NCBI RefSeq assembly: GCF_018326005.1
Contig: NZ_AP021903.1
Span: 3,567,501 to 3,631,500 of the forward strand
Origin: Pseudomonas sp. Seg1
GTDB taxonomy: Bacteria > Pseudomonadota > Gammaproteobacteria > Pseudomonadales > Pseudomonadaceae
Length of the DNA stretch: 64,000 nucleotides
Direction: 5' to 3'
Shown here: positions 1-64,000 of the stretch, piece after piece
Layout of the letters: each line of letters begins with the position of its first letter
Position numbering within the stretch: the first letter of the stretch is position 1
Made by a program: the position numbers and the translations under genes
Notes under the pieces: model-generated
What the model saw: only the letters and a program-made list of their open reading frames with translations
Database searches by the model: none
Told to the model about the DNA's origin: nothing

Positions 1-1976
1 CTACTCGACGAATATGTATTGGCCAATCCAATGAGCGACGTTTTGTACTCATTGGTGATCTGGGTATTCGAAGACAGCCACCGGGTTAGCGATCCAAGAC
101 TTTGCTGCCCGGATTGCACCTGTGAAAAGAACTTTTCGAACTCTTCTCTAGTAGAACCGGCAAACTGCCCTGAGTAGATCAAGGCCTGAGTGGCTTTGTC
201 TCGGTATTGTTCAAGAGCCTTTGCAGCAGAATCCGTCTCTTCTTTTTGTTTGGCCATCCAGTTCGATGACTGGTATTGGCGCTGCTCATCGTTGAGAGCC
301 TTAAACTTTGCGATCGAATCGTCAATTGTCAGGTTCTGATCGATCAACGCTTGGGTTGCTGACTTGCTGCTGGTAGCGAAATAGAGAGCGGTACCAGCAA
401 GAAGCGCCAAGGCAGTAGTAATTGCACCAATTGGGCCGCCGGCAAGGCCTAGCAAGCCTGCAGACAGCCTCGATCCCGCCCCTTGAGAGGCATTGAGACG
501 TAACTGCGCCGCGTTCTGCTGATTGGTTGCAATGGTGTCAGCCTCTCTTGATGCAGACAGGCGCGCATTTCCGGCAGTTACTTGGCTTTGAGCAATTGCT
601 TCTCTACCCAGAGTTTGATTCAGCGCTGTTTGGGCCTGCGCTTGCTGAATGGTTACCGCTGCTTCTGCCCTACGAATTTCGGCAAGCCGAGCAAGCGATT
701 GCTGCCTTCCGACGTCTGTAATTTGCGATTTAAGGCGCTGCGTCTCGAGAGCTCTATCTGCCGCAAGTTGCTGCTGTACGCTCTGCAGTTGCGCCACAGA
801 GTTCGCTTGCATTGACCTCGTAGCTGCTACCTCCACAAGCGCTCGTTGAGAAGCAGCAAGTGCCGCAGCTTCGTCAGTGACCGCCTTCCGCGTTGTTTGT
901 GCCGCAGCAGCAGTTGAGACCACCTCCGCCTGTCTTTCTGCGACTATTTGAGCTTGGGTGGCGGTGATCGAGTCATATCGTGCTTTGGCTGATGCAGCCA
1001 GCGATATGACCAAGCCGGTTCCGGTCTTGGCTGCGTATGCGCCAGTAATAGCGATAAGAGCATCAATGTTTGACACCAATCCTTGAAAGCCTTGCACGCC
1101 GACACTAGCAATGCTCGACAACGAGGACGAAAGCGTTTTGATGTTTCCGATGATCTCGGGAGAGGCAAAAGCCTCGCCGAGGGCTTTCACTGAATCGATT
1201 GCTGGTTGTGTGTTGACTTGTCCGATCGCGGCTAAAAAGTTGTTTTTCAGCACCTGAGCTGCACGCTCAAACAAAGGCGGCATGGTTTCCACTTCTTTGT
1301 TCAGCGAAGTAAGGGATCGCAGCAAGGCGTTCATGACAATTTCAGAAGTGATTTTACCCTCGGCGGCCATGGCTCGGATCTGGCCGTTGGTAACTCCCAG
1401 GTATTCGGACAACGCGCGCGTGATGCGTGGGGCTTGCTCCATGACGCTGTTGAGCTCCTCACCGCGCAGCACACCTGAAGCCATTGCCTGCGAGAGCTGT
1501 ATGCTTGCGGAGGTCGCCTCCTGCTGGGTTGCGCTCGATACCAAAAAAGCCTTGTTTACAGCATCGGTGGCTTTCAGGAGTTGCTCTTGCGAAAAGCCCG
1601 CCCCCCGAGTGGCGTTAGACATGCGTGTGAACAAGGTAACCGTGCTCTCAAGACTCGATCCGGTGGAGTTGGCCATAGCCTTGAGAGTTTCAAACGTTCT
1701 GGATGCCTCTGCAGTAGAGCTGCTCACAAGGTTGATCTGGCCGGCCATTGTTTTGAAACGATCCGTCATTTCCAGCAGCCCACTTGCGAGACGCCCAACC
1801 CCAAGCCCTGCCAAAACCCCTGCCGCTGCCCGCGCAGCATTGCCCAGGCCATTTACACTTACCGTAGCCTGACCTCCTGCACTCTGGAGGCCATTCAGGC
1901 TATTCCTCAGGTCATCAACCTGTTGGCGCGCATTCCGCGAGTCAATGATTATCGCGAGTCGTGATTCTTGCGCCAT
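1..1976 (-). CDS. Phage tape measure protein, N-terminal part (gene runs off the left edge)
   Basis: The reading frame is open from an ATG at 1976 to the window edge, at least 658 residues, with no stop. Residues 1-220 hold a typical tape measure N-terminal domain, with SRTFETLKAMANSTG and VLRGEELNSVMEQAPRITRAL as recognisable stretches. A long Ala/Gln-rich coiled coil follows (about 330-470), then a hydrophobic Gly/Ala/Leu segment (about 480-510). In siphoviruses this protein sets tail length and is threaded through the tail tube. The start is supported by GGAG just upstream. The chaperone genes directly upstream fit this role. Family assignment is from sequence; size and C-terminus are unknown here. 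Confidence 0.93.
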   Translation of the reverse strand, partial: MAQESRLAIIIDSRNARQQVDDLRNSLNGLQSAGGQATVSVNGLGNAARAAAGVLAGLGVGRLASGLLEMTDRFKTMAGQINLVSSSTAEASRTFETLKAMANSTGSSLESTVTLFTRMSNATRGAGFSQEQLLKATDAVNKAFLVSSATQQEATSASIQLSQAMASGVLRGEELNSVMEQAPRITRALSEYLGVTNGQIRAMAAEGKITSEIVMNALLRSLTSLNKEVETMPPLFERAAQVLKNNFLAAIGQVNTQPAIDSVKALGEAFASPEIIGNIKTLSSSLSSIASVGVQGFQGLVSNIDALIAITGAYAAKTGTGLVISLAASAKARYDSITATQAQIVAERQAEVVSTAAAAQTTRKAVTDEAAALAASQRALVEVAATRSMQANSVAQLQSVQQQLAADRALETQRLKSQITDVGRQQSLARLAEIRRAEAAVTIQQAQAQTALNQTLGREAIAQSQVTAGNARLSASREADTIATNQQNAAQLRLNASQGAGSRLSAGLLGLAGGPIGAITTALALLAGTALYFATSSKSATQALIDQNLTIDDSIAKFKALNDEQRQYQSSNWMAKQKEETDSAAKALEQYRDKATQALIYSGQFAGSTREEFEKFFSQVQSGQQSLGSLTRWLSSNTQITNEYKTSLIGLANTYSSS

Positions 1977-1991
1977 AGCTTTCTCCAGGCG

Positions 1992-2015
1992 AAAAAAAAC
2001 CCGCCAGAGCGGGTT
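1992..2015 (-). terminator. Intrinsic terminator-like hairpin before the tape measure gene
   Basis: On the minus strand AACCCGC-TCTG-GCGGGTT is followed by a run of T. It lies between the 142-residue membrane protein gene and the tape measure start. Very similar hairpins precede the tail tube and scaffold genes. Confidence 0.7.
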
Positions 2016-2038
2016 GTTAAATTTTTATCTGTTGCTGG

Positions 2039-2467
2039 CTATGCGCGGATTGGCGGTTTGCCACATGCGGGGCAGAACATACTTCCTCGCAAAATCATGC
2101 TTGAGCAGTTTGGACAAGGGACCGACCGTTTGGTGCGCTCGCTATTCAGTCTCTCGGCTTCTGCCGCTTGTTCGGCAACCTTGATCTGAGCTCTTCTTTC
2201 TCGCTCTTCGGCAGCGCGAGCATGAATAGCGTCGGACTGCTCAATGTCCATTTGCAGTGCCAGAGCGACTCTCTTTCCTGCCGCTCTCTGCCTCAAAAGA
2301 TATACCCCGTGCCATATACCAAATGCCACAAGAAGAAAGAGGAGCACGCCACCAATCACCACCACTACAAACGCGTAAGCCCCAAGAGCCAGCAGTACAA
2401 CACTTAGCAGCCATGGGACTATGTAGATAGCGATCAAAAAAAGTAGGACAGCAATAATTATTTGCAT
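2039..2467 (-). CDS. Small membrane protein with C-terminal zinc ribbon
   Basis: A 142-residue protein. Two hydrophobic stretches (about residues 2-25 and 30-58) are followed by a charged, Ala/Glu-rich helix and a C-terminal zinc-ribbon with CPNC and CPAC pairs. The start at 2467 is chosen because GGGAGGG lies just before it; the open frame extends 13 codons further without a better site. It sits in the late operon between the tail chaperones and the tape measure gene. No function is recognised. The layout suggests an inner-membrane protein with a cytoplasmic metal-binding tail, possibly a lysogeny-related moron. Confidence 0.7.
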   Translation of the reverse strand: MQIIIAVLLFLIAIYIVPWLLSVVLLALGAYAFVVVVIGGVLLFLLVAFGIWHGVYLLRQRAAGKRVALALQMDIEQSDAIHARAAEERERRAQIKVAEQAAEAERLNSERTKRSVPCPNCSSMILRGSMFCPACGKPPIRA

Positions 2468-2629
2468 AAACCCTCCCTGTTGATGGCAGCAATCTACCAC
2501 CATCATCGGGATGAACCAAAATCACACCTAGCATGGACCGACTTGCATCAGGTCAAGATTAAGCTGCGCGCGCTGCCTAAACGATGGAGAATCCGCAGCT
2601 TTAAGGCCGGAAAGGGAGATTTTCACGCC

Positions 2630-3022
2630 ATGAAGATAACAATCGATGATCTTGGTTTGCAGGCAAAGGTTGCGGGGGTCGCGACTTATGATCTTGCTCA
2701 GTCGGGCAAAGATGATCCAGAGATAATGCAAGCTTGCTGTGATGCTGAAGCCAATAACTATTGGTCCCAAGCGGAGGGGAATCGAGTATGTGCCGCCCCA
2801 TTTTATTTCGAGCGCTTAGCGATCTTGCACAGAAAGTCCAGAAACTATGTTGGGGAAATTGCTATTTGCGAACAATGGCAAACCATCACAGATGACTACA
2901 AGTCGCAACCAATCGTCAAAAGACGGAGCGCCGCCCTCGTTCATAAGGGCCCTCGTTCAGTAGCAATTCTTGCGAGATTAAAAAAAGCTCGCGAGCTATT
3001 AAAGAAAGCAACCCCGGCCTAG
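2630..3022 (+). CDS. Hypothetical moron protein, opposite strand to the late operon
   Basis: A 130-residue, Lys/Ala-rich soluble protein beginning MKITIDDLG. It is the only plus-strand gene in the tail module, and its 3' end overlaps the end of the tail chaperone frame by 4 nt. GGGAG lies about 12 nt upstream of the ATG; an alternative upstream frame would lack this. Orientation against the late operon is typical of morons, which are expressed separately from the phage cycle. I do not recognise a domain. The C-terminal third is a basic helix rich in Arg and Lys. Confidence 0.65.
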   Translation: MKITIDDLGLQAKVAGVATYDLAQSGKDDPEIMQACCDAEANNYWSQAEGNRVCAAPFYFERLAILHRKSRNYVGEIAICEQWQTITDDYKSQPIVKRRSAALVHKGPRSVAILARLKKARELLKKATPA

Positions 3023-3366
3023 CTATGTTTTCTCGGAGACACATTTTCCTGCTGCTCGGCCCAATTGGTGCGGAACTCGTCATCAAGGGCGAAGATCGCG
3101 GCGTCAAATTCTGCCCTACCCAGCGAGGTGGGATAAATCGCCAAGTAATCCGTGATGATGCCAAGCGTTATCGGCGCCGGCGCGCCCATCATTCCGACAT
3201 ACTGGCGCGAGCGGCCAATCATCGAGTAGGCCTGAAGTATTTCGGCGGTTATGCCATCAACCAAAGGCACCGGCGGAACGCCTTTCCCTAGGCGTTCGTG
3301 CTTCCAGCGCTTTTTCTCGTTTTCCGCGCCTGCCCAGTCCCTGCTCCATTGGTACGCCGCGATGGC
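3019..3366 (-). CDS. Tail assembly chaperone, T extension (reached by -1 frameshift)
   Basis: This is the downstream frame of a lambda G/GT-type tail chaperone pair. It has no good start of its own; its open frame overlaps the end of the G gene. After a -1 slip at GGGAAAG (3372 to 3366) translation would continue AIAAYQWSRDWAGAENEKKR and on for 115 residues, giving a fusion of about 261 residues with the first 146 residues of G. In lambda the GT fusion and G help the tape measure protein assemble with tail tube subunits. The position directly upstream of the tape measure region agrees. A GTG at 3270 could serve as an internal start but has no evident ribosome binding site. Confidence 0.8.
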   Translation of the reverse strand, partial: AIAAYQWSRDWAGAENEKKRWKHERLGKGVPPVPLVDGITAEILQAYSMIGRSRQYVGMMGAPAPITLGIITDYLAIYPTSLGRAEFDAAIFALDDEFRTNWAEQQENVSPRKHS

Positions 3367-3803
3367 TTTCCCACCGTTTCCTTGGTTTTCTCCTCGGCTC
3401 GCATGGCGATATCGCTGCCGGTTTTCAGGGCGAGGAAATAGACATCAGGACGCACAGCGATGAGCAGCTTGCCCCGCTCTTGCGTGTATTCAGCATCGAC
3501 ACCAGGTGCGCCCGCCTCTTCCACCCCTTCCCAGTCGAGGATCAGATGCTTGCAGACCAGGTCGACCAGCATGTCGTCCATGCTTTCGATCTCTGCAATC
3601 TCGGTGTTCGACGGATCGAAGCCTTCCGTGCCGACGCCATAGCGCGAATCCACGGCTGCCTGATGACGCAAAATCAGTGCGTGGTGGGATTTAAATTTCG
3701 GATTGCCGGCCGATCCAATCTTGAGCCGCACTCCTTTGTCGATATCGACCCAGCGCGTGCCGTCCAGATCCAGCTTTGGGGCCTGAGTAATGACGAGAGC
3801 CAT
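3288..3803 (-). CDS. Tail assembly chaperone G (zero-frame product)
   Basis: A 171-residue protein starting MALVITQAPKLDLDG, with AGAGGA five bases before the ATG at 3803. The open frame extends upstream, but without a better site. It is the unshifted product of the G/GT pair. The last 25 residues, after the slippery site, are basic and low in hydrophobic residues, as expected for a non-conserved tail. It lies between the tail tube gene and the tape measure gene, the standard siphovirus order. Confidence 0.85.
   Translation of the reverse strand: MALVITQAPKLDLDGTRWVDIDKGVRLKIGSAGNPKFKSHHALILRHQAAVDSRYGVGTEGFDPSNTEIAEIESMDDMLVDLVCKHLILDWEGVEEAGAPGVDAEYTQERGKLLIAVRPDVYFLALKTGSDIAMRAEEKTKETVGKPSRRTNGAGTGQARKTRKSAGSTNA
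3366..3372 (-). other. Programmed -1 ribosomal frameshift site GGGAAAG
   Basis: The minus strand reads G GGA AAG in the frame of the G gene. This is the same heptamer used in phage lambda gene G. Both tRNAs can re-pair after a one-base backward slip. The -1 frame is sensible protein from this point onward and continues to the stop at 3019. Confidence 0.85.
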
Positions 3804-3859
3804 AGAATCCTCTGCGGTAGAAGGCCCGGCGCGCACCGCAGTGCGCACCAGGCAAAGGG

Positions 3860-5029
3860 TTAAACAGTGACGGTGATCGCAGCAGTGTCGGTCTTGGTGC
3901 CGTCTGCTTTGCTGGTCGCCGTGATAGTTGCGCTGCCCGCCGAAAGGCCAGTTACAAGCCCTGTTGCGCTTACGCTGGCAACGGCCGGTGCCGAAGATGT
4001 CCAGGTGACAAGCTGACTGGAGCCAACTGGCGTGACTACGGCTTCGAGGTCAACGGTCTCGTCTTCTGCAATGCTGGCCGTGGCCGGAGTGACGCTCACT
4101 GCAGCAATGACAATCGGCGCAGGCAGGCGAGTGATGGTCGGCGGTACGCGGCGCCCGGTATAGCTCAGCTCGACCTGAATGATGTCGGTCGATCCGCCAT
4201 CCGGCCAGTCACCGCTCACTTCCATCTCCGGCAGCAGGAAGGTATAGCCACCGTCGCCGTTGTTAAGGGTGAACTCAAAGCTGAGCGCATCCCCAGTCTG
4301 CTGCGACTTCCAGAAGTTGTAGGCCGCTTTCGACCAGCTCATGGTGATCGAGCCGGATGGCGTAAATGTGGTGGGGATGATGTTGCCCGGGAATGGATTG
4401 CCATTACCGATGCAGCGCTGCGTCTGCACGGCGTTGTCGAACTGCAGATTGAAACTGTCGATGCAGGCATTGTCCTCGCCGAGCTGGATGCCGTTGATCT
4501 TCAGACCGTTGACGTCCTTGAAGCCGTACCGGCGCTGGTGCGCTTCGGATTGCGGATTGACGATGAACGAGGTGTTGTCGGCCTTGTCGTCCCAGGCAAT
4601 GGCGGCGAAAGTGGTGGTTACGTTGATCTCGTTGTCGTTCGGGACATCGAAATTCATCGTCGCCACTTGAGCGCCGCGAGCGACAGCAGCAATACCAACG
4701 TCACTTGCGTAGGAGCCGATCGAGAACGAAATGCGATCGTTACCCATGGTTAGCACGTTGCCGACCCAGTCACGACCGAAGCAGGACGCCATGAAGTCAT
4801 CAAGCGCGCCGTAGCGCAGCTTGGTTTCCACGTCGCCGCCGACGTCCACGGTGGTCTGGGCGGTGCCCTGCGCCATTCGGTCGGCACCAATCTCGTTGTT
4901 CTCTTCCGAGTTGTAAGTCGGCACCAGGCCGAAGCTGACCCGGGTCAGGACATTCCAGTCGCCGGGCGGGGTGATTCCGGGGGTGATCTCGCGCTTCCAC
5001 GCGGTTGAGACCTTGGCACCACTGGACAT
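3860..5029 (-). CDS. Major tail tube protein with C-terminal Ig-like (Big_2) domain
   Basis: A 389-residue protein. Residues 1 to about 300 form the tail tube subunit, which polymerises around the tape measure protein. The last 80 residues are a bacterial Ig-like domain of the Big_2 type, with the usual pattern VTPATASIAEDETVDLEA, VTWTSSAPAVASVSATGLVT and GSATITATS. Such domains decorate the outside of phage tails and are thought to help weak adsorption to cell-surface sugars. The gene sits between the tail terminator and the chaperones and is preceded by its own hairpin and a strong ribosome binding site. Confidence 0.9.
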   Translation of the reverse strand: MSSGAKVSTAWKREITPGITPPGDWNVLTRVSFGLVPTYNSEENNEIGADRMAQGTAQTTVDVGGDVETKLRYGALDDFMASCFGRDWVGNVLTMGNDRISFSIGSYASDVGIAAVARGAQVATMNFDVPNDNEINVTTTFAAIAWDDKADNTSFIVNPQSEAHQRRYGFKDVNGLKINGIQLGEDNACIDSFNLQFDNAVQTQRCIGNGNPFPGNIIPTTFTPSGSITMSWSKAAYNFWKSQQTGDALSFEFTLNNGDGGYTFLLPEMEVSGDWPDGGSTDIIQVELSYTGRRVPPTITRLPAPIVIAAVSVTPATASIAEDETVDLEAVVTPVGSSQLVTWTSSAPAVASVSATGLVTGLSAGSATITATSKADGTKTDTAAITVTV

Positions 5030-5054
5030 GGGGTGTTTCTCCTATCAAAAGGCG

Positions 5055-5080
5055 TAAAAAAACCGCCATGTGGCGGTGGG
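5055..5080 (-). terminator. Intrinsic terminator-like hairpin before the tail tube gene
   Basis: The minus strand has ACCGCC-ACAT-GGCGGT followed by seven T. It lies 25 nt upstream of the tail tube start, inside the late operon. Confidence 0.7.
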
Positions 5081-5090
5081 TGTGGTGGGC

Positions 5091-5495
5091 TCAGTAGGCC
5101 CGGTATGGAATCTGCAAGTTGACCTGATACCAGCCTAGGCCATCGTCGCCGATCACCTGAGCGGATGCGGCAAAGCAGTCAAATGGCCCGGTCGGGTCGC
5201 TGTAGTACTCGAAGTGCTGAACCAGTGTGTCCGCTGCCTTCGTGATCGCCAGGGTGCCTTTGTAGGACGGCACAAAAAGCTGAATGACAAGAATGCCTGT
5301 GCGCCTTACAGATGGGCCCAGCCCAATTTCTGGCGTACTTGAAAGGCCTGGCACGTCGGCAAGTCGCGCCCAGATCGGTCGCCCTGCTGGGTCAAAGGGC
5401 ACTGGAGCGTTCGGATAATCGACATCGGCGGCGGGAATGCCCGCCCACTGCGTCATGCGACCGATGACGATGCTGCGGATCTGTTCGAAGGTCAT
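5091..5495 (-). CDS. Phage tail terminator protein
   Basis: A 134-residue protein starting MTFEQIRSIVIGRM, of the type annotated as tail terminator-like (DUF4128) in siphophages. It caps the growing tail tube and forms the joint to the head. A conserved pattern of an N-terminal helix, a central GILVIQLFVPSYKG strand and a C-terminal strand ending in IPYRAY is visible. It overlaps the upstream gene by 4 nt, indicating translational coupling. Identification rests on sequence style and position between connector and tube genes. Confidence 0.75.
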   Translation of the reverse strand: MTFEQIRSIVIGRMTQWAGIPAADVDYPNAPVPFDPAGRPIWARLADVPGLSSTPEIGLGPSVRRTGILVIQLFVPSYKGTLAITKAADTLVQHFEYYSDPTGPFDCFAASAQVIGDDGLGWYQVNLQIPYRAY

Positions 5496-5881
5496 GATCT
5501 GTAAGCCTGCGAGACGCCATGAAACGCCACGCTGTAGACACCGGCGGGCGCCTGCTTTGAATGGCCCTGCTCCAGCTTCTCGGCGTAAGGGAGATTGGTT
5601 TGTAGGAATACTTGGGTGAACGGCTCAAGACCAGTCAGCGCCGAAGCCCCTGCGTTAATCGTGCCTCCGCCGTTGCGGTCAAACTTGGCTGGCTGCACGT
5701 ATACCGGCGCACCGATGCTGATCACATGGCTACCGCGAAACCGACCAGTGTCCACTGGCGATCGCAGAACCACCTCGCTCAGCATGGCCAAGGCGATCAC
5801 GCGCACGCGTCGAGTGATGTTCTCCTCGACGACATCAGCGAACAGCACAGGCGAAGTACTCCATCCTCCCGCCATGGTCAT
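5492..5881 (-). CDS. Neck / minor tail protein, HK97 gp10-like
   Basis: A 129-residue protein. The motif RSPVDTGRFRGSH is the hallmark of the HK97 gp10 family (Ser-Pro-x-Asp-Thr-Gly), and LPYAEKLEQGHSKQAPAGV is the usual second block. These proteins act at the head-tail interface. The start ATG overlaps the stop of the upstream gene as ATGA; a second in-frame ATG lies two codons on. Confidence 0.85.
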   Translation of the reverse strand: MTMAGGWSTSPVLFADVVEENITRRVRVIALAMLSEVVLRSPVDTGRFRGSHVISIGAPVYVQPAKFDRNGGGTINAGASALTGLEPFTQVFLQTNLPYAEKLEQGHSKQAPAGVYSVAFHGVSQAYRS

Positions 5882-6258
5882 TTCCTCAACTGGATTTCGT
5901 AGTGTGCTTTCGCAGGGTCAGTGCCAGGACTGACGACCTGATAGACCGTTTGATCACCAGTCAGCAAATCCTCTGCGGTTATCTTGTGCCCGACAGCAGG
6001 TATATCCGTCGTCTCGTTGACCAGGCAGATCAGCATCACGTCGCCGACCTTGATATTCACGTTATCGATGCGCCGGCTGTCGTAATTGTCCAGAACGCCG
6101 CGCCCGGTGTAGGTCACGGACTGGGCGGTCGTCTCTTCGGTCACCGGGTCATATACGCCGGGGCCGAGGTACTCGCCGGTGAAAGACTGCACCGCATCGG
6201 CCAGGTCAGTGTCGAAGGCCTCGGCCAAGTCCGCTTGGATCTCTTCACGTAGGCCCAT
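5878..6258 (-). CDS. Head-tail connector / stopper protein
   Basis: A 126-residue protein lying between the adaptor and the gp10-like gene, the usual place for the stopper that closes the portal channel. The sequence is mostly beta, with strands such as YTGRGVLDNYDSRRIDNVNI and GDVMLICLVNETTDIP. It overlaps the next gene by 4 nt. The family is assigned mainly from position. Confidence 0.65.
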   Translation of the reverse strand: MGLREEIQADLAEAFDTDLADAVQSFTGEYLGPGVYDPVTEETTAQSVTYTGRGVLDNYDSRRIDNVNIKVGDVMLICLVNETTDIPAVGHKITAEDLLTGDQTVYQVVSPGTDPAKAHYEIQLRK

Positions 6259-6261
6259 GGA

Positions 6262-6651
6262 TCACCTGTACACGTTGAAGCTGAAGCTGCTGGCACGCCA
6301 CTGCGCGAGAAGCCCCAGCGCGAACTGGACGCCGTCGGGCAGCGCGGTGGATTTGGTAGTGTCGATCGAGGCGAACGTCTTACTGGTAGTCACCGATCCG
6401 GCCTTTACCGTCTTGGCCTCCAGTGATCCCTCGGTGTGCTGCTGGTACAGCTTGCCCTCAGAGGCGACGACCGCCAGCTCGGCGCCGGCCTGTTTCACCT
6501 CGTCGGGAATCGCGTCCATGTCGATGCCGACCAGGTTGAGCGAAGTCAGATAGGCGTTCGCCTGCAGCACGGCGCGGGCCTTCTTGTCGTCTGGTGCCCA
6601 TGAAGGCCCGAGCTCGGCGTCCACGTCCGCCACGGTGATGTAGGTAGCCAT
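6262..6651 (-). CDS. Head-tail adaptor protein (DnaT-like / gp6-like family)
   Basis: A 129-residue protein beginning MATYITVADVDAELGPSW, with the helical pattern ARAVLQANAYLTSL. Proteins of this type carry a Pfam label of DnaT-like ssDNA-binding protein but are found in head-tail modules and resemble the HK97 gp6 adaptor. It probably binds the bottom of the portal ring. Order and spacing (4 nt to the next gene) agree with a structural role. Confidence 0.7.
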   Translation of the reverse strand: MATYITVADVDAELGPSWAPDDKKARAVLQANAYLTSLNLVGIDMDAIPDEVKQAGAELAVVASEGKLYQQHTEGSLEAKTVKAGSVTTSKTFASIDTTKSTALPDGVQFALGLLAQWRASSFSFNVYR

Positions 6652-6691
6652 CAGGCCTCCGCTTGAATGAGTGGGGCCGAAACCCCGGGTG

Positions 6692-7276
6692 CTACTGGTT
6701 GGCCTTTAGCAGAGCGAGCAGCTCAGGTTTCGAGTCGTTGACCTTGTAGGTCACACCCTTGGCGTCGAGCTGTTCCTTGATCTGCACGACGGTCAGATCA
6801 TCGAGAGCTGAGCCGTTGTTCTGCGGTCCAGGAGTCAGCCGCGCGACTTCTGCGCGGAGCGAATCAACTTCACCCAGCAGTTCATCGCGCTTGCTCTTCA
6901 GTGAGGCGATGCCTTCGTGAATAGAGGTCAATGCATCGAACAGGCGAATCGGCAGTTCGCCGGCGCCAGGATGTTCCAGTGGAGCGAGACCCTCGGCCGC
7001 TTCGATCAGCAGCACGATGCCGTCGCGCTCTGCATTCAACTTGCTGATCAGCTCCTGCAGTGCTGCGCCTTCCCCGCCGCTTTGGCCATCGATCACCAGA
7101 ACCGTCGCGGGAGCAGCCTGTCGCAGTGTCACTTCAGGCACATCGAAGGCTTCACCCTCGCGGTCTTCGGTGACGTTTGCGTCGACGATGCGCAATCCGC
7201 GCTCCTTGGCCAGCGCCTTTACGTTTTCCCGGTACTGGTGGAACGGACCGGGCAGATACCAGATTTTGTCGCTCAT
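6692..7276 (-). CDS. Hypothetical head-region protein with C-terminal SAP/HeH-like domain
   Basis: A 194-residue protein starting MSDKIWYLPGPFHQYRENVK. The start at 7276 is preferred to the ATG two codons earlier because AGGA is then seven bases away. Residues 120-150 form a short coiled coil (EGIASLKSKRDELLGEV). The last 40 residues, with LTVVQIKEQLDAKGVTYK and SKPELLALL, look like the small helical SAP/HeH domain found at the end of many phage head proteins. It lies between capsid and adaptor genes. Its role is not known. Confidence 0.7.
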   Translation of the reverse strand: MSDKIWYLPGPFHQYRENVKALAKERGLRIVDANVTEDREGEAFDVPEVTLRQAAPATVLVIDGQSGGEGAALQELISKLNAERDGIVLLIEAAEGLAPLEHPGAGELPIRLFDALTSIHEGIASLKSKRDELLGEVDSLRAEVARLTPGPQNNGSALDDLTVVQIKEQLDAKGVTYKVNDSKPELLALLKANQ

Positions 7277-7326
7277 GATCATGTCCTCGCGGAGCCGGGC
7301 ACAAAGCCCGGCTCAACAGTCAGGGG

Positions 7327-8295
7327 TTACTTGGAGGCATCACCGATCAGAGCAACACCGGCGGTGTGCTTGATGCTGGTGGCGGTCTTGTCCCAGTTGG
7401 TGCCGGTCGCCAGTTCGGCGTCGGTCGGAGACTTGCCGCCGGCGGTGGTGTCCCAGGTGTAACCCTTCAGACCCAGGCCGAAGGTGTAATCGGTCTGCAG
7501 CGTGGTCTCGATGCGTTCCTTGCCGTTGGTGGTCTGAACGTTGCTGATGATGTCGCGGCCGTCGTGCACCATCGCCGCGCCTTGCACCAGCGACAGGACG
7601 ATTTCCTTGTTCGGCGTACCGGTCTGCATGAGCGCCGGAGCGTCGGTAACCACCGAGATCTTGCCGAGGATGTCCACTACGCGGACGTTGCCCGCTTGGA
7701 ACAGCTGCTCGCTGTTGGTGAGCGCCTGACCGACCAGCTTGTGGTAGGTGGTGCCCTGCATGATCTGGGTGACCAGCGACTGGCTCGCATCGCCGAACTT
7801 CGCGTGAGCGTTGTTCAGTGCAGCCTGGCTGATACCGGCGGTTGCAGACACGTCGTTCACGGCAGCTGCCTGAGCGGTGATGGCCGCCACCAGAGCAGCG
7901 ATCGCAGTGTTCAACTGATCCTTCAGCAGAATCTCGGCAAACGCGCGCGATGCGACTTCGATGCCCTGCGCGGTTGGGCGCTCCAGCCAGGTCATTTGCG
8001 ATGGCTCGTAGCGGATCGGGCCGAAACCGCCAGCCACTTTCACCGAGGAGTTCTTCAGTTCCGTCAGGTCGGTGATCGGCGCGGCACCGTTGGCGGCGTA
8101 GCGATCAACGCGGCGCTGGGCGGCAGCCAGGGTCTGGAAGAACGACTCCTGGAGGAAGTCGCCGGTGAAGCCGTCAGGCGACAGCAGGATGGCACCGCGG
8201 CTGGCAGCGTTGAACGCGACCAGCATCTGATCCAGAGTTTCGATGGTCGCCGGCATTACGTATTCGTTGAAGACCTGCATTTGCGACAGGGACAT
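7327..8295 (-). CDS. Major capsid protein
   Basis: A 322-residue protein starting MSLSQMQVFNEYVMPATIET, a start typical of one Pseudomonas phage coat protein family. It directly follows the scaffold gene and precedes the connector genes. It would form the HK97-like icosahedral shell. There is a strong ribosome binding site and no terminator between scaffold and capsid. No separate head protease is seen in the neighbourhood, though the HslV-like gene at 14.2 kb is worth noting. Confidence 0.85.
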   Translation of the reverse strand: MSLSQMQVFNEYVMPATIETLDQMLVAFNAASRGAILLSPDGFTGDFLQESFFQTLAAAQRRVDRYAANGAAPITDLTELKNSSVKVAGGFGPIRYEPSQMTWLERPTAQGIEVASRAFAEILLKDQLNTAIAALVAAITAQAAAVNDVSATAGISQAALNNAHAKFGDASQSLVTQIMQGTTYHKLVGQALTNSEQLFQAGNVRVVDILGKISVVTDAPALMQTGTPNKEIVLSLVQGAAMVHDGRDIISNVQTTNGKERIETTLQTDYTFGLGLKGYTWDTTAGGKSPTDAELATGTNWDKTATSIKHTAGVALIGDASK

Positions 8296-8307
8296 GAGTG
8301 ATTTTCC

Positions 8308-9018
8308 TTATTTCTGAGGGAGGTCTGGGAACCGGCTCGCGATTGCGGCCTGTCGTTCCTCTTTGGTGCCGCCGATGTTTCCTTTTGCGGCCCCGCCGCC
8401 TTTCCCAGCACCGCCGGCCCCGCCGCCCGATGCCTTGCTACCAGCGATCAGCGGACCAAAGGCCGGATCGTTGGTGAATTCTGCTTTCAGCTCGTCCAGC
8501 GTTGCCGCGGAGAGCTTGCCGGCCGCGTCCAGCACGACGACGGTAGGTTTTCCGTCGCGCTGCTCAACGCTGAGTCGGCGTTCGATGTGGGGAAGCAATG
8601 CCTTGGCGCTGCCAGGGATGGCCAGAGTGGTCGCGATCTCGGTAGCAGTGCGGCCCACAGTCAGATCCCGGATTTGGCCTTGCAGAGTGTTGCGCTCCGA
8701 CTCCAACGCACCGGTCAGCTCAGCTTCTCGGCGGTTGTATTTTTCGGACCAGCTTTGTTCGAGTTCTTCCACGTTGCCGGATTTGCGCGCAGCTTCTTCA
8801 CGATCACGCTGCGCTTGCTCTTCAGCTTCGCGCTTCAAGCGCTTCGCCTCTTTGGCCTCGTTGAGGAGTGTGCTGAGCTGGTTTTTCAGCCCGGATACGT
8901 CTTCAGGCTGAGGCAGCCCCTCGATGTTCAAGACGAACTTGCCGTCCTTTTCGACGTACATGGATTGAACGGATTCGTCGACGCCATCAAGGCTGTCCAG
9001 TTGGAATTTCAAGGTCAT
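8308..9018 (-). CDS. Capsid scaffolding protein
   Basis: A 236-residue protein starting MTLKFQLDSLDG, with GGGAGA upstream. Residues 55-135 are a long charged coiled coil (Glu/Arg/Lys-rich). A Gly/Ala-rich linker lies near residue 200 and a short basic C-terminus ends in FPDLPQK. This is the common layout of phage scaffold proteins, whose C-terminus binds the capsid protein. It lies immediately upstream of the capsid gene. Confidence 0.82.
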   Translation of the reverse strand: MTLKFQLDSLDGVDESVQSMYVEKDGKFVLNIEGLPQPEDVSGLKNQLSTLLNEAKEAKRLKREAEEQAQRDREEAARKSGNVEELEQSWSEKYNRREAELTGALESERNTLQGQIRDLTVGRTATEIATTLAIPGSAKALLPHIERRLSVEQRDGKPTVVVLDAAGKLSAATLDELKAEFTNDPAFGPLIAGSKASGGGAGGAGKGGGAAKGNIGGTKEERQAAIASRFPDLPQK

Positions 9019-9061
9019 TACTGTCTCCCAGAGACGTAGTGCAGGCCCTGCCTGCGGGCAT

Positions 9062-9084
9062 AAAAAAACCCGCCGAAGCGGGTG
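9062..9084 (-). terminator. Intrinsic terminator-like hairpin before the scaffold gene
   Basis: The minus strand has ACCCGC-TTCG-GCGGGT followed by seven T. It lies between the AT-rich 152-residue gene and the scaffold gene, and would shield or tune that moron gene relative to the head genes. Confidence 0.75.
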
Positions 9085-9104
9085 CAATAGTGGTATCAAC
9101 AAGC

Positions 9105-9563
9105 TCAGATCTGAATCATTTCCAATAGATCGATGTGACTTTGTTGAGGAGGGAAAGACATTTGCATATTGTCCATCTCCTTAACTGCTGAAACAACATC
9201 AAAAGTTGCAATTATCGAACTAGCCAAAGATAAATGATCAAACCACTTTATGTACTCTTCGATAGGCTTTCCGAGCTTAATCCAATGCATGATCAGATTA
9301 ACCAGAAAAAACGCTGACCCCAACTTTCCGCCAGCATATTTACATCCGCCATCACTGCTAGCAACGACTGTCACTGCATGAATCAACTCTCCAAAACTAA
9401 TTACATTCGCAACCACAAGAGAAAATTCAGCATCATAAATGCTTCGGATCTGAAATTTGAGAATTGAAGGAGTGAACTCTGGATCTCTATTATTTTTCAA
9501 ATATGTAGCTAACGACAAATCAAGTTGCTCCCTGAAGTCGTTATGGGTACCAGTCATTGGCAT
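9105..9563 (-). CDS. Hypothetical AT-rich insert gene in the head module
   Basis: A 152-residue protein starting MPMTGTHNDFREQLDLSL, with AGGA upstream. Its base composition is clearly poorer in G and C than its neighbours. It sits between the minor head gene and the scaffold and is followed by a terminator hairpin, the pattern of a same-strand moron. The middle is hydrophobic (SAFFLVNLIMHWIKL). No family is recognised. A role outside virion assembly, such as superinfection control, is possible but only inferred. Confidence 0.65.
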   Translation of the reverse strand: MPMTGTHNDFREQLDLSLATYLKNNRDPEFTPSILKFQIRSIYDAEFSLVVANVISFGELIHAVTVVASSDGGCKYAGGKLGSAFFLVNLIMHWIKLGKPIEEYIKWFDHLSLASSIIATFDVVSAVKEMDNMQMSFPPQQSHIDLLEMIQI

Positions 9564-9597
9564 CGATCTATTCCTATTTATTAAATTAGGAAAGATC

Positions 9598-10641
9598 CTA
9601 CAATCCTGCGTACCCGAACGCCACCGTTTCACGGTTACGCAACTGCTGTAGGGACAGCGTCTTGCCATTGTCGTCGACGAACTTGTCAAGGTTCAGCTCT
9701 CCTTTGGAAAAGAGTGCGTACCGGCTCGGGCCGAGAACTTCACGCTGGAAAGACCCGGGCTGACGGGACAACCATTCTTGATACGTGACATTGCTGGATA
9801 CCTGCTGAACACCTTCTGCTCCCACAGAGGGCCTGGTCGAGTCTGATATCTCCCGTCGGTACTCAGCTTTGATCACCGGAATCTCCGAAGTCCTACACCG
9901 CCAGTGGAAGGGCGGCGACGGCGCATCGAGAGGCACGATCTGGTTATCGACCGAGCGGCAGAACGGTGATGTGCGCCCATCGAGCGTGGCAATTCGACGC
10001 TTGCCCTCGATGATGTCCGCGTTAGCATTGAGCGTTGCCATTCGCGCCGAGCTGGCCACATGGTTCGTGATCGTTCGGACCAGCGAGTCGGCCTGATCGC
10101 GGTGCAGTTGGTGAATGCTGGTGAGGCGTTTCGCAATCTGCTGACTGGTTTCGCCAATTGACGAACCAATCTGAATCTCGCTGATGATCTCGGCCGCCTT
10201 CTTCGTTCCGAACTGGTCCAGAGCGCCGGCGATGCTGATGCGCTGCACGCCCTTCCTTGCCTCTAGCAGCATTGGATCGGCCAGTGCTGATGCGGCGACC
10301 ATCTCCGCGGCAGGTGCATTGAGCTGCACAACGGCTTTGATAGCAGTGCCGAGCAGCTTGGCATTGAAGGCGGCCTCATAGACGGCAAACTCGCCAAGAT
10401 CGAGCTGCGTACGGCCTTTCATGTCGTCGTAGATGCTCCGCAGATCACCCTGAAGCGTTTTAATCTGCGAAATGTACCGGCGGGTACCGTATGAACTTAG
10501 CCCCTCCGCTACGCGCGCCTTGGCTGTCCTGATGGCCTTGCTGATGAATACAGCCAGCCGCTTCATGTTCCCGCCGGCATATCGCTGGACATAGACCTGA
10601 TGCCGAGTGGTGGCGTCCGTCAGGTAGCCTTCGTTACTCAT
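9598..10641 (-). CDS. Minor head protein (SPP1 gp7 / Mu F-like)
   Basis: A 347-residue protein. The C-terminal half carries the head morphogenesis domain signature with ATLDGRTSPFCRSVDN, PPFHWRCRT and a long helical N-terminal half. Such proteins enter the procapsid with the portal and may help DNA injection. It overlaps the portal gene by 8 nt, as in many siphophages. Confidence 0.88.
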   Translation of the reverse strand: MSNEGYLTDATTRHQVYVQRYAGGNMKRLAVFISKAIRTAKARVAEGLSSYGTRRYISQIKTLQGDLRSIYDDMKGRTQLDLGEFAVYEAAFNAKLLGTAIKAVVQLNAPAAEMVAASALADPMLLEARKGVQRISIAGALDQFGTKKAAEIISEIQIGSSIGETSQQIAKRLTSIHQLHRDQADSLVRTITNHVASSARMATLNANADIIEGKRRIATLDGRTSPFCRSVDNQIVPLDAPSPPFHWRCRTSEIPVIKAEYRREISDSTRPSVGAEGVQQVSSNVTYQEWLSRQPGSFQREVLGPSRYALFSKGELNLDKFVDDNGKTLSLQQLRNRETVAFGYAGL

Positions 10642-12049
10642 CGTTTCCGCCTACCGGTGGCGCGCTGGCCAGCTCTTCATCAATCTTCTCGTCGGTACGA
10701 TCAGCTTCAAGAACGCCGCCCTGACGCAGGTTCACTCGGACATCGGACTTGGCAATGAAGCCCTGTTGCCAGAGCTGTACCTGGGCAAGTATGTCTTGCG
10801 CAGTCATCGTCTCGTCGAAGAACGACTGATTGAGCCAGAACACCGTGCCCTTCTCGTCCGGCGCGTCCATCATGAAGCGCTCGGTGTCGAGGATGGCTCG
10901 CTTCAGGGCCTCGGATACGTTGCCGGCGATGGTGCCCAGCACGCTGTTGTCCGAGCTGTACCGGATTCGAACAGCCTCTGCCGTTTCGGCGCCGCTGCCC
11001 TTTTGGACGACGCGGGCGCCGATCATCAGCATCTGCTCTTCCTTGTCCTTCATCAGCTCGCGGGCCAGCTGGGTCTCCGTGGCCTGCAGCATGACTGCCG
11101 ACCCCGACTTCCCGAGGTTGTGGCCGCGCCGAGAGCCGATGTGCATCCCGTTCGGGTTGAGTTTCGCGAACTCGTCGGCGTCAATGCTGGTGGTGATGAA
11201 CAGTGTCGGTTGGCTGCTGATGAAGCCGCTCTCCTCCACCGTGGCGCTGTTGCCGTAGTGGAGGATGTTGACGTCGGCCAGGTCTTCCAGCGGCGACTTG
11301 TCGATACTGGCGTCGTTGTTCTGGGCGCCGTAGAAGCTGAACGGGATGTGATCGAATGGCTGCCCAGATTTGTCGGTAGGCTGCGTCTCCTCGACGCTTT
11401 CTTGGCCTTCCTTGTAGACGCGCTGTACATATGTCCCATCGACCAGCAGCAGGACCCGGTTCTGTGTGTATGTCTCGCGGGACAGATCGGTAGCGTTGAA
11501 CTCAGACACGCATTCCCGCAGGTTCACGTACACCAGACGCTTTACACCGTCGATCACCTGCTCATCCCAGTCGATAATCGATAGAGCATCGTAGTGATGT
11601 ATCAGGGCGCGCTTGGTGGCCAGATCAGCCATAGAGCTAACACCGCTTTCTGTAGCAACTGTCGGAAAATCGGCCAGAAAGCCACCTCTCCCGCTGTCCA
11701 GGCACTCGCCGACCGATTCCTTCGACAACTGTTCAAGACTGGTGCCGTCTCCGCTGGCGTTCTCCTTCAGATACTCCACCGCGGTTGGCAGTGACAGCTC
11801 CGCCGTCTTGCGAAACACCGCCCCCATCAGACCGGTGCGAGTGCGACCGGTGATGTTGAGAAACATCGCCCGCTTCTTGTACTGCTTGTAGCGAGCCAGG
11901 TTCTCCGGGGTTTTGTTTTCCGGGTCTGGCATCGGCAAATACTCGTCGTGCTTGCGCACCTCTCGCGCACCGGCTACGCAGCGTTTCACCAACTGCCAGC
12001 CAGGCAGGGCTTGTGCGTACTCTGCCCGGGGAGTGCTGAAATTCGCCAT
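10634..12049 (-). CDS. Portal protein (DUF4055 type)
   Basis: A 471-residue protein starting MANFSTPRAEYAQALPGW, with GAGG eight bases before the ATG; the open frame extends 27 codons upstream with no better start. The family has conserved blocks such as NITGRTRTGLMGAVFRK, HYDALSIIDWDEQ and DLADVNILHYGNSA. The protein forms the dodecameric ring through which DNA is packaged and leaves. It lies between terminase and minor head genes. Confidence 0.9.
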   Translation of the reverse strand: MANFSTPRAEYAQALPGWQLVKRCVAGAREVRKHDEYLPMPDPENKTPENLARYKQYKKRAMFLNITGRTRTGLMGAVFRKTAELSLPTAVEYLKENASGDGTSLEQLSKESVGECLDSGRGGFLADFPTVATESGVSSMADLATKRALIHHYDALSIIDWDEQVIDGVKRLVYVNLRECVSEFNATDLSRETYTQNRVLLLVDGTYVQRVYKEGQESVEETQPTDKSGQPFDHIPFSFYGAQNNDASIDKSPLEDLADVNILHYGNSATVEESGFISSQPTLFITTSIDADEFAKLNPNGMHIGSRRGHNLGKSGSAVMLQATETQLARELMKDKEEQMLMIGARVVQKGSGAETAEAVRIRYSSDNSVLGTIAGNVSEALKRAILDTERFMMDAPDEKGTVFWLNQSFFDETMTAQDILAQVQLWQQGFIAKSDVRVNLRQGGVLEADRTDEKIDEELASAPPVGGNDE

Positions 12050-12057
12050 GGATGGCC

Positions 12058-13545
12058 TCAGAAGCTGAATGTGACAGGTATGTGGGTCATGGTGGCGCGC
12101 TTGGTTTTGGCTACAGCGAAGTAGCGCCATGCGTCAGCAGGGTGAGACGCCCAGTCGTGAAGCGGCCGGTCTTTCCAGCAGCCCTTCTTGTCGTCCCACT
12201 CTTTGCGGTAGTTCTCCAGCGCGGTGATGCCCTCTTCGCACTTCGCCTCGTCAAAGGCGCAGTGGGCGAGGATCTCTCGCGCCTGATCGATACCGTCGTC
12301 GACGCCGATCTTCGGCACGACCTGGAACGTCATGCGGTAGTGCTGGCCGTCGATCTCGTAGCCTTCGCGCGCCATTTCCCGGCGGGTCTTGGCATCGCTG
12401 CCAAACTCGCGGTTGTCGATGTCGTGCGGCCCCCAGTGCTCGGAGTAGGTGTAGCCCCTGTCCTTGAGCACCTTCATGTAGTGCCGCAAGCCTTCCCCGC
12501 TGTTCTGGTAGAAGTCGATGACGTGGTATTCGTTGCCGACCTGACGCACGAACCAGATGGCCGTGGAGTCGCCGACGCCGATGTCCCAGAAGGTCATCAC
12601 CGGCAGGTGGCTGTTGTCTGGCAGCGTGCCGATGCGCTGAGCGGCGTAAAGCTTGGTGAACTGCTGGGCGTAGTAGGCGCCCTCGATCGACTGCTGGAAG
12701 GCTTCGGCAGGGATCGACGGGTATTCCCGCTTCATGTCGTCGCCGAGGGTCTTCTCCTTGGCGGCGTACCAGGCGCGCTGGCCCGGGTTCGTGTCGATGC
12801 CGTGCTTGGCGAACAGCTCGTTGAAGTAGTCGGTCAGGCGCTGCGGGATGACCGCCTCGGCCGGGTCAAGCCAGTAGGCCTGGTTCTTCCACCAGCTGAA
12901 GAAAAAGAACTTCCAGTCCAGCTTGCCCAGCGGCGTGCCGGACAGCAGTTGCTTCTCGGCGCTCTGTGAGTAGTCGAAGAAGTAGCCCGCCCGGCCTTCC
13001 GCCGTGGATTCGATCGTGACAAAACAGTCAGTGGCCACCGCCTCAAAGGCACCGGTGACGATCTCGCGGGCCTTGTGCGGAAACTTGGCGCAGATCTTCC
13101 CGAACTCGGAGACGTGCAGGTAACGCAGCGTGCCGCCCCGAAACGAGGTACTGACGTAGAGCGAACCGCCCTTGCTGAACACCAGCTCACCGGCAGCGTC
13201 GTTGCTCGCAGGGTTTGCAGCGCGGATCTCTTTCGGCAGGTTGTCGTAGGCGTACTTCACCTTCTCCCTGAACAGGCGCTTGGCGTCGTTCAGGGTGTGG
13301 GCGATCAGTGCGCACTTGGCCGACTCGAACAAAGCCGCGTCGAGCTGGATGATGCAGCACTCAGTGGTGAAGCCGAGCTGACGAGCCTTCAGGATGATGT
13401 TCCGGGTGTGCATCCCGTCGAAGTATTCAATCTGCTCGTCCGTCATCCTGAAGCGGACTTTCTTCCCGCCTTTGTCAGTTATGAAGTAGAGATTATTGAG
13501 CCTCCAACGCTTGTCCCGGAGCAGCTTCATGTGCTCGGGCTTCAT
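12058..13545 (-). CDS. Terminase large subunit
   Basis: A 495-residue DNA-packaging motor. The ATPase half has a Walker A-like LKARQLGFTT (about residues 53-62) and the aromatic-rich region KFFFFSWWKNQAYW. The nuclease half has acidic residues in TFWDIGVGDSTAIW, GPHDIDNRE and SHPADAWRYF. It pairs with the small subunit encoded 1 nt upstream. Length and domain order are normal. Confidence 0.93.
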   Translation of the reverse strand: MKPEHMKLLRDKRWRLNNLYFITDKGGKKVRFRMTDEQIEYFDGMHTRNIILKARQLGFTTECCIIQLDAALFESAKCALIAHTLNDAKRLFREKVKYAYDNLPKEIRAANPASNDAAGELVFSKGGSLYVSTSFRGGTLRYLHVSEFGKICAKFPHKAREIVTGAFEAVATDCFVTIESTAEGRAGYFFDYSQSAEKQLLSGTPLGKLDWKFFFFSWWKNQAYWLDPAEAVIPQRLTDYFNELFAKHGIDTNPGQRAWYAAKEKTLGDDMKREYPSIPAEAFQQSIEGAYYAQQFTKLYAAQRIGTLPDNSHLPVMTFWDIGVGDSTAIWFVRQVGNEYHVIDFYQNSGEGLRHYMKVLKDRGYTYSEHWGPHDIDNREFGSDAKTRREMAREGYEIDGQHYRMTFQVVPKIGVDDGIDQAREILAHCAFDEAKCEEGITALENYRKEWDDKKGCWKDRPLHDWASHPADAWRYFAVAKTKRATMTHIPVTFSF

Positions 13546-13546
13546 G

Positions 13547-14146
13547 TCAGGCGTCCTTCGATAGTTCGTCCATCATCCTCGAGAGCTCGTCGGTTTCGTC
13601 CGTCTTCTCCTTCTCGTCCAGGCTGTATGCCTGACGCTCCAGCACCTGCAAGTTTTTCATTGCAGAGGAAAGCTGGAACAGTGTTTTGGAATTACTGGGT
13701 AACGCCACGGCTGCCAGCATCGAGGCCCGGCGCATGCCGTTGTTGTCTTCTGAAGTTTCATCCTCGATCGCGTCTTCGATCTCTTCGCGGCGCTGGATGG
13801 TCGTCATGAGATCATCCATCAGCAGGTTCGCAAGGATCGTCGCCTTGCGAATGTCTCGCCGGTGGCTGCGAACCACCCGGACGCCTTCCTCTGCCGCCTC
13901 TTCGATGATCTCGGCGTCAAGTTCGCAGTTCGCGCCTTGGTCGTTGCGAACCTCGCCGCGAACCAGCTTGCTGCGAACCTCTTTCCGCACCTGATCAGAC
14001 AGGTCTCTTGCCCATCCAAGGGCCTTGGCCTTCTTCCTGATTGCGGTGTCGCTCACGCCGTGGCGCTCGGCGATGGTTCTGATGGAAAGCGAACCGGCCC
14101 GGTAGGCTCGTTCGATCGCCTCCCAGTCGGGTTGCTTGGTTGTCAT
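13547..14146 (-). CDS. Terminase small subunit
   Basis: A 199-residue protein with an N-terminal helix-turn-helix (YRAGSLSIRTIAERHGVSDTA, residues 15-35), as in small terminases that recognise the packaging site. The middle and C-terminus are helical, acidic and suited to oligomerisation. It lies directly upstream of the large subunit, so the pac or cos site is likely to be close by, though it cannot be picked out by eye. Confidence 0.87.
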   Translation of the reverse strand: MTTKQPDWEAIERAYRAGSLSIRTIAERHGVSDTAIRKKAKALGWARDLSDQVRKEVRSKLVRGEVRNDQGANCELDAEIIEEAAEEGVRVVRSHRRDIRKATILANLLMDDLMTTIQRREEIEDAIEDETSEDNNGMRRASMLAAVALPSNSKTLFQLSSAMKNLQVLERQAYSLDEKEKTDETDELSRMMDELSKDA

Positions 14147-14155
14147 TGGAAATCC

Positions 14156-14587
14156 TTAGTCTTGCTTGATGGTCATCGTGCGGATGGTGCCGCCGGTGTA
14201 GATGTCTCGCTTCATTGCGGCGCGAACCGCGTCCACTGCGCTTGCACCCATATCCATCGCTGCTAAGGCATAAGCGGAGCCACTGCCAATAGCGTCAGGG
14301 TTCGATGGGTCGAGCTCCTGCTTCCAAACACCTGTCTTGTCGTCGTGGCCGACCATCATCAGCTTGCCACCATCGACGACATAGCCCGAACACTCCACAG
14401 GAACAAGCGAGGGGGTTCCGAAGTAGGCGGCAATCAAAGCCTTCTCGTCGCATACAGCTCCAGCCAGGAAGAAACTGACTCCATCAACGGTCGCGCACTT
14501 CAAGCAATCATCTGAGACGATCGCGCCCGATCTGGTCTGCCGCGAGTCATAGGCGATAACACCGTCCTTGTAGGCAATGGTTGTCAT
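14156..14587 (-). CDS. HslV-like Ntn-hydrolase (proteasome beta-type) phage protein
   Basis: A 143-residue protein beginning MTTIAYKDGVIAYDSRQT. Removal of Met would expose a Thr, as in HslV and proteasome beta subunits. Other shared features are AIGSGSAYALAAMDMGASAV and the end GGTIRTMTI, close in pattern to HslV (MTTI at the start, IGSGGPYAQAA, DICIYTN). HslV is a peptidase inside the HslUV complex. This copy is about 30 residues shorter and no HslU partner is seen. The start at 14587 is set by this N-terminus; the open frame runs 38 codons further upstream. Activity and substrate are unknown; capsid processing or counter-defence are possible. Confidence 0.8.
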   Translation of the reverse strand: MTTIAYKDGVIAYDSRQTRSGAIVSDDCLKCATVDGVSFFLAGAVCDEKALIAAYFGTPSLVPVECSGYVVDGGKLMMVGHDDKTGVWKQELDPSNPDAIGSGSAYALAAMDMGASAVDAVRAAMKRDIYTGGTIRTMTIKQD

Positions 14588-14594
14588 GTGGGCC

Positions 14595-14825
14595 TCAGCT
14601 GAATGGATCCGCCGGTTTGGCGATCGAGCGAACGAACCACATGAAGCCCTGCTGAAGATTGGTCTTGGCCAACGCCAACAGCCGAGGGTCAACACCTTCA
14701 ATCTGGCCGATCTGCTTGAACAGTTCGCCGGCGTCGGCTTCCAGAGCCTTGATCGAGTTCATGCCGTCGATTTCGGACTGGGTCAGGTCGCGGTAGCCGG
14801 TGATCTTCTTGTGCTGGTTATCCAT
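14595..14825 (-). CDS. acb2: Acb2-type anti-CBASS protein (cyclic oligonucleotide sponge)
   Basis: A 76-residue protein with the family signature at both ends: NQHKKITGYRDLTQSEID near the N-terminus and LAKTNLQQGFMWFVRSIAKP near the C-terminus. This matches the Acb2 family (DUF7681), known from Pseudomonas phage PaMx33 and T4 Vs.4. Acb2 forms a hexamer of helical hairpins that binds cyclic di- and trinucleotides and so blocks CBASS, and in some cases Thoeris-type, signalling. Here it sits between the lysis/terminase boundary and the HslV-like gene, a late-operon position. Its start lies next to an inverted repeat at 14843-14882. Family assignment is firm from sequence; activity is inferred. 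Confidence 0.85.
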   Translation of the reverse strand: MDNQHKKITGYRDLTQSEIDGMNSIKALEADAGELFKQIGQIEGVDPRLLALAKTNLQQGFMWFVRSIAKPADPFS

Positions 14826-14842
14826 GCTGCTCTCCTCGTCGC

Positions 14843-14882
14843 GTGTCGCGACACAATTTGCTGTACGCGAAAGGTGTCGCGA
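14843..14882. repeat. Inverted repeat TCGCGACAC-N19-GTGTCGCGA, possible operator
   Basis: A perfect 12-bp palindrome GTGTCGCGACAC (14843-14854) is followed after 19 nt by GTGTCGCGA (14874-14882). It lies between acb2 (minus) and a plus-strand gene. Related pairs occur at 21216-21247, 29012-29050 and, with a paired base change, 30165-30201. Confidence 0.6.
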
Positions 14883-14962
14883 ACAAAGTGATTGGCAAAA
14901 AAAGCTTGGTCAGTAAGTACAGAGGTGAAAGACTTAAGTTGAATTTACCTATTGAGAACCTC

Positions 14963-15181
14963 ATGCCAATTGATGCGATTACAGCGATGGCCCACGCACG
15001 TGCCAACTTAAGGCACATTTCGGAAGCCAAAGACTCGAGTCAGCTCAATCGCCTGAAAACCGGCGCGATCGGATATAACCAGTCACTACTACTCTCAGGC
15101 GCGATCAACCAGGATCAATTGAGCGAGCTGTCATCCGAACTCGAAGCTGCTTGCCAGTCGTGGATCGCCCTGCACCCGTGA
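14963..15181 (+). CDS. Hypothetical plus-strand protein between holin and acb2
   Basis: From ATG 14963 the protein has 72 residues (MPIDAITAMAHARANLRHIS). The open frame reaches back to a GTG at 14843 inside the inverted repeat, so the true start is uncertain. It is convergent with the holin gene and divergent from acb2. Base composition is more AT-rich than the late genes around it. It is mostly helical and soluble. No family is recognised; orientation suggests a moron. Confidence 0.5.
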   Translation: MPIDAITAMAHARANLRHISEAKDSSQLNRLKTGAIGYNQSLLLSGAINQDQLSELSSELEAACQSWIALHP

Positions 15182-15190
15182 ACCCGCGAT

Positions 15191-15523
15191 CTACTCAGCC
15201 TTGCGCGCTGGTAGCTTGAAATCAGTCACCCGATCCGCAATGTTCCGGATCTTCTCCACCCCCAAAAATCCAACCCAGCCGCCGGCGAAGGTGGCCATGC
15301 TCTGGGGCAGGCCGAAGAAGTCCAGGCCGCTGATGATAGTCAAGGTCAGGCCGCCGCAGATCGCGCCTTCGACTAGCATCTGGCGACGCGTGCCGCCACC
15401 GTAGGTGATCCTCAAGACGGCCATGGCGCACGACAGCGCAGCCGCATAGAGGATTGGCGAATGCTGGCTCAACCACGCAAGCGCTATCGCCCATGTGTCT
15501 GGTTTGTCTGGCATGTTTGGCAT
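15191..15523 (-). CDS. Phage holin, lambda-family type
   Basis: A 110-residue protein starting MPNMPDKPDTWAIALAWL. Three membrane segments are visible (about residues 20-38, 48-70, 75-95), including GGLTLTIISGLDFFGLPQSM and FAGGWVGFLGVEKI, followed by a charged tail. Holins of this kind open the inner membrane at lysis. GGGGGAGG lies eight bases before the ATG at 15523. No endolysin is seen in the window; it is presumably to the left. Confidence 0.82.
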   Translation of the reverse strand: MPNMPDKPDTWAIALAWLSQHSPILYAAALSCAMAVLRITYGGGTRRQMLVEGAICGGLTLTIISGLDFFGLPQSMATFAGGWVGFLGVEKIRNIADRVTDFKLPARKAE

Positions 15524-15636
15524 CCGGGTTGCCTCCCCCTTGGGGAGATTGATAAATCCGGCGTCCGCTGCACTCCCAGCTCGGGGCAATGGGTGTGGGG
15601 AGCCGAAAACAAAAGGCCCCAATCGCGGGGCCAAAA

Positions 15637-16143
15637 TTAGTGAGCGTTTACTGGGTTTAGCGCAGCCAAGAGCAGCGCCTGACCTTTGTGCAACTCAACA
15701 TGGGCGAGGCTGGTCAGCTTCGAATCCGCGAACGAGTGTCGCTTAAGCAAGTCTTCCATTTCTTCGAGAGCGGCCCTCAAGCCAAGCGCTTTCTTCAGGA
15801 CCTTCTCGTCGTGTTCGCCGCGCGCCTTCAGGACTGCTTCATGAACCTGCTCGAACGGCAGGCCTTCGCCAGATGGACTGGCTTTTTTGCACATGAACTC
15901 GGATGGCGTGTACACAGCTCCGAACACATGGCCTTCACGGTAGTAGAACGGGCTTTCGTAGCCGATCTCGAGCAGCGAAAACTTTTCACGCTGGTCGGTT
16001 TTCATCAGCTGCCCAGTAACCATGGAGAACTCGTAGCCTGGTAACTCCGAAAGCCGAGCCAGACCCGATTTCAGTCGACCGAGATCGCCACCGACCACTG
16101 CATCAACTACACACTGAACCGCCTGCTTCTCTGCCTCGGACAT
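15637..16143 (-). CDS. Hypothetical phage protein upstream of the holin
   Basis: A 168-residue acidic, mostly helical protein starting MSEAEKQAVQCVVDAVVGGD, with GGAGCAGGGA before the ATG. The C-terminal third (EDLLKRHSFADSKLTSLAHVE) is helical. It is the first gene after the terminator and PR'-like promoter, so it is likely late-expressed. It has no transmembrane segment and no lysozyme motif. I do not recognise the family. Confidence 0.65.
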   Translation of the reverse strand: MSEAEKQAVQCVVDAVVGGDLGRLKSGLARLSELPGYEFSMVTGQLMKTDQREKFSLLEIGYESPFYYREGHVFGAVYTPSEFMCKKASPSGEGLPFEQVHEAVLKARGEHDEKVLKKALGLRAALEEMEDLLKRHSFADSKLTSLAHVELHKGQALLLAALNPVNAH

Positions 16144-16519
16144 TTCCCTGCTCCTCAAACTAAAAAGCCCCTGCGAATGCAGAGGCCCTGAATAGGTGCG
16201 CTCGTCTTTCCGAGCTGTCGGCCAAAGACCTTCTCAACGTCGACGCCCCTTTGCATCGATCTCGCTGATCCAGTCTCGCGCCACCCTGCAGCATTGTGAG
16301 GTCAGGGCGCGCGGGCTGCCGGTGTTTATCCGTAGCACTGCACTTGCCGGCTTATCAGTGTCCAGACCTCCCGAAGACCGCTCTGGCTGCGATGATTTTT
16401 AGGCAATAAAAAACCCGGCGCGGTGGCCGGGTTTCGGTTTTTCGAGAGTAAGTTGCCGGAGGCAAAACTCTAACAGTGGCGAAATCATGCCATGAGCCGC
16501 ACGGGAACGCAATAGGCCC
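16144..16519. promoter_or_regulatory. Early-late boundary: candidate PR'-like late promoter and leader
   Basis: This 376-base gap holds no gene. On the minus strand TTGCGT (16512-16507) and CATGAT (16489-16484) are separated by 17 bp and point towards the late genes. The terminator at 16411-16434 begins about 40 nt after the expected start site. Promoter followed at once by terminator is the layout of Q-dependent late promoters. The remainder, 16144-16400, shows no clear element apart from a short CCCCTGCGAATGCAGAGG hairpin near 16165. Confidence 0.5.
16405..16434 (-). terminator. tR'-like intrinsic terminator
   Basis: A 9-bp stem (AAACCCGGC / GCCGGGTTT) with a six-base loop is followed on the minus strand by TTTTTTATTG. 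It ends the early right operon and lies in the path of the candidate late promoter. Confidence 0.8.
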
Positions 16520-17101
16520 TCAAGCGGCCTCGCGCATTTCGTAAATCACGGCGGCAACCGGGCTCAAAGCGCGGCGATCCAAATCCTCGCAGCACTCGAA
16601 AATCAGCTGGATTACACCGCCCCAATCCCGCTCCCAGTTGCACGATTCCAGTCGCACCTCGTACACCTGCCACATCCACGCCCGGAACTTTTCGGCGTTG
16701 GCCAGCGGGTCCTCGTTTGACGATTGGCCACCTTGGTGCATGTACCGGTACCGGCGCATGATCCCCTTCACCACGAACTCCAGCTTTTCCCGCTTCGCCG
16801 CAGTCATTCGCGGCGATCGGTTTTGCACCAGCAGAAAAACAACCTCTTCCGCCGCCTCGCGGATATCGTCGCTCTGCTCGGCCGCGTACATGAAGTCACC
16901 GAATACGCGGATCTGCGGGTGCAGTCGCTCGATCGCTGATTGGATGTGCCCAGCCAGTGCGCCGTGCACAGCATGGTTTGCCGTTGGCCCGCGTTCAGTG
17001 TTCTGCACCACCACGCCGAGCTGGACGACGTCGGAGGTCTGGCCGGGGGCCGGGTTGTATTTGCAGTCGTGCCAAGCCTGGCGCGCTGAGTTGATTTTCA
17101 T
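16520..17101 (-). CDS. Hypothetical protein in the late-antiterminator (Q) position
   Basis: A 193-residue protein starting MKINSARQAWHDCKYN. It is the last gene of the early operon, just after ninG and just before the promoter/terminator pair. That is where lambdoid phages carry the Q antiterminator. The C-terminal half has WERDWGGVIQLIFECCEDLD and helical, basic segments such as MTAAKREKLEFVVKGIMRRY. No classical Q zinc motif is evident, so function is inferred from position only. It overlaps ninG by 4 nt. Confidence 0.6.
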   Translation of the reverse strand: MKINSARQAWHDCKYNPAPGQTSDVVQLGVVVQNTERGPTANHAVHGALAGHIQSAIERLHPQIRVFGDFMYAAEQSDDIREAAEEVVFLLVQNRSPRMTAAKREKLEFVVKGIMRRYRYMHQGGQSSNEDPLANAEKFRAWMWQVYEVRLESCNWERDWGGVIQLIFECCEDLDRRALSPVAAVIYEMREAA

Positions 17102-17712
17102 GCTGCCTGCCCCTTTTTCAGTTCTCGGGTCTTGGCCCGGTATTCGGCCTTGATGGTTTTGATTTCGTCGACGGTGTACTTGCGGGGCTCATGAGGCCCT
17201 TCCAACCAAATCACTTTGTCGGCGCCGATGCGCAGCACCAACCGGATGCGGTACTCGACCGCGTTGCCGGACAGGTTGCGGTTGCACTTCACGCACTGGC
17301 GATGAATGTTCAGCGGCTCGAAACGCAGCTCCGGACAGGCGCCGACGGATCGGTAGTGCCCGGCGTCCCAACGGCTGCCGGTCATCAGGTCGTTGTCGTT
17401 CGGCATCGAGTCGCAGCTGATGCAAGGCAGGTGTGCGTCACGCAGGCGGACGTACTCGTTCACGGCGGCCTGGGCTTCGCGCAGGTGGTCAGCCCGGGTC
17501 TTTAACTTCTCTTTGCGGACCTTGATCTCGCGGCGCCCTACTTGCGCCAACGCCTTGCCGGCCTTCGCCTGATTGACGTCCTTGATGGCCAGACCGCACT
17601 TGTATCCACATACCACCTGCCCGAGTCGCTGCGGAACGAATGGGTCCCCGCAAGCTGGGTTCTTGCACTTCTTCGGCTTGGGCGCCTTCATCTCCTTGAG
17701 GGCTACGCGCAT
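17098..17712 (-). CDS. ninG: NinG / Rap recombination nuclease
   Basis: A 204-residue protein. An N-terminal zinc cluster (KKCKNPACGDPF, VCGYKCGLA) is followed by a long basic helix. A C-terminal HNH-like core has CISCDS, WDAGHYRSVGACPELRF, NIHRQCVKCNRNLSGN. This is the Rap/NinG family of Holliday-junction and branched-DNA endonucleases that assist phage recombination. It belongs to the nin-type block with ninB. Confidence 0.93.
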   Translation of the reverse strand: MRVALKEMKAPKPKKCKNPACGDPFVPQRLGQVVCGYKCGLAIKDVNQAKAGKALAQVGRREIKVRKEKLKTRADHLREAQAAVNEYVRLRDAHLPCISCDSMPNDNDLMTGSRWDAGHYRSVGACPELRFEPLNIHRQCVKCNRNLSGNAVEYRIRLVLRIGADKVIWLEGPHEPRKYTVDEIKTIKAEYRAKTRELKKGQAA

Positions 17713-17978
17713 GGTTCGGCCTCCTTGGCTTTCTGCTGCTCAGGGGCGAAGTCGCCACGGAGAGGCATCAGACTCGTTTCTGCAAATGGCAGGCGATCGC
17801 CAATTACGCCGTGAGCACACCACCAGCCTTTGCGCATTGCGGGAATCGGGTGGCGCGCGCAATTGAGGTTGTCGCCAGGGTTTATCGCCTTGTAGAGCTC
17901 AACGACGCTCCCAGTAGGAAGAATGGGTAAGCTGATAAGCGTCAACGCCAGATCGCCCGGCTTGAAGTTATTGGTCAT
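17703..17978 (-). CDS. Hypothetical nin-region protein
   Basis: A 91-residue protein starting MTNNFKPGDLALTLISLP, overlapping ninB by 11 nt and ninG by 10 nt. The N-terminal 40 residues look like a small beta-barrel (GDLALTLISL, GSVVELYKAI), and CARHP and WWCAHGVIGD follow. Similar small proteins are common between ninB and ninG in Pseudomonas prophages. No function is assigned. Confidence 0.7.
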   Translation of the reverse strand: MTNNFKPGDLALTLISLPILPTGSVVELYKAINPGDNLNCARHPIPAMRKGWWCAHGVIGDRLPFAETSLMPLRGDFAPEQQKAKEAEPCA

Positions 17979-18372
17979 AGCGGCCATCCCAGTGGTCAGT
18001 TGCGCTCCACTTCACGCCATGCTCGGCGCCGAAGGCATGCATCAGTTCGAACAGATCACTGAACCACTTCTGCGACTGCTTGCGGGTCGATACGGCCATC
18101 ACGACGAAGCCACCGTCGAGACCTGGCTCCGCGCGCTGCTTCTCCAGCGAGGCACTGAAAAGGCACTTCCAGTCTTCGCTGGTCAGCTTCTTGCCGTGCC
18201 AGACCACTTGCTTGGACACGTCCTTGAGCATTGCCCACATCTTGCGGTTGCAGACGTCTGGGCGTTTCTCATCCTTGATGACCACGATCTTGGGTTTGGT
18301 GAAGTCGGTTGCGTGCAGGACGCCCATGAGGCGGCTGATATCGCGCTGGCTGCGGATTGCGAATTCGTTCAT
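17968..18372 (-). CDS. ninB: NinB recombination protein
   Basis: A 134-residue protein with the NinB/Orf pattern: LYTWLR-like partner upstream, and inside this gene RPDVCNRKMWAMLKDVSKQV, VWHGKKLTSEDWKCLFSASL and FVVMAVSTRKQSQKWFSDLFELMHAFG. Lambda NinB (Orf) binds single-stranded DNA and mediates loading of the recombinase. Length agrees with the family. It overlaps both neighbours by a few bases in a tight operon. Confidence 0.93.
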   Translation of the reverse strand: MNEFAIRSQRDISRLMGVLHATDFTKPKIVVIKDEKRPDVCNRKMWAMLKDVSKQVVWHGKKLTSEDWKCLFSASLEKQRAEPGLDGGFVVMAVSTRKQSQKWFSDLFELMHAFGAEHGVKWSATDHWDGRYDQ

Positions 18373-18734
18373 GGCTCCTCCCGCTCGATCATGGATCGCA
18401 GGTCGCGATCGAGGTCGTGCACGGGCACCCAGTCGTGGCCGATGTTCATTTGCACCGCCACAAAGTCATTGCTCGGCTGATCGCATTTCTTGCGCAGCCA
18501 AGTGTAGAGAACGTGGGTTTCGGTCATGGCCGCCTTGTCCTCGTCCAAGTGATCGCAACGAAGGCGCAGCGCCTCGTTCTCTACCAGCAACTCAAGCGCC
18601 ACCTCCTCCACGGTCTTCTCCCCGAGGAATTCCTGCAGCGCCTCGGTGTTGCGCTTCCAGTCAGCGCAGTCGGCACGGTACGACGCCGCCTCGGCCCACA
18701 GCAGCTTCTGGAGTTTTTGTTTGTCGATGGTCAT
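18369..18734 (-). CDS. Hypothetical early phage protein
   Basis: A 121-residue, acidic, helical protein starting MTIDKQKLQKLLWAEAASY. The N-terminal 70 residues form coiled-coil helices, and the C-terminal part has HDWVPVHDLDRDLR. The ATG overlaps the stop of the upstream gene (TGATG). It belongs to the nin-like block by position; no function is recognised. Confidence 0.7.
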   Translation of the reverse strand: MTIDKQKLQKLLWAEAASYRADCADWKRNTEALQEFLGEKTVEEVALELLVENEALRLRCDHLDEDKAAMTETHVLYTWLRKKCDQPSNDFVAVQMNIGHDWVPVHDLDRDLRSMIEREEP

Positions 18735-18949
18735 CACTTGCGCTCCCGTGCAGCCAGCATTTCGTCTGCGAAGTGGTAAGCGGCAGCGGAGTACTCAGGC
18801 ATCGATGTCCAGTTATGTCGTTTGCCTTCGGCGTCGGTATAACCCCAGCCACCAGCGATGATCATTGCGTTCAATGCCTGCATGGCGATCTCATCGCGAA
18901 GGCGCACCAAGTCTTCAGTTGCCGCTGTTTTTGCTTGTGGATTGGCCAT
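18734..18949 (-). CDS. Small hypothetical early phage protein
   Basis: A 71-residue protein starting MANPQAKTAATEDLVRLRDE. It has a helix followed by GGWGYTDAEGKRHNWTSMPEY. It is the first gene after the helicase loader and is translationally coupled to the gene below. No known domain. Confidence 0.65.
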   Translation of the reverse strand: MANPQAKTAATEDLVRLRDEIAMQALNAMIIAGGWGYTDAEGKRHNWTSMPEYSAAAYHFADEMLAARERK

Positions 18950-18950
18950 T

Positions 18951-19757
18951 TCAGAAACCCTCCTTGCCGCGCTGAGATTCCCAATCGAACGGCACCACGA
19001 TCATTCCGCCCTCGCGCAGACGGTCGACGCAGCGGTCGCCCAATGCGGCCGGCAACTGGCTGGCTTCGAGGTTGGAGATCACCACCGTTGGGCGCTCCTG
19101 CTCGTAGCGGCCGTTGATGATTGCGAACAGGGTCGTCAGCTCGAAGTCGCTCGGCTGCTCCTTGCTCACGCCTACCTCGTCCAGCACCAGCAGATCAGGA
19201 TCGATCAGGCTCGACAGAATCTCGGCCTCGCTGCGTTCGCTGTGCTTGTCGTACGTGGATCGGATCGCCTGAAGGATTGCGCCGACAGTGCGGTACACGG
19301 CCGTGCGTGACGTGTTGTGCAGCAGCTCGTTGGCCATGCCGGCGCCGAGGTGCGTTTTCCCGGTACCCGGCTTGCCGATCAGCACCATGCAGCGACCGGT
19401 CTTCAGGATCTCGTCAAAGATCTGCACGTAGTGCTGGCAGAACCGGAGGGCTTTACGCTGGCCCTCGTTCTCGGCCTGGTAGTTGCCCAGGGTGCGAGTG
19501 GTGAAACGTTTCGGGATCAACGCATCGCCCAGCTTCCCAGCGAGGGAAATGCGCAGTTCCATCGCCTTGTTGGCCTGCTCGGCGGCTTCGGACTTCTCGC
19601 GGGCGATCCGAGTGCACTCCGGGCAATTGCTCTTCAGCTCACGGCCCAGCACGGAGTAGACCTTCTGGTCGTAGGCGCCGTGGGTTTCGCACTCAGCTGG
19701 CTGGATACGAGTGCCCGGCGGCAGTTCTGGAGTGGTTTGAACTGGCTCAGAGCGCAT
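18951..19757 (-). CDS. DnaC-like helicase loader ATPase
   Basis: A 268-residue AAA+ protein. An N-terminal zinc site (CETHGAY, CPECTRIA) precedes the core: Walker A GKPGTGKTHLGAGM (about 127-140), Walker B LLVLDEVG, sensor region TVVISNLE and the arginine-finger region GDRCVDRLREGG. It loads the host DnaB helicase at the phage origin. It overlaps the DUF1376 gene, its usual partner. Confidence 0.92.
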   Translation of the reverse strand: MRSEPVQTTPELPPGTRIQPAECETHGAYDQKVYSVLGRELKSNCPECTRIAREKSEAAEQANKAMELRISLAGKLGDALIPKRFTTRTLGNYQAENEGQRKALRFCQHYVQIFDEILKTGRCMVLIGKPGTGKTHLGAGMANELLHNTSRTAVYRTVGAILQAIRSTYDKHSERSEAEILSSLIDPDLLVLDEVGVSKEQPSDFELTTLFAIINGRYEQERPTVVISNLEASQLPAALGDRCVDRLREGGMIVVPFDWESQRGKEGF

Positions 19758-20532
19758 AGCTGCCGTCCTCCCGCATTTTCAGGCCGGAGGTGTAATCGCG
19801 GTCAGCGAAGCCGGTGTGGCGGGACTGCGGGAACGGGTGCACATTGCTGGCGACTTTCACTTCGTCTTCCCAGCGCTTGCCATTCAGCCATGTCGCTGGG
19901 TGGGGAATGAACTGCCCGCCATCCTTGACCCATGCCTCGCAAACGACTTGCGCAGCCAAGCCTTCAGCAATCTGGCCGAACAGGTCAGCAGTGACCTTGA
20001 GCTTCTTCCAGGCTTTTTCAGCTGCGGCCTTACCCTTCTTGTTCGGGTACATCTTCCAGAACTTCGGGAAGAGGTCATCCACCATCGGTGGAGTGTTGTT
20101 TGTATTCTTATCTGTATATGTATCTGTATCTTTATGGTTGCCATTTCGTTGCAACGAATCTTCAACGGTCGTTGAACGTTCGTTGAGTTCTAGTTGTTTT
20201 TTGAGGGCTTTTGCCCGTGCGGACGCCTTACCCGCGTTGGAGGCAGTGACGACTTTGCTGTTTACGGCCTCGAGATCTGCTTCGACGCGGAACTGCACCC
20301 AGTGCGTTTCCGTGACGTGGAAGAACTCACTCAACGTATCGGCAACGGAAGGCCAACGTTCGTTGGGAATCCGTGCGACGGTTGCGAGGCGATCGATGCG
20401 CAAAGGCTTGCCTGTCTGCCAGTAGCTGAACAGCAGGAGCATGTACGCGCCATGCTCCTCCGCAGTCAGGTGCGTGGTGTCGGCCAAGTAGTCGGCGACG
20501 TAGAACTGCATGTACGGAAGCGCGGCCATCAT
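19747..20532 (-). CDS. DUF1376 (YdaU-like) replication protein
   Basis: A 261-residue protein starting MMAALPYMQFYVADYLADT. The N-terminal DUF1376 domain has YVADYLADTTHLTAEEHGAY and YMLLLFSYW. The middle is low-complexity and Thr/Asn-rich, and the C-terminus has FWKMYPNKKGKAAAEKAWKKL and HPATWLNGKRW, seen in phage replication initiators. It acts with the DnaC-like loader and a phage origin is often inside such genes. ATGA overlap with the Rha gene sets the start at 20532. Confidence 0.88.
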   Translation of the reverse strand: MMAALPYMQFYVADYLADTTHLTAEEHGAYMLLLFSYWQTGKPLRIDRLATVARIPNERWPSVADTLSEFFHVTETHWVQFRVEADLEAVNSKVVTASNAGKASARAKALKKQLELNERSTTVEDSLQRNGNHKDTDTYTDKNTNNTPPMVDDLFPKFWKMYPNKKGKAAAEKAWKKLKVTADLFGQIAEGLAAQVVCEAWVKDGGQFIPHPATWLNGKRWEDEVKVASNVHPFPQSRHTGFADRDYTSGLKMREDGSYAL

Positions 20533-21281
20533 TCGACCCCCTTGAGATTGTGCTGAGCCCACAGGCCGGCAATCCAGTTGACGCCCTTGGGGGTGAATTT
20601 GGATTGGTTGTAGGCGTGGCCGCTGTCGCTGGTGCCGGCTTTGACTTCAAAGCGACCAGCGTCGATGTGAGGCTGATAGGCCTGCCACTCGCCGCCCATG
20701 CGATACATGATCTTTTTGTCGAGCAGGAACTCACGAAGGCGCGATTCGTTGGCCTTCAGGAGCTTCGCCACTTGGCGGAACCCCTTCAGCCCGGTTGACT
20801 CCACGTAGCGCTCAACGAAGGCAATCTTCGGCGCGGCCTCAATCAGGGCCTGATTGGCAGCCTGCTGAAGCTCGAACTGCTCAGCCCACGCGCGGGCGGC
20901 TGCGGCAGGATTGGAGAAGTCTGGGAGCCTGGCGAGAACCCGTGGCCCGTCGAGCTGTGCCTGCAGTTCATTGAGGCGCCGAATCACCTTGTGGCGCAGA
21001 GGAATGCTGTAGCCGGTCAACAAGGTCTCTGTCAGCTCCTTGTCCAACTCGAAAAGCGTGGTGTAACCACGACTGTCCTTGGTTTCTTGGACGTGGCTCA
21101 GATCTGAGCCATCTTTTTGCAACTCGTCGAGCATCTCGCGAATATCGCGGATGACGTTTTTGTGCAGCTTTCCAGTCAGCTCGGCGATCTCCGAACTACT
21201 CATGGTTACCGTGCGCGACACATTTTCCGAATTGAGAAAACGTGTCGTAGGGGTATTGCTGGCATGAGGTGAACTGTGCAT
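20529..21281 (-). CDS. Rha-family regulator with antirepressor (KilAC-type) C-terminus
   Basis: A 250-residue protein. Residues 25-110 are the Rha domain, with TMSSSEIAELTGKLHKNVIRDIREML and the YTTLFELDKELTETLLTGYS block. Residues 140-245 are an antirepressor-like domain with PKIAFVERYVEST, LKANESRLREFLLDKKIMYR and SKFTPKGVNWIAGL. Such fusions regulate lysogeny and lytic growth. The start at 21281 follows TGGAGC. The first codons coincide with an inverted repeat (21216-21247). Confidence 0.9.
   Translation of the reverse strand: MHSSPHASNTPTTRFLNSENVSRTVTMSSSEIAELTGKLHKNVIRDIREMLDELQKDGSDLSHVQETKDSRGYTTLFELDKELTETLLTGYSIPLRHKVIRRLNELQAQLDGPRVLARLPDFSNPAAAARAWAEQFELQQAANQALIEAAPKIAFVERYVESTGLKGFRQVAKLLKANESRLREFLLDKKIMYRMGGEWQAYQPHIDAGRFEVKAGTSDSGHAYNQSKFTPKGVNWIAGLWAQHNLKGVE
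21216..21247. repeat. Inverted repeat CGACAC-N20-GTGTCG in the 5' end of the Rha gene
   Basis: The outer arms CGACAC / GTGTCG are extended inward by TTTTC / GAAAA, giving a hairpin with an eight-base loop and one A-C mismatch. It is inside codons 12-22 of the Rha gene. The outer arms match those at 14.85 and 29.03 kb. Confidence 0.55.
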
Positions 21282-21310
21282 AATCAGCTCCAGAACGTTT
21301 CGTTGTATGC

Positions 21311-21345
21311 AGTTGAAAGAGCCGGGATTGCGCCCCGGCTTTTTT
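21311..21345. promoter_or_regulatory. boxA-like sequence and hairpin upstream of the Rha gene
   Basis: On the minus strand GGCTCTTTCAACT (21323-21311) resembles boxA (GCTCTTTAACA). Next to it is a GC-rich hairpin, GCCGGG / CCCGGC, followed on the plus strand by TTTTTT. It may be the nutR/tR1 counterpart of the element in the PL leader. Weakly supported. Confidence 0.35.
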
Positions 21346-21359
21346 GTGTCTGCGATTTG

Positions 21360-21566
21360 TCAGCTGTCACTTTTGAGTCCCTCTTTAGGGGCTAATTGGT
21401 ACAGCCTGGCTGTAGGTCGCCTCATTCGAGACGGCCCACCCATTGCCAAAAACTCGATGGCAATTGCCTCAAGTGCTTCGGCGATGCTCATACCCTTACT
21501 CAGGGCAAATGCGGAAACCTGCCGCTTTGCGCCATCGCTCAGGTGCTCATAGTCGATTTCAGGCAC
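21360..21566 (-). CDS. Small hypothetical early protein
   Basis: A 68-residue protein starting at a GTG (PEIDYEHLSDGAKRQVSA) with GGAGGTCAC just before it. Helical with an acidic N-terminus and basic C-terminus (RMRRPTARLY). Second gene after cro in the early right operon, where small regulators are common. No family recognised. Confidence 0.65.
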   Translation of the reverse strand: MPEIDYEHLSDGAKRQVSAFALSKGMSIAEALEAIAIEFLAMGGPSRMRRPTARLYQLAPKEGLKSDS

Positions 21567-21584
21567 GTGACCTCCAAAGGGCCT

Positions 21585-21785
21585 CTATGCGGCGCTAGAC
21601 TGCTTGTCGTCCTTGCTGAGAGCTTCGATTGCACCGTTTTCTACGGCCCACTCGATCATCAAATACAGATACGTGGCGTGCTGCTCCTCCGCGCGCTCTG
21701 CTGCTCGACTCAGAATCCTGTCGAGTGTCTTGTTGAAGCGCACCTTCCTTGGCGTGTCGCGCTTGTGTGACTGATCGGCGTACAT
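21585..21785 (-). CDS. Small hypothetical protein, possibly ribbon-helix-helix-like
   Basis: A 66-residue protein starting MYADQSHKRDTPRKVRFNKT, with AAGGAG before the ATG. The order of a short basic strand (RKVRFNK) and two helices (LDRILSRAAERAEEQHAT, YLYLMIEWAVENG) resembles a ribbon-helix-helix DNA-binding fold. First gene downstream of cro. Function not known. Confidence 0.65.
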   Translation of the reverse strand: MYADQSHKRDTPRKVRFNKTLDRILSRAAERAEEQHATYLYLMIEWAVENGAIEALSKDDKQSSAA

Positions 21786-21814
21786 GGGTTGCTCCTTTGT
21801 GGCTTATGAAGTGA

Positions 21815-22018
21815 TTAGGCTGCAGAGCGCTTTGCGGATTGAACCGGGAATGGACGCAGCTCTTCAGCCGTGTAGGTCCCGTTTTCATGGGCAATGACGT
21901 ACACATCCCGACCGACTCGAAGAGCTTTGTTAAGAGCCCCCTGAGTCATTCCGAGAAGGATTGCGGTCTTGGTTTGCCCGTTTTTTTCCGCGAATTGGCA
22001 TAGCGGGATTCGGCTCAT
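21815..22018 (-). CDS. cro: Cro repressor
   Basis: A 67-residue protein starting MSRIPLCQFAEKNGQTKTAI. It aligns by eye with lambda Cro across the helix-turn-helix (GQTKTAILLGMTQGALNKAL) and the C-terminal strand (YTAEELRPFP). Cro binds the operators at 22049-22111 and shuts down cI and early transcription. GGAGGA lies seven bases before the ATG at 22018; the two codons upstream include another ATG that is too close to that site. Confidence 0.93.
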   Translation of the reverse strand: MSRIPLCQFAEKNGQTKTAILLGMTQGALNKALRVGRDVYVIAHENGTYTAEELRPFPVQSAKRSAA

Positions 22019-22046
22019 GGCCATTCCTCCGTGGTTCATGCGCCAA

Positions 22047-22116
22047 TTATTGCCTCGGGAATTGAAATAAATCAATGCCTGAGGAATTTGTTAGCTAATA
22101 CCTGCGGAAATACACT
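22047..22116. promoter_or_regulatory. Immunity operators OR1-OR3 with PR and PRM promoters
   Basis: Three imperfect palindromes of the form AATnCCTnnGGAATT lie at 22049-22063, 22074-22088 and 22097-22111, spaced 25 and 23 bp. PR (minus strand, towards cro) has TTGATT (22075-22070) and CAATAA (22052-22047) 17 bp apart. PRM (plus strand, towards cI) has TTGTTA (22088-22093) and TACACT (22111-22116) 17 bp apart. Operators overlap both promoters as in lambda. Confidence 0.88.
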
Positions 22117-22124
22117 CGCCCGCT

Positions 22125-22583
22125 ATGAGTAAAGAGAAGAGAAAGCTTGAAGATTGGGAGCTCGCAGAATGCGCAGCCCTAAAGGCCCTGGTACTCCAGG
22201 AGAATTTCTCGCGCCCAAAAGAAAAGCGGATTACCCAAGAAATGGCTGGGGCAGCCCTCGGCATGAATCAGGGCTCGTTCAGCAATTACTTGAATGGTCG
22301 ATTAGCTCTGAACAAGGACATAGCGGTAGGCATCTACAAGCTCTTCGGCATTCCAGCAGAGCTGTACAGCAAGCGACTGGCTGAAGAGATTGCTGATGTG
22401 GCAAAGATCTACACAGATAACGACTACCAAAAGAATGATCTGTATGCCCAAGCCAGCCCTGAGCACCGGATGGCTGTAGACGAAATGGCAAGCAGGATGC
22501 TGGGGATGACAGAGGAGCAAGCTCTGAAGCTCAAGCAGGCAATGGACCTATTGATGCCTAGTAATGACCCAAGAAAAAATTGA
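22125..22583 (+). CDS. CI-like repressor lacking the S24 cleavage domain
   Basis: A 152-residue protein starting MSKEKRKLEDWELAECAALK. The helix-turn-helix is EKRITQEMAGAALGMNQGSF (about 34-53), followed by SNYLNGRLALNKD. After residue 95 there is only an acidic helical tail (EHRMAVDEMASRMLGMTEEQA); the usual S24 peptidase with its Ala-Gly and Ser/Lys residues is absent. It maintains lysogeny by binding the nearby operators. The ATG lies eight bases after the PRM -10 box with no ribosome binding site, so the mRNA is probably leaderless, as for lambda cI from PRM. The 3' end overlaps the next gene by 20 nt. Confidence 0.85.
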   Translation: MSKEKRKLEDWELAECAALKALVLQENFSRPKEKRITQEMAGAALGMNQGSFSNYLNGRLALNKDIAVGIYKLFGIPAELYSKRLAEEIADVAKIYTDNDYQKNDLYAQASPEHRMAVDEMASRMLGMTEEQALKLKQAMDLLMPSNDPRKN

Positions 22584-23025
22584 TTACCCTCCCCTCCTCC
22601 CTGGTGGAATTCATGCCTTTACGCTTGAATCTCTCCGGTCTATAACCGTCGATAATTTCCCGAACTCTGTCCGAAGGCAGAGCCTGTTCGGCGCTCTTGG
22701 TATATACTTAGAGCTACTCGAAAGCACCGGTTTCAAAGGCTTTGCGTGGATCGACGGATCGTTCATGTGCGAAAAAGAAGAGCCTGATGATATCGATCTA
22801 GTCCTCGTTTTTGATTCCGAGGTAATCGATAACATTTCGGAATCTGCGCGCCCAGTCCTGAATGGACTTTTCGATACGCTTACCATTCTGAGTCGATTCA
22901 AGTTGCACGTATTCCAAGTCCGGGTCGAAGATGAGGCTGGTCTTGAATATTGGAAAAGGCAATTTGGAACTCAACGCGACGAGGTGACCCCTAAGGGTTT
23001 AGCCTCACTTGGAGTTAACCTATGA
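22564..23025 (+). CDS. DUF6932-type nucleotidyltransferase-like protein in the lysogenic operon
   Basis: A 153-residue protein starting MTQEKIDYPPLLPGGIHAFT. WIDGSFMCEKEEPDDIDLVL is the nucleotidyltransferase signature: Gly-Ser, then two acidic residues before the strand. This matches the small DUF6932 family. It starts inside the end of cI and its stop overlaps the next start (ATGA), so the three genes form one operon made in the lysogen. In lambda the same place holds rexAB. A role in superinfection exclusion or host defence is inferred from this position; the substrate is unknown. Confidence 0.75.
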   Translation: MTQEKIDYPPLLPGGIHAFTLESLRSITVDNFPNSVRRQSLFGALGIYLELLESTGFKGFAWIDGSFMCEKEEPDDIDLVLVFDSEVIDNISESARPVLNGLFDTLTILSRFKLHVFQVRVEDEAGLEYWKRQFGTQRDEVTPKGLASLGVNL

Positions 23026-23957
23026 CTGAGCAGGCAAATCGTATCGATTGGCTTGAGCGACAGCTTGCTCAGGTCAACCAATTCATCGATCGTGACACTC
23101 GAGCTCTCGAGTCAACGCCGGGAAAATATTCGCTCCAAATCGCTCTGAACTCGTGGCGCTCACATCAGGACGGGCTGCACCAGGAGTTGCGCCAAGCGAA
23201 GGCAGACCTTCAGCTGGAGGTAGTCCAGCTTAGGTTGATAGGTATGCGCATGGATGGGAGCATTCCGCTGAAGTTACTTAGTAAGCTCTCAGACTGCTTC
23301 AATCGCGCGCTGTCATATGCGGCCTATCACCTTCGCCATGGTTCTAATCCTAAGAGGGGCATACCAGAGAGCTTGGCTAGGGAAATGGATTTGAGGCTTT
23401 CCGATCTCGCATTTGGCTCTACCCGCCTAATATTTGCTGGAAATGTATCCCCGGATATGACTGGCGAGTCAATAATGGAAGGCGCGCTTGAGCAGATATT
23501 TGACGTCCTCAAGGCCCCTACAACTGATCGAATAAAAGAGCTTGTGTCTGTCATAGGGATTCCAGCGACGAAGGCGCTAAGTGACATGCTCGGAGCACTT
23601 GAGGCCAGCAAGATCGGTGCAGAGTTATCCTGGCCAGCCCCCAACTCAAAGATTTATCACTGGGGCGGAACTCTTGAGGCGGTACGCCTAACGCATGAGA
23701 GGCTCTCCGCACATCAGGACATTAAGCCGGAGCCCACAACGCTGTTTGGAGTGGTAGCAGACCTGAAGGAAAACGGAACCATTTATATCCGAAGCGGTGA
23801 CACAAAGCAGAAGGTGTCTTACAACCGACAACAATTTCCCGAGATACAGAAGCTAAGCCTCGGAATGCCTATCTCCATCAAGGTTATGAAATACGTGCGC
23901 TATGTTGCTTCGGAAGACCGCGAGATAGTTACGTACAAGATGATCACTGAGGACTGA
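23022..23957 (+). CDS. Unknown partner protein of the DUF6932 gene in the rex position
   Basis: A 311-residue protein starting MTEQANRIDWLERQLAQVNQ. Residues 1-75 are coiled coil. Residues 80-230 are helical, with a Gly/Ile-rich central part (SVIGIPATKALSDMLGALEAS). Residues 240-311 look like a small beta domain (TLFGVVADLKENGTIYIRSG, KVSYNRQQFPEI, VRYVASEDREIVTYK). No transmembrane segment is obvious. It overlaps the nucleotidyltransferase gene by 4 nt and is followed by a terminator. I do not recognise the full-length family. Confidence 0.7.
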   Translation: MTEQANRIDWLERQLAQVNQFIDRDTRALESTPGKYSLQIALNSWRSHQDGLHQELRQAKADLQLEVVQLRLIGMRMDGSIPLKLLSKLSDCFNRALSYAAYHLRHGSNPKRGIPESLAREMDLRLSDLAFGSTRLIFAGNVSPDMTGESIMEGALEQIFDVLKAPTTDRIKELVSVIGIPATKALSDMLGALEASKIGAELSWPAPNSKIYHWGGTLEAVRLTHERLSAHQDIKPEPTTLFGVVADLKENGTIYIRSGDTKQKVSYNRQQFPEIQKLSLGMPISIKVMKYVRYVASEDREIVTYKMITED

Positions 23958-23976
23958 CTGCTCCTCGCCCTCCCGG

Positions 23977-24001
23977 AAGCCCGCCATGAGCGGGCTTTTT
24001 T
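23977..24001 (+). terminator. Intrinsic terminator of the lysogenic operon
   Basis: An 8-bp stem AAGCCCGC / GCGGGCTT with a five-base loop is followed by a run of six T. It ends transcription of cI and the two genes behind it, just before PL. Confidence 0.9.
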
Positions 24002-24019
24002 ACGACCGAAGAAATTATT

Positions 24020-24061
24020 ATTTCCTCAGGCATTGACGGCAATTAATTCCCCAGGCAATAT
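24020..24061 (+). promoter_or_regulatory. PL promoter with operators OL1 and OL2
   Basis: TTGACG (24033-24038) and CAATAT (24056-24061) are separated by 17 bp. Operator-like sequences ATTTCCTCAGGCATT (24020-24034) and AATTCCCCAGGCAAT (24045-24059), each differing by one base from a right-side operator in reverse complement, overlap the -35 and -10 boxes. The promoter drives the rightward early operon. The match in design to PR is very close. Confidence 0.9.
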
Positions 24062-24112
24062 TCATCCATCGCAGCGACACACAGCCACTGCGAAGGGCCT
24101 CAAGAGACCCGC

Positions 24113-24160
24113 CGCTCTTTAACAACCCGCGCCATAAACGATTACCCGGCTCACGCTGGG
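24113..24160 (+). promoter_or_regulatory. nut-like site (boxA and boxB-type hairpin) in the PL leader
   Basis: CGCTCTTTAACA (24113-24124) is a near-consensus boxA, the NusB/NusE binding sequence of antitermination leaders. Twenty bases on, CCCGGC-TCAC-GCTGGG (24145-24160) can form a six-pair hairpin in the boxB position. No N-like gene is recognised. The rest of the leader, 24161-24397, has an open frame from 24192 (69 codons, poor start site) that I do not call as a gene. Confidence 0.55.
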
Positions 24161-24397
24161 AGGTCAGCCCCGGCCACACCTGTGGGGCGAGATGAAGTCA
24201 GGTGAACAAAATCGCGCTGCCACTACTGGCGACCGGCGATCCGATAGCCCCGAAAGGCTACCAACGCGCAGAACTGCGACGGCGGACGAGGTGTTGACCG
24301 AACTGGCGAATGACCTGGTAGGAGGCGCGAGCAACACGGAATTTTTCACTGATGCACCTGGTGACGGGTGCATTGGGAAAACAACCGGAGGAAGGAA

Positions 24398-24574
24398 ATG
24401 AACGACGAACAGATAGAACGCTTTCGCCAAATTGTTCAAGAGATTGCGACCGACGAGAGCGTCAGTTTTGATGAGGCTTTCGCGATCGCATCGAACTACT
24501 TGGCCTACTGGGTCAGTGAGATGCCAAAAGGAAGAGAGGCATCATCCAGCGGCGGATCGAGTCAGGCCTCGTAA
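24398..24574 (+). CDS. Small hypothetical early protein (first PL gene)
   Basis: A 58-residue protein starting MNDEQIERFRQIVQEIATDE, with GGAGG before the ATG. It is an acidic two-helix protein (SFDEAFAIASNYLAYWVSEM) with a Ser/Gly tail. Its end overlaps the convergent gene at 24562 by 13 nt. No function recognised. Confidence 0.65.
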   Translation: MNDEQIERFRQIVQEIATDESVSFDEAFAIASNYLAYWVSEMPKGREASSSGGSSQAS

Positions 24575-24852
24575 AGAAATGCAGACCATTCCTGATCCTG
24601 TACGCGACAGAGAAAGATAGATGCTGACTGTCTTGAGGTCAGTGGGTCAGAAATGGATTTGACCCTATCTCTCAATAAGGACGTGCTTAGGGCGCTTGTT
24701 CCGAAGTACGTGCCTATCGGCATGCTGTAAGTTTTCCCGTCATCAAATCTAACCGTTCTCTTCAGGCCTAGCGCCTCCATCTTTTCGTGAAGGTCGGCGT
24801 AGTCCTCGCCATCGGCCCTGAACAACTCAACTCGAGCCATATATTCCGCCAT
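24562..24852 (-). CDS. DUF2622 / GhoS-like small protein, minus-strand moron
   Basis: A 96-residue protein starting MAEYMARVELFRADGEDYAD, with AAGGAGTG upstream; the frame extends further but without a better start. The alternating strand-helix layout (ARVELFRADG, DLHEKMEALGLKRTVRFDDG, YSMPIGTYFGTS) fits the ferredoxin-like fold of the DUF2622/GhoS type. GhoS is an endoribonuclease antitoxin; this protein may or may not have such activity. It runs against the PL operon, so it probably has its own promoter. Confidence 0.6.
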   Translation of the reverse strand: MAEYMARVELFRADGEDYADLHEKMEALGLKRTVRFDDGKTYSMPIGTYFGTSALSTSLLRDRVKSISDPLTSRQSASIFLCRVQDQEWSAFLYEA

Positions 24853-24997
24853 AACTGCCACTCCTTGTATCGACCGTGGAGGTCGAAGCATATGGTTTTC
24901 CCTCGACTGTGGAAAGCGAGGAAACAGGGAGCCTGTCCCTATAAAAACAGGTACCACGACAGCCTGTCGTTAACTGCCCGATCCTCTCTATGAGAGC

Positions 24998-25114
24998 GCA
25001 TCGGGGTGTGATCTGAGGCCAAGCCTCGGGCGGCGGATGTGCCAACAGGTAGCCTTAAGGGTTGCCCCATCTGCTCAATGCCGGTTGAGCCCCGGCCAGA
25101 TCACACCCCGATGC
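24998..25114 (+). ncRNA. Candidate structured RNA closed by an 18-bp perfect inverted repeat
   Basis: GCATCGGGGTGTGATCTG (24998-25015) is perfectly repeated in inverse orientation at 25097-25114. The 81 bases inside can form GCGGATG / CATCTGC (25033-25039, 25068-25074), within it GGTAGCC / GGTTGCC with a five-base loop (25048-25066), and GCCGG / CCGGC (25080-25096). Together these make a branched, tRNA-like layout. No gene covers it; the strand is assumed from the PL operon. The flanks 24853-24997 and 25115-25340 hold no gene I can support. Confidence 0.5.
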
Positions 25115-25341
25115 GGACGAAACTGCGGCCTATAACCGCCCACCTGCATCAACGCGCAGAGCCGATCTGCGAAGCCAGTTTGGTAGCGCTGGCCGGTATC
25201 TCCACACCTGCCTTGCCGGGTATCGGCAGCAAGGAAAGGCATCCCTGCTGTAACAGGGCTCTCAATCACCCGCTTGCAGTGAGCCAAAGCAAGCCGACTT
25301 GCCGCCGTAAGCGGCTTCCACTTTCACCCGACACCACCCGA

Positions 25342-25391
25342 ATGCACTCCCCTCCGCGCCCAACGGCAACCAGCGGAGCGGATGAGTGCAT
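25342..25391 (+). ncRNA. Structured leader hairpin before the 25434 gene
   Basis: ATGCACTC / GAGTGCAT (25342-25349 and 25384-25391) encloses CTCCGC / GCGGAG (25352-25357 and 25373-25378). It lies about 40 bases before the next gene. It could be a leader structure or processing site. Confidence 0.4.
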
Positions 25392-25433
25392 CCGAGTTTT
25401 GTTGGATCAACACCCGCCACCACGGAGGCGACC

Positions 25434-25670
25434 ATGGCAACCAGCTATGCAGACAGTGCGCAGGCCCGAGAGTGGGACAGGCGCTACGACGACTGGGGGC
25501 GCCCGAAAGCGCCGAAGGTTGAAGACTTCCACGACTACGAAGCCGCTGAGCAGCAACGCACACAGCGTCAAGCGCTGATGGCCGCTCAGGAACTCGTAGA
25601 CCGTAAGGCGCGGGCCAAGCGAGTCGCGGCAGCAGTGGTCGCTTACGGTGAGTTTTGGGGGTTGAAATGA
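25434..25670 (+). CDS. Small hypothetical early protein
   Basis: A 78-residue charged, helical protein starting MATSYADSAQAREWDRRYDD, with GGAGG before the ATG. Basic at the end (DRKARAKRVAAAVVAYGEFW). First of a chain of very short overlapping genes. No family recognised. Confidence 0.7.
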   Translation: MATSYADSAQAREWDRRYDDWGRPKAPKVEDFHDYEAAEQQRTQRQALMAAQELVDRKARAKRVAAAVVAYGEFWGLK

Positions 25671-25900
25671 ACGTCCAACAGCGTGACCACCAAACAGCTT
25701 GTACCTGGATCGAAGGCGAGATCGAAAACATGATTCGCGACCTCGGCAAGCCCAACGCCAGCGCGGCAGCTACTTCGGCAATCACCCTCGCTTATCTGCT
25801 CCGTGCCATCGATACCAATGAGCATCGCCACTATCGCGCGCGCATCGACCAGATCTACGCCTCCTATAACGATTCGATCACGCAAGGAGCTGCAGCATGA
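25667..25900 (+). CDS. Small hypothetical early protein
   Basis: A 77-residue helical protein starting MNVQQRDHQTACTWIEGEIE. ATGA overlaps with both neighbours show translational coupling. Function not known. Confidence 0.7.
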   Translation: MNVQQRDHQTACTWIEGEIENMIRDLGKPNASAAATSAITLAYLLRAIDTNEHRHYRARIDQIYASYNDSITQGAAA

Positions 25901-26067
25901 CTACCGCACCGGTTAAATCGTTGATTGATGACCAGTTGGCCGACATCGAACGCAGCCTAGCTGTTATCGGTGCGGGCATCCCACGGGACCTGCCTGTTGC
26001 AGCGCTTCCACCGAAGCTGGTGGCGGCGATCAAGTCGGGCCGAATCGCCGTGAGGTCCAAGTCATGA
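25897..26067 (+). CDS. Very small hypothetical early protein (56 residues)
   Basis: A 56-residue protein starting MTTAPVKSLIDDQLADIERS and ending in a basic tail. The ATG overlaps the preceding stop and its own stop overlaps the next ATG. The reading frame is supported by GGAG upstream and by the unbroken ATGA chain. Confidence 0.65.
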   Translation: MTTAPVKSLIDDQLADIERSLAVIGAGIPRDLPVAALPPKLVAAIKSGRIAVRSKS

Positions 26068-26189
26068 AGCTTGCCTACTGGGCTCTGACCACCGTCCTTC
26101 TCGCCGCATTAGCTGCGTACACCGTTTCGCGAGATTCGTCGGGCGTGTGCCAGGTGCCGCACTCGACCACCTACCGGGTGTTTCGATGA
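26064..26189 (+). CDS. Small membrane protein (41 residues)
   Basis: A 41-residue protein, MKLAYWALTTVLLAALAAYT at the start, with one membrane segment and a short polar tail. Coupled by ATGA to both neighbours. Small single-span proteins of this kind are frequent in phage early operons and may modulate host membrane enzymes. Confidence 0.55.
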   Translation: MKLAYWALTTVLLAALAAYTVSRDSSGVCQVPHSTTYRVFR

Positions 26190-26302
26190 CCAGCCTTCAG
26201 CGGGCACGCCGCGTTCTGATCCGGCGCGGTTCGTTCTCGGCCATCGGCGTTTTTACCTTCCTGATGCTGCTCAGCGCCCTGGCCGACCGCATCACACAGT
26301 AG
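26186..26302 (+). CDS. Small membrane protein (38 residues)
   Basis: A 38-residue protein, basic at the start (MTSLQRARRVLIRRGSF) followed by one membrane segment (SAIGVFTFLMLLSAL). The start overlaps the stop of the 41-residue protein. Confidence 0.55.
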   Translation: MTSLQRARRVLIRRGSFSAIGVFTFLMLLSALADRITQ

Positions 26303-26308
26303 GTCACC

Positions 26309-26455
26309 ATGAACAACTCTCCTCGCTTGGCCGCCCAGTTCGACTGGAGGACGGTCGGCGCCTTCTCGCCCGAGCAGTTCAACGGCGAGCAGCGCAAAGA
26401 ATACGAAGACGAAGCCCGCCGCATCGAACAGCAGTGGGACAACCAACCGAACTGA
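26309..26455 (+). CDS. Small hypothetical protein (48 residues)
   Basis: A 48-residue acidic, soluble protein starting MNNSPRLAAQFDWRTVGAFS, lying seven bases after the preceding gene and eleven before the ATPase gene. Fits the operon chain; function not known. Confidence 0.55.
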   Translation: MNNSPRLAAQFDWRTVGAFSPEQFNGEQRKEYEDEARRIEQQWDNQPN

Positions 26456-26466
26456 GGAAACTCGCG

Positions 26467-26964
26467 ATGTTCAAGAAAGCCGAACGCAAGCAGGCCAAGC
26501 TACGGCTGGCACTTGCCGGGCCATCTGGATCAGGCAAAACCTACTCCGCCCTTCTGCTCGCACAGGGGATTGGCGGGCGAATCGCGGTGATCGACACCGA
26601 ACATGGCAGCGCATCGCTGTACGCGGACATCGCAGACTTCGACACGGTTGAACTGCATGCGCCCTACTCGCCCGAGCGCTACGTCGAAGCCATCATCGCC
26701 GCCGAGCAAGCCGGTTACAACGTCCTGATCATCGACAGCTACTCCCATGAGTGGACCGGCTCCGGCGGATGCCTCGAGGCGAACGAGAAGCTTGCCCACC
26801 AGAAATTCAAAGGCAACACCTGGGCGGCGTGGAACGAGACGACGCCGCGCCACCGGCGGCTGACCGACAAGATCCTGACCAGTTCGCTGCACATCATCTG
26901 CACCATGCGGAGCAAGACGGAAACGGTCCAGGGTGAAGGGAAAAAGATCCTCAGCTGGGCATGA
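26467..26964 (+). CDS. Sak4-like RecA-type ATPase, N-terminal part (frameshifted)
   Basis: A 165-residue protein starting MFKKAERKQAKLRLALAGPS, with Walker A GPSGSGKTYSALLLA and Walker B VLIIDSYSHEW. Phage proteins of this AAA_24/Sak4 type work with single-strand annealing proteins in recombination. The usual protein continues after GEGKKIL; here the frame ends at SWA-stop, and the continuation is in the next frame from 26961. One missing base near 26953 (CTCAGCTG where CTCAAGCTG would be expected) explains it. The break may be a mutation, an assembly error or a real split with ATGA coupling. Confidence 0.8.
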   Translation: MFKKAERKQAKLRLALAGPSGSGKTYSALLLAQGIGGRIAVIDTEHGSASLYADIADFDTVELHAPYSPERYVEAIIAAEQAGYNVLIIDSYSHEWTGSGGCLEANEKLAHQKFKGNTWAAWNETTPRHRRLTDKILTSSLHIICTMRSKTETVQGEGKKILSWA

Positions 26965-27332
26965 AGTCCGAGCAGCGCGACGGCACCGATTACGAGTTCA
27001 CGGTGGTTCTGGACCTGACCCACGACGGTCATACCGCCATGGCAAGCAAGGATCGGACGAAGCTTTTCGAAGAACCTGAGCTGATCACTGCTGAGACCGG
27101 CCGGCGGTTGCTGGCCTGGCTGAACTCTGGTGTGAGCCCTGAAGAGCGCGCCAAGGAGCTGTTGGTGGATGCCCTGGCTGATATCGCCTCAGCCAAGGAC
27201 ATGGCCTCTTTGCAATCGGCATTCAACGCGGCCAAGGCGATTGCCGTCGGCTTCGATGATCTCGTTCAGCAGGTCGTGGCCGCCAAAGACAAGCGCAAAA
27301 ACGAACTCTCCCCACAAAGGCAATCAGCATGA
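26961..27332 (+). CDS. Sak4-like ATPase, C-terminal part in the shifted frame
   Basis: A 123-residue frame starting MKSEQRDGTDYEFTVVLDLT, the sequence that normally follows the ATPase core of such proteins (block HDGHTAMASKDRTKLFEEP). The C-terminal half is helical (ELLVDALADIASAKDMASLQ). Its ATG overlaps the stop of the first part as ATGA, so it could be made by re-initiation. Both parts together have about 288 residues, normal for the family. Confidence 0.75.
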   Translation: MKSEQRDGTDYEFTVVLDLTHDGHTAMASKDRTKLFEEPELITAETGRRLLAWLNSGVSPEERAKELLVDALADIASAKDMASLQSAFNAAKAIAVGFDDLVQQVVAAKDKRKNELSPQRQSA

Positions 27333-28000
27333 CCGCATACATCTTCGACAGCGAAACAACCGGCTTGAACGAACCGCACCTGGTAGAGGCTGCGTGGCTG
27401 AAACTCAACAACTTGAGCAGTCTCGCTGTAACCGACTCGTTCCTGCACCGCTACAAGCCGGGCAAGCCGATTGAGTTGAGCGCGCTCGCCACCAGCCACA
27501 TCCTCGACGAGGAATTGGCTGATTGCCCACCACACACCGATTTTGCTTTGCCGGGAGACGTCGTTTATCTGATCGGACATAACGTCGACTACGACTGGCG
27601 CGTGATAGGGGAGCCAGATGTGAAACGCATCTGCACCCAGGCCCTGAGCTCAAAGCTGTGGCCAAGCGCAGGCAGTCACACACAGTCGGCAATGATCTAC
27701 CTGCACTACCGCGCCGAAGCGACCGGCCTACTCCGCAACGCCCACGCAGCGCTCGACGACGTGAAGAACTGCCGCCTGCTGCTGGTGAAGATTCTCGATC
27801 AGCTTGCGGCTGAGCTCGGCCGGCCGGTCAATGACTGGGAAGAGCTGTGGCAGATTTCCGAAGACGCCCGCATCCCTACGATCATCGGCTTCGGCAAACA
27901 CAAAGGCACCGCCTTTGCTGACTTGCCGAGCGACTATCGGCGCTGGCTGTTGAATCAGCCGGACCTCGACCCATTTGTTCGAAAAGCGCTTTCGCGCTGA
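27329..28000 (+). CDS. DEDDh-type 3'-5' exonuclease with C-terminal DUF3820-like domain
   Basis: A 223-residue protein. The exonuclease motifs are FDSETTGL (Exo I, residues 6-13), GHNVDYDWRVI (Exo II) and HAALDDVKNC (Exo III with its His). The last 50 residues, IIGFGKHKGTAFADLPSDYR, match DUF3820. Similar to exodeoxyribonuclease X of host and phage. It follows the ATPase with ATGA overlap, forming a recombination block. Confidence 0.9.
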   Translation: MTAYIFDSETTGLNEPHLVEAAWLKLNNLSSLAVTDSFLHRYKPGKPIELSALATSHILDEELADCPPHTDFALPGDVVYLIGHNVDYDWRVIGEPDVKRICTQALSSKLWPSAGSHTQSAMIYLHYRAEATGLLRNAHAALDDVKNCRLLLVKILDQLAAELGRPVNDWEELWQISEDARIPTIIGFGKHKGTAFADLPSDYRRWLLNQPDLDPFVRKALSR

Positions 28001-28009
28001 TGGTGAATC

Positions 28010-28252
28010 ATGATCAGCCTCAACCTCAACGCAGTTCGAGCAAAGCAAACTGAGTCGGATGAAATTGCCGCTGCGATGGCAGACTTCTGGACACGGCCCG
28101 GCGCCAGCTTCAAAGAGTTGCCGGCGCCCCGGATAAAGCCCAGACCTGCGCGGCGGGACTGGGTAGACCCTGAAACGGTCCTCAAACGTCGCCCGAAGCC
28201 GATATCGGCCTCTGACCGCAAGGCCCTGCGAAAAATGGCGGACTCGATATGA
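28010..28252 (+). CDS. Small hypothetical basic protein
   Basis: An 80-residue basic protein starting MISLNLNAVRAKQTESDEIA, with Pro/Arg-rich middle (PAPRIKPRPARRDWVDP). Overlaps the next gene by 4 nt. No family recognised. Confidence 0.65.
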   Translation: MISLNLNAVRAKQTESDEIAAAMADFWTRPGASFKELPAPRIKPRPARRDWVDPETVLKRRPKPISASDRKALRKMADSI

Positions 28253-28710
28253 GCAAGCGCAAACCATGCAATCGTCGGGTGCAGATCGAGCGCAGCATGC
28301 GCGCCCTAGTCAACACCCACCACGCAGCTGTGATCAACATCGATCCAAGCGGCCTTCAGGTCATGATCAACTGGAAGAACGGCAAGCAGATCCTGTCGAG
28401 AGCGGTTTCCGACGCGCTCTGCGATGTCGCGCACCGCTGGACGATCTACATCGCGGGCATCTGCGTCCGTCAGGACGGCGCCCAATACATCAAGTCGATC
28501 GACATCAAGCCCTACGGCGTACACCTGGTGGAAAGGCTCTCGGATGTCCTTGAGCATTTCTACGAAGAGGTGAAGGCCGACTGCAACTCAAATCACCGCG
28601 TCGGCATGGGCTGGCTGGCCGTGCCCGGTGACACGCCGGTGCCCGAAGCACGGTTATCGGCGCTGCTGGCGTCGGTCGGCGCCTGGCATCAGGTGAAGGT
28701 CGCAGCGTGA
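28249..28710 (+). CDS. Hypothetical early phage protein
   Basis: A 153-residue protein starting MSKRKPCNRRVQIERSMRAL. It looks alpha/beta, with INIDPSGLQVMINWKNGKQI and WTIYIAGICVRQDGAQYI. Similar proteins are common in Pseudomonas prophages, with no known role. The gap 28711-28792 holds the leader that is repeated before the 29948 gene. Confidence 0.65.
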   Translation: MSKRKPCNRRVQIERSMRALVNTHHAAVINIDPSGLQVMINWKNGKQILSRAVSDALCDVAHRWTIYIAGICVRQDGAQYIKSIDIKPYGVHLVERLSDVLEHFYEEVKADCNSNHRVGMGWLAVPGDTPVPEARLSALLASVGAWHQVKVAA

Positions 28711-28792
28711 GACGAACCACCAACCGGGCGGCCACGCGCCGCCGACAGACCTGGCTGCACTTGCCGGCCAGCGGAATTGAAGAGGTTAGGCC

Positions 28793-29104
28793 ATGGCCAA
28801 GAGCAATGCAGATCGCTCAGCGAAAGCCGCGGCAAAGAGGAAGGAGCGCGGCGAAGAGGAAATCAGGCTGCACTGCCTGCCCGGCACGCGCCAAGCACTT
28901 GCTGAGCTGATGGCCTGGAGCGGCATCGAGGAACAGGGCGAGGCGATCACGCTGATGATTCACCACCTGCATGGACTTGGCCCCGGCGGTGCACTTCCCA
29001 TGCTCACCCCGCCGCGACACGAATACGTGATTCCCGAAAACGTGTCGCGGAAATTGAAACTTGCCTATCAGCGGGAAGCGATGCGAATCGGCCGCGAAGG
29101 CTAA
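28793..29104 (+). CDS. Small regulator-like protein, paralogue A
   Basis: A 103-residue protein starting MAKSNADRSAKAAAKRKERG. It has a basic N-terminal helix, the block LPGTRQALAELMAWSGIEEQ and the end RHEYVIPENVSRKL. The strand-helix-helix region suggests an Arc-like DNA-binding fold, but this is not firm. It is paralogous to the 29948 gene, and about 40 bases of leader, from ACTTGCCGGCCAGCG through the start codon, are shared. GAAGAGG precedes the ATG. An inverted repeat lies inside the 3' part (29012-29050). Confidence 0.7.
   Translation: MAKSNADRSAKAAAKRKERGEEEIRLHCLPGTRQALAELMAWSGIEEQGEAITLMIHHLHGLGPGGALPMLTPPRHEYVIPENVSRKLKLAYQREAMRIGREG
29012..29050. repeat. Inverted repeat CCGCGACAC-N21-GTGTCGCGG inside a coding region
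   Basis: Perfect nine-base arms, 21 bases apart, in codons for RHEYVIPENVSR. The paralogous gene has the same layout at 30165-30201 with one base pair changed on both arms. Confidence 0.55.
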
Positions 29105-29607
29105 AGCTGCAGCGGGCGCTGAGTAAGCATCCGAGCAATTTTTCCCTGAGCAACGCGCAGTGCATTCGGGTTTTCGTGCAGATATGTTAGGAACCACAGC
29201 ACTCCGGTGAGGTAGCTCGTCACAAGATCTTCAACTCTTACGAAGACGACCCCTTCTGACTTGTTAGACAGCTTTGGCGTGGACCCGTAGACATAACAGA
29301 CGAGCCTGATCTCATCGCTATCACGGTTCGCAGAAGACTCTGCGGTACCCATGTGAAGCAGGCCGTTTCTTGCCTCCCAGATTTCGCGAGCAGTGCACGG
29401 CAATGGATCATAAGGTTGCATGTACGAGTCCACCCACTTCTGAAAGTCAGCAGGTCCAGACCTCAAAGGCTCCACGGACAGCCAGGCCATTTGCTCAATC
29501 GCAACATAGGTCAGCATCACCGCCTGCAGGTGATGCCCCCCATCGCGCAAGCAGGTTATCGAATCAGTCATCTGCTTAGCGAAAGAAAAAACTTCTTCTG
29601 TGCTCAT
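29101..29607 (-). CDS. HEPN-like protein, minus-strand moron
   Basis: A 168-residue protein starting MSTEEVFSFAKQMTDSITCL, with AAGGAGC before the ATG. The central EIWEARNGLLHMGTAES has the Arg-x4-His spacing of HEPN RNases, in the sequence context (RNGLLH) seen in HEPN-like families. The rest is helical. It opposes the PL operon, converging on the 28793 gene with a 4-nt overlap. An RNase or defence/exclusion role is inferred; the match is by motif only. Confidence 0.6.
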   Translation of the reverse strand: MSTEEVFSFAKQMTDSITCLRDGGHHLQAVMLTYVAIEQMAWLSVEPLRSGPADFQKWVDSYMQPYDPLPCTAREIWEARNGLLHMGTAESSANRDSDEIRLVCYVYGSTPKLSNKSEGVVFVRVEDLVTSYLTGVLWFLTYLHENPNALRVAQGKIARMLTQRPLQL

Positions 29608-29676
29608 CCAGCGCTCCTTGATCCGGCTCCATGCCGGGCCAAACACAAATACCGCAACGGCGGGCAATGCGCCAGT

Positions 29677-29865
29677 TCAGACGAAATTCGGCGGCTCAAC
29701 GACTCGATGCGCCGAATCCATGTAGCTGGCCAGGTCGATCACCTCCCGAAGGAACACGACCACCTCCAGCTTCACCGCGTCGTCCGGCAGCCCTATCCGT
29801 TTCAGCATAGCCTTGGCGTCCTCTTCAATCGCCGCCAGCGCATCTACATCGCTCTTCAACCTCAT
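29677..29865 (-). CDS. Small hypothetical acidic protein
   Basis: A 62-residue protein starting MRLKSDVDALAAIEEDAKAM, with AGGAGG before the ATG. Two helices (DAVKLEVVVFLREVIDLASY). Together with the HEPN-like gene 69 bases downstream it may form one minus-strand transcript, possibly as a toxin-antitoxin-like pair; this is inference. Between 29866 and 29947 lie divergent leaders. Confidence 0.6.
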   Translation of the reverse strand: MRLKSDVDALAAIEEDAKAMLKRIGLPDDAVKLEVVVFLREVIDLASYMDSAHRVVEPPNFV

Positions 29866-29947
29866 GTCGGCCTCCTGCCAGTGTGAGCTGGGAGAATAGA
29901 TACAACATCTGGTGACTTGCCGGCCAGCGAAATTGAAGAGGTAGGCC

Positions 29948-30298
29948 ATGGCCAAGACTGGGCAAGAGCGATCGGCGAAGGCCGTGCTGAAGCGGATCGA
30001 GTTCGACGAGAAGGACTTGCGGCACCGTTGCAGGCTCGGCACGCGGCAGAAGCTGGAAGAGCTCATGGCCTGGAACGAGGATACCGAACAAGCTTCGGTG
30101 ATTGAAGGCTGTCTACGCTATGTACATTCGCTTGGGCCAGATGGTGCGCGGGATGCTTTGAAAGCGCGCCACGAAATCGTAATTAGCGAAAACGTGGCGC
30201 GTGACTTTCGCAATCAAAGCTTGGTGGGACTGAAGCCTGATCCGGGCGACGAAGTCATCACGCCGGATTTAAATTTGGAGGGAGCGGAAGGATTTTAA
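29948..30298 (+). CDS. Small regulator-like protein, paralogue B
   Basis: A 116-residue protein starting MAKTGQERSAKAVLKRIEFD. It shares with paralogue A the blocks GTRQKLEELMAWNEDTEQAS and RHEIVISENVAR, and has a longer acidic C-terminus (PDPGDEVITPDLNLEG). The shared leader ACTTGCCGGCCAGCG to the ATG shows a duplication that included the 5' region. The gene is convergent with a small membrane protein gene (4 nt overlap). Confidence 0.7.
   Translation: MAKTGQERSAKAVLKRIEFDEKDLRHRCRLGTRQKLEELMAWNEDTEQASVIEGCLRYVHSLGPDGARDALKARHEIVISENVARDFRNQSLVGLKPDPGDEVITPDLNLEGAEGF
30165..30201. repeat. Inverted repeat CGCGCCAC-N21-GTGGCGCG inside paralogue B
   Basis: Perfect eight-base arms 21 bases apart. 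Compared with paralogue A an A-T pair is replaced by C-G on both arms, so pairing is kept. Confidence 0.5.
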
Positions 30299-30525
30299 CC
30301 CTCTGCGGAACTGTCCGGCAGCTGCATTACTCGTCCGACTCTTAACAATTGAATATCGATCGCTCCCAGCGCCGCCCCGCCCCATCCAAATGCTGCTGTT
30401 ATAGCCATCAAAATTACTCCTAGATCGATATGGTAAATGAGTGGAATTCCATCAGGTAATGGAAAACCGCACAACGTCACTAGGCTCGATGCAATAAAAA
30501 AATAGCTTAAGAGTTTTTCTTTCAC
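30295..30525 (-). CDS. Small membrane protein
   Basis: A 76-residue protein from a GTG start, with hydrophobic segments at residues 5-22 and 30-55 (IDLGVILMAITAAFGWGGAA). The ribosome binding site is weak, so the start is uncertain. It marks the edge of the cargo patch. No family recognised. Confidence 0.45.
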   Translation of the reverse strand: MKEKLLSYFFIASSLVTLCGFPLPDGIPLIYHIDLGVILMAITAAFGWGGAALGAIDIQLLRVGRVMQLPDSSAEG

Positions 30526-30677
30526 GCGAGCTGTTAGCCCGTGCTCATGAGAAATCGCCGCTAAGCGATCACTGTAGTGGTCGCGATCTTACACCGCAGA
30601 CACCATCGTTATCAAATTATGCCACCACCGGTCACGGAGGGAGGCACCTTAGTTTGCTTTACCTTTCATGGCGGTAA

Positions 30678-30899
30678 TCAATCCAATAACGCCACGCTCG
30701 CTGCGCGATATCGCACAGGTCGTGTGTTGCGCCGCCCTTGGCGCCGTTGAGAAATTTCATTCTTGAAGGTGAACAGCAGAAAGCTGTACACAGCGCCGAG
30801 GATGCCCACCAGCAGCACCCACGCAAAAATGCGCAACAGGTGTCGCGCCGCATGGGGTGTGGACAGGAAAGGGCCGATCTGACGCAGGTAATTCTTCAA
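30678..30899 (-). pseudogene. N-terminal fragment of a membrane sensor kinase
   Basis: From a TTG at 30899 the frame reads KNYLRQIGPFLSTPHAARHL and then one membrane segment (FAWVLLVGILGAVYSFLLF) followed by TFKNEISQRR. This resembles the start of Pseudomonas hybrid sensor kinases of the Rcs/Roc type. Homology seems to stop after residue 53 and the frame ends 20 codons later. It is probably a host-derived scrap. The surroundings 30526-30677 and 30900-30998 hold no gene I can support. Confidence 0.45.
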
Positions 30900-30998
30900 T
30901 CGAATGCCCGCACGGTAGAGGCGGCCGGGGGTGGCGAAAATCAGACAACTATTAAAGAGTGTGCGCAGGCAGCTGGCTATGCCAGCGCATCAATGGAT

Positions 30999-32003
30999 TC
31001 AAAGGTAACTCATGACAAACGCGATATTTGCGTTAGCTGATCCGGCGCGCATTCCCTTGTCAAACCCACCATTTCCACCTGTTGTAGCAGTGCGAAAGTA
31101 CCGAGCGCTCAGAGGGATTTTTAAGTTGCCTCCAGCCGAAGAATAGTCCGTGAATACATAGCTTTGATGTAAAACGATCGGGTTTCCGTCACTGTTGAGT
31201 ATTTGCAAGGCCACACCCTGAGCAGTCGAATCGGCACTCAGCTTCACGATACCCCGCGTGGAGTTTTGAGAGGGGGAATCTGATGTGGGCTTGAGGGTGT
31301 AAGTCACTTTTTTTATGCCTGCCGGGCAATTGTTGAGACTGATGTCAAATTTGACGGGCTCGGAATACGATCCGTTATTGGCAAAGATACTTATGTCATG
31401 CGAACCCATGTCGACTCTGATGTCAGGCGTTTCACAGGATTGAGGCACAATCGTTGTGCCATTGGTCGCCATTGCTAGTGGTGATACACCGTCTGCATGG
31501 AAAACCCCGAGTGTTCCTGCCGGGATTTTCTGTGCATCGAATACATCCGCTATTTTGATTAGTCGTAGCACGTGTCTTGTGGTGTCCCATCCGTATCCGC
31601 CCGCCTCTCGACGAATACCCGGATAAATGGGTATGGTTACATTGTCTTTGTAGGACCACTGCCATGCGAGCCCGGTATTTCCGATTGCGTAAACAAGGTC
31701 ACCCGATTTAGACACACCGACATTGTTCTGAACACCATATGAAAACTCGTTAGTACATTTATACGAGCTGGGCGTTGGTCCCATTGTGAGTGGAGGGCTT
31801 TCATATACTACGGTGCCGTTGGGTGTATCACGAGGAATCGAAAGTGTAGCGGGTACTTGCATAGTGATAGTTGTTTGATGATGATTGGGGTAGAAGGAGC
31901 AAGTTGCCGCGACCGCGTAGTTTGAAGCGAAGAGCAGCGTCAGACATAGCGTATGAATCGCTTTCGTTAGCGGGACAGGGCGATGGAATTTGAAACGCTT
32001 CAT
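30999..32003 (-). CDS. Fimbrial tip adhesin-like protein
   Basis: A 334-residue protein with a signal peptide (MKRFKFHRPVPLTKAIHTLC ... NYAVAATC, cleavage after about residue 33). A two-domain layout follows: an N-terminal receptor-type domain and a C-terminal pilin domain with paired Cys and the end GSANANIAFVMSYL, the chaperone-usher pilin signature. It would be carried to the surface by a chaperone-usher system, none of which is present nearby. Unusual cargo for a prophage; it may change host adhesion. Confidence 0.75.
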   Translation of the reverse strand: MKRFKFHRPVPLTKAIHTLCLTLLFASNYAVAATCSFYPNHHQTTITMQVPATLSIPRDTPNGTVVYESPPLTMGPTPSSYKCTNEFSYGVQNNVGVSKSGDLVYAIGNTGLAWQWSYKDNVTIPIYPGIRREAGGYGWDTTRHVLRLIKIADVFDAQKIPAGTLGVFHADGVSPLAMATNGTTIVPQSCETPDIRVDMGSHDISIFANNGSYSEPVKFDISLNNCPAGIKKVTYTLKPTSDSPSQNSTRGIVKLSADSTAQGVALQILNSDGNPIVLHQSYVFTDYSSAGGNLKIPLSARYFRTATTGGNGGFDKGMRAGSANANIAFVMSYL

Positions 32004-32067
32004 GGAGAGGGCACTACGTATCGGTCAATGAGTGGCGTACGTTAGCCATGCTGAATGGTCTTGGGCA

Positions 32068-32298
32068 TCAGGCGATTCTTAAAAAGCACTTGCCCTTAGC
32101 GGTAGGTTTAGTACGAAGCTGGCGGGCAGCAGCCCGAAGCATTTTGCTCGAACGAAAACGAGCCTTAACAAGGTAGGCCTGGGCATCGAAAGCCAGCGCA
32201 AATTTTCGCTCTTCCTCACCACCCTCCACCGACCGGGTGTGCCCGGCATAGGAATTACTACTTGAACATGGTCTCCACTCCGTTCGCTTCGACCACAT
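32068..32298 (-). CDS. Uncertain small basic ORF
   Basis: A 76-codon frame with a C-terminal half rich in Arg/Lys/Ala (ALAFDAQAYLVKARFRSSKM). It overlaps the end of the HEPN-like gene by 41 nt in another frame, which argues against it. It could be a remnant of an untranslated repeat. Low confidence. Confidence 0.2.
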   Translation of the reverse strand: MWSKRTEWRPCSSSNSYAGHTRSVEGGEEERKFALAFDAQAYLVKARFRSSKMLRAAARQLRTKPTAKGKCFLRIA

Positions 32299-32935
32299 CT
32301 TTAACCACTTTATCGTTCAACAACTGACCTTTTTTCAATACAATATTTCGTACGTAGTCAAACAACTCAATCCACGAAACTCCTTCATCACCGTTATTCC
32401 AAACCAAATCAGGCTGTTCTATTTCTGAAAGCATCATGTATGGTGTGCGAGCTCCTTCCCTTATTTCTTCTGGCGCGATCAAAACCACTCGAGCTGTTTC
32501 GAGCTTTTCAGCCCCGCTATGTGCCGCGAAATTGTGTCTATATGAAATGCCGATATCATGAAGTTCATGATACCTTTCATCGAGCTGCCTTCTTTCTAGT
32601 TTAACGGGTCTGCCATCACATTTAGAAAAACACTTCCCATAAAAAGTGAGCGAGGCAACAAACAATCCTTTCACAATATCGTAGGATTCTCTTTCCTGCC
32701 CGAAGTGGAATTCGCCATCAACCTTTGGCAATGAAGACCGAATCCTATCAATCTCTTTCATCCATACAATCGCACTCTTCAAATCCTTTTGAATAAGTGC
32801 ATAACCTGCCATTTGATCGCAGATTTTTGAATCCAATATAACTCTCTTACAGGGACGGCCCTTATACTTGTAAATCCTGTACTTTTTTCCGCTTTTGCTA
32901 TCAACAGAAAATTTATGACTCCATTCTTCGCCCAA
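32258..32935 (-). CDS. HEPN-like hypothetical protein, AT-rich cargo gene
   Basis: A 225-residue protein from a TTG at 32935 with AGGGGA seven bases upstream. Residues 130-150 read DIGISYRHNFAAHSGAEKLE, an Arg-x5-His pattern like the active site of HEPN RNases and the related AbiV/Apea-type proteins. Base composition is much more AT-rich than the phage core. It lies in the cargo patch with the adhesin. An abortive infection or RNase role is inferred. The gap 32936-33100 contains no clear gene. Confidence 0.55.
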   Translation of the reverse strand: MGEEWSHKFSVDSKSGKKYRIYKYKGRPCKRVILDSKICDQMAGYALIQKDLKSAIVWMKEIDRIRSSLPKVDGEFHFGQERESYDIVKGLFVASLTFYGKCFSKCDGRPVKLERRQLDERYHELHDIGISYRHNFAAHSGAEKLETARVVLIAPEEIREGARTPYMMLSEIEQPDLVWNNGDEGVSWIELFDYVRNIVLKKGQLLNDKVVKDVVEANGVETMFK

Positions 32936-33100
32936 AACACTTCCCCTAAAAATTCATCAGCCATCAATTTCAATAGGCAATCATAAGTCCAAAATTTCCT
33001 TATAAATACTATCACCACTGACCTGTGAGTCGTAAATCAAGAACTTTGCAGTAACCTGCTTCGACCGCTACGAACAACCCTACCTCGCCCCTTCAAAGTC

Positions 33101-33124
33101 AGCCGCTATAGCGGCAAGGACGAG
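33101..33124 (+). repeat. 24-bp direct repeat, copy 1, with 14-bp palindrome
   Basis: Begins AGCCGCTATAGCGGC and ends AAGGACGAG. GCCGCTATAGCGGC is a perfect palindrome. The same 24 bases recur at 33422-33445, flanking one gene. Confidence 0.85.
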
Positions 33125-33126
33125 TG

Positions 33127-33366
33127 TCAGAGGTAAGAAACAAAATCCCCTAAGCGTTCTCTGGCGATTGGTACGGCGTATTCAAGCAGCTCCAGCGGTA
33201 CATTCTCTACGAACAGGGTCACTTCAAAGCGGAGTGTCTCGTCATTTCGAAAGATCTCAAATAACAGTCCGTTGTTACCTCTCCAACACTCAAGCGCAAG
33301 GCCATCGTGTCCTTCAACAACGCTTGAAGCGCAGCAAAACCGATATTCGACTCCGTGTACGACCAC
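33127..33366 (-). CDS. Small hypothetical protein flanked by direct repeats
   Basis: A 79-residue protein from a GTG at 33366 with GGGAGG seven bases upstream. It is alpha/beta (GLLFEIFRNDETLRFEVTLF, VPLELLEYAVPIARERLGDF). It faces against its neighbours and is bounded by identical 24-bp repeats, as if inserted as a unit. No family recognised. Confidence 0.6.
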   Translation of the reverse strand: MVVHGVEYRFCCASSVVEGHDGLALECWRGNNGLLFEIFRNDETLRFEVTLFVENVPLELLEYAVPIARERLGDFVSYL

Positions 33367-33421
33367 ATCGCACCTCCCTATCTGAGGTGGGAAAGATACC
33401 TCTCCCCTCTATGAATTTGAT

Positions 33422-33445
33422 AGCCGCTATAGCGGCAAGGACGAG
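33422..33445 (+). repeat. 24-bp direct repeat, copy 2
   Basis: Identical to 33101-33124. Its AAGGACGAG end serves as the ribosome binding region of the next gene, which suggests this is the original copy. Confidence 0.85.
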
Positions 33446-33452
33446 CTCGCCC

Positions 33453-33884
33453 ATGGAAATCAAAAAGGCTGGCCCTGACCACTACCGCTACGTCGATTCG
33501 ATTGGGCCGGATGGCCTTACCGTAACGATGCAGACCTGGGTGGCATACGCCGAAACCCCAATGTGCTGGTATCTGCTGAGCGAGCACGACCACGACCGCT
33601 TAATGCGCGGCTGGCTGAGCGAAGCAGGTGCGAAAAAAGCACGAAAGCGCGTGCTCAAGCACCAGTACTTCAGCTCACGGTGCTTCGCCTACCAGGAAAA
33701 GGAGCGGGCCCTTAACTCGTACAAGTGCCGAAAGGAATGGCAAATCCGGCACGCCACGCTCTCGCTGGAGCGCGCCAAGTCCGCCATCGGGTACTTCGGC
33801 GACTCGACTGTCAGAGTGACGGATCCGCCTAGCGAGGCCGTTATCCCGAGCGATTACATCCAAAACTCATTCGCGTGGGAGTGA
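33453..33884 (+). CDS. Hypothetical phage protein
   Basis: A 143-residue protein starting MEIKKAGPDHYRYVDSIGPD. The N-terminal part looks like a small beta domain (GLTVTMQTWVAYAETPMCWY) and the rest is helical and basic. AAGG lies upstream. The frame is open further upstream, but that region lies over the minus-strand gene. Common in Pseudomonas prophages near the integrase; function unknown. Confidence 0.65.
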   Translation: MEIKKAGPDHYRYVDSIGPDGLTVTMQTWVAYAETPMCWYLLSEHDHDRLMRGWLSEAGAKKARKRVLKHQYFSSRCFAYQEKERALNSYKCRKEWQIRHATLSLERAKSAIGYFGDSTVRVTDPPSEAVIPSDYIQNSFAWE

Positions 33885-33888
33885 CGCC

Positions 33889-33969
33889 ATGATCACCAAG
33901 TGCGTACTCGGCTGCACCCTCTTCTTCTGGCTTCCATTGGTACTGACCATAAAGGCGGTGATCGGATGA
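33889..33969 (+). CDS. Tiny membrane protein (26 residues)
   Basis: A 26-residue single-span peptide, MITKCVLGCTLFFWLPLVLT at the start. Its stop overlaps the next start (ATGA). Supported by coupling and hydrophobic pattern only. Confidence 0.45.
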   Translation: MITKCVLGCTLFFWLPLVLTIKAVIG

Positions 33970-34340
33970 GCAAACGAGCGATTCACCTTTACCCGTGGGA
34001 CGGAGGCACCGAGGCCGACCAAGATCCGCCAGAACACGTTTACTGCGGCACCGATGGCGTAATGACCGACGAACAGCTCACCAATGACTGGCGGCGCGTC
34101 ACCTGCAAGCGTTGCCTCAAGATCCACGAAAAAGAGCTGGCAGCGTTGGCGGCGGACGATCGAGACCAGAAGGTCAAGCTTTTCGATGAAGCTCAAGCCG
34201 TCACCATCACGCTCGGTCACCGGAATATCTCAACAGCCATCAAGGCTTTGGTCAGGGAGCGCGACGAGCTCAGGGATGAGCGAGACAACCTGCGCGCAGA
34301 CCGTGACGGCCTACTTGAAGCAGGAGCGCACCTACTATGA
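33966..34340 (+). CDS. Hypothetical phage protein with Cys/His cluster
   Basis: A 124-residue protein starting MSKRAIHLYPWDGGTEADQD. The motif HVYCGTD ... VTCKRCLKIHEKE (about 27-58) resembles a zinc finger. The C-terminal half is a long coiled coil (RDELRDERDNLRADRDG). Overlaps both neighbours. Function unknown. Confidence 0.65.
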   Translation: MSKRAIHLYPWDGGTEADQDPPEHVYCGTDGVMTDEQLTNDWRRVTCKRCLKIHEKELAALAADDRDQKVKLFDEAQAVTITLGHRNISTAIKALVRERDELRDERDNLRADRDGLLEAGAHLL

Positions 34341-34393
34341 TCTTCGCCCCGCTCTACATGGCCTACCTCATCTACAAGGGGCCGTGGCGATGA
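34337..34393 (+). CDS. Tiny hydrophobic peptide (18 residues)
   Basis: MIFAPLYMAYLIYKGPWR, bracketed by ATGA-type overlaps with the genes on both sides. It may serve only to couple translation of the methyltransferase. Confidence 0.3.
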   Translation: MIFAPLYMAYLIYKGPWR

Positions 34394-35862
34394 ATAGTTA
34401 CCAGATCCTGATTGGCGACTGTTTGGAGCTGCTGCGGCGGATGCCCGATTGCAGCGTCGACAGCGTCGTCACCGACCCGCCGTACGGACTGTCCTTCATG
34501 GGCAAAAAATGGGACTACGACGTGCCGGCGACGGAGGTGTGGATCGAATGCTTGCGAGTACTCAAGCCGGGCGGCCACCTGTTGGCTTTCGCCGGCACTC
34601 GCACGCAGCACCGTATGGCTGTGCGCATCGAGGATGCCGGCTTCGAGATCCGCGACATGATCGCTTGGGTATATGGGTCGGGTTTTCCGAAATCGATGGA
34701 CGTGAGCAAGGCGATCGATAAAGCCGAAGACTACAAGCTGCAAGCCTCTCATCGACGCGCGTGGGTGGCAGCGGTTCAAGAAGCTGGTCTGAAGCTGCCG
34801 GGCAACTCCCGACACGACTGGACTGTTGGTGAGCATGCCCCAGGCGAACAATGGTGGGCTGAGTTCGAGAATTGGCTACCCGGTCTCTCTAAAGAGCAGC
34901 GCCAAGCCATTGAGAGAATCGTAGTGGGCAAGGGGTTCAAACCGCGCCCGACATACCACACTGCTGATATTGGCGGCGAAGCAGAATGCAACGAATACGA
35001 TATCACTACCCCTGCTACGCAGGCTGCCAGAAAATGGGAAGGCTGGGGCACCGCTCTCAAACCAGCACTCGAGCCAATCACTGTCGCTCGGAAACCATTT
35101 TCCAGCACGGTCGCTGCCAACGTCATAGCGCATGGAACCGGCGCCCTGAATATTGATCGATGCCGGGTAACAACCGGAGACGACACGGCTCGGATCAGTA
35201 ACGGAGCAATCAAGGGCGGAAACTTCGCCGCGGGTGGATCTGCGCCCGGCCCGATCGCCGGCGGACATTCAGATGGACGCTGGCCCGCCAATCTAATCCA
35301 CGACGGCAGCGCCGAGGTAGTCGCGCTGTTCCCCGCTCAGGCGGGCGCAGCGGCACCGGTGACAGGCAACGAACCGACGGCCAACGGCTTCAGCGGCCCG
35401 GTCAAGTACAGCGGGATGCGCGAGCGGGTGCCCGGCGCTTTCCACTCTGACAGTGGGAGTGCTGCCCGGTTCTTCTACTGCGCCAAGACCAGCCGAAAAG
35501 ATCGAAACGAAGGCCTGCTCAGCTCGGACGCTCCAGCTGTCGCCAAGGAAGCAACCATGCGCGACTGCGAAACCGCCGAGTGGAGTACTCGCAACGGCAA
35601 CAGCCATCCCACGGTGAAGCCGACTGACCTGATGGCCTACCTGCTGCGCCTGGTGACACCGTCCGGAGGCGTTGCTCTCGATCCATTCATGGGCAGCGGA
35701 AGCACCGGCAAGGCCGCTATGCGCGAAGGTTTCCAGTTCATCGGGTGCGAGATCGACGAGCAATACGCGGCGATCGCCCGGGCGCGTATCGATCACGAAA
35801 TAACCCGACAGCAAGAACTGCAAGCCGAATCTGATCAGCTCGATCTATTCGGCACCGCATAA
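34390..35862 (+). CDS. DNA methyltransferase (N4-cytosine / N6-adenine, beta-type order)
   Basis: A 490-residue protein starting MNSYQILIGDCLELLRRMPD. Catalytic motif IV is DPPYGLSF (about 31-38), and motif I comes late in the protein as DPFMGSGSTGKAA (about 435-447), the order of the beta class. The long middle (about 110-390) is the target recognition region. No restriction enzyme is adjacent, so it is likely a solitary phage methylase that protects the DNA or alters host expression. Target sequence is unknown. Confidence 0.92.
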   Translation: MNSYQILIGDCLELLRRMPDCSVDSVVTDPPYGLSFMGKKWDYDVPATEVWIECLRVLKPGGHLLAFAGTRTQHRMAVRIEDAGFEIRDMIAWVYGSGFPKSMDVSKAIDKAEDYKLQASHRRAWVAAVQEAGLKLPGNSRHDWTVGEHAPGEQWWAEFENWLPGLSKEQRQAIERIVVGKGFKPRPTYHTADIGGEAECNEYDITTPATQAARKWEGWGTALKPALEPITVARKPFSSTVAANVIAHGTGALNIDRCRVTTGDDTARISNGAIKGGNFAAGGSAPGPIAGGHSDGRWPANLIHDGSAEVVALFPAQAGAAAPVTGNEPTANGFSGPVKYSGMRERVPGAFHSDSGSAARFFYCAKTSRKDRNEGLLSSDAPAVAKEATMRDCETAEWSTRNGNSHPTVKPTDLMAYLLRLVTPSGGVALDPFMGSGSTGKAAMREGFQFIGCEIDEQYAAIARARIDHEITRQQELQAESDQLDLFGTA

Positions 35863-35914
35863 CCCGTCCCCCCTACTCAACAGCCTGCCGGTGTACGGCG
35901 GGCGAGGAATTCGT

Positions 35915-36280
35915 ATGCGCGAAAAAGTATCCATCCAAGACCTGGAAGGCGCAGATCTGGCTCTTTGGGCTGCCCGAGCCCAGGGCGTCGAAGAAAGGAA
36001 GGGAATCAAGCTGTACGCCTCCGGCCCTTGCCTTTACCGCGATACAGGCCCCGGCGGTGAACCCTTCCCTTTCCGACCCGACTCGAACCTCGGGGACTCA
36101 GCGATTTTGATTCAAGAGATGACGCAGGCAGGAATCTTGACCCTGTTCGGGCATGGCGCGCAGTTCGAGGGTCAAGGATTCGGACACGTCGGATTTACGG
36201 GAACGCCTTCTGCTGCGCTGACCCGCTGCTATATCGCTTGGAAACTTGGCCAGGACTTCACGGCAACTCCGACCAGCTAA
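35915..36280 (+). CDS. DUF2591 phage protein
   Basis: A 121-residue protein starting MREKVSIQDLEGADLALWAA. The blocks LEGADLALWAARAQG, FRPDSNLGDSAILIQ and ALTRCYIAWKLGQDF match the phage family DUF2591. Such proteins are frequent near the integrase of Pseudomonas prophages. Function unknown. Confidence 0.8.
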   Translation: MREKVSIQDLEGADLALWAARAQGVEERKGIKLYASGPCLYRDTGPGGEPFPFRPDSNLGDSAILIQEMTQAGILTLFGHGAQFEGQGFGHVGFTGTPSAALTRCYIAWKLGQDFTATPTS

Positions 36281-36326
36281 CCCATCACCACCTTCTGCCG
36301 CCACGCGCGGCATGGAGCAATACCTC

Positions 36327-36569
36327 ATGGAAACCGAAATCCTCTCCGACGAGGAACTGGCCGAACTCACCGGCTACAAGGCCCGTGCCTACCAGCGCCG
36401 CTGGCTGATTGATCGCCAGTGGGTGTTCGTCGAAAGCCGCGGCAAGCGCCCGCTGGTGGGCCGCATGTATGCTCGCATGAAGCTGGGCATGATCAGCCCT
36501 ACGATTGCCGATCCGAGCCCGCCGCCGGCTGCACCGGTATGGACACCCGACTTCTCGCAGGTGAATTAA
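36327..36569 (+). CDS. DUF4224 phage protein, probable excision-linked factor
   Basis: An 80-residue protein starting METEILSDEELAELTGYKAR. The block LSDEELAELTGYKARAYQRRW is the DUF4224 signature, nearly always found directly in front of a tyrosine integrase. By position and its helix-turn-helix-like start it may act in excision control. GGAG lies nine bases upstream. One base separates it from the integrase. Confidence 0.85.
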   Translation: METEILSDEELAELTGYKARAYQRRWLIDRQWVFVESRGKRPLVGRMYARMKLGMISPTIADPSPPPAAPVWTPDFSQVN

Positions 36570-36570
36570 T

Positions 36571-37620
36571 ATGCGCCCCCGCAAGACCGAAACCCGCAAT
36601 TTGCCTCCCCGGATGTATCAGTGGACAAGAATAAGAAAGAGCGGAAAGGTGTGGGTCGCCTATTACTACCTGGACATGACAGGCAAGGCGATCCCGCTGG
36701 GCAAGGATCTGGATTTGGCCAGGATCAAATGGGCGGACCTGGAGGCGAAGGAAAAGCCGCTCGATTTGCGTACCATGAAGGGCATCTTTGACCGATATAT
36801 ACGCGACATAGTATCGAAGAAAGCACCGCGTACGCAGAAAGACAACCTTTCGGAAATCAAGCAGCTCCGTCCAATGTTCGATAGCGCTCCCATCGACTCT
36901 ATAACCCCTGCAACTATCGCGGGGTACCGCGACGCTCGAACCGCCAAGGTTCGGGCGAATCGCGAGATTGCCACCCTCTCCCACGTTTTCAACATTGCTC
37001 GAGAATGGGGACTTACGACCAAAGAAAATCCCTGCCAGGGCGTGCGAAAAAACAAGGAAACACCGAGGGACTATTACGCGAATGATGTTGTTTGGGATGC
37101 TGTTTACGTAAAGGCAGCTCAAGAGCTGAAAGACGCGATGGACTTGGCATATCTGACCGGGCAAAGACCAGCAGATGTCCTGGTCATGCGGAAGGACGAT
37201 GTCGATGGAAATTACTTGGGTGTGCAGCAGAACAAGACACATAAAAAGCTGCGTATCCAGATGACTGACGGTGATGAGCCAAACAGTCTGGGCCTGTTGA
37301 TCGGGAAAATGGCCGAGCGCAATGCTCAGCACATTTGCAGCTATTTGATCGTGAGCGCACGCGGCAAGCGGATGACAGCGAAGATGCTTCGCGATCGATG
37401 GGACGACGCCAGAGAAAGGGCCAAGAAAGAAGCTGAAGAAAAAGGCAATGTTCAGCTGGCTGAGAAAATCGGAGGCTTCCAGTTCAGAGACATCAGGCCG
37501 AAAGCGGCGTCGGAAATCCTCGACGTCGGCGATGCGAGCCTACTCTTGGGGCACACCAAAGGAGACATTACCGAGCGCGTCTATCGACGAATTGGCGCCA
37601 TTGCCAAGCCATCGAAATAG
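36571..37620 (+). CDS. int: Tyrosine-type phage integrase
   Basis: A 349-residue recombinase. Catalytic residues are visible: Arg in TGQRPADVL (about 193), His-x-x-Arg-type block FRDIRPKAASE, His in LLGHTKGDITE and Tyr in RVYRRIG near the end. The N-terminal arm-binding part starts MRPRKTETRNLPPRMY. It points at the tRNA-Ser remnant 125 bases downstream, which is the attachment site. Complete in length. Confidence 0.95.
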   Translation: MRPRKTETRNLPPRMYQWTRIRKSGKVWVAYYYLDMTGKAIPLGKDLDLARIKWADLEAKEKPLDLRTMKGIFDRYIRDIVSKKAPRTQKDNLSEIKQLRPMFDSAPIDSITPATIAGYRDARTAKVRANREIATLSHVFNIAREWGLTTKENPCQGVRKNKETPRDYYANDVVWDAVYVKAAQELKDAMDLAYLTGQRPADVLVMRKDDVDGNYLGVQQNKTHKKLRIQMTDGDEPNSLGLLIGKMAERNAQHICSYLIVSARGKRMTAKMLRDRWDDARERAKKEAEEKGNVQLAEKIGGFQFRDIRPKAASEILDVGDASLLLGHTKGDITERVYRRIGAIAKPSK

Positions 37621-37744
37621 CCCCAAAAACCGTTACAAAACTCAAAATCCGCCCCTTGTAGAATGCGGGCTGTAGAGGTGTCAAAAAATAAACGTATCGT
37701 AACGAAAAGCGGCTACAGGCCCCGGTTTCATTGGCTTTGCATAT

Positions 37745-37804
37745 CGGTCTTGAAAACCGTCGACTGTAACAGGTCCATGAGTTCGAATCCCATCGCCTCC
37801 GCCA
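37745..37804 (+). other. Prophage right attachment site: 3' part of tRNA-Ser(UGA)
   Basis: CGGTCTTGAAAACCG is a serine anticodon arm with anticodon TGA. A long variable arm, a T arm with GTTCGAATCC and CGCCTCCGCCA follow. The matching 5' half (GGAGGCG and D arm) is not found upstream; the sequence there is phage. So this is the displaced 3' end of a tRNA gene used as att core. The complete tRNA should be at the left prophage end, outside the window. Between the integrase and this site (37621-37744) there is no gene. Confidence 0.85.
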
Positions 37805-37812
37805 TCTTATGT

Positions 37813-37846
37813 ACGACAAAGCCCTGATTTTTCAGGGCTTTGTCGT
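37813..37846 (+). terminator. Terminator behind the tRNA-Ser 3' end
   Basis: A perfect 15-bp stem (ACGACAAAGCCCTGA and its complement) with a four-base T loop. It is the original terminator of the serine tRNA gene. Confidence 0.85.
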
Positions 37847-37948
37847 TTCTGGCGTTCAGGAATTTTGCTCCTCTCTTTATGGATCGTTTCCGCATCTTTT
37901 CGGTCATTTCCGCAACCCTGCTCTTCTGCCACCGCTGCGTCCCCCCTC

Positions 37949-38071
37949 CGCCGCCAGGTAGCCGACCACTGAGCCGAGACCCATGCGTTTGAGCAAAGGC
38001 ACTGCCACCACGGCGGCGGCAAGCGAAGTGACGACACTCAACACTTGTCCTGCATTGCCTTCAGCGGCCAT
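37949..38071 (-). pseudogene. KefB/KefC-type transporter remnant (N-terminus only)
   Basis: MAAEGNAGQVLSVVTSLAAA and VVAVPLLKRMGLGSVVGYLA are the first 41 residues of a glutathione-gated K+/H+ antiporter family protein. The frame then changes to unrelated residues and stops. Only this fragment remains beside the prophage end, so a deletion probably took place. Confidence 0.6.
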
Positions 38072-38554
38072 GGCAATGACCCTCATCCCACATCAGGATC
38101 GGTAATGCGGCCACGGCCAGGCGTGTTGAGCGGAGCTTGGGTCTAAAGCGCTCAGTTCCCCAAACGCTTCTGGACCCAGCAAAAGATCCGAAGCGCCCAC
38201 CAAGAACGCTCGTTGCGATTGGGGGAAGGTCTTGCTTTGAAAGCCTGGACGAGTATTCATGGTGATTCCTGAAGACTCTCGATTCGTCCGCTCTTCAGAC
38301 CCGTTAAAAACAGACTCAGATCCAACAAAAAAGACAGGATCGGCTTGGCATCACCCGCGTCGTAGCTATGGGTAAACAATCGGGCTTGAAAATCGCAGCG
38401 TTCAATCTGGCCACCTGCGGTGCCGTGAAGGGCCGTAAAAGGGGGGTGAAATTGCCACAAGTCGAGAAAGCGAAGTCAGCCAGACGGATAGCTGTTGGTG
38501 CAGATGCATCCAGCCGTGTAAGACCTCTGGAAACCCTCTTTCTCCTAGACGCCG
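38072..38554. other. Intergenic stretch without a supported gene
   Basis: Several short open frames exist on both strands (for example 38257-38460 minus), none with a convincing start or recognisable product. Likely remnants of rearrangement at the prophage border. Confidence 0.4.
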
Positions 38555-39580
38555 TCAGTGGTTCACTCGGGGGAGTCTCATTACGAACTCACTTCCCTGC
38601 CCCTCTCCCGCACTAGTACCAATCACCGTTCCGCCGTGGGCTTCGATCAACTCACGCACTACGGTCAAACCAATACCCAGCCCTGCCCCATTGAAACCAA
38701 CCGCGTGAACATCCTGTACAAATGGCTCGAAAATGAACGGCAGTGCTTTCGGAGTTATACCTATCCCGGTATCACGAATGCGTATCTCCAGATGTTCGAC
38801 TTCAATCGTCGCAGTAAGGGAGACCGTGCCATCAGCAGGCGTATATTTGGCGGCGTTACCCAGTAGATTGCCAAGAATTTGAGCGAGGCGCGCTGGATCG
38901 CCATTAACCATCAATGCGCGTTCCGGCAGTTCCGAGCTGAAAGTCAAACCGTGAGCAACCATGACCGGGGCACAGGCATCTATCGCCTCATGAATGATTT
39001 GAGCCATATCGACACGTTGGCAATCAAGGCGAAACTTGCCGGTGCTGGCGCGGGCGATGTCGAGCAAGTCTTCGACCAACCGGGACATCTGCTTCACCTG
39101 CCCCTCTATCAACAACTGCATGCGCGGCAATTCTTCACTAGGTACACGTACCAGCCGGCCAGCAATCATGCTGATGGGGGTCAGAGGGTTGCGAAGTTCG
39201 TGTGCAACCAGGTTGAGGAAGTTGCGTTGCTGTTCCAGCGCATGTTCAGCGGCCGCCTGCAGTTCCTGGGCACTCAGTGCGGCTATCACCAACTGCTCGT
39301 TTGCCTCGCGCATCTCGAGGTACATTTGCTGCTCTGCCTGGGCCATTGTCGGATTTTCCGCATCCGACTGCGCCGACAGAATTGACAGCACCAACTGCTG
39401 ATTGGCTTCAATCAATTGCTCAACATGGTGACTATCGACGAGTTGGGCATTGGCCTGGTTGAGTTCCTTATGAACCGCTGCCAGCACCGCACGCGCCGCG
39501 ACCGTTTTCTGGCCGAGAAGGAACAGTTCGCGTGCTGCAGTCGCTATGGCTTGCTCATTCTTGCCGTGACCCTCGCTCAT
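38555..39580 (-). CDS. Sensor histidine kinase of the KaiC cluster
   Basis: A 341-residue soluble kinase. Residues 1-110 are coiled coil with repeated EANQQLVLSILSAQ-like units. The HisKA domain has NLVAHELRNPLTPISM with its His, and the ATPase domain has an N box (LGNLLGNAAKYTPADG), G1 (IRDTGIGI), F box (FIFEPF) and G2 (GAGLGIGL). No membrane segment, so it senses an internal signal, probably from the KaiC-like protein encoded 10 bases upstream. Its partner is likely the receiver at 43219. Confidence 0.92.
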   Translation of the reverse strand: MSEGHGKNEQAIATAARELFLLGQKTVAARAVLAAVHKELNQANAQLVDSHHVEQLIEANQQLVLSILSAQSDAENPTMAQAEQQMYLEMREANEQLVIAALSAQELQAAAEHALEQQRNFLNLVAHELRNPLTPISMIAGRLVRVPSEELPRMQLLIEGQVKQMSRLVEDLLDIARASTGKFRLDCQRVDMAQIIHEAIDACAPVMVAHGLTFSSELPERALMVNGDPARLAQILGNLLGNAAKYTPADGTVSLTATIEVEHLEIRIRDTGIGITPKALPFIFEPFVQDVHAVGFNGAGLGIGLTVVRELIEAHGGTVIGTSAGEGQGSEFVMRLPRVNH

Positions 39581-39590
39581 GATATTTCGC

Positions 39591-41051
39591 TCATCCTTCG
39601 AATGTGACCGTACGCTGCTGGGTAGGTCGCCCCCCTAACAAGCCTTCCCTGTCCGGCAACATTTCGCCGATCTGCAAGCCATCATCATCTATCTGGTACA
39701 ACCTCAGCTCATCAGAATGAGCGCTGGCCCGAACCTTGACCACGGCCATGATGCGCAACAAGCGGCTCTGCACTTCTATGTAGCGCTGGACGATGATGGC
39801 GTCGGTGAGAAACGCCGTGCCGTAAGGACTGAAACGCAGATCGGTGTAGCGATCCTCCAACTCGGAGGTCATCAATACACTGACACCTGCACTAGTAAGA
39901 GCGGTCACCATGCGAGACAGCGACTCACGAAAGTCTTCTCGAAATGTCGGGGCCAACGCCAGTTCGAAGCCTGACAGGGAGTCAATCACTACCCGTGTAG
40001 CCTTCAGCCGATTGATCTCACTCAATAGCAAATGGACGATTTCGTCGATGGATAAGTCCGGCGCGCGGCTATCGACCAAACCGACCTTCCCGCTCTCAAT
40101 CAACCCGGCGAGGGTGGCGTTCTGAGAGTGATTGGGGCGCTGCTCAAATACCGCGATCACGCCAGTCTCGCCATTGCGCGCACCCTCTGCGAGAAAGGTC
40201 GCAGCAAGAATGCTTTTGCCCGAGCCCGATGGCCCGGCCACCAGTAAGGAATAACCACGGGGCAAGCCGCCGCCGAGCATCTCATCGAGTTTGGGCACAC
40301 CCATTTTCAGGCGCTGGACCGGAAAGGTCAGAGGGGCTTCGATCGGGTTGAGTTGGGCAGGCGCAAAAACCTTGATGCCCGACGTTGCGATGCGGAAGGT
40401 GTGCAGCCCCGGCAGCGTCGGCTGGCCGCGCATCTTCATGATTTCCATCTTGCGCACCATGGAATTGCGCTGAACGCTCTGACGCAACCAGATAAGGCCA
40501 TCGGCGACAGTGAAAATCGGATTGGTGTCGGTTTCGCTGAAGTACTCGCCAATCAGGAAGGTTGTTGCCTGCCAAGTGGTCATCAGCATGCCCAGTTGCT
40601 GAACGAACTGCGGCAGATTGTTGTTCGGGTTGTCCTGTGTCTGGCTCGCAAGCACAACTGAACGAAACGAGTCGACGAACACCAGCGCCGGAGAGTGTGC
40701 CTCGACCTCAGCGACGATTCGGCGTAACACCTCATCCAAATCCCCTGCCAGGGTGTCACTGGCCAGGTTGATGTAACGGATCGACTGATTGATGGCTTCG
40801 TCGTCGAAAAAGTCGAATTGCTGTTGATACCGCAGCATTTTCAACGGCGGTTCGCCAAGCACGGTGAAGAACAATGCCGGGCGCTCGGGAGTCGCCAGGG
40901 CGAACATCATTTGATGCGCCAGGGTTGTTTTGCCACAGCCAGGCGGGCCGGCGATCAGGTTGAACGAGAACTCCGGCAACCCCCCGCCCAGCACCTCGTC
41001 CAGTCCTGGCACTCCGGTGGCCAAGCGCTTGATAGTCACTTTGGTGTTCAT
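39591..41051 (-). CDS. KaiC-like double RecA-domain ATPase (1)
   Basis: A 486-residue protein starting MNTKVTIKRLATGVPGLDEV, with AGGAAAA before the ATG. Two KaiC domains are present: Walker A AGPPGCGKTTLAHQM in the first, AGPSGSGKSILAATF in the second, and GLDEVLGGGLPEF / KLDEMLGGGLPRG before each. KaiC-like proteins outside cyanobacteria work in signalling with kinases and regulators and often autophosphorylate. The downstream kinase and the second KaiC-like gene support this. No KaiA or KaiB is seen. Confidence 0.92.
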   Translation of the reverse strand: MNTKVTIKRLATGVPGLDEVLGGGLPEFSFNLIAGPPGCGKTTLAHQMMFALATPERPALFFTVLGEPPLKMLRYQQQFDFFDDEAINQSIRYINLASDTLAGDLDEVLRRIVAEVEAHSPALVFVDSFRSVVLASQTQDNPNNNLPQFVQQLGMLMTTWQATTFLIGEYFSETDTNPIFTVADGLIWLRQSVQRNSMVRKMEIMKMRGQPTLPGLHTFRIATSGIKVFAPAQLNPIEAPLTFPVQRLKMGVPKLDEMLGGGLPRGYSLLVAGPSGSGKSILAATFLAEGARNGETGVIAVFEQRPNHSQNATLAGLIESGKVGLVDSRAPDLSIDEIVHLLLSEINRLKATRVVIDSLSGFELALAPTFREDFRESLSRMVTALTSAGVSVLMTSELEDRYTDLRFSPYGTAFLTDAIIVQRYIEVQSRLLRIMAVVKVRASAHSDELRLYQIDDDGLQIGEMLPDREGLLGGRPTQQRTVTFEG

Positions 41052-41482
41052 GGCGAGTTTTCCTGCGCAGATGTGTCGCTCAAAGAAGGTTTCCACACGT
41101 CACGAAGCAAGCGTGCGGTGAGCGAGGGCCCGATCAGGGTAGTGAGCAGTTCGTAGAAGGTGGTCAGAATCACTTCACCAAACAACAAGGCATCTGCTTC
41201 GCTTTCTGTAACGAGTTCAGAATTAAGAGCGCTCAGATCCAACGCTGTTTGCACACGTTCAGATATGTTGGCCAAGCGCGGCTGACGTGAGGCGCAGAGA
41301 TGAAGGCTGCGTCGATACAGAGCTGCAACCCCCTGCTGACCAATGATGGGGGTAAGTGCTGTGTGGATAGCCTCCAAAATCGAGACAGTCGCTAGCGCGA
41401 TGCACGCAGTATCAGCATTGGGGCCAACCCGGTGCGCCAGAGCAGCTACGATCTGGCGGCTCTCTTCGTTTAGCGCGGACAT
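41048..41482 (-). CDS. Hypothetical protein of the KaiC cluster
   Basis: From ATG 41482 a 144-residue helical protein, MSALNEESRQIVAALAHRVG. An upstream ATG at 41533 in the same frame would add 17 residues; neither start has a good ribosome site. Residues 30-70 and 110-140 are hydrophobic helices (TLIGPSLTARLLRDVW). It overlaps the KaiC-like gene by 4 nt and is the first gene of this operon. No family recognised; probably an accessory or sensor for the KaiC-like protein. Confidence 0.65.
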   Translation of the reverse strand: MSALNEESRQIVAALAHRVGPNADTACIALATVSILEAIHTALTPIIGQQGVAALYRRSLHLCASRQPRLANISERVQTALDLSALNSELVTESEADALLFGEVILTTFYELLTTLIGPSLTARLLRDVWKPSLSDTSAQENSP

Positions 41483-41751
41483 GGCTAGCTGATTTCTGAT
41501 GGGCAGGTCTCGATAGTACACCCTATATCGCATCGCAGAGACTCAATTGGCCAGAGAGCCTTCTTTACTTTCAATTCCTGTAATTTATCGACCATATTGA
41601 GGTTTTTGGGCTGCAGATTTAAGAGAATGAATAGCTTTACCGGCACTGCTGCGTGAAACGTCAGTGAAGTGTCGATAGCCCCAGCGCAGAAATGGCGTTA
41701 GCATCCTACGCATTCGGTTTAACAGCATGTTTTTCAGATCAGGGTCGCATT

Positions 41752-43194
41752 GTGGAAAAGTTGAATCGCCTTCAGAGTGGAATCGAAGGCCTGGATGCTC
41801 TGCTCAAGGGGGGGCTGGTCTCAGGTGCTTCCTACATTATTCAGGGGCGCCCAGGGTCTGGCAAAACCATCCTCGCCAACCAACTTGGATTCCATCATGC
41901 GCGCAACGGCGGCCGTGTTCTGGTAGCGACACTCCTTGCCGAATCCCATGACCGACTTTTTCAATTTCTGTCCACCTTGAGTTTTTTCGACTCGTCTAAA
42001 GTTGGCGCTGAAATCCAGTTCGTCAGCGCATTCGATACCCTGGAAAACGAAGGCCTGGATGAAGTGGTTAAACTGCTGAGGCGTGAGATCAGCCGACAGA
42101 AGGCCACGGTCATGGTCGTGGACGGCTTGCTCAACGCGCGTTCCAAAGCCGACTCGCCAATCGACACCAAGAAGTTCATCTCTGAACTGCAAGGCCACGC
42201 CGCATTTGCCGGGTGCACCGTATTGTTTCTCACCAGTTCCCGACTGGATGACGGCAGCCCCGAACACACCATGGTTGATGGTGTGATCGAAATGGGAGAA
42301 GAGCTTTATGGCACACGCTCGGTGCGTCGTATTCAACTGCGTAAAACTCGTGGTAGTCCAGCACTGACCGGACTGCACGAGTGCGAGATCACCGAGAACG
42401 GTCTGGTGGTTTATCCGCGCCTGGAAAGCCTCTACAGCCACCCTACTTCGCCCGATAGCGCCAACATGACGCGTATCCCCAGTGGCATTCGTTCACTCGA
42501 TGCCATATTGGGTGGCGGGTTGCACAGTTCCAGTGTGACCTTGGTCATAGGCCCGTCAGGAATCGGCAAGACGACGCTGGGTCTCAAGTTCCTGAGTGAG
42601 TCGACGGTGGAGGCACCGGGCCTGCATTTTGGTTTTTATGAAAGCCCGGAGCGGTTACGCCTGAAGGGTCAATCACTCGGGATCGACATCAAAAGCATGG
42701 AAGAAAGCGGTGCGTTGAGCATCGCCTGGCAACCAACCACCGAAGGTCTCCTGGACGGCCTGGGCGCAAGACTGTTGAGCCTCGTTGAAGAAAAGGGCAT
42801 CAAGCGGTTATTCATCGACAGCCTGAGCGGTATGACACGGGTCTCGACGAATCCGGCCCGAATTACTGACTTCTACAGTGCACTCATGAACGAACTGCGC
42901 TCCAGGGGCGTGACAGTTTTTGCTTCCTGGGAAATGCGTGATCTGTTCGGGTCCGAGGTCAGCGCGCCGAACTCTGATCTTTCCAGCATCGTCGATAATC
43001 TGATGCTGATGCGCTTCTACGAGAATCATTCTGAACTAAGCAGGACTATTTCCATTCTGAAAGTAAGAGATAGCTCTTATGACCCTTCGCGATTTGAAGT
43101 GGTCATCCGTGACCAAGACGTTGATCTGAAAAAGGCTTCAAGAAATGAACCGCCAGTTTCTATTCCTACAGCGCTGCCAGGTTCATCTTCCTAG
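41752..43194 (+). CDS. KaiC-like double RecA-domain ATPase (2)
   Basis: A 480-residue protein from a GTG at 41752 (VEKLNRLQSGIEGLDALLKG) with AGGG seven bases before. An ATG at 41692 would add 20 non-conserved residues. Walker A motifs are QGRPGSGKTILANQL and IGPSGIGKTTLGLKF. It is divergent from the first KaiC-like operon and followed by a response regulator 24 bases on. The two KaiC proteins are only distantly alike, so they are probably not a recent duplication. Confidence 0.9.
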   Translation: MEKLNRLQSGIEGLDALLKGGLVSGASYIIQGRPGSGKTILANQLGFHHARNGGRVLVATLLAESHDRLFQFLSTLSFFDSSKVGAEIQFVSAFDTLENEGLDEVVKLLRREISRQKATVMVVDGLLNARSKADSPIDTKKFISELQGHAAFAGCTVLFLTSSRLDDGSPEHTMVDGVIEMGEELYGTRSVRRIQLRKTRGSPALTGLHECEITENGLVVYPRLESLYSHPTSPDSANMTRIPSGIRSLDAILGGGLHSSSVTLVIGPSGIGKTTLGLKFLSESTVEAPGLHFGFYESPERLRLKGQSLGIDIKSMEESGALSIAWQPTTEGLLDGLGARLLSLVEEKGIKRLFIDSLSGMTRVSTNPARITDFYSALMNELRSRGVTVFASWEMRDLFGSEVSAPNSDLSSIVDNLMLMRFYENHSELSRTISILKVRDSSYDPSRFEVVIRDQDVDLKKASRNEPPVSIPTALPGSSS

Positions 43195-43218
43195 GTTTTT
43201 GATTCAGGCTGAATTCCC

Positions 43219-43581
43219 ATGACCACCATCTTGGTCGTCGACGACGAATATTTGATTGCTGATATTCTCGGCTTTGCGCTGGAGGATGACGGCTTCATGG
43301 TAGTGAAAGCCAGCAATGGCAAAAAAGGGCTCGAGGTGCTTGAGCGAGAGCGGCCTGACCTGATCATTACCGACTTCATGATGCCTGTCATGGACGGACT
43401 CGAATTTGCCAAGGCCGTTCGCGCCTTGCCGTCGGCCAACCTCTTGCCGATCATTCTGATTAGCGGCGCGCAAGCGCACCTGGGCATGGAGAGGTCTGAT
43501 CTGTTCGATGCTGTCCTGGAAAAGCCATTCAACATCGATTCGATCCTTGCCACTGTAAGGCGACTTCTGGCTGCACAGTGA
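43219..43581 (+). CDS. Single-domain response regulator
   Basis: A 120-residue CheY-type receiver starting MTTILVVDDEYLIADILGFA. The acidic pair is DDE (9-11), the phosphorylated Asp is in IITDFMMPVMDG, and the conserved Lys is in LEKPFN. There is no output domain, so it acts through a partner. Operon with the second KaiC-like gene; likely receiver for the kinase at 38555. Confidence 0.93.
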   Translation: MTTILVVDDEYLIADILGFALEDDGFMVVKASNGKKGLEVLERERPDLIITDFMMPVMDGLEFAKAVRALPSANLLPIILISGAQAHLGMERSDLFDAVLEKPFNIDSILATVRRLLAAQ

Positions 43582-43619
43582 CACCGGATCAAATCCATCT
43601 TCAAGACTGAGTTTACCCA

Positions 43620-43920
43620 CACTCCCCTGCACGCTTGATGGTATGTAGCAACCGTTGAGGAAATCCGCTTGAGACGTGGCTTCGGCACCTTCGGCGACCA
43701 CCGTCAGACTGAGGTGATGGGCCATGGCAATAATGCCTTGGTCGATCGCTGCATCGTGACAGTCGGTGGCAATTTCCTGGATGAACGAGCGGTCGATCTT
43801 TTCGACGCAGCGATCCGACATTGCGCCAGCTCTCGGAAAGGGCTTTCTTTCACTAAGGTCAGGAACTGACAGTTGGATTCGGTTTTGTTCCAGCAACTGA
43901 ACTGGTACGGTTTCTGACAA
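43620..43920 (-). pseudogene. EAL-domain (c-di-GMP phosphodiesterase) remnant
   Basis: The frame contains VEKIDRSFIQEIATDCHDAA, IIAMAHHLSLTVVAEGAEAT and VQGSVG, the C-terminal third of an EAL domain with the typical AHxLxLxVVAEG motif. The rest of the domain is absent and the end runs into the response regulator on the other strand. Degenerate copy. The region 43921-44187 has no gene I can support. Confidence 0.6.
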
Positions 43921-44187
43921 GCGCAGACTGAGATTGATAGTGTCGCGACCGAGCAGCGACTTGGTCGCGTAATCCTCCGTCGACGGAAGATAACAGGGGG
44001 GAATGGATTTTTCGGTGGAATCGAGAATCAGGGCGGAGCGGCAACGCTCATAACTCAGGAAACTACATGAGCCTCGCCCTGTCCGCCCCTGCCCTCATTC
44101 ACTCCAGCGCACCACAATTACGGGATACCGCAAAAGTTTCATTTAGCGCACGAAGAGTGAAGAGGATGCAGTGATGACAACTGATGC

Positions 44188-44613
44188 TTAAACTGCGCGC
44201 TTCGGAGTAGGCGCATCAATGACGGACTGCAAGATCGTTGCGAAAATCTTATAGCTGTAACGATCTTCCTCCGGACTGACGAGAACCGCCCCGTCAGCGT
44301 TCAATACTGCCCCGTCATGACGAATGCTGAATCTTCCAAGCTGCGATCTTTCTCCTCCTTGACACAAAAACAAAACAGCTTCCGCCAGCCCGGCTTTCTC
44401 GGAAGAAATCGGATTGAGCTCAATCGAAAACTGTTTGCCCAGCACCTCACCCTCGATGCTGCGTTCTTTCGCAATGACAGAAGTCATGCCCATAAAATGA
44501 TGAGTCGACAAATCTTGCCAATGCCCAACCTGATCAAGGATATGAGCGGAAGCACGAGTCCAATCCCTGTTAACGGTTGAGATGTTACGAAGAAAGTAAC
44601 TAGGGTCCTGCAT
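44188..44613 (-). CDS. Hypothetical protein
   Basis: A 141-residue protein from ATG 44613 (MQDPSYFLRNISTVNRDWTR). The frame is open for 36 more codons to 44721, and the start is uncertain. Alpha/beta, soluble. It stands alone between the KaiC cluster and the exporter. The gap 44614-44891 downstream of the next gene shows no clear element. No family recognised. Confidence 0.5.
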   Translation of the reverse strand: MQDPSYFLRNISTVNRDWTRASAHILDQVGHWQDLSTHHFMGMTSVIAKERSIEGEVLGKQFSIELNPISSEKAGLAEAVLFLCQGGERSQLGRFSIRHDGAVLNADGAVLVSPEEDRYSYKIFATILQSVIDAPTPKRAV

Positions 44614-44891
44614 GAATTCCACTGCGTCAGCTCCGATTGAGTCCGTTTTAACCGAAAAAATTAAAACATTTCCGTTGTAACCGAAGTGTAACCAATTTGA
44701 CATCACGCCGCACATATCCAATCACGAAGACCAACCTTCAAAGGTCGACACGAACCAATGATTCTGAAATCGAGTGATAACCAAAAAGTTCGCCCGGCTC
44801 CTGAATAAGGGTTCTAAACACTCTAGTCATTGGGTTTCGCTTCGACTATGGACACGATTGGAGCAAGGCACGATCTTCCGGGTGATTTTGC

Positions 44892-45812
44892 CTATTCGTG
44901 AACGCCCCTGATCTGATCGTTCAACGTGCGCCCGTGTGTGCGAAGACGTCCCCACACTGCCTGAGCGCTGCCGGAACCCAAGGCAAGTGCCAGCAGAACC
45001 AGCCAGATCAAGGCCCAATTGGACGGACTCGGTTTTTGACCAAGAATGACCATTGAACTGGCGATGCCAAATACCGGAATCAACAATGACAGCGGTGCCA
45101 CCCGTGACACCGGATATTCCCGCAACAACAGATTCCAGCCCCAGTAACTGAAGTGCGTCGCGGCATAGACCTGGAACGCCAGTGAAAACAGCGTCATCGC
45201 ATTGAGCTGCGCGGGTAACGCGGTAAACGGCGCCGAGCCATGTAACAGCCATGTCATCAGCAACAGGGGAATGGGTGGAAACAGACTCGCCCAGACCACG
45301 AAGGCGAAGATCTCACGCACCTTCGACACTTTGATAATGATGTTGCCGATGCTCCATGCCACGGCGCTGCCAATGACCAGCGCAAAACCTGCCGTCGATG
45401 CGTCACCGGGCCTGCACAGCACAATCCCCATCAACCCTGCGGCAGCCAGCCCACTCGCCAGCCATTGCAGTCGTCCCACGCGCTCGCCGAACAACAGCAC
45501 ACCCCAGCCCAGAGTGAAAAATGCACTGAGCTGGATCAGCAGCGATGCCGTACCGGGCGGCACGCCCCATGCAATCCCCTGGTTGATCATGGCCCACATG
45601 GCGACGCCAAAAATCAGTCCGTAAGCGGCCACCCAACGAAAGGCTACACGGGGTCGCTCGACGATAAAAACCCAAGGCAAGGCAGCCAGTGCGAAACGCA
45701 ATGCCGTCAGCAACAGTGGGTCGATGTCGGCAAGACCGAGGCGGGTCACGGGGAAGTTAATTCCCCAAACGGCCGTCACCAGCACGGCGAGTAAAAGATG
45801 TTTCTTCTGCAT
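44892..45812 (-). CDS. EamA-family (DMT) exporter
   Basis: A 306-residue inner-membrane protein starting MQKKHLLLAVLVTAVWGINF. Ten membrane segments in two EamA halves are visible, with the usual AVWGINFPVTRLGL start and LIQLSAFFTLGWGVLLFGER in the fourth segment. Such proteins, like RhaT/YdcZ relatives, export metabolites or amino acids. The AraC-type gene is divergent 108 bases away and is the likely regulator. Confidence 0.9.
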   Translation of the reverse strand: MQKKHLLLAVLVTAVWGINFPVTRLGLADIDPLLLTALRFALAALPWVFIVERPRVAFRWVAAYGLIFGVAMWAMINQGIAWGVPPGTASLLIQLSAFFTLGWGVLLFGERVGRLQWLASGLAAAGLMGIVLCRPGDASTAGFALVIGSAVAWSIGNIIIKVSKVREIFAFVVWASLFPPIPLLLMTWLLHGSAPFTALPAQLNAMTLFSLAFQVYAATHFSYWGWNLLLREYPVSRVAPLSLLIPVFGIASSMVILGQKPSPSNWALIWLVLLALALGSGSAQAVWGRLRTHGRTLNDQIRGVHE

Positions 45813-45920
45813 GGTCAGGCATTTCCAGAGTCGAGCGTCAGTGCTCGTGCCGGAAGAAATATGCCGACAATCAGTCTGGCCCGCTTTCAACTGCAGGCCA
45901 GACTTCATTAGAATCGGGCC

Positions 45921-46703
45921 ATGCACGAAATAACCCTGCCTCCTTACGAAAACACATCGCACGACGCTGTCGTGACAGCGCGGGATTATGCCGACGGAAC
46001 GCTGTTCCCGACCCACGATCATCCGCGTGGGCAGTTCGCGTACGCAGCTAAGGGTGTCATCACCGTGTTCACCGAGCAGGGCAACTGGGTGGTACCGCCC
46101 CAGCGCGGCGTGTGGGTTCCGGCGCAACTGTCACATGCGATGCAAATGCGTGGCCCGGTGACCCTGCACAATACCTATATCGACCCCGCTGCCGCGCAGC
46201 GACTCGGGTTGTCCGAGCAATGTCAGGTCGTGGAGGTGTCGCCATTGCTGCGACAGTTGCTGTGGAAGGCAATCGAAGTGCCTGCGGGATACTCCGCCGA
46301 GGGCCGCGATGGCTTTCTGATGGGATTGTTGCTGCATGAAATTGCCGCCATGCCGGCCCTGTCACTCAATGCCCCGCTCCCGGCCGAGCCACGTCTGGCG
46401 TTGGTCTGCCGCGAGTTCCTCGCCCGGCCTTCGCTGGAAGTGGGGATCGATGATATGGCGCGACGCACGGGAATGAGCCGCCGCAGCTTCACCCGCCATT
46501 TTCGGCTGCACACCGGTATCAGTTACGTCGAATGGCGCCAACAGGCGTGCCTGCTCGCGGCGATCATTTTGTTGGGACAAGGTCAGTCGATCACAGAGGT
46601 CGCCATGGTCTTGGGTTACAGCAGCTCAAGTGCTTTTGCGACGGTTTTCAAACAGGTGCTGGGCGAGGTGCCGAGTCGGTACTTTTCGGGTCAGCCGCAG
46701 TAG
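45921..46703 (+). CDS. AraC-family transcriptional regulator
   Basis: A 260-residue protein. The N-terminal cupin-type sensing half has FPTHDHPRGQFAYAAKGVIT, and the C-terminal double helix-turn-helix has IDDMARRTGMSRRSFTRHFR and ITEVAMVLGYSSSSAFATVF. It probably controls the divergent EamA exporter, an arrangement common in Pseudomonas. Confidence 0.92.
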   Translation: MHEITLPPYENTSHDAVVTARDYADGTLFPTHDHPRGQFAYAAKGVITVFTEQGNWVVPPQRGVWVPAQLSHAMQMRGPVTLHNTYIDPAAAQRLGLSEQCQVVEVSPLLRQLLWKAIEVPAGYSAEGRDGFLMGLLLHEIAAMPALSLNAPLPAEPRLALVCREFLARPSLEVGIDDMARRTGMSRRSFTRHFRLHTGISYVEWRQQACLLAAIILLGQGQSITEVAMVLGYSSSSAFATVFKQVLGEVPSRYFSGQPQ

Positions 46704-46749
46704 AAACCACTGAAAATCCAAGGGATCGAGGTGGCCAGATGAACATGCA

Positions 46750-46998
46750 TCAGTGGTAATCCTCTCCGGCGACTGCGCGCTGGTAGGCATCATCGGCCTC
46801 CCTGCGCAGATCGCGCCATTCAGCCCAACTCACCATGCCCAGCCGATCCATCTCATCCGACTGACGCAACAGTTCGTCGTGATAGGCGTCAGGGCAATCC
46901 ATGCGCAGCTGTCTATTCTCCAATGCACGATGCCAGGCATCGAGGGCGAGCAATCGCGACGCCTGCGCTAGCGTCAGTTGATTCTTGAAGGCATTCAT
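46750..46998 (-). CDS. Small hypothetical protein
   Basis: An 82-residue protein starting MNAFKNQLTLAQASRLLALD, with AGGGGTGAG before the ATG. Helical, rich in Asp/Arg (ENRQLRMDCPDAYHDELLRQ). Seems a conserved small Pseudomonas protein; function unknown. Confidence 0.65.
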   Translation of the reverse strand: MNAFKNQLTLAQASRLLALDAWHRALENRQLRMDCPDAYHDELLRQSDEMDRLGMVSWAEWRDLRREADDAYQRAVAGEDYH

Positions 46999-47101
46999 TT
47001 CACTCACCCCTGATATTTCCCGGTTGAGCGAGCGATCTGGATTCAGGTTCAAACCATCAGACGAACGACCTGCACGCTCGAACGCCCATTACCCTTGGCA
47101 G

Positions 47102-47752
47102 CTACGCCCGATTGTCGAGCGTCGCGGCTAACTCGACATTCATCTCGAATTGCTCACCAATCCCAATCATCGTCCGCTTACTGCCTTCAACTGACCCTTC
47201 ACGGGTCCACAGAAACGGAAAGAACGAAAAGCACTGATCGGTTTTCAGTGTCTCCAGATCGTGCTGCCATCCGTTCCAGCGCAGACCGTCGTAAAACATT
47301 GCCAGGCGTTCGCTTACTGCCCAACCCAGAAAATCGGTGTAACCAATTTCCAACGGTTCCCAACGCAATGTATCGGGAGCCCAGTAATACATCGCCCCCA
47401 TGTCATCACCCAAGGCGCCGCTATTGATGGCAAAGAATCCGCCCACAGCATCGTCGGCGACCAGCAGATAACCCACCCCACGGCCCTCATTCCAGTCGAT
47501 CAGATTTCGCGACAACTGTGGGTCGCCTGAACCGAGTACACGCAGCCAGCCGTGGTCGATGACAAGCCCGCCCGTGTCGTAGGCAATCGAACCCAAGGTT
47601 GATCGGGTCGATACTTGAAGGCCGTACAGCACCTCGACGTTTCTGGAGGACGGCGGCAACAGCAGGAAGTCCAGAGCAGCGTCTTCGAGCATTTTTTCTA
47701 TGAAGGGCAACGCGGGGTTGTAGTGATCTATCAGCTCTTGCGGGCTTTTCAT
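47102..47752 (-). CDS. DUF2625 family protein
   Basis: A 216-residue protein starting MKSPQELIDHYNPALPFIEK. The blocks VLYGLQVSTRSTLGSIAYDT, DHGWLRVLGSGDPQLSRNLI and GGFFAINSGALGDDMGAMYY are the DUF2625 signature. Role unknown; the family is related to SMI1-like proteins. Confidence 0.88.
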   Translation of the reverse strand: MKSPQELIDHYNPALPFIEKMLEDAALDFLLLPPSSRNVEVLYGLQVSTRSTLGSIAYDTGGLVIDHGWLRVLGSGDPQLSRNLIDWNEGRGVGYLLVADDAVGGFFAINSGALGDDMGAMYYWAPDTLRWEPLEIGYTDFLGWAVSERLAMFYDGLRWNGWQHDLETLKTDQCFSFFPFLWTREGSVEGSKRTMIGIGEQFEMNVELAATLDNRA

Positions 47753-47889
47753 CTGCCGATCCTTGGAAAAAACACGATTATAGCGATATCGTCAATGCAC
47801 ACGACCTCCGGGCGAATCCATTACATGACAGGGAATCATGGGCTCAAAGGCGCGGGCCGGAGCCGGGGCAACCAGCGCAAAGACCTTCA

Positions 47890-48555
47890 TCAAGCGCCAA
47901 AGTTGAAGGCGATGGAAATTCGCGGCCTCGTCCCCTCATAACGTTTTACTGAATGCATCAGCCACGACGGAAACATGAGAAAAGTTCCACTTCTGGCGGC
48001 GCACGTACAGCTGAATCCGGCCGTCAGGCAATCTTCAACTCTCATGCGCAGAGCCGGATTGTAGGTCGATGCAACCATGCCGCGTGGATCTATAAACTCA
48101 AGATCACCGCCAACGTCCGGGTCATCCTCGCGGCCGCCATCATCGACCCAGTACACCCCTGACCAGAACGCACCGGGGTGACCGTGGAGTGCATTGCTGT
48201 GACCCGCTTCGTTGACGTTGGCCCAGGCATTGAGCTTCCATTCGAAAGCGGGCTCGGTCAGTCCGTATTGATCGCTGTGCACCGCTGTCAGTTGAACGGC
48301 GAACTCTGTGGCAAATCTGACCAGAGCATTGCAAGCATCCCCTCCCCACGCCGGGAAATCACTCGAGGATTGCCAGCCGCCGTCATTGCTGCGCTGTGCA
48401 CCGTTGCGATCTTTGGCCATTCGCCGGGTAATCAGGGTTTTCAGCTCGTCGTTGAGCTTTTCTGCATCCGGATACTGAATACTTGCCAGCGGCGTTGTGA
48501 ACAGTCGACGAATCTTTATCAGTTGAGGGTCTACCCGATTACAAGTCGACGGCAT
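47890..48555 (-). CDS. 2OG-Fe(II) oxygenase of the TIGR02466 type
   Basis: A 221-residue protein starting MPSTCNRVDPQLIKIRRLFT. The fold has the iron ligands in HGHPGAFWSGVYWVDD and FPSWLMHSVKRYEG, and the 2-oxoglutarate-binding Arg in TRPRISIAFN. Related to phage and bacterial putative 2OG oxygenases. Likely hydroxylates an unknown substrate. The intergenic run 47753-47889 holds nothing evident. Confidence 0.88.
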   Translation of the reverse strand: MPSTCNRVDPQLIKIRRLFTTPLASIQYPDAEKLNDELKTLITRRMAKDRNGAQRSNDGGWQSSSDFPAWGGDACNALVRFATEFAVQLTAVHSDQYGLTEPAFEWKLNAWANVNEAGHSNALHGHPGAFWSGVYWVDDGGREDDPDVGGDLEFIDPRGMVASTYNPALRMRVEDCLTAGFSCTCAARSGTFLMFPSWLMHSVKRYEGTRPRISIAFNFGA

Positions 48556-48742
48556 TGGCGATTCTCTACAGGACATTCGTTACAACAAACTATATGCGGC
48601 GCCCTGTAAGACTGAAGTAAACCTTTGTTAAAAATAGCGTTGAAAAAGTTAAATAGCGGATGGTGCAACTATGCTTTCAACTGCACCGCAATCCGCCATC
48701 GTGCTAAAACGCCAGCCTCCAGTCGTACAGGAAAGTCTCTGA

Positions 48743-48952
48743 ATGCCCAAGAAACAGCCAGCCACCCGAGAGGCCGCAAGCGCCGCTGACATCGAGCGTT
48801 CTATCCAGGCCTTGAACAAAATGGCCGAACGCCTGTGGGGCGATGGTCGAGAAGCGGAAGCCAAAGCGCTGCTCGACGCGCTTGATGCGTTAAACCGGGC
48901 GCTGGACCGGATCAGAATTGGCGAAAGCCGCCGAGCAGCGACACTCCATTGA
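48743..48952 (+). CDS. Small conserved hypothetical protein
   Basis: A 69-residue helical protein starting MPKKQPATREAASAADIERS, with Ala/Arg/Leu heptads (EAEAKALLDALDALNRALDR). Stands alone. A homolog-type of small Pseudomonas proteins of unknown role. Confidence 0.65.
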   Translation: MPKKQPATREAASAADIERSIQALNKMAERLWGDGREAEAKALLDALDALNRALDRIRIGESRRAATLH

Positions 48953-48972
48953 AACGCCGCAAAAGCGCAGTG

Positions 48973-49386
48973 CTACGGCTTGAGAATCAATAACGGATCG
49001 CCTTTCTTCACAATATACGTCGCCAACTCTGAGCCCTTGTCAGTGCCGATGTTGCTGGCGATATGCGCAACACCCTCCGGGATAAACAGCGAATCCCCAG
49101 CCTTCAGCGTCACGGGCGCCCTGCCCTCCAGTTGATATTCGAAGGTGCCGTTGATCACGAACGCCACCTCGACACCGGGATGCGCATGCCGTGGCGAGGT
49201 CACGCCCGGTTCGAAATCGACCCGTGCCTGAATCACTTCGCGATCGGCGGCGCCGAGGTCCTGGCGTACCAGATCGGTACGGCTCAGACCTTGCTGCCAA
49301 CTCTTGGGTGTTGCGTCAGCGGCATGTGCGGCGCCGGCCAGGGACGCGAGTATTGCAGCGGTAGCCAGAAACAATGGACGGCGCAT
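48973..49386 (-). CDS. Periplasmic cupin protein
   Basis: A 137-residue protein with a signal peptide (MRRPLFLATAAILASLAGAAHA, cleavage after Ala-22). The cupin motifs are FEPGVTSPRHAHPGVEVAFV and LKAGDSLFIPEGVAHIASN, with His ligands for a metal. Single-domain exported cupins may bind or turn over small molecules; substrate unknown. Confidence 0.88.
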   Translation of the reverse strand: MRRPLFLATAAILASLAGAAHAADATPKSWQQGLSRTDLVRQDLGAADREVIQARVDFEPGVTSPRHAHPGVEVAFVINGTFEYQLEGRAPVTLKAGDSLFIPEGVAHIASNIGTDKGSELATYIVKKGDPLLILKP

Positions 49387-49509
49387 GATGTTGACCTCTC
49401 GAACGTAGTGGTGGTGTGACCGCTACTTTGCGCAAGGCATGTAAGGGTTATGTGTCGTAAACCTGCCGTTTGTTATTGGCGTGTGTCCCCGGCCGAGATT
49501 GATACACGC

Positions 49510-50412
49510 TTATACAAACGTTTCGCTGCTTTGCTGCATCAGCCATGTTCTCAGGGCGACGATTTTCTTCGAGTCCGCTGTTTCATGCGGCGTCACCAGA
49601 TAGAAACCCAGATCGTCTTGCAGACGCAGATCAAACGGCGCCACCAGTCGGCCCGCCCGCAGATCATCATCCACATAGGTTGAGCGCCCGATGCATAAGC
49701 CCTGCCCGTCGACGGCGGCCTGCACCGCCATCATTGCCAGATCGAAGGTCAGCCGTGGTGCTTCGGCCAGTCGAGGTGGCTGCCCTGCCGCGCGCAACCA
49801 GAGGTTCCAGTCGCCGGCGGTCATGCCACTGACTTGCAGCATCGTGTTGTTGATCAAGTCGGCGGGTGTGTTCAGTGCCTTCGTGCCGCTGAGCAATGCC
49901 GGACTGCACACCGGAAAGACCTCATCGGACATCAGGAAATCAGCGCGCAAGTCCTTCCAGTCACCTCGACCATAGCGAATCGCCGCATCAATACCGCCGT
50001 GATGAAAATCCACCAGATCGGTGGATGCACTGACCCGCACATCGATATCCGGAAAGGCTTTTTGAAACGCCGGCAGGCGCGGCAATAGCCACTTGGACGC
50101 CACTGACACCAACGTGCTGATGGTCAGCACATCGTTGTTGCGCGACGCCAGCAACTGCTCCGTCGAATAGCGCAATTCATGGAATGCCGAGCGTACACCC
50201 GGCAAGTAGGCGTGCCCGCTTTCCGTCAGCGCCAGGCCGTCCTTGAGTCGCAGAAACAGCGGCACACCCAGCTCTTCTTCGAGGCGGCGGATCTGGTGAC
50301 TGATGGCGGTCTGGGTGACGTTCAGCTCTTGCGCAGCCTTGGTAAAGCTCATGTGGCGAGCGGCACATTCGAAGGCTCTCAAGCCATTGAGAGAAGGCAA
50401 CCTGACCACCAT
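49510..50412 (-). CDS. LysR-family regulator (GcvA-like)
   Basis: A 300-residue protein starting MVVRLPSLNGLRAFECAARH, with GGAG before the ATG. The helix-turn-helix is MSFTKAAQELNVTQTAISHQ. The C-terminal domain is of the periplasmic binding type with FHHGGIDAAIRYGRGDW, typical of the GcvA group. It is divergent from the glutathione S-transferase gene 110 bases away and probably regulates it. Confidence 0.93.
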   Translation of the reverse strand: MVVRLPSLNGLRAFECAARHMSFTKAAQELNVTQTAISHQIRRLEEELGVPLFLRLKDGLALTESGHAYLPGVRSAFHELRYSTEQLLASRNNDVLTISTLVSVASKWLLPRLPAFQKAFPDIDVRVSASTDLVDFHHGGIDAAIRYGRGDWKDLRADFLMSDEVFPVCSPALLSGTKALNTPADLINNTMLQVSGMTAGDWNLWLRAAGQPPRLAEAPRLTFDLAMMAVQAAVDGQGLCIGRSTYVDDDLRAGRLVAPFDLRLQDDLGFYLVTPHETADSKKIVALRTWLMQQSSETFV

Positions 50413-50521
50413 GTGACACTCCATGCCCATGAGATTTTGTCATACGCTATCACTCGAAATGACCTTTGCGAAAGCTTCGGCGACGGTGGATTCTAGCGCC
50501 TTCTTTCAGCAAGGAACCGCC

Positions 50522-51133
50522 ATGAAACTGTATTTCGCGCCGATGACCTGCTCGTTGTCACCGCACATTGTGCTGCGGGAACTCGACCTGCCCTTTGAAC
50601 TGGTTCGCGTGAACAACCAGACCAAACGCACAGCCGACGGCCGTGACTTTCGGGAGATCAATCCCAAGGGCTATGTTGCTGCGCTGGTGCTGGATAACGG
50701 TGAGGTGCTGACGGAGGGGCCGGCGATTGTGCAGTTTCTCGCTGACCAGGTTCCCGGGAACGCATTGGCGCCGGCTCAGGGCACTTGGGAGCGCACGCGG
50801 TTACAGGAACACCTGAATTTCATCAGCAGTGAAATCCATGGCGGCAGCGCGCCGCTGTTTAACAGCGAGATCCCGCAGGCGGTCAAGGCGATCTTCAAAC
50901 ACACCCTGTTCAAGCGGCTGGACTTCCTGAGCCAGATGCTTGCGACGCAGGATTACCTGATGGGCACATTCGGTGTCGCCGATGCTTATCTGTTTACCGT
51001 GCTGCAATGGCTGCCGGTGTTCAAGATCAACATCGAGCAGTGGCCGACGCTCGCTGCCTACATCAAGCGCATTGCCGAACGCCCGAGCGTGCGCGCGGCC
51101 ATTGCAGCAGAAGAAGCCACACTGCCGATCTGA
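50522..51133 (+). CDS. Glutathione S-transferase (beta-like)
   Basis: A 203-residue protein starting MKLYFAPMTCSLSPHIVLRE, with AAGGAA before the ATG. The thioredoxin-like domain has the Cys-Ser of the active-site loop (TCSLSPH) and NPKGYVAALVLDNGEVLTEG with the cis-Pro region. The helical C-terminal domain has GVADAYLFTVLQWLP. Conjugates glutathione to electrophiles or acts as a peroxidase. Confidence 0.92.
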   Translation: MKLYFAPMTCSLSPHIVLRELDLPFELVRVNNQTKRTADGRDFREINPKGYVAALVLDNGEVLTEGPAIVQFLADQVPGNALAPAQGTWERTRLQEHLNFISSEIHGGSAPLFNSEIPQAVKAIFKHTLFKRLDFLSQMLATQDYLMGTFGVADAYLFTVLQWLPVFKINIEQWPTLAAYIKRIAERPSVRAAIAAEEATLPI

Positions 51134-51217
51134 TCTGTGCCGTTTGCCTTAACGGGCCATGTCGCCCGTGAATCTGTAAACTGGCGCGATCCTTACTCAC
51201 TCGAACAAGAGATCAGC

Positions 51218-51598
51218 ATGGCCAACCAAGACATCACCTTTACCCCGGATCCGGACGCCGACTCCATTTCCTCCGACGTCGCGACCTTCGGTGGGATCAT
51301 GGTCTCCACCCAGATCCCGACCCGTGCCGATGGCAGCCTGGAACTGGGCGGCATCACCGAACAAAGCGAATGCACCCTGCAAGCACTGAAGGTTGCGCTG
51401 GAACGCGCCGGCAGTTCGATGGATCGGGTGATGCATCTGACCATCTACCTGACCGACATGGCTGACCGCGCAGCATTCAACGAGGTGTACAAGCGCTTCT
51501 TCGCCAAGCCGTGGCCTGTGCGTGCGGCGGTCGGCGTTGCCTCGCTGGCCGTTGAAGGCATGCGTGTGGAAGTGACTGCGATGGCTGCAAAGGCCTGA
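51218..51598 (+). CDS. RidA/YjgF-family protein
   Basis: A 126-residue protein starting MANQDITFTPDPDADSISSD. The blocks MVSTQIPTRADGSLELGG, RVMHLTIYLTDMADRAAFNE and FAKPWPVRAAVGVASLAVEG with its conserved Arg fit RidA. RidA removes reactive enamine and imine intermediates. Eighty-four bases after the GST gene, possibly co-transcribed. Confidence 0.9.
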   Translation: MANQDITFTPDPDADSISSDVATFGGIMVSTQIPTRADGSLELGGITEQSECTLQALKVALERAGSSMDRVMHLTIYLTDMADRAAFNEVYKRFFAKPWPVRAAVGVASLAVEGMRVEVTAMAAKA

Positions 51599-51620
51599 TC
51601 CGACTCGATGTTGTAAACCA

Positions 51621-51912
51621 CTGTGGGAGGGGGCTTGCTCCCACAGGTTTTGGTGTCGTACGCAAGGTTTTGTGGCGGTACAAATCATCGTGGGAGCTGG
51701 CTTGCCAGCGATGGCGTCGGCACATCACACATTGATGTCGCCTGATACTCCGCTTTCGCTGGCAAGCCAGCTCCCACAGGTTTTGGTGTCGTACGCAAGG
51801 TTTTGTGGCGGTACAAACATTGTGGGAGCTGGCTTGCCAGCGATGGCGTCGGCACATCACACATTAAAGTCGCCTGATACTCCGCTATCGCTGGCAAGCC
51901 AGCTCCCACAGG
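51621..51912. repeat. Tandem REP/BIME-type repeats
   Basis: A short hairpin GTGGGAGGGGGCTTGCTCCCAC (51623-51644) is followed by two copies of a unit of about 133 bases. Each unit contains a paired inverted GTGGGAGCTGGCTTGCCAGCG / CGCTGGCAAGCCAGCTCCCAC, starting at 51690 and 51822, and a shared tail GGTTTTGGTGTCG. Such elements are typical of P. fluorescens intergenic regions and can act as terminators or gyrase sites. Confidence 0.9.
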
Positions 51913-52020
51913 TTTTGGTGTCGACCATTGCATCTGTGCCATCGGGCAGCGCAGGCGTGCCGGGCGCGCGTTTCGCGGCTACAATGCGCGCCTAACCGTG
52001 ACAGCCTGACTAAAAAAACT

Positions 52021-54009
52021 ATGTCCTTGCCCAAGCATCATCTGGAATTGCTCAGCCCTGCCCGCGATGTCGCCATCGCCCGTGAGGCGATCCTGCACGG
52101 CGCCGACGCCGTGTACATCGGTGGCCCGAGCTTCGGCGCCCGCCACAACGCCTGCAACGAAGTGAGCGAGATAGCCGGTCTGGTGGAATTCGCCCGCAAG
52201 TATCACGCGCGCATCTTCACCACCATCAATACCATCCTGCACGACAACGAACTGGAGCCGGCGCGCAAGCTGATCCATCAGTTGTACGACGCCGGGGTCG
52301 ACGCGCTGATCGTTCAGGATCTGGGCGTGATGGAGCTGGACATTCCGCCGATCGAGCTGCACGCCTCGACCCAGACCGACATCCGCACGCTGGAGCGGGC
52401 GAAGTTCCTCGACCAGGCCGGTTTCTCGCAACTGGTGCTGGCCCGTGAGCTGAACCTGCAAGAAATCCGCGCGATCGCCGACGAAACCGACGCCGCCATC
52501 GAATTCTTCATTCATGGCGCGTTGTGCGTGGCGTTCTCCGGCCAGTGCAACATTTCCCACGCGCAGACCGGGCGCAGCGCCAACCGTGGCGACTGCTCGC
52601 AGGCCTGCCGTTTGCCGTACACCCTCAAAGACGAAAAGGGTGGCGTGATCGCCTACGAAAAACACCTGCTGTCGATGAAAGACAACAACCAGAGCGCCAA
52701 CATCCGTGCCCTGGTCGAAGCCGGTGTGCGCTCGTTCAAGATCGAAGGTCGCTACAAAGACATGGGCTATGTGAAGAACATCACGGCCTATTACCGCCAG
52801 CGCCTCGACGACGTGCTCGAAGATCGTCCGGACCTGGCCCGCGCCTCCAGCGGCCGCACCGCACACTTCTTCCTGCCGGACCCGGAAAAGACGTTCCACC
52901 GTGGCAGCACCGACTACTTCGTCACTGATCGCAAGATCGACATCGGCGCCTTCGACTCACCGACCTTCACCGGTCTGCCGGTGGGCACCGTCGAGAAAGT
53001 CGGCAAGCGTGACATGCAGGTCGTGACCCACGAACCGCTGTCCAACGGCGATGGCCTGAACGTGCTGGTCAAGCGTGAAGTGGTCGGTTTCCGCGCCAAC
53101 ATCGCCGAGCCAAAAGGCGAGTTCGAGGAAGACGGCGAGAAGCGCTATCGCTACCGCGTCGAGCCGAACGAAATGCCCGAAGGCCTGTTCAAGCTGCGCC
53201 CGAGCCACCCGCTCAATCGCAACCTCGACCACAACTGGCAACAGGCGCTGCAAAAGACCTCTTCCGAGCGTCGTGTGGCCCTGAGCTGGTTCGCCCGTCT
53301 GCGTGAAGAACAGCTGGAAATCACCGCTACCAGCGAAGAAGGCATCAGCGTCAGCGTCACCCTCGCCGGTCCGTTCGGTGTGGCCAACAAGCCTGAGCAA
53401 GCGCTGGAGCAATTGCGCGATCTGCTCGGCCAGCTCGGCACCACGCAGTACCACGCCACCGACATCAAACTCGATGCGCCACAGGCCTTCTTCATCCCCA
53501 ACTCGCAGCTTAAATCCCTGCGCCGTGAAGTGATCGAAGCCCTGACTGCCGCCCGTGTCGCCGCGCATCCGCGTGGCAGCCGCAAAGCCGAAACCAGCCC
53601 GCCGCCGGTGTACCCGGATTCGCACCTGACGTTCCTCGCCAACGTGTACAACCAGAAGGCGCGCGACTTCTACCACCGTCACGGCGTGAAGCTGATCGAT
53701 GCGGCGTACGAGGCGCACGAAGAGCCAGGCGAAGTGCCGGTGATGATCACCAAGCACTGCCTGCGTTTCTCCTTCAACCTGTGCCCGAAACAGGCCAAAG
53801 GCGTGACCGGTGTGCGCACCAAAGTCGCGCCAATGCAGTTGATCCACGGCGATGAAGTGCTGACGCTGAAGTTCGATTGCAAGCCGTGCGAGATGCACAT
53901 CATCGGCAAGATGAAAGGCCACATCCTCAACCTGCCGCAACCGGGCAGCGTGGTCGGCCACATCAGCCCCGAAGACCTGATGAAAACCATCCCGCGCGCA
54001 CCGCACTGA
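52021..54009 (+). CDS. rlhA: 23S rRNA 5-hydroxycytidine C2501 synthase (U32 peptidase family)
   Basis: A 662-residue protein starting MSLPKHHLELLSPARDVAIA. It matches E. coli RlhA (YdcP) along its length: ARHNACNEVSEIAGLVEFAR, IEFFIHGALCVAFSGQCNIS, GDCSQACRLPYTLKDEKGG, SFKIEGRYKDMGYVKNITA and KFDCKPCEMHIIGK. Conserved Cys residues bind an iron-sulphur cluster. It hydroxylates C2501 of 23S rRNA. Complete and normal in length. A ribosome site is weak. Confidence 0.93.
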   Translation: MSLPKHHLELLSPARDVAIAREAILHGADAVYIGGPSFGARHNACNEVSEIAGLVEFARKYHARIFTTINTILHDNELEPARKLIHQLYDAGVDALIVQDLGVMELDIPPIELHASTQTDIRTLERAKFLDQAGFSQLVLARELNLQEIRAIADETDAAIEFFIHGALCVAFSGQCNISHAQTGRSANRGDCSQACRLPYTLKDEKGGVIAYEKHLLSMKDNNQSANIRALVEAGVRSFKIEGRYKDMGYVKNITAYYRQRLDDVLEDRPDLARASSGRTAHFFLPDPEKTFHRGSTDYFVTDRKIDIGAFDSPTFTGLPVGTVEKVGKRDMQVVTHEPLSNGDGLNVLVKREVVGFRANIAEPKGEFEEDGEKRYRYRVEPNEMPEGLFKLRPSHPLNRNLDHNWQQALQKTSSERRVALSWFARLREEQLEITATSEEGISVSVTLAGPFGVANKPEQALEQLRDLLGQLGTTQYHATDIKLDAPQAFFIPNSQLKSLRREVIEALTAARVAAHPRGSRKAETSPPPVYPDSHLTFLANVYNQKARDFYHRHGVKLIDAAYEAHEEPGEVPVMITKHCLRFSFNLCPKQAKGVTGVRTKVAPMQLIHGDEVLTLKFDCKPCEMHIIGKMKGHILNLPQPGSVVGHISPEDLMKTIPRAPH

Positions 54010-54082
54010 GTGCTTGGCGGGTACGGTGCTTAGGCGCCGTACTCGCCTGCCCTGCTTCGCGGCGGGACAAATCGCAGGCATA

Positions 54083-54118
54083 AAAAAACGCCAACTTCTT
54101 GCGAAGTTGGCGTTTTTT
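54083..54118. terminator. Bidirectional terminator between rlhA and tRNA-Gln
   Basis: ACGCCAACTTC-TTGC-GAAGTTGGCGT with A and T runs on the two sides. It serves rlhA on plus and tRNA-Gln on minus. Confidence 0.9.
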
Positions 54119-54124
54119 CGAATA

Positions 54125-54199
54125 TGGCAGGGGCGGCTGGATTCGAACCAACGCATGGCAGGATCAAAACCTGCTGCCTTACCGCTTGGCGACGCCCCT
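54125..54199 (-). tRNA. tRNA-Gln (anticodon TTG)
   Basis: A complete 75-base tRNA on the minus strand. Acceptor stem AGGGGCG / CGCCCCT, discriminator G and CCA encoded. The anticodon arm is GCAGG-TTTTGAT-CCTGC with anticodon TTG, and the T arm has GGTTCGAATCC. The gene ends before the terminator. Confidence 0.95.
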
Positions 54200-54517
54200 A
54201 CTGCTCTTTCCAGCGCCTCGTTGAGGTTCGCTGTGAGAACGGGGCGCAATTTACCAAGGTTTTTCCGCTTTGTGAAGCGCGAAATGAAATATTTTTTGTT
54301 TTAAAACAGCGACTTATTATTTTGGCTGGATTCTGGCCACTGATCTGCCCGTTTGGCGCTGTGTATCACACTGTGTACGAACCCCGCCGCGATACATCGC
54401 CACTCAACTACGACCCTCTTCGACACAGGCCAGATACGTCCCCACGCTGAAATGCACCCAAGGTTTGAAGGATTCATTCAGAACCCTTGGCCAAAGGCTC
54501 GCACAGGAGACGTCACC

Positions 54518-55546
54518 ATGAAGATGGCACTGCACACCCGCAAAACCGCTTTCGGACTTTCGATGCTGGCGCTGTCGCTGTTCGGCGCTTTTGGCACGGC
54601 TCAGGCACAAACCACTGAACCTGCTGCGGTCAGCTATTCGGCGCCCTCGCTCTTCGGCCCGCTGAAACATGTGCAGGCGGGTGTGCTGGATGTGGCCTAC
54701 GCCGAAACCGGCCCGGCCGATGGCCCGGTGGTGATTCTGCTGCACGGCTGGCCCTACGACATTCACAGCTACGACGAGGTCGCGCCGTTGCTGGCAGCCA
54801 AGGGTTACCGCGTGCTGATGCCATATGCGCGGGGTTATGGCGATACGCAATTCCTCTCCAAGGACACCCTGCGCAACGGCCAACCGGCGGCGCTGGCCAG
54901 TGACGTCATCGATTTCATGGACGCACTGAAGATCAAGCAAGCGGTGCTCGGCGGCTATGACTGGGGCGCACGTTCGGCGGACATCGTCTCGGCGCTGTGG
55001 CCGGAAAGGGTCAAGGCGCTGGTCTCGGTCAGCGGCTATCTGATCGGCAACCAGGCCGCCGGGCAGGATCCGCTGCCGCCCAAGGCTGAATTGCAGTGGT
55101 GGTATCAGTTCTACTTCGCCACCGACCGTGGTCGCGACGGCTACCAGAAAAACACCCACGACTTCGCCAAGCTGATCTGGCAACTGGCGTCACCGCAGTG
55201 GAAATTCGACGACGCCACCTTCGACAGTTCCGCCAAAGCGCTGCAGAACCCGGATCACGTCGACATCACCGTGTTCAACTATCGCTGGCGTCTGGGCCTG
55301 GTGCAGGGCGAAGCGAAATACGCAGCACTGGAACAAAAACTGGCCACCGCGCCGTCGATCAGCGTGCCGACCATCACCCTTGAAGGCGACGCCAACGGCG
55401 CACCGCACCCGGCGCCCGAGGATTACGCCAAGCGTTTTACTGGCAAATATCAGTTCCGCTTGATCAACGGCGGGATTGGCCACAACTTGCCGCAGGAAGA
55501 CCCGCAGGCGTTTGCGCAAGCGGTGATCGACGCCGATCACCTGTAG
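54518..55546 (+). CDS. Exported alpha/beta hydrolase (epoxide hydrolase / dehalogenase type)
   Basis: A 342-residue protein starting MKMALHTRKTAFGLSMLALS, with AGGAGA before the ATG and a signal peptide to about Ala-31. Catalytic residues: oxyanion HGWP, nucleophile Asp in GGYDWGAR and a His in NGGIGHNLPQEDP. The nucleophile Asp followed by Trp is the mark of epoxide hydrolases and haloalkane dehalogenases. Periplasmic; substrate unknown. Confidence 0.88.
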   Translation: MKMALHTRKTAFGLSMLALSLFGAFGTAQAQTTEPAAVSYSAPSLFGPLKHVQAGVLDVAYAETGPADGPVVILLHGWPYDIHSYDEVAPLLAAKGYRVLMPYARGYGDTQFLSKDTLRNGQPAALASDVIDFMDALKIKQAVLGGYDWGARSADIVSALWPERVKALVSVSGYLIGNQAAGQDPLPPKAELQWWYQFYFATDRGRDGYQKNTHDFAKLIWQLASPQWKFDDATFDSSAKALQNPDHVDITVFNYRWRLGLVQGEAKYAALEQKLATAPSISVPTITLEGDANGAPHPAPEDYAKRFTGKYQFRLINGGIGHNLPQEDPQAFAQAVIDADHL

Positions 55547-55552
55547 AAAAAA

Positions 55553-55579
55553 AGCAGTCAGTCGCAAAGGCTGACTGCT
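55553..55579 (+). terminator. Hairpin terminator after the hydrolase gene
   Basis: AGCAGTCAG / CTGACTGCT stem with a nine-base loop, seven bases after the stop codon. The T-run is weak. Confidence 0.6.
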
Positions 55580-55759
55580 TGATTATTTGAGGGTGGGATT
55601 GAGGATTGAGGGATGGTCACGTTTTGCAGATTCTTTGCCTGTACTGGCGTTATCGCGAGCAGGCGAAGGCCTACATTTGAAATGCGTTCCCCCTGTAGGA
55701 GTGAGCCTGCTCGCGATGACGCCCGACCAGACACCATCAACCCCGACTAACGTGCGCGA

Positions 55760-56116
55760 TCAATCGGTTGGCACAACAAGATCCAACGCCTTGTTCACCG
55801 CCAACTCTCCCAACATGACCACTTGCGCAATGCCCAGCAGCGTATGGCGATTTGATCCCTCTAGCACCCCGGCAAAATTGCCGAGCATGACCGAGGCGGA
55901 CGCCAGGGACCCGCAAGCGTTGGTCAGCAACGACTCAGTGTCTGCTTGCGGGTTGGTCATGAACAGAGCGTTGGGTGTGTAAGGTGTGGCCATGATCGCG
56001 GCAGGCAACAGGTAATGATCAAGCGCCCGCTCGGCCGCTTCGTGGAGCTTTCTTGAATTGGGCGATGCGTACGGGGACACCAGGTCTGTGGCCGTTGGTT
56101 CGGGTGGCTGGGACAT
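55760..56116 (-). CDS. DUF6124 family protein (copy A)
   Basis: A 118-residue protein starting MSQPPEPTATDLVSPYASPN, with GGAG upstream. Shared blocks are KLHEAAERALDHYLLP, MTNPQADTESLLTNACGSLA and LLGIAQVVMLGELAVNKALD. A paralogue lies 118 bases upstream. The family is common in fluorescent pseudomonads; function unknown. Confidence 0.8.
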   Translation of the reverse strand: MSQPPEPTATDLVSPYASPNSRKLHEAAERALDHYLLPAAIMATPYTPNALFMTNPQADTESLLTNACGSLASASVMLGNFAGVLEGSNRHTLLGIAQVVMLGELAVNKALDLVVPTD

Positions 56117-56234
56117 CAGCTGAAACTCCAGACAAGAACCGTTTGAGGTTCTTTGATAGAAGGCGTGAAGCGTCGCGATCGCGGACGCTTCTGTGCAATG
56201 AGGGGGCAAGCCCCCTCACCCATCTGCGTTGCGA

Positions 56235-56600
56235 CTAGTTCGGCAAGCGCTGGTTATCCAGGACTCGACCGATCACCAACTCGCTGAGCATGATCACCTG
56301 TTGCAGGATCAGCATCTTTCGGCGTTGCGAACTGTCGATCAAGTCGGCAAGTTCACGGGCCATGTCACTGGCGGAAGACAAGGTTTCAGTCGCCTCGACG
56401 AGCAGTGTTTCGTTATCCACCGTCGGGTCGATGAGGTAGATCCTGCCGGTTTTGCGGGTGGGGATTGAGGTCTTCAGTGCTGAGGGATTGAGATAAAAGT
56501 TGATGGCGCGTTCAGTGGCCTCTTTGATGTTCTGAGGTTCGAGCGCGGCGTCGTAGGGGATTGGGTCGGTTTCTGGCGGATTCGGCGTAATTTTGAACAT
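56235..56600 (-). CDS. DUF6124 family protein (copy B)
   Basis: A 121-residue protein starting MFKITPNPPETDPIPYDAAL. Same layout as copy A: ATERAINFYLNP, DPTVDNETLLVEATETLSSA and MLILQQVIMLSELVIGRVLD. A GTG three codons upstream is an alternative start. Tandem duplication that has diverged widely. Confidence 0.8.
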   Translation of the reverse strand: MFKITPNPPETDPIPYDAALEPQNIKEATERAINFYLNPSALKTSIPTRKTGRIYLIDPTVDNETLLVEATETLSSASDMARELADLIDSSQRRKMLILQQVIMLSELVIGRVLDNQRLPN

Positions 56601-57034
56601 AGATGACACTCGCTTAGCAAAAATAAGGAGCCATCACTCACGCTACCAAACGAGGGTGGTGACCATTACGCAGGTTGGTAGACCGGTCTAAGCGAGTAAA
56701 CCCCGGCGCTCCCGAAGGAGCCCCACGCATGGCCACCATATAACACCGAGCCCCGAAAAGAGACTGCATATAGCGGCGCATAACGCTTAGAAAACGGGCT
56801 ACCAAACCCGATCACTGTTTTGCAGTGACAGGGAAACGATACAGCCCGCCTCAAGGCGCGTAAGCCGGCGGATTCTGGCGTACGCGTAGGCAACGGCGCA
56901 AGGTGTTGTAGCCGTTATGGCGTAACAGTGCGTGTAAGTTAAACGTGTGCGCGAAATGGTGTTTAAGCAGCCTGCATGCCCTGGTGCTGGGATGCCTTGG
57001 CAGAGTTGGGCCAGATCGCGTTATTGCCATCGGT
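56601..57034. other. Leader/intergenic region with repeat-like ORF
   Basis: No gene is supported. A minus-strand frame (56666-56893) starting MPTRTPESAGLRALRRAVSF resembles an often-repeated ORF in front of small DUF genes in Pseudomonas. It is more likely a structured leader or repeat. Contains paired blocks such as GCCGGCGG. Confidence 0.4.
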
Positions 57035-57829
57035 TCATTTTAAGTGTGGGCCAGATAAAGCGTAGCGGCTTGCCTCTGCCATCAAGTCATCGCACATAGG
57101 ATTCGCCTTGAGGACGTGTGCAGCCGGGTCGATTATCGACAAACCCAGCGACGTCTCTTCTGTGGCGCAAGTCCAGACTTCTCCCATAGGCCCGACAATC
57201 TGGCTTTCACCTCGGAATGTCGCCTCTTCCCCTTCATACATTTCCACACCCGTACGATTGGCACAGATAAGCGGAGTGGCGTTTTCCATTGCGCGAATGC
57301 GCGCAAGCTGGGTTGTCCAAGGCCCACCATAGTTGGCTGGACAACACAGTAACTGCGCACCTTCGCGCACCAACAGGCGAGCGGCTTCTGGCATCCAAAG
57401 GTCGAAACAGGTCAGAACACCGAAACGGCAGAATCCGTCATCGAAACACTCCAATGAATCGCCTGGGGTGAAGATCAGCTTTTCTATACGAGACAGGTGG
57501 CACTTGCGTTGCTTGCCCAGCCAGCGTCCTCGCGATACGACAATCGCCGTATTGTAGATTTGATCGCCGTCACGCTCGGCGATACCCGCAATCAGCGTTG
57601 CATTCTTCTCCGCCGAAAGTTGCAGTAAGAATTGCGCCGTCGGCCCATCGAGCGGCGATTCAGCATGAAGAGACAATGCCTCACGCGAGTCGTGAAAGTA
57701 GCCGATGGTGCAAAGCTCGGGCATTACCAAGAGATCAAATTGTGCCGAGCCAACCGCATCGCGAATTTTATTGAAATTTGCGGCTGGGTCACCAAATGAA
57801 ACCGGGTACTGCAAAAAAGCGGTCAGCAT
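57035..57829 (-). CDS. Carbon-nitrogen hydrolase (nitrilase superfamily)
   Basis: A 264-residue protein starting MLTAFLQYPVSFGDPAANFN. The catalytic triad is Glu in VMPELCTIGYF, Lys in QRKCHLSRIEKLIF and Cys in GVLTCFDLWMPEAARL. An amidase or nitrilase of unknown substrate. The start has no strong ribosome site. Confidence 0.92.
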   Translation of the reverse strand: MLTAFLQYPVSFGDPAANFNKIRDAVGSAQFDLLVMPELCTIGYFHDSREALSLHAESPLDGPTAQFLLQLSAEKNATLIAGIAERDGDQIYNTAIVVSRGRWLGKQRKCHLSRIEKLIFTPGDSLECFDDGFCRFGVLTCFDLWMPEAARLLVREGAQLLCCPANYGGPWTTQLARIRAMENATPLICANRTGVEMYEGEEATFRGESQIVGPMGEVWTCATEETSLGLSIIDPAAHVLKANPMCDDLMAEASRYALSGPHLK

Positions 57830-58211
57830 GAATTCTTACAACCATTTTTGGGGGGGATCTGAGCCCGGGATTATCTTCCCTTGGAAGGCGTCAAGTTTGG
57901 ACTATTTCTTTACCGAATGTCAGGCAAGCCACCCAATTCGCATCAGATCAGTCGACCGCCTGGAAATACCGAAGTGAGCTCGGGCTGGCAACGGCGAGGG
58001 TTATTTGACGAGGCGTTTTTCTTTTGATGGGCGATAGCCGAAGTAAGAGCTGTGGCATTTGCTGAAATGGCTTGGCGAAACGAACCCGCATGCAACCAAC
58101 ACTGCCACCTGCGACAACTCGCTCAGGCTATCATCAGCCTGCTTCACCGAGTCCGGGTTACTCGTTGTGCAGCAACGGCTACCCGTTATGGTTGTATTAA
58201 AAACTTTTCAA
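57830..58211. other. Intergenic region between nitrilase gene and Rhs island
   Basis: No gene or clear signal is seen. Composition shifts towards AT near the right end, marking the boundary to the Rhs-associated island. Confidence 0.4.
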
Positions 58212-58808
58212 CTAACCTAACTGGAGAAAAAACGCACCACACCCGGTTCCTTTCTTATCTGAAAAATTATCATCCAGAAAAAGATATCCCATACCATCGG
58301 ACAATATACCTTTGTTATTGGGCAGAGAGATGTCTATATCCCCACCATAAATAGACAACCGTCTGCGTCCTATATTTGATGACATGGATGGCTGCAACCA
58401 CGCGTCTATGCCATCAAGTTTAGACGCCAAATTTTCATCATCATCAGAGTCAGGATTCGACGAAAGTAGAACTCTTCCACAATCCAATAAATTATTGGAC
58501 GCTCCTATTCGTTCTTCGCTGGATCGGACATATCCTATAACAACAGCTTCAGACACTCCATTCAGAGCTCTTAGCTTCCTGTAATGGACTACCTCTCCCG
58601 GCAGGTACGGTATAAAAATCGAGATCCAATAATCTTCATTCATTAGCGCATCTGCAAACCATGAACCAGGAAAGGAGATTAGATGTGTAAGTGGCTGTCC
58701 ATCTGTCGAGTGAGGCCAAACTACATCGCTCGGCAGATAGACTCCTCCGCCAGCATAGGCGTCGGCTTTCGTAGGCACTTCTTGGGTAAAAACCAACTCA
58801 TTAAACAT
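58212..58808 (-). CDS. DUF1963 (YwqG-like) immunity-type protein
   Basis: A 198-residue protein starting MFNELVFTQEVPTKADAYAG. Features GGGVYLPSDVVWPHSTDGQP, THLISFPGSWF, IFIPYLPG and GYLFLDDN fit the DUF1963 fold, frequent among immunity proteins to polymorphic toxins. It is AT-rich and lies at the far end of the Rhs island. Its cognate toxin is not present, so it is an orphan. Confidence 0.7.
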   Translation of the reverse strand: MFNELVFTQEVPTKADAYAGGGVYLPSDVVWPHSTDGQPLTHLISFPGSWFADALMNEDYWISIFIPYLPGEVVHYRKLRALNGVSEAVVIGYVRSSEERIGASNNLLDCGRVLLSSNPDSDDDENLASKLDGIDAWLQPSMSSNIGRRRLSIYGGDIDISLPNNKGILSDGMGYLFLDDNFSDKKGTGCGAFFLQLG

Positions 58809-58980
58809 CTGTATCTCTCCGGTAATTTATTGGTCACAGCAGCAGTTAAGCGAATTTACATATTGGCCAGAGCGTTTGCGCAGGCGCCTGGCCTGCGAAG
58901 CCGACATTCGAGACTGACGGACGGCTCGTTGCCAAACGTCCATTTGCCGTTTAGAGGGTTTATCCGTTGCAGCATTAACG

Positions 58981-59337
58981 TCAGTTATCCAAGAATGTTA
59001 GTAACTGTGTAATCACGGATTCACCAGAAGAGGCCAATACCACCCTAATCTCGGCAGAACTTCCACTAGCAGACACTATGCCCCTACCAAGCACTTCTCC
59101 ACCGGAAGTACACAAATCCAAGTAAACAATAAAATTCCCGGCATCAATTTCCTCTCCATCGAATACAAGTTCTACTTCACCAGGAAGAAATGTGACATAG
59201 GCGCTGAATTTATCGCCCGAATACTCGTAGTGACCATAATTTCTTTTTAGTACTATGCCTAGACGTCTCGAAGCCTCTTCGTGAATATCGCCTAAAAACT
59301 TATCAAGAACGTCAAGTATTTCCTGTCGCTCACTCAT
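58981..59337 (-). CDS. Putative immunity protein
   Basis: A 118-residue acidic protein starting MSERQEILDVLDKFLGDIHE. Beta-rich (GEVELVFDGEEIDAGNFIVY). Its ATG overlaps the stop of a toxin-like fragment (TAATG), the usual coupling of a toxin tip with its immunity gene. The family is not recognised. Confidence 0.65.
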   Translation of the reverse strand: MSERQEILDVLDKFLGDIHEEASRRLGIVLKRNYGHYEYSGDKFSAYVTFLPGEVELVFDGEEIDAGNFIVYLDLCTSGGEVLGRGIVSASGSSAEIRVVLASSGESVITQLLTFLDN

Positions 59338-59531
59338 TATTTTGTCACCCTGTGGATAATCGATTTCAGTACGCCATTGGTCAGTGGGGGATTCTCTCTG
59401 GTACTCGCCCACTCTTTCAGTTTAGAGTCGGGATCAACCTTTTCTCCTTTTCCCTTGCATGACTTTGGAACTGTAGGCTCGGCTAGATCTACCCGAGGGG
59501 CAGCACCATAGCTGATCAGATTTTGAGTAGG
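59337..59531 (-). pseudogene. Orphan toxin C-terminus (detached Rhs tip)
   Basis: The open frame has no start codon. It reads PTQNLISYGAAPRVDLAEPT and continues with many Lys for 64 residues. It begins straight after a stop at 59532 and ends coupled to the immunity gene. It is the remnant of a displaced toxin domain. Confidence 0.6.
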
Positions 59532-59971
59532 TCACCGTAAAAAAACATATCATCAAATGAGAAAATGACTTTCGAACTCTTGGGAATTAGCAGTAATGAA
59601 TTTTCATCAGAAGGGTAAAAAAAATCATTCCAAGATTTTAAAAAAACTTCACGTGGGACAATTCCTGCCGAGGACCGCCCCCAAAAAAACCATATGAAAT
59701 CAGGAAAGCTCAGTCGTTCCACAAAGAATTTTAAAGGCTCAGACTTACATTCAAAGTCCAAAGCAACCTTCTCTTGCAGTTTGAAAGCATTGTTATCCAG
59801 CCCCATCAAGTCTTTAACTGGAATGAACGTATCCCACAGTCGTTGTGATTCCAGAGTTCCAAATAAGACTATTCTTTTCTTATCACTATCAGATAATAGG
59901 CAGTCCAGAGCATTGAACCGCCAGGCGATCGGATAGACATCTTCATCTATTTGATATTTATTCTTACTCAT
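59516..59971 (-). CDS. Putative immunity protein
   Basis: A 151-residue AT-rich protein starting MSKNKYQIDEDVYPIAWRFN. Aromatic-rich middle (LSFPDFIWFFWGRSS). It overlaps the frame of the toxin fragment below. Family not recognised; assigned from island context. Confidence 0.6.
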   Translation of the reverse strand: MSKNKYQIDEDVYPIAWRFNALDCLLSDSDKKRIVLFGTLESQRLWDTFIPVKDLMGLDNNAFKLQEKVALDFECKSEPLKFFVERLSFPDFIWFFWGRSSAGIVPREVFLKSWNDFFYPSDENSLLLIPKSSKVIFSFDDMFFYGDLLKI

Positions 59972-60153
59972 GACATATATGTCCTGCGCCGTCTGTTTTT
60001 ACCTTCACTCCAGCTCTTCCACTTCGTTAAAGGTGACAGATTTATATAATGAAAAATGATGCAAAAATAAAAAGTACAGGAAGCAAAAATCGTATTCTGC
60101 GACTACTTGCCCGAATTTCAGAAGGCGACTTCGAGAAAAAGATTTTTTTCAAG

Positions 60154-60861
60154 TTAATAAATTGGAAGTTTAGATGGATCATCAACCATTATCCACTCTG
60201 CGAACTCTCCAGCAATACCGCCAAACTCGTCAAAAAAACAACTTAAGTCACCAGAAAAAACATCAAACGCGCCATGTCCATATTCGCCTGAAATTTTCGC
60301 GATCGCGACATATTGGCAGGTATTTTTGAAAAAACTGTATACATCTTGGCATATGAACAACTCATCACTCTGCAAAAAAACAGTCAGTATGGGAGGCGTA
60401 GTTTTTTCCACGCTTCGATGCCTTGAGAGTATTTCATATTTTTTGACATCTATTTCGTATCGTCTATGCGCATTCACTGCGCGCTCGAACTCCCCTTCTT
60501 TATCTCTAAACATAAAGAGCGGCATATAACGAAGTTCTTTATTTGATGGCGATTGCAGTTTTCCATTAATATCAATGTAGTAACACCTAGCAATTAACGA
60601 CTTAATCGCCGCGAAGCCCTGTGTAGTTCTATCGAAACCAATGGAACCATTTTGATCTCCAGAGGCTAGCAGTGCGAAATCGTCATCAATTCCTGCCGGG
60701 ATACTCCTAATACGACTGCTAGTGAACTTTTTGAAAGTATCGAATTTTGCCCGATAACAAATAATTTTGTAGTTCTTCACACTCCCCCCCGGACAAATGA
60801 ATATTCTCAACTCACTTTTTCTGTTCTTTGCATGAACATGTGGAATACTGGAATCTATCAA
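60154..60861 (-). CDS. Hypothetical protein of the Rhs island
   Basis: A 235-residue protein starting MIDSSIPHVHAKNRKSELRI. Mixed alpha/beta, basic in the middle (YEIDVKKYEILSRHRSVEKT), acidic at the C-terminus (GAFDVFSGDLSCFFDEFGG). Could be an immunity protein; no family recognised. The gap 59972-60153 shows only AT-rich sequence and no supported gene. Confidence 0.55.
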   Translation of the reverse strand: MIDSSIPHVHAKNRKSELRIFICPGGSVKNYKIICYRAKFDTFKKFTSSRIRSIPAGIDDDFALLASGDQNGSIGFDRTTQGFAAIKSLIARCYYIDINGKLQSPSNKELRYMPLFMFRDKEGEFERAVNAHRRYEIDVKKYEILSRHRSVEKTTPPILTVFLQSDELFICQDVYSFFKNTCQYVAIAKISGEYGHGAFDVFSGDLSCFFDEFGGIAGEFAEWIMVDDPSKLPIY

Positions 60862-60925
60862 AGACAGACTGGATTTAAATAGTATTAAAAACGTGATCTG
60901 CCCCTTAAAAACTCCACCAGATACA

Positions 60926-61660
60926 TCATTCGTAAAATTGCTTCATGGCAGGCCTGACCAGCAGTGCGTAATCCTTGTTTATTTTCTCCATTTCCAGAAA
61001 AGCTTCATCTTCAATAGCCTGAATCAAGGTCAAGAATTGATTTGACGGCAATTTATCCCTCCACAGATATAAATGACTTAAAGACAGCGGAGAGTTATAA
61101 AGCTCATTGAAACTCCCACAAAGCGCATCAGGAACATCCGACATTATGCCCTTCATATACTTATCCCAATCAGTTGAAGCCTCCTTCCACAACTCATCAA
61201 TATCGTCCCAATCAAGATCTGTTTCTGCCTCGAGAGGCAACTCCAGATTTTGGACCTGCATCACTGCTTCGATCAGAGCGTCAGAAACTTCAATCTGAAA
61301 TTCATCGACGTCCAACCAATACAGCCGAATAGATACATTCGTTATAAGCCTAATCGAATTGGCGTTTTCGTTTAATATTTGTTTACTGATAACTTCGTAA
61401 AGCTCGGAAAATTTACTGATGATAAAACCGGAATCTTTCAGAGCTGCAAGCCTCTGAAAAAAATCGTTTTGCGTCTTGGCGACTCTAACTTCAGAAAAGT
61501 CTGCATCATAATAATAATTTGACCCTCCCTTCATTATCTCAAGGGCTTCTGCTCTTGCGGCATATTTTATATCATCTAGATTTGCAGCAAACCGTTCACC
61601 AAGCAGTTTTCCAGAAAAACAGTCCGTGCTTGCAATAAATATAACGTGATCAAAATTCAT
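60926..61660 (-). CDS. Hypothetical protein of the Rhs island
   Basis: A 244-residue acidic, helical protein starting MNFDHVIFIASTDCFSGKLL. C-terminal half is very acidic (LPLEAETDLDWDDIDELWKE), as in immunity proteins to basic nucleases. Family not recognised. Confidence 0.6.
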   Translation of the reverse strand: MNFDHVIFIASTDCFSGKLLGERFAANLDDIKYAARAEALEIMKGGSNYYYDADFSEVRVAKTQNDFFQRLAALKDSGFIISKFSELYEVISKQILNENANSIRLITNVSIRLYWLDVDEFQIEVSDALIEAVMQVQNLELPLEAETDLDWDDIDELWKEASTDWDKYMKGIMSDVPDALCGSFNELYNSPLSLSHLYLWRDKLPSNQFLTLIQAIEDEAFLEMEKINKDYALLVRPAMKQFYE

Positions 61661-61743
61661 TTAGCGACCTGCTGAACACATAGGAGCCGAGCGTTCCTGG
61701 TGTTGATAACAACTGATAAAGCATTCACACCTCCCTCGCAGAG

Positions 61744-62310
61744 CTAATCCACAACACTTTTTCGACTTAGAGAAAACACATCGACAGACGAATTCTCAAG
61801 TAGCGCCTCAAAGGCATCAGCTCCGTTATCTTTTATATAACTAAGCTCAGAATCAAATATCGGAACAAGCCACGCAAAAATACAGCTGACATCATCCCTG
61901 CCAACACCTTCATGAGAAAAAGATTCATCTCCAAAAAAAACTGGGGGCTTGACCCATACGGCGGAAAAAAGGTGATTCTCAAAAACAACTCCTTCCCTTT
62001 GGACCAATTGATTATTCAATAATGCATAATTCGAAGCAAGTGCATCGTCTGCAAACTGTTTCACTATTGCTACCGCGTTCTTTGGAACCTCATGCTGATC
62101 AACAGATAGCAATAGCTCATGAAATATTATTTGTGGGGAAACGGCGGACTTAAGTCCTACATTCGAAAGTCCTAATGTGCAGAATGATACGACACCCTCT
62201 ACACTCCCATCCCGACACTCAACGATTTGATAGGGATGCGCATCTTCAGAAAAACTCCATCCTTTTGAAATTTTTCCAAAATTTTTCTCGATGTGTTCAA
62301 TAACGCTCAC
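61744..62310 (-). CDS. SUFU-domain immunity protein
   Basis: A 188-residue protein from a GTG at 62310 (SVIEHIEKNFGKISKGWSFS) with GAAGGA upstream. Features of the suppressor-of-fused fold seen in bacterial immunity proteins are PYQIVECRDGSVEGVVSFCT, GLKSAVSPQIIFHELLLSVD and FFGDESFSHEGVGRDDV. GTGA overlap with a toxin remnant. Confidence 0.78.
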   Translation of the reverse strand: MSVIEHIEKNFGKISKGWSFSEDAHPYQIVECRDGSVEGVVSFCTLGLSNVGLKSAVSPQIIFHELLLSVDQHEVPKNAVAIVKQFADDALASNYALLNNQLVQREGVVFENHLFSAVWVKPPVFFGDESFSHEGVGRDDVSCIFAWLVPIFDSELSYIKDNGADAFEALLENSSVDVFSLSRKSVVD

Positions 62311-62534
62311 TTTCGATTTCCTTCTCTGCGGTTGCAGGATGCGCATTTTAGAATGACGCCCGCCGAATAATTGTCGAGAACCTCTTTTCGACTCGCGCCG
62401 TCCGGGAAATCCATTATATTAAAAGTTCGGAATGGTAAGCCCATGACCATCAGCGGACCATCCGAACTCAAGACAGAACCTGAAAAGCCTAATCCACTAA
62501 TAACGTCAACAATAAATACGACGCCATTTAAAAG
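62307..62534 (-). pseudogene. Orphan toxin C-terminus with zinc-type CxxC motif
   Basis: The frame starts after a stop and reads VDVISGLGFSGSVLSSDGPL, then MDFPDGASRKEVLDNYSAGV and LKCASCNRREGNRK. The Cys-x2-Cys-Asn-Arg end resembles HNH-type nuclease tips. No start codon fits. It is directly coupled to the SUFU immunity gene, so it is its cognate toxin remnant. Confidence 0.65.
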
Positions 62535-62552
62535 CTAACAGAGACAGTCCTT

Positions 62553-62798
62553 TCACGAGGTTTGAATTACAAACTCTCCCGCCAACAAATCTTCACCGAC
62601 AATATTGCTTTTCAATAAAATATACCCCATATCACCGACAAAAATACTCTTATGGCTAAGTGCCGCTTTATTAAGCCGAGAATTATTGATCTGAAGAACA
62701 TAAGTCAAGCTATCTCGACTCTCATCATCTTGAATCCATGCAGGAATGCCGGCGATCTTAGCGACTCCATTTTCATCGCTATCTTCAAAGCAGCTTTT
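62553..62798 (-). pseudogene. Immunity gene fragment (DUF1963-like C-terminus)
   Basis: The frame reads CFEDSDENGVAKIAGIPAWI and SLTYVLQINNSRLNKAALSH, ending GEDLLAGEFVIQTS. GIPAWIQ followed by a YVLQI strand is the end pattern of DUF1963-like proteins. It opens after a stop at 62799 and lacks any start. Confidence 0.5.
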
Positions 62799-62883
62799 TC
62801 ATATATATTCCTTTAAAGATGAAGCGAGTAGAAGTGGCTTATCCCAGAAGGAATTTCATTTTCAGTGGTGACTGGTTAAAAAT

Positions 62884-63354
62884 CTAGGGTTGCTCATATT
62901 TCTTTATACAGCACTCGAAAATTTTCTCGCCGCAAGTTTCACTATAATCAATAGAGACCTGCGTAGAAAAATCATCACTAATTAATCTAATTTCGTCGCT
63001 TCTGGTTTTATCAAAGTCAAACCCCGTACAAAGCAAAACTCCGCTCTCGACCACGTATGCTCCGCAGTATTTCCAATCCTCATCTACAAGCAAATAGTAT
63101 TTTTGATTTTCGATTGCCGAAAAAGCAAAGCTAAGCGCTTCAACGGATAACGAATACTCTTTGCGCACGCAAGAAATTTCGCGCGCAGCCATCAATACTG
63201 CAATTATACTATCTGTTTCCGGCAAACTTAGAAGCAGCGACTCATCAAAAGATAACCCGACAAGAGAAGCCATCTTCATTTGATACTGACTCAGCACCTT
63301 TTTCCCTTGAGCCTTTCTATAAAGAATTTGTCTTTTATAAGGATCTATGTTCAT
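62884..63354 (-). CDS. Immunity protein of the active Rhs toxin
   Basis: A 156-residue protein starting MNIDPYKRQILYRKAQGKKV. Its ATG overlaps the rhs stop (ATGA), the usual spot for the cognate immunity gene. Mixed alpha/beta, acidic C-terminal half. Family not recognised; role inferred from coupling. Confidence 0.75.
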   Translation of the reverse strand: MNIDPYKRQILYRKAQGKKVLSQYQMKMASLVGLSFDESLLLSLPETDSIIAVLMAAREISCVRKEYSLSVEALSFAFSAIENQKYYLLVDEDWKYCGAYVVESGVLLCTGFDFDKTRSDEIRLISDDFSTQVSIDYSETCGEKIFECCIKKYEQP

Positions 63355-64000
63355 TTGCAGCACCCTTGTTTATAGAAGGCCTTTCCTTTACCGTTGCGCA
63401 ACTGAGGGCGACCATGCTTACTCATCCTTGGGCTTCCGTTATCCTCAAGCTTTACTTTACCTGCCTCCCAATGTGGTTTATCTGGATGACTTACGTCCAT
63501 TGTTTGCTGCTGCACGGATGATTGTCCTTTACCTCCACCTGGTTGTGGTGAGTCGTAACGATACTCCCATCCTGATTTATTTTTGGATTGGCCACTGGGT
63601 TGCTGGCTTGTGGGTATACCGGCTTGCCTCATAGCTTCACGCCGAGCTGCTCTAGATGTACCAAGGGGATTATTTTCGCCACCTAGGGGTTCGTTACTTA
63701 GGCCCCATGGATCTGTCCACAGTACCGGGTTTGGCGCATAGGTATAAAGGTTGATGCCACCCGCGTAGCTGATAGGGTCCTTACTAATAAACCGCCCAAC
63801 CCCCGGATCATAGTACCGATACCGGTTGTAATGCAGCCCCGTCTCATGATCGTGATACTGCCCCTGGAACCTGATCGGGTTCATCACGCCGTGCTGCCGT
63901 GCCCATTCCGAACGCTGTTCAGTCACCCGCCCCCACGCCTTGTACTGTGCGGTCCAGGCCATATTGCCTTGTGAATCCGTAAGTTCCTGCGGGGTGCCGA
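63351..64000 (-). CDS. Rhs-family polymorphic toxin, C-terminal part (runs off the right edge)
   Basis: At least 216 residues. The Rhs core end is clear: GTPQELTDSQGNMAWTAQYK, NPIRFQGQYHDHETGLHYNR, YRYYDPGVGRFISKDPISYA and NPVLWTDPWGL. After this junction the toxin tip (about 115 residues) begins EPLGGENNPLGTSRAARREA and contains DSPQPGGGKGQSSVQQQTMD and SHPDKPHWEAGKVK, like the polymorphic toxin type 24 (Ntox24) group. Probably secreted by a type VI system and processed at the DPWGL junction. Confidence 0.9.
   Translation of the reverse strand, partial: GTPQELTDSQGNMAWTAQYKAWGRVTEQRSEWARQHGVMNPIRFQGQYHDHETGLHYNRYRYYDPGVGRFISKDPISYAGGINLYTYAPNPVLWTDPWGLSNEPLGGENNPLGTSRAARREAMRQAGIPTSQQPSGQSKNKSGWEYRYDSPQPGGGKGQSSVQQQTMDVSHPDKPHWEAGKVKLEDNGSPRMSKHGRPQLRNGKGKAFYKQGCCK

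Follow-up and report, generated by a model that had tools for sequence, protein, structure and literature searches.

A conserved gene pair with predicted nucleotidyltransferase and OB folds behind the repressors of temperate phages

Introduction

In phage lambda, rexAB are two genes that follow the repressor and lie between the operators OR and OL. The interval between cI and N is a known site of both rexAB and bstA (PMC8585504), and a RexAB-type system near a prophage repressor has been reported to defend Pseudomonas putida (PMC12894663). A prophage of Pseudomonas sp. Seg1 carries two other genes in this place, within the 64,000-nucleotide stretch of DNA analysed here (NZ_AP021903.1, positions 3,567,501 to 3,631,500; the window), which raises the question of what this pair is and what it does. 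A preliminary description, made from the sequence, had put the two genes forward as a candidate for an undescribed exclusion or defence system.

Undescribed they are not; by sequence match, the pair is already catalogued in the PADLOC-DB of 2023 as PDC-M63A/B, and we refer to the genes as M63A and M63B. The abbreviation PDC denotes a phage defence candidate (PMC11514479). Both PADLOC models are matched over their full length and in the same gene order, with no structural difference from the window's pair, and the PADLOC output carries no function or description. New here are the placement between OR- and OL-like sites in many immunity types and the exchange of repressors around a constant cassette, as well as a fold assignment with its His115 variant and a set of diverged sister pairs.

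Results

Layout of the immunity region

Three overlapping plus-strand frames make up the locus in the ORF list, with 20 nt shared by the repressor and M63A and 4 nt by M63A and M63B (Table 1); these overlaps had been described correctly, although the range given with them, 22125..23957, starts at the repressor and not at the pair. The 152-aa repressor has weak helix-turn-helix matches (phrog_4, E 2.2e-6; two Pfam HTH matches, each below the cut-off), and a Pfam search found no S24 peptidase in it.

Repressor and cassette are bracketed by a 39-nt inverted repeat (22048-22086/24022-24060, 79% identity) with a local alignment score of 23, compared to at most 15 in 200 dinucleotide shuffles. Each arm consists of two 12-nt sites with an identical 25-nt spacing on both sides, and these operator-like sites overlap promoter-like matches that point outwards on either side. 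A degenerate operator pattern found 4 matches in the whole window versus 1.23 expected, a number reached in 3 of 100 shuffles, but because this pattern was built from the sites themselves we place the evidential weight on the inverted repeat instead; a plain 12-mer operator with 2 mismatches allowed gave 8 matches across the window versus 6.3 expected, which is chance level. Judged from these features, the arrangement is a lambdoid OR/OL layout, and the pair does occupy the rexAB position, behind the repressor and between OR- and OL-like sites.

The candidate PRM, identified by eye, agrees with the consensus at 8 of 12 positions and is not listed by the promoter consensus scanner. At the other end of the operon, the preliminary description had named a strong terminator; a hairpin with a T-run is present at 23975-24001, but since the consensus terminator scanner does not list it, its strength is a judgement by eye, and the predicted folding energy of the 55-nt stretch is -17.9 kcal/mol (z -1.59), a value equalled or bettered by 11 of 200 shuffles. 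Because of the OR/OL layout, the PRM-like promoter and the terminal hairpin with its T-run, M63A and M63B are likely transcribed together with the repressor in the lysogen, and to this extent the earlier statement that they are made from PRM holds.

Table 1. Features of the repressor-M63AB region, with positions in the window.
Feature	Position	Strand	Evidence and remarks
Cro, divergent from repressor	21815..22075	-	PF09048 E 9.5e-20
PR-like promoter match for cro	22075-22046	-	promoter consensus scan
OR-like operator pair	22050..22086 (sites 22050-22061 and 22075-22086)	-	mirror image of OL pair; overlaps PR-like promoter for cro
Candidate PRM	22088..22116	+	TTGTTA, 17 nt, TACACT; ends 9 nt ahead of repressor ATG; by eye
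HTH phage repressor, cI-like, 152 aa	22125..22583	+	last 20 nt overlap M63A
M63A, DUF6932, predicted minimal pol-beta nucleotidyltransferase fold, 153 aa	22564..23025	+	PF22014, phrog_9194, PDC-M63A, structure model
M63B, predicted coiled coil (3-63), middle domain (~65-230) and OB fold (235-309), 311 aa	23022..23957	+	PDC-M63B, phrog_6603, structure model
Hairpin and T-run, likely intrinsic terminator of repressor-M63AB operon	23975..24001	+	10-bp stem
OL-like operator pair	24022..24058 (sites 24022-24033 and 24047-24058)	+	with PL-like promoter 24033-24062

The surroundings are lambdoid, with terminase, portal and head genes at 7.3-13.5 kb of the window, a DnaC-like loader and a replication protein at 18.9-20.6 kb, an exonuclease at 27.3 kb, a DNA methyltransferase at 34 kb and an integrase at 36.6-37.6 kb. 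On the cro side, 20529-21281 encodes a Rha/KilAC antirepressor-type protein (Pfam ANT 1.5e-24, Phage_pRha 1.1e-10). A RecA/Sak4-like gene at 26434-27332 is split into two frames of 176 and 123 aa with a 4-nt overlap, the first of which matches the N-terminal half of phrog_1366. A Proteo-phage-1 RNA (RF03044, E 5.1e-12) lies on the minus strand at 16314-16392, between replication and late genes, and two KaiC-like ORFs and a histidine kinase-like ORF, recognised by eye, adjoin the integrase end of the prophage at 38555-43194. Beyond the prophage, the minus strand at 56652-56842 carries a C4 antisense RNA and its a1/b1 targets (RF01695, RF03163), likely the remnant of a second, P1/P4-type element.

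Predicted folds of M63A and M63B

M63A bears the signature DGSF...PDDIDL and matches DUF6932 (PF22014, E 1.1e-27; its sole Pfam match at E<=1), phrog_9194 (E 1.4e-49; function unknown in PHROGs) and, as its sole PADLOC match, PDC-M63A (PDLC04744, E 1.5e-42, residues 5-152). Its structure model (pLDDT 93.4) finds its neighbours in the pol-beta nucleotidyltransferase (NTase) superfamily, and both the hG[GS] and DxD motifs of that fold are present (G65-S66, D76, D78). The third acidic position is occupied by His115, so that the window's protein departs from the canonical pol-beta active site. Among 61 distinct relatives this position is Asp in 35, His in 20 and Glu in 1, and most other active-site residues are kept (K71 in 60, K144 in 59 and G145 in 60 of the 61). 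The nucleotidyltransferase signature noted at the outset is therefore confirmed, and we predict that M63A is a minimal pol-beta nucleotidyltransferase, a name to be used with caution owing to His115. Other searches with M63A gave no match to PDB sequences by sequence and four chance-level matches by profile, and nothing at E<=0.001 in the viral-library fold search; NCBIfam has zero matches for either protein.

The second protein had been described as matching no family, which is incorrect: M63B matches PDC-M63B (PDLC04750, E 6.6e-137, residues 1-311), one of six M63B models that do so, and phrog_6603 (E 3.7e-121), a PHROGs family of unknown function. It has no Pfam match at E<=1, and comparison with PDB sequences gave one meaningless match (E 1.2) by sequence and none, RexA included, by profile at E<=10. 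The structure model (pLDDT 85.8) agrees with the coiled coil and C-terminal beta domain seen earlier, with predicted helices at residues 3-31 and 36-63 and an OB fold at 235-309, and on this basis M63B is predicted to consist of a coiled coil, a middle domain and an OB fold. Coiled-coil structures and OB folds dominate the fold-search matches listed; RexA is not among them, to which we attach no weight. For the middle domain, the two viral-library matches are the DUF6575 protein A0A8S5QA00 (E 6.9e-12) and Q6NE06 of Leptospira phage LE1 (E 1.7e-8); because TM-scores are 0.33-0.43 and the rmsd is >14 in both matches, we do not claim DUF6575 membership. DUF6575 is listed among the domains of experimentally found defence systems (PMC9519451).

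Comparison with known systems

Lambda RexAB and P. putida PP_5643-5644 resemble M63AB in comprising two genes after the repressor with a putative sensor and effector. The RexB-type partner is described as a membrane protein (PMC12894663), however, whereas neither M63A nor M63B has a membrane-type hydrophobic peak (Kyte-Doolittle 19-residue maxima of 0.86 and 1.26), and we rejected RexAB membership for want of a membrane partner even though the slot is the same. BstA of prophage BTP1 and its relatives acts by abortive infection and is likewise encoded behind cI, in conserved synteny (PMC8585504); it is one gene with an aba DNA element, whereas M63AB comprises two genes that seem to be of other families, M63B having no Pfam match, and a search by alignment for an aba-like leader element common to all enteric cassettes gave no clear result. 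MNT-HEPN (MntA-HepT) likewise places a minimal NTase of related fold beside a second gene. As no column among 34 M63B sequences has His at 90% or more, M63B has no HEPN R-x4-6-H motif; it also has no HEPN Pfam match, and MNT-HEPN membership was rejected. Membership in AbiE or CBASS is likewise unsupported, given that M63A matches DUF6932 alone in Pfam (E<=1) and PDC-M63A alone in PADLOC, not AbiEii or CD-NTase.

Conservation of the pair and its place behind repressors

A scan of viral contigs with an M63A profile recovered 79 loci, representing 61 distinct M63A proteins, and an M63B-like frame lies directly 3' of the NTase gene in 77 of these with an iterated profile (76 with the first profile). 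The NTase profile used, A4, has 28 rows, 6 of which come from loci first found via M63B, so this pairing is not wholly blind. The exact 4-nt overlap of the two genes recurs in 66 of the 79 loci by script. Scanning with M63B instead gave 34 viral and 2 genome loci, with the NTase frame found by script in 33 of the 36; the remaining three (L024, L025 and L031) are on the same contigs as L087, L090 and L091, where the NTase frame is present, frameshifted in the case of L087, a metagenome contig.

Across the 59 loci that have all three genes, pairwise distances correlate at r 0.962 between M63A and M63B, compared to 0.588 between M63A and the repressor and 0.627 between M63B and the repressor, and no permutation of 500 reached any of these values. 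Between the window and locus L010, dN/dS is 0.089 for M63A and 0.033 for M63B, which argues that the gene pair is not a chance arrangement of ORFs; values fall at 0.03-0.1 where synonymous sites are unsaturated, many comparisons being saturated and without value. As judged from these substitution ratios, purifying selection acts on both genes.

Upstream of the cassette, 76 of the 79 viral loci have a plus-strand ORF, amounting to 68 distinct proteins, of which 54 match phrog_4 ('transcriptional repressor'), 45 HTH_3 and 25 Peptidase_S24. Of 58 testable loci, 33 have an OR/OL-like inverted repeat flanking repressor and cassette, with a score unmatched in 100 shuffles per locus; the other 25 did not pass this test. 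The order repressor, NTase, M63B is also found in mEpX1, Erwinia phage 59, PhiR30_1 and a Klebsiella prophage-bearing plasmid. In the Streptococcus satellite phage Javan304, a DNA-binding protein and an NTase are followed by a protein related to M63B (9e-23 by hmmsearch, using the iterated profile; 97.2% by hhalign versus 0.8% reversed), and in Streptococcus phage MissE1 the NTase is present with no M63B behind it. The mycobacterial prophage prophiGD21-3 has a repressor, an NTase and a 292-aa gene, all with 4-nt overlaps, and kinship of this 292-aa partner to M63B is unsupported (hmmsearch E 0.06-0.15, hhalign 11.5%). The co-occurrence search in other prophages proposed in the preliminary description thus finds the pair in enteric phages and a Streptococcus satellite phage, and the pairing in 77 of 79 loci shows co-conservation beyond the window's phage group.

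Among 5426 E. coli genomes, 96 carry the PhiR30-type pair (94 of them with 80% or more of its length covered) and 18 the mEpX1-type pair; searched for one gene at a time, A and B were each found in 97. M63A is damaged with M63B intact in three cases, by the frameshift in L087, by an insertion sequence that takes the start of M63A in KL53 and by one at the very end of M63A in OkiPb01716. These two insertion-sequence cases are E. coli prophages (L181:1779-3319 and L180:1798-4461), both with M63B intact.

Mobility across repressor types

Nine enteric cassettes whose M63A and M63B proteins are 98-100% and 99-100% identical, respectively, stand beside repressors of seven clusters (60% identity), and 34 of the 36 repressor pairs among these loci are at most 50% alike. 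At the DNA level, 30 of the 36 pairs match at 98.8% identity or more, with the match in most of them starting 150-176 nt before A and ending about 30-45 nt past B; in most enteric pairs it is confined to about -175..+1450 relative to A..B at 0..1408, and six matches extend further at 94-98.5% identity. Near-identical cassettes beside seven repressor clusters make the pair look like mobile cargo rather than one repressor's partner, and M63AB looks, on these comparisons, like a mobile cassette independent of repressor type.

The window's own clade has a different joint. The repressor overlaps M63A by 20 or 23 nt in 24 of 24 window-type viral loci, and in L086, L088, L084, L089 and L091, compared with the window at 22125-22583, the repressor's HTH part varies but its C-terminal ~50 residues are conserved along with the cassette, which implies a recombination joint inside the repressor gene in this clade. 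One locus, L164, has a related repressor N-terminus plus an S24 peptidase and no M63AB in the slot, which holds (4947-6290) a RelE/HigB-like gene, an HTH gene and a 142-aa gene, toxin-antitoxin-like by eye; PADLOC gave HTH-type matches only for this slot.

Diverged sister pairs

DUF6932 was found in 17 of 298 Pseudomonas genomes, followed by M63B in 4, by a diverged sister partner in 7 and by neither in 6. In a sample of the class, 5 of 369 genomes have a DUF6932 match, one being the window's own; L067 has a sister-type partner and the other three have none in the examined stretch. In the sister pairs (L044, L045, L048, L049, L050, L053 and L054) a DUF6932 NTase precedes a coiled-coil protein of ~300 aa that is distantly related to M63B by hhalign (89.7%, E 1.9e-6, 243 columns; 91.2% in a rerun), with 0.5% for the reversed control and no more than 0.5% for any of 10 column shuffles, and by hmmsearch (1.2e-7 to 2.7e-5). 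Chromosomal sister pairs differ from M63AB in their diverged sequence and in that most stand alone in the chromosome. The L049 pair follows a phage-type S24 repressor by eye, and among seven 15-kb stretches around sister pairs a single one (L170) is a prophage, in which an S24 repressor precedes the pair; the others have mostly housekeeping-type genes around the pair, again judged by eye. By this inspection most chromosomal sister pairs lie outside visible defence islands, which counts against an exclusion role.

Discussion

Our preferred reading, which we hold tentatively and at somewhat less than even confidence, is that M63AB is a phage-exclusion (abortive-infection) system in which M63B is the sensor and M63A the effector. 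Exclusion is suggested by the slot shared with rexAB and bstA, by mobility, by purifying selection and by the PADLOC listing; the assignment of sensor and effector draws on the predicted folds and on a small asymmetry of damage, M63A being hit with M63B intact and the reverse not being met among the loci inspected, which cover part of the E. coli genomes. Many temperate phages carry the pair in their immunity region, where it is probably co-transcribed with the repressor during lysogeny. M63B would dimerise via its coiled coil, and its OB fold might recognise a nucleic-acid structure or an SSB-like signal of a replicating foreign phage; M63A, freed or guided by this recognition, would then attach a nucleotide to a target of the host or the phage and so halt phage production. 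The resident phage could escape because induction would silence the operon along with the repressor, or because its DNA carries a self-immunity element of the kind described for BstA. A more specific version strikes us as doubtful: an OB-fold sensor and a nucleotidyl-transferring effector would form a 1.5-kb cassette that plugs in behind any repressor and, on the appearance of foreign single-stranded DNA, tags a replication target and thereby blocks temperate competitors. It would serve phages of Pseudomonas and enterics and Streptococcus satellites, with the NTase also in mycobacterial prophages.

The one published test of defence that we found was negative. As reported for E. coli NILS69, native deletion of PDC-M63AB left plating and liquid lysis by 10 phages unchanged (PMC12409345), and the authors describe their phage collection as virulent double-stranded DNA phages (PMC12409345). 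Our literature search, made without preprints and most subscription papers, found no published function for PDC-M63 or DUF6932.

This test, and the sister pairs that stand alone amid housekeeping-type genes in several chromosomes, would both suit a pair that is lysogenic-conversion cargo with no defence role, tuning host RNA, DNA repair or protein activity for the prophage. OB and NTase folds are indeed frequent in RNA and DNA metabolism. We nevertheless consider such cargo unlikely, given the near-exclusive placement in the exclusion slot in phages of several host groups and the failure to find a link to any host pathway. An assisting role in repression or in the lysis-lysogeny switch would account for the constant repressor overlap in window-type loci, for their shared repressor tail even where the HTH part differs and for the likely co-transcription; yet the cassettes beside seven repressor clusters make a core lysogeny role unlikely for M63B, and with L164, where a related repressor N-terminus has other genes in place of the pair, we rate this account of M63AB as very improbable.

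Two further alternatives concern the division of labour between the proteins. M63B could be toxic or inhibitory and M63A could restrain it by nucleotidylation, as MntA does HepT, the pair keeping the prophage or aborting infection. This is improbable in our estimation, as M63B has no conserved His column, HEPN motif or HEPN Pfam match, and M63B is intact in the three natural cases of M63A damage, although polar effects may silence it there. Alternatively, the His at the third acidic position in 20 of the 61 distinct relatives, with GS and DxD kept, might mark the window-clade M63A as a catalytically dead NTase that binds nucleotide only and acts as a regulatory subunit of M63B. Against this, most other active-site residues are conserved, the His might act as a base, and the third position varies among some active NTases, making a dead enzyme a slim prospect. 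To return to the exclusion reading, a cassette that is swapped between unrelated immunity types under strong purifying selection probably does something that the lysogen needs; if it does act on rival temperate phages, nucleotidyltransferase chemistry would join the means by which prophages fight one another, and a PADLOC candidate already named by annotation pipelines would be explained.

DUF6932 proteins also occur beside other partners. At L046:203-1995, a 178-aa DUF6932 protein on the minus strand overlaps the start of a PADLOC PD-Lambda-2_B match (E 4e-81), and given this locus the domain may serve in other defence-type operons. In L055:1420-2676 and L056:763-1944, DUF6932 is fused to an alpha/beta-hydrolase-like C-terminal part, recognised through a weak Ser_hydrolase match for L055 and by eye for L056, and in L057 and L058 the DUF6932 gene adjoins a gene with a Fic-like motif, also recognised by eye.
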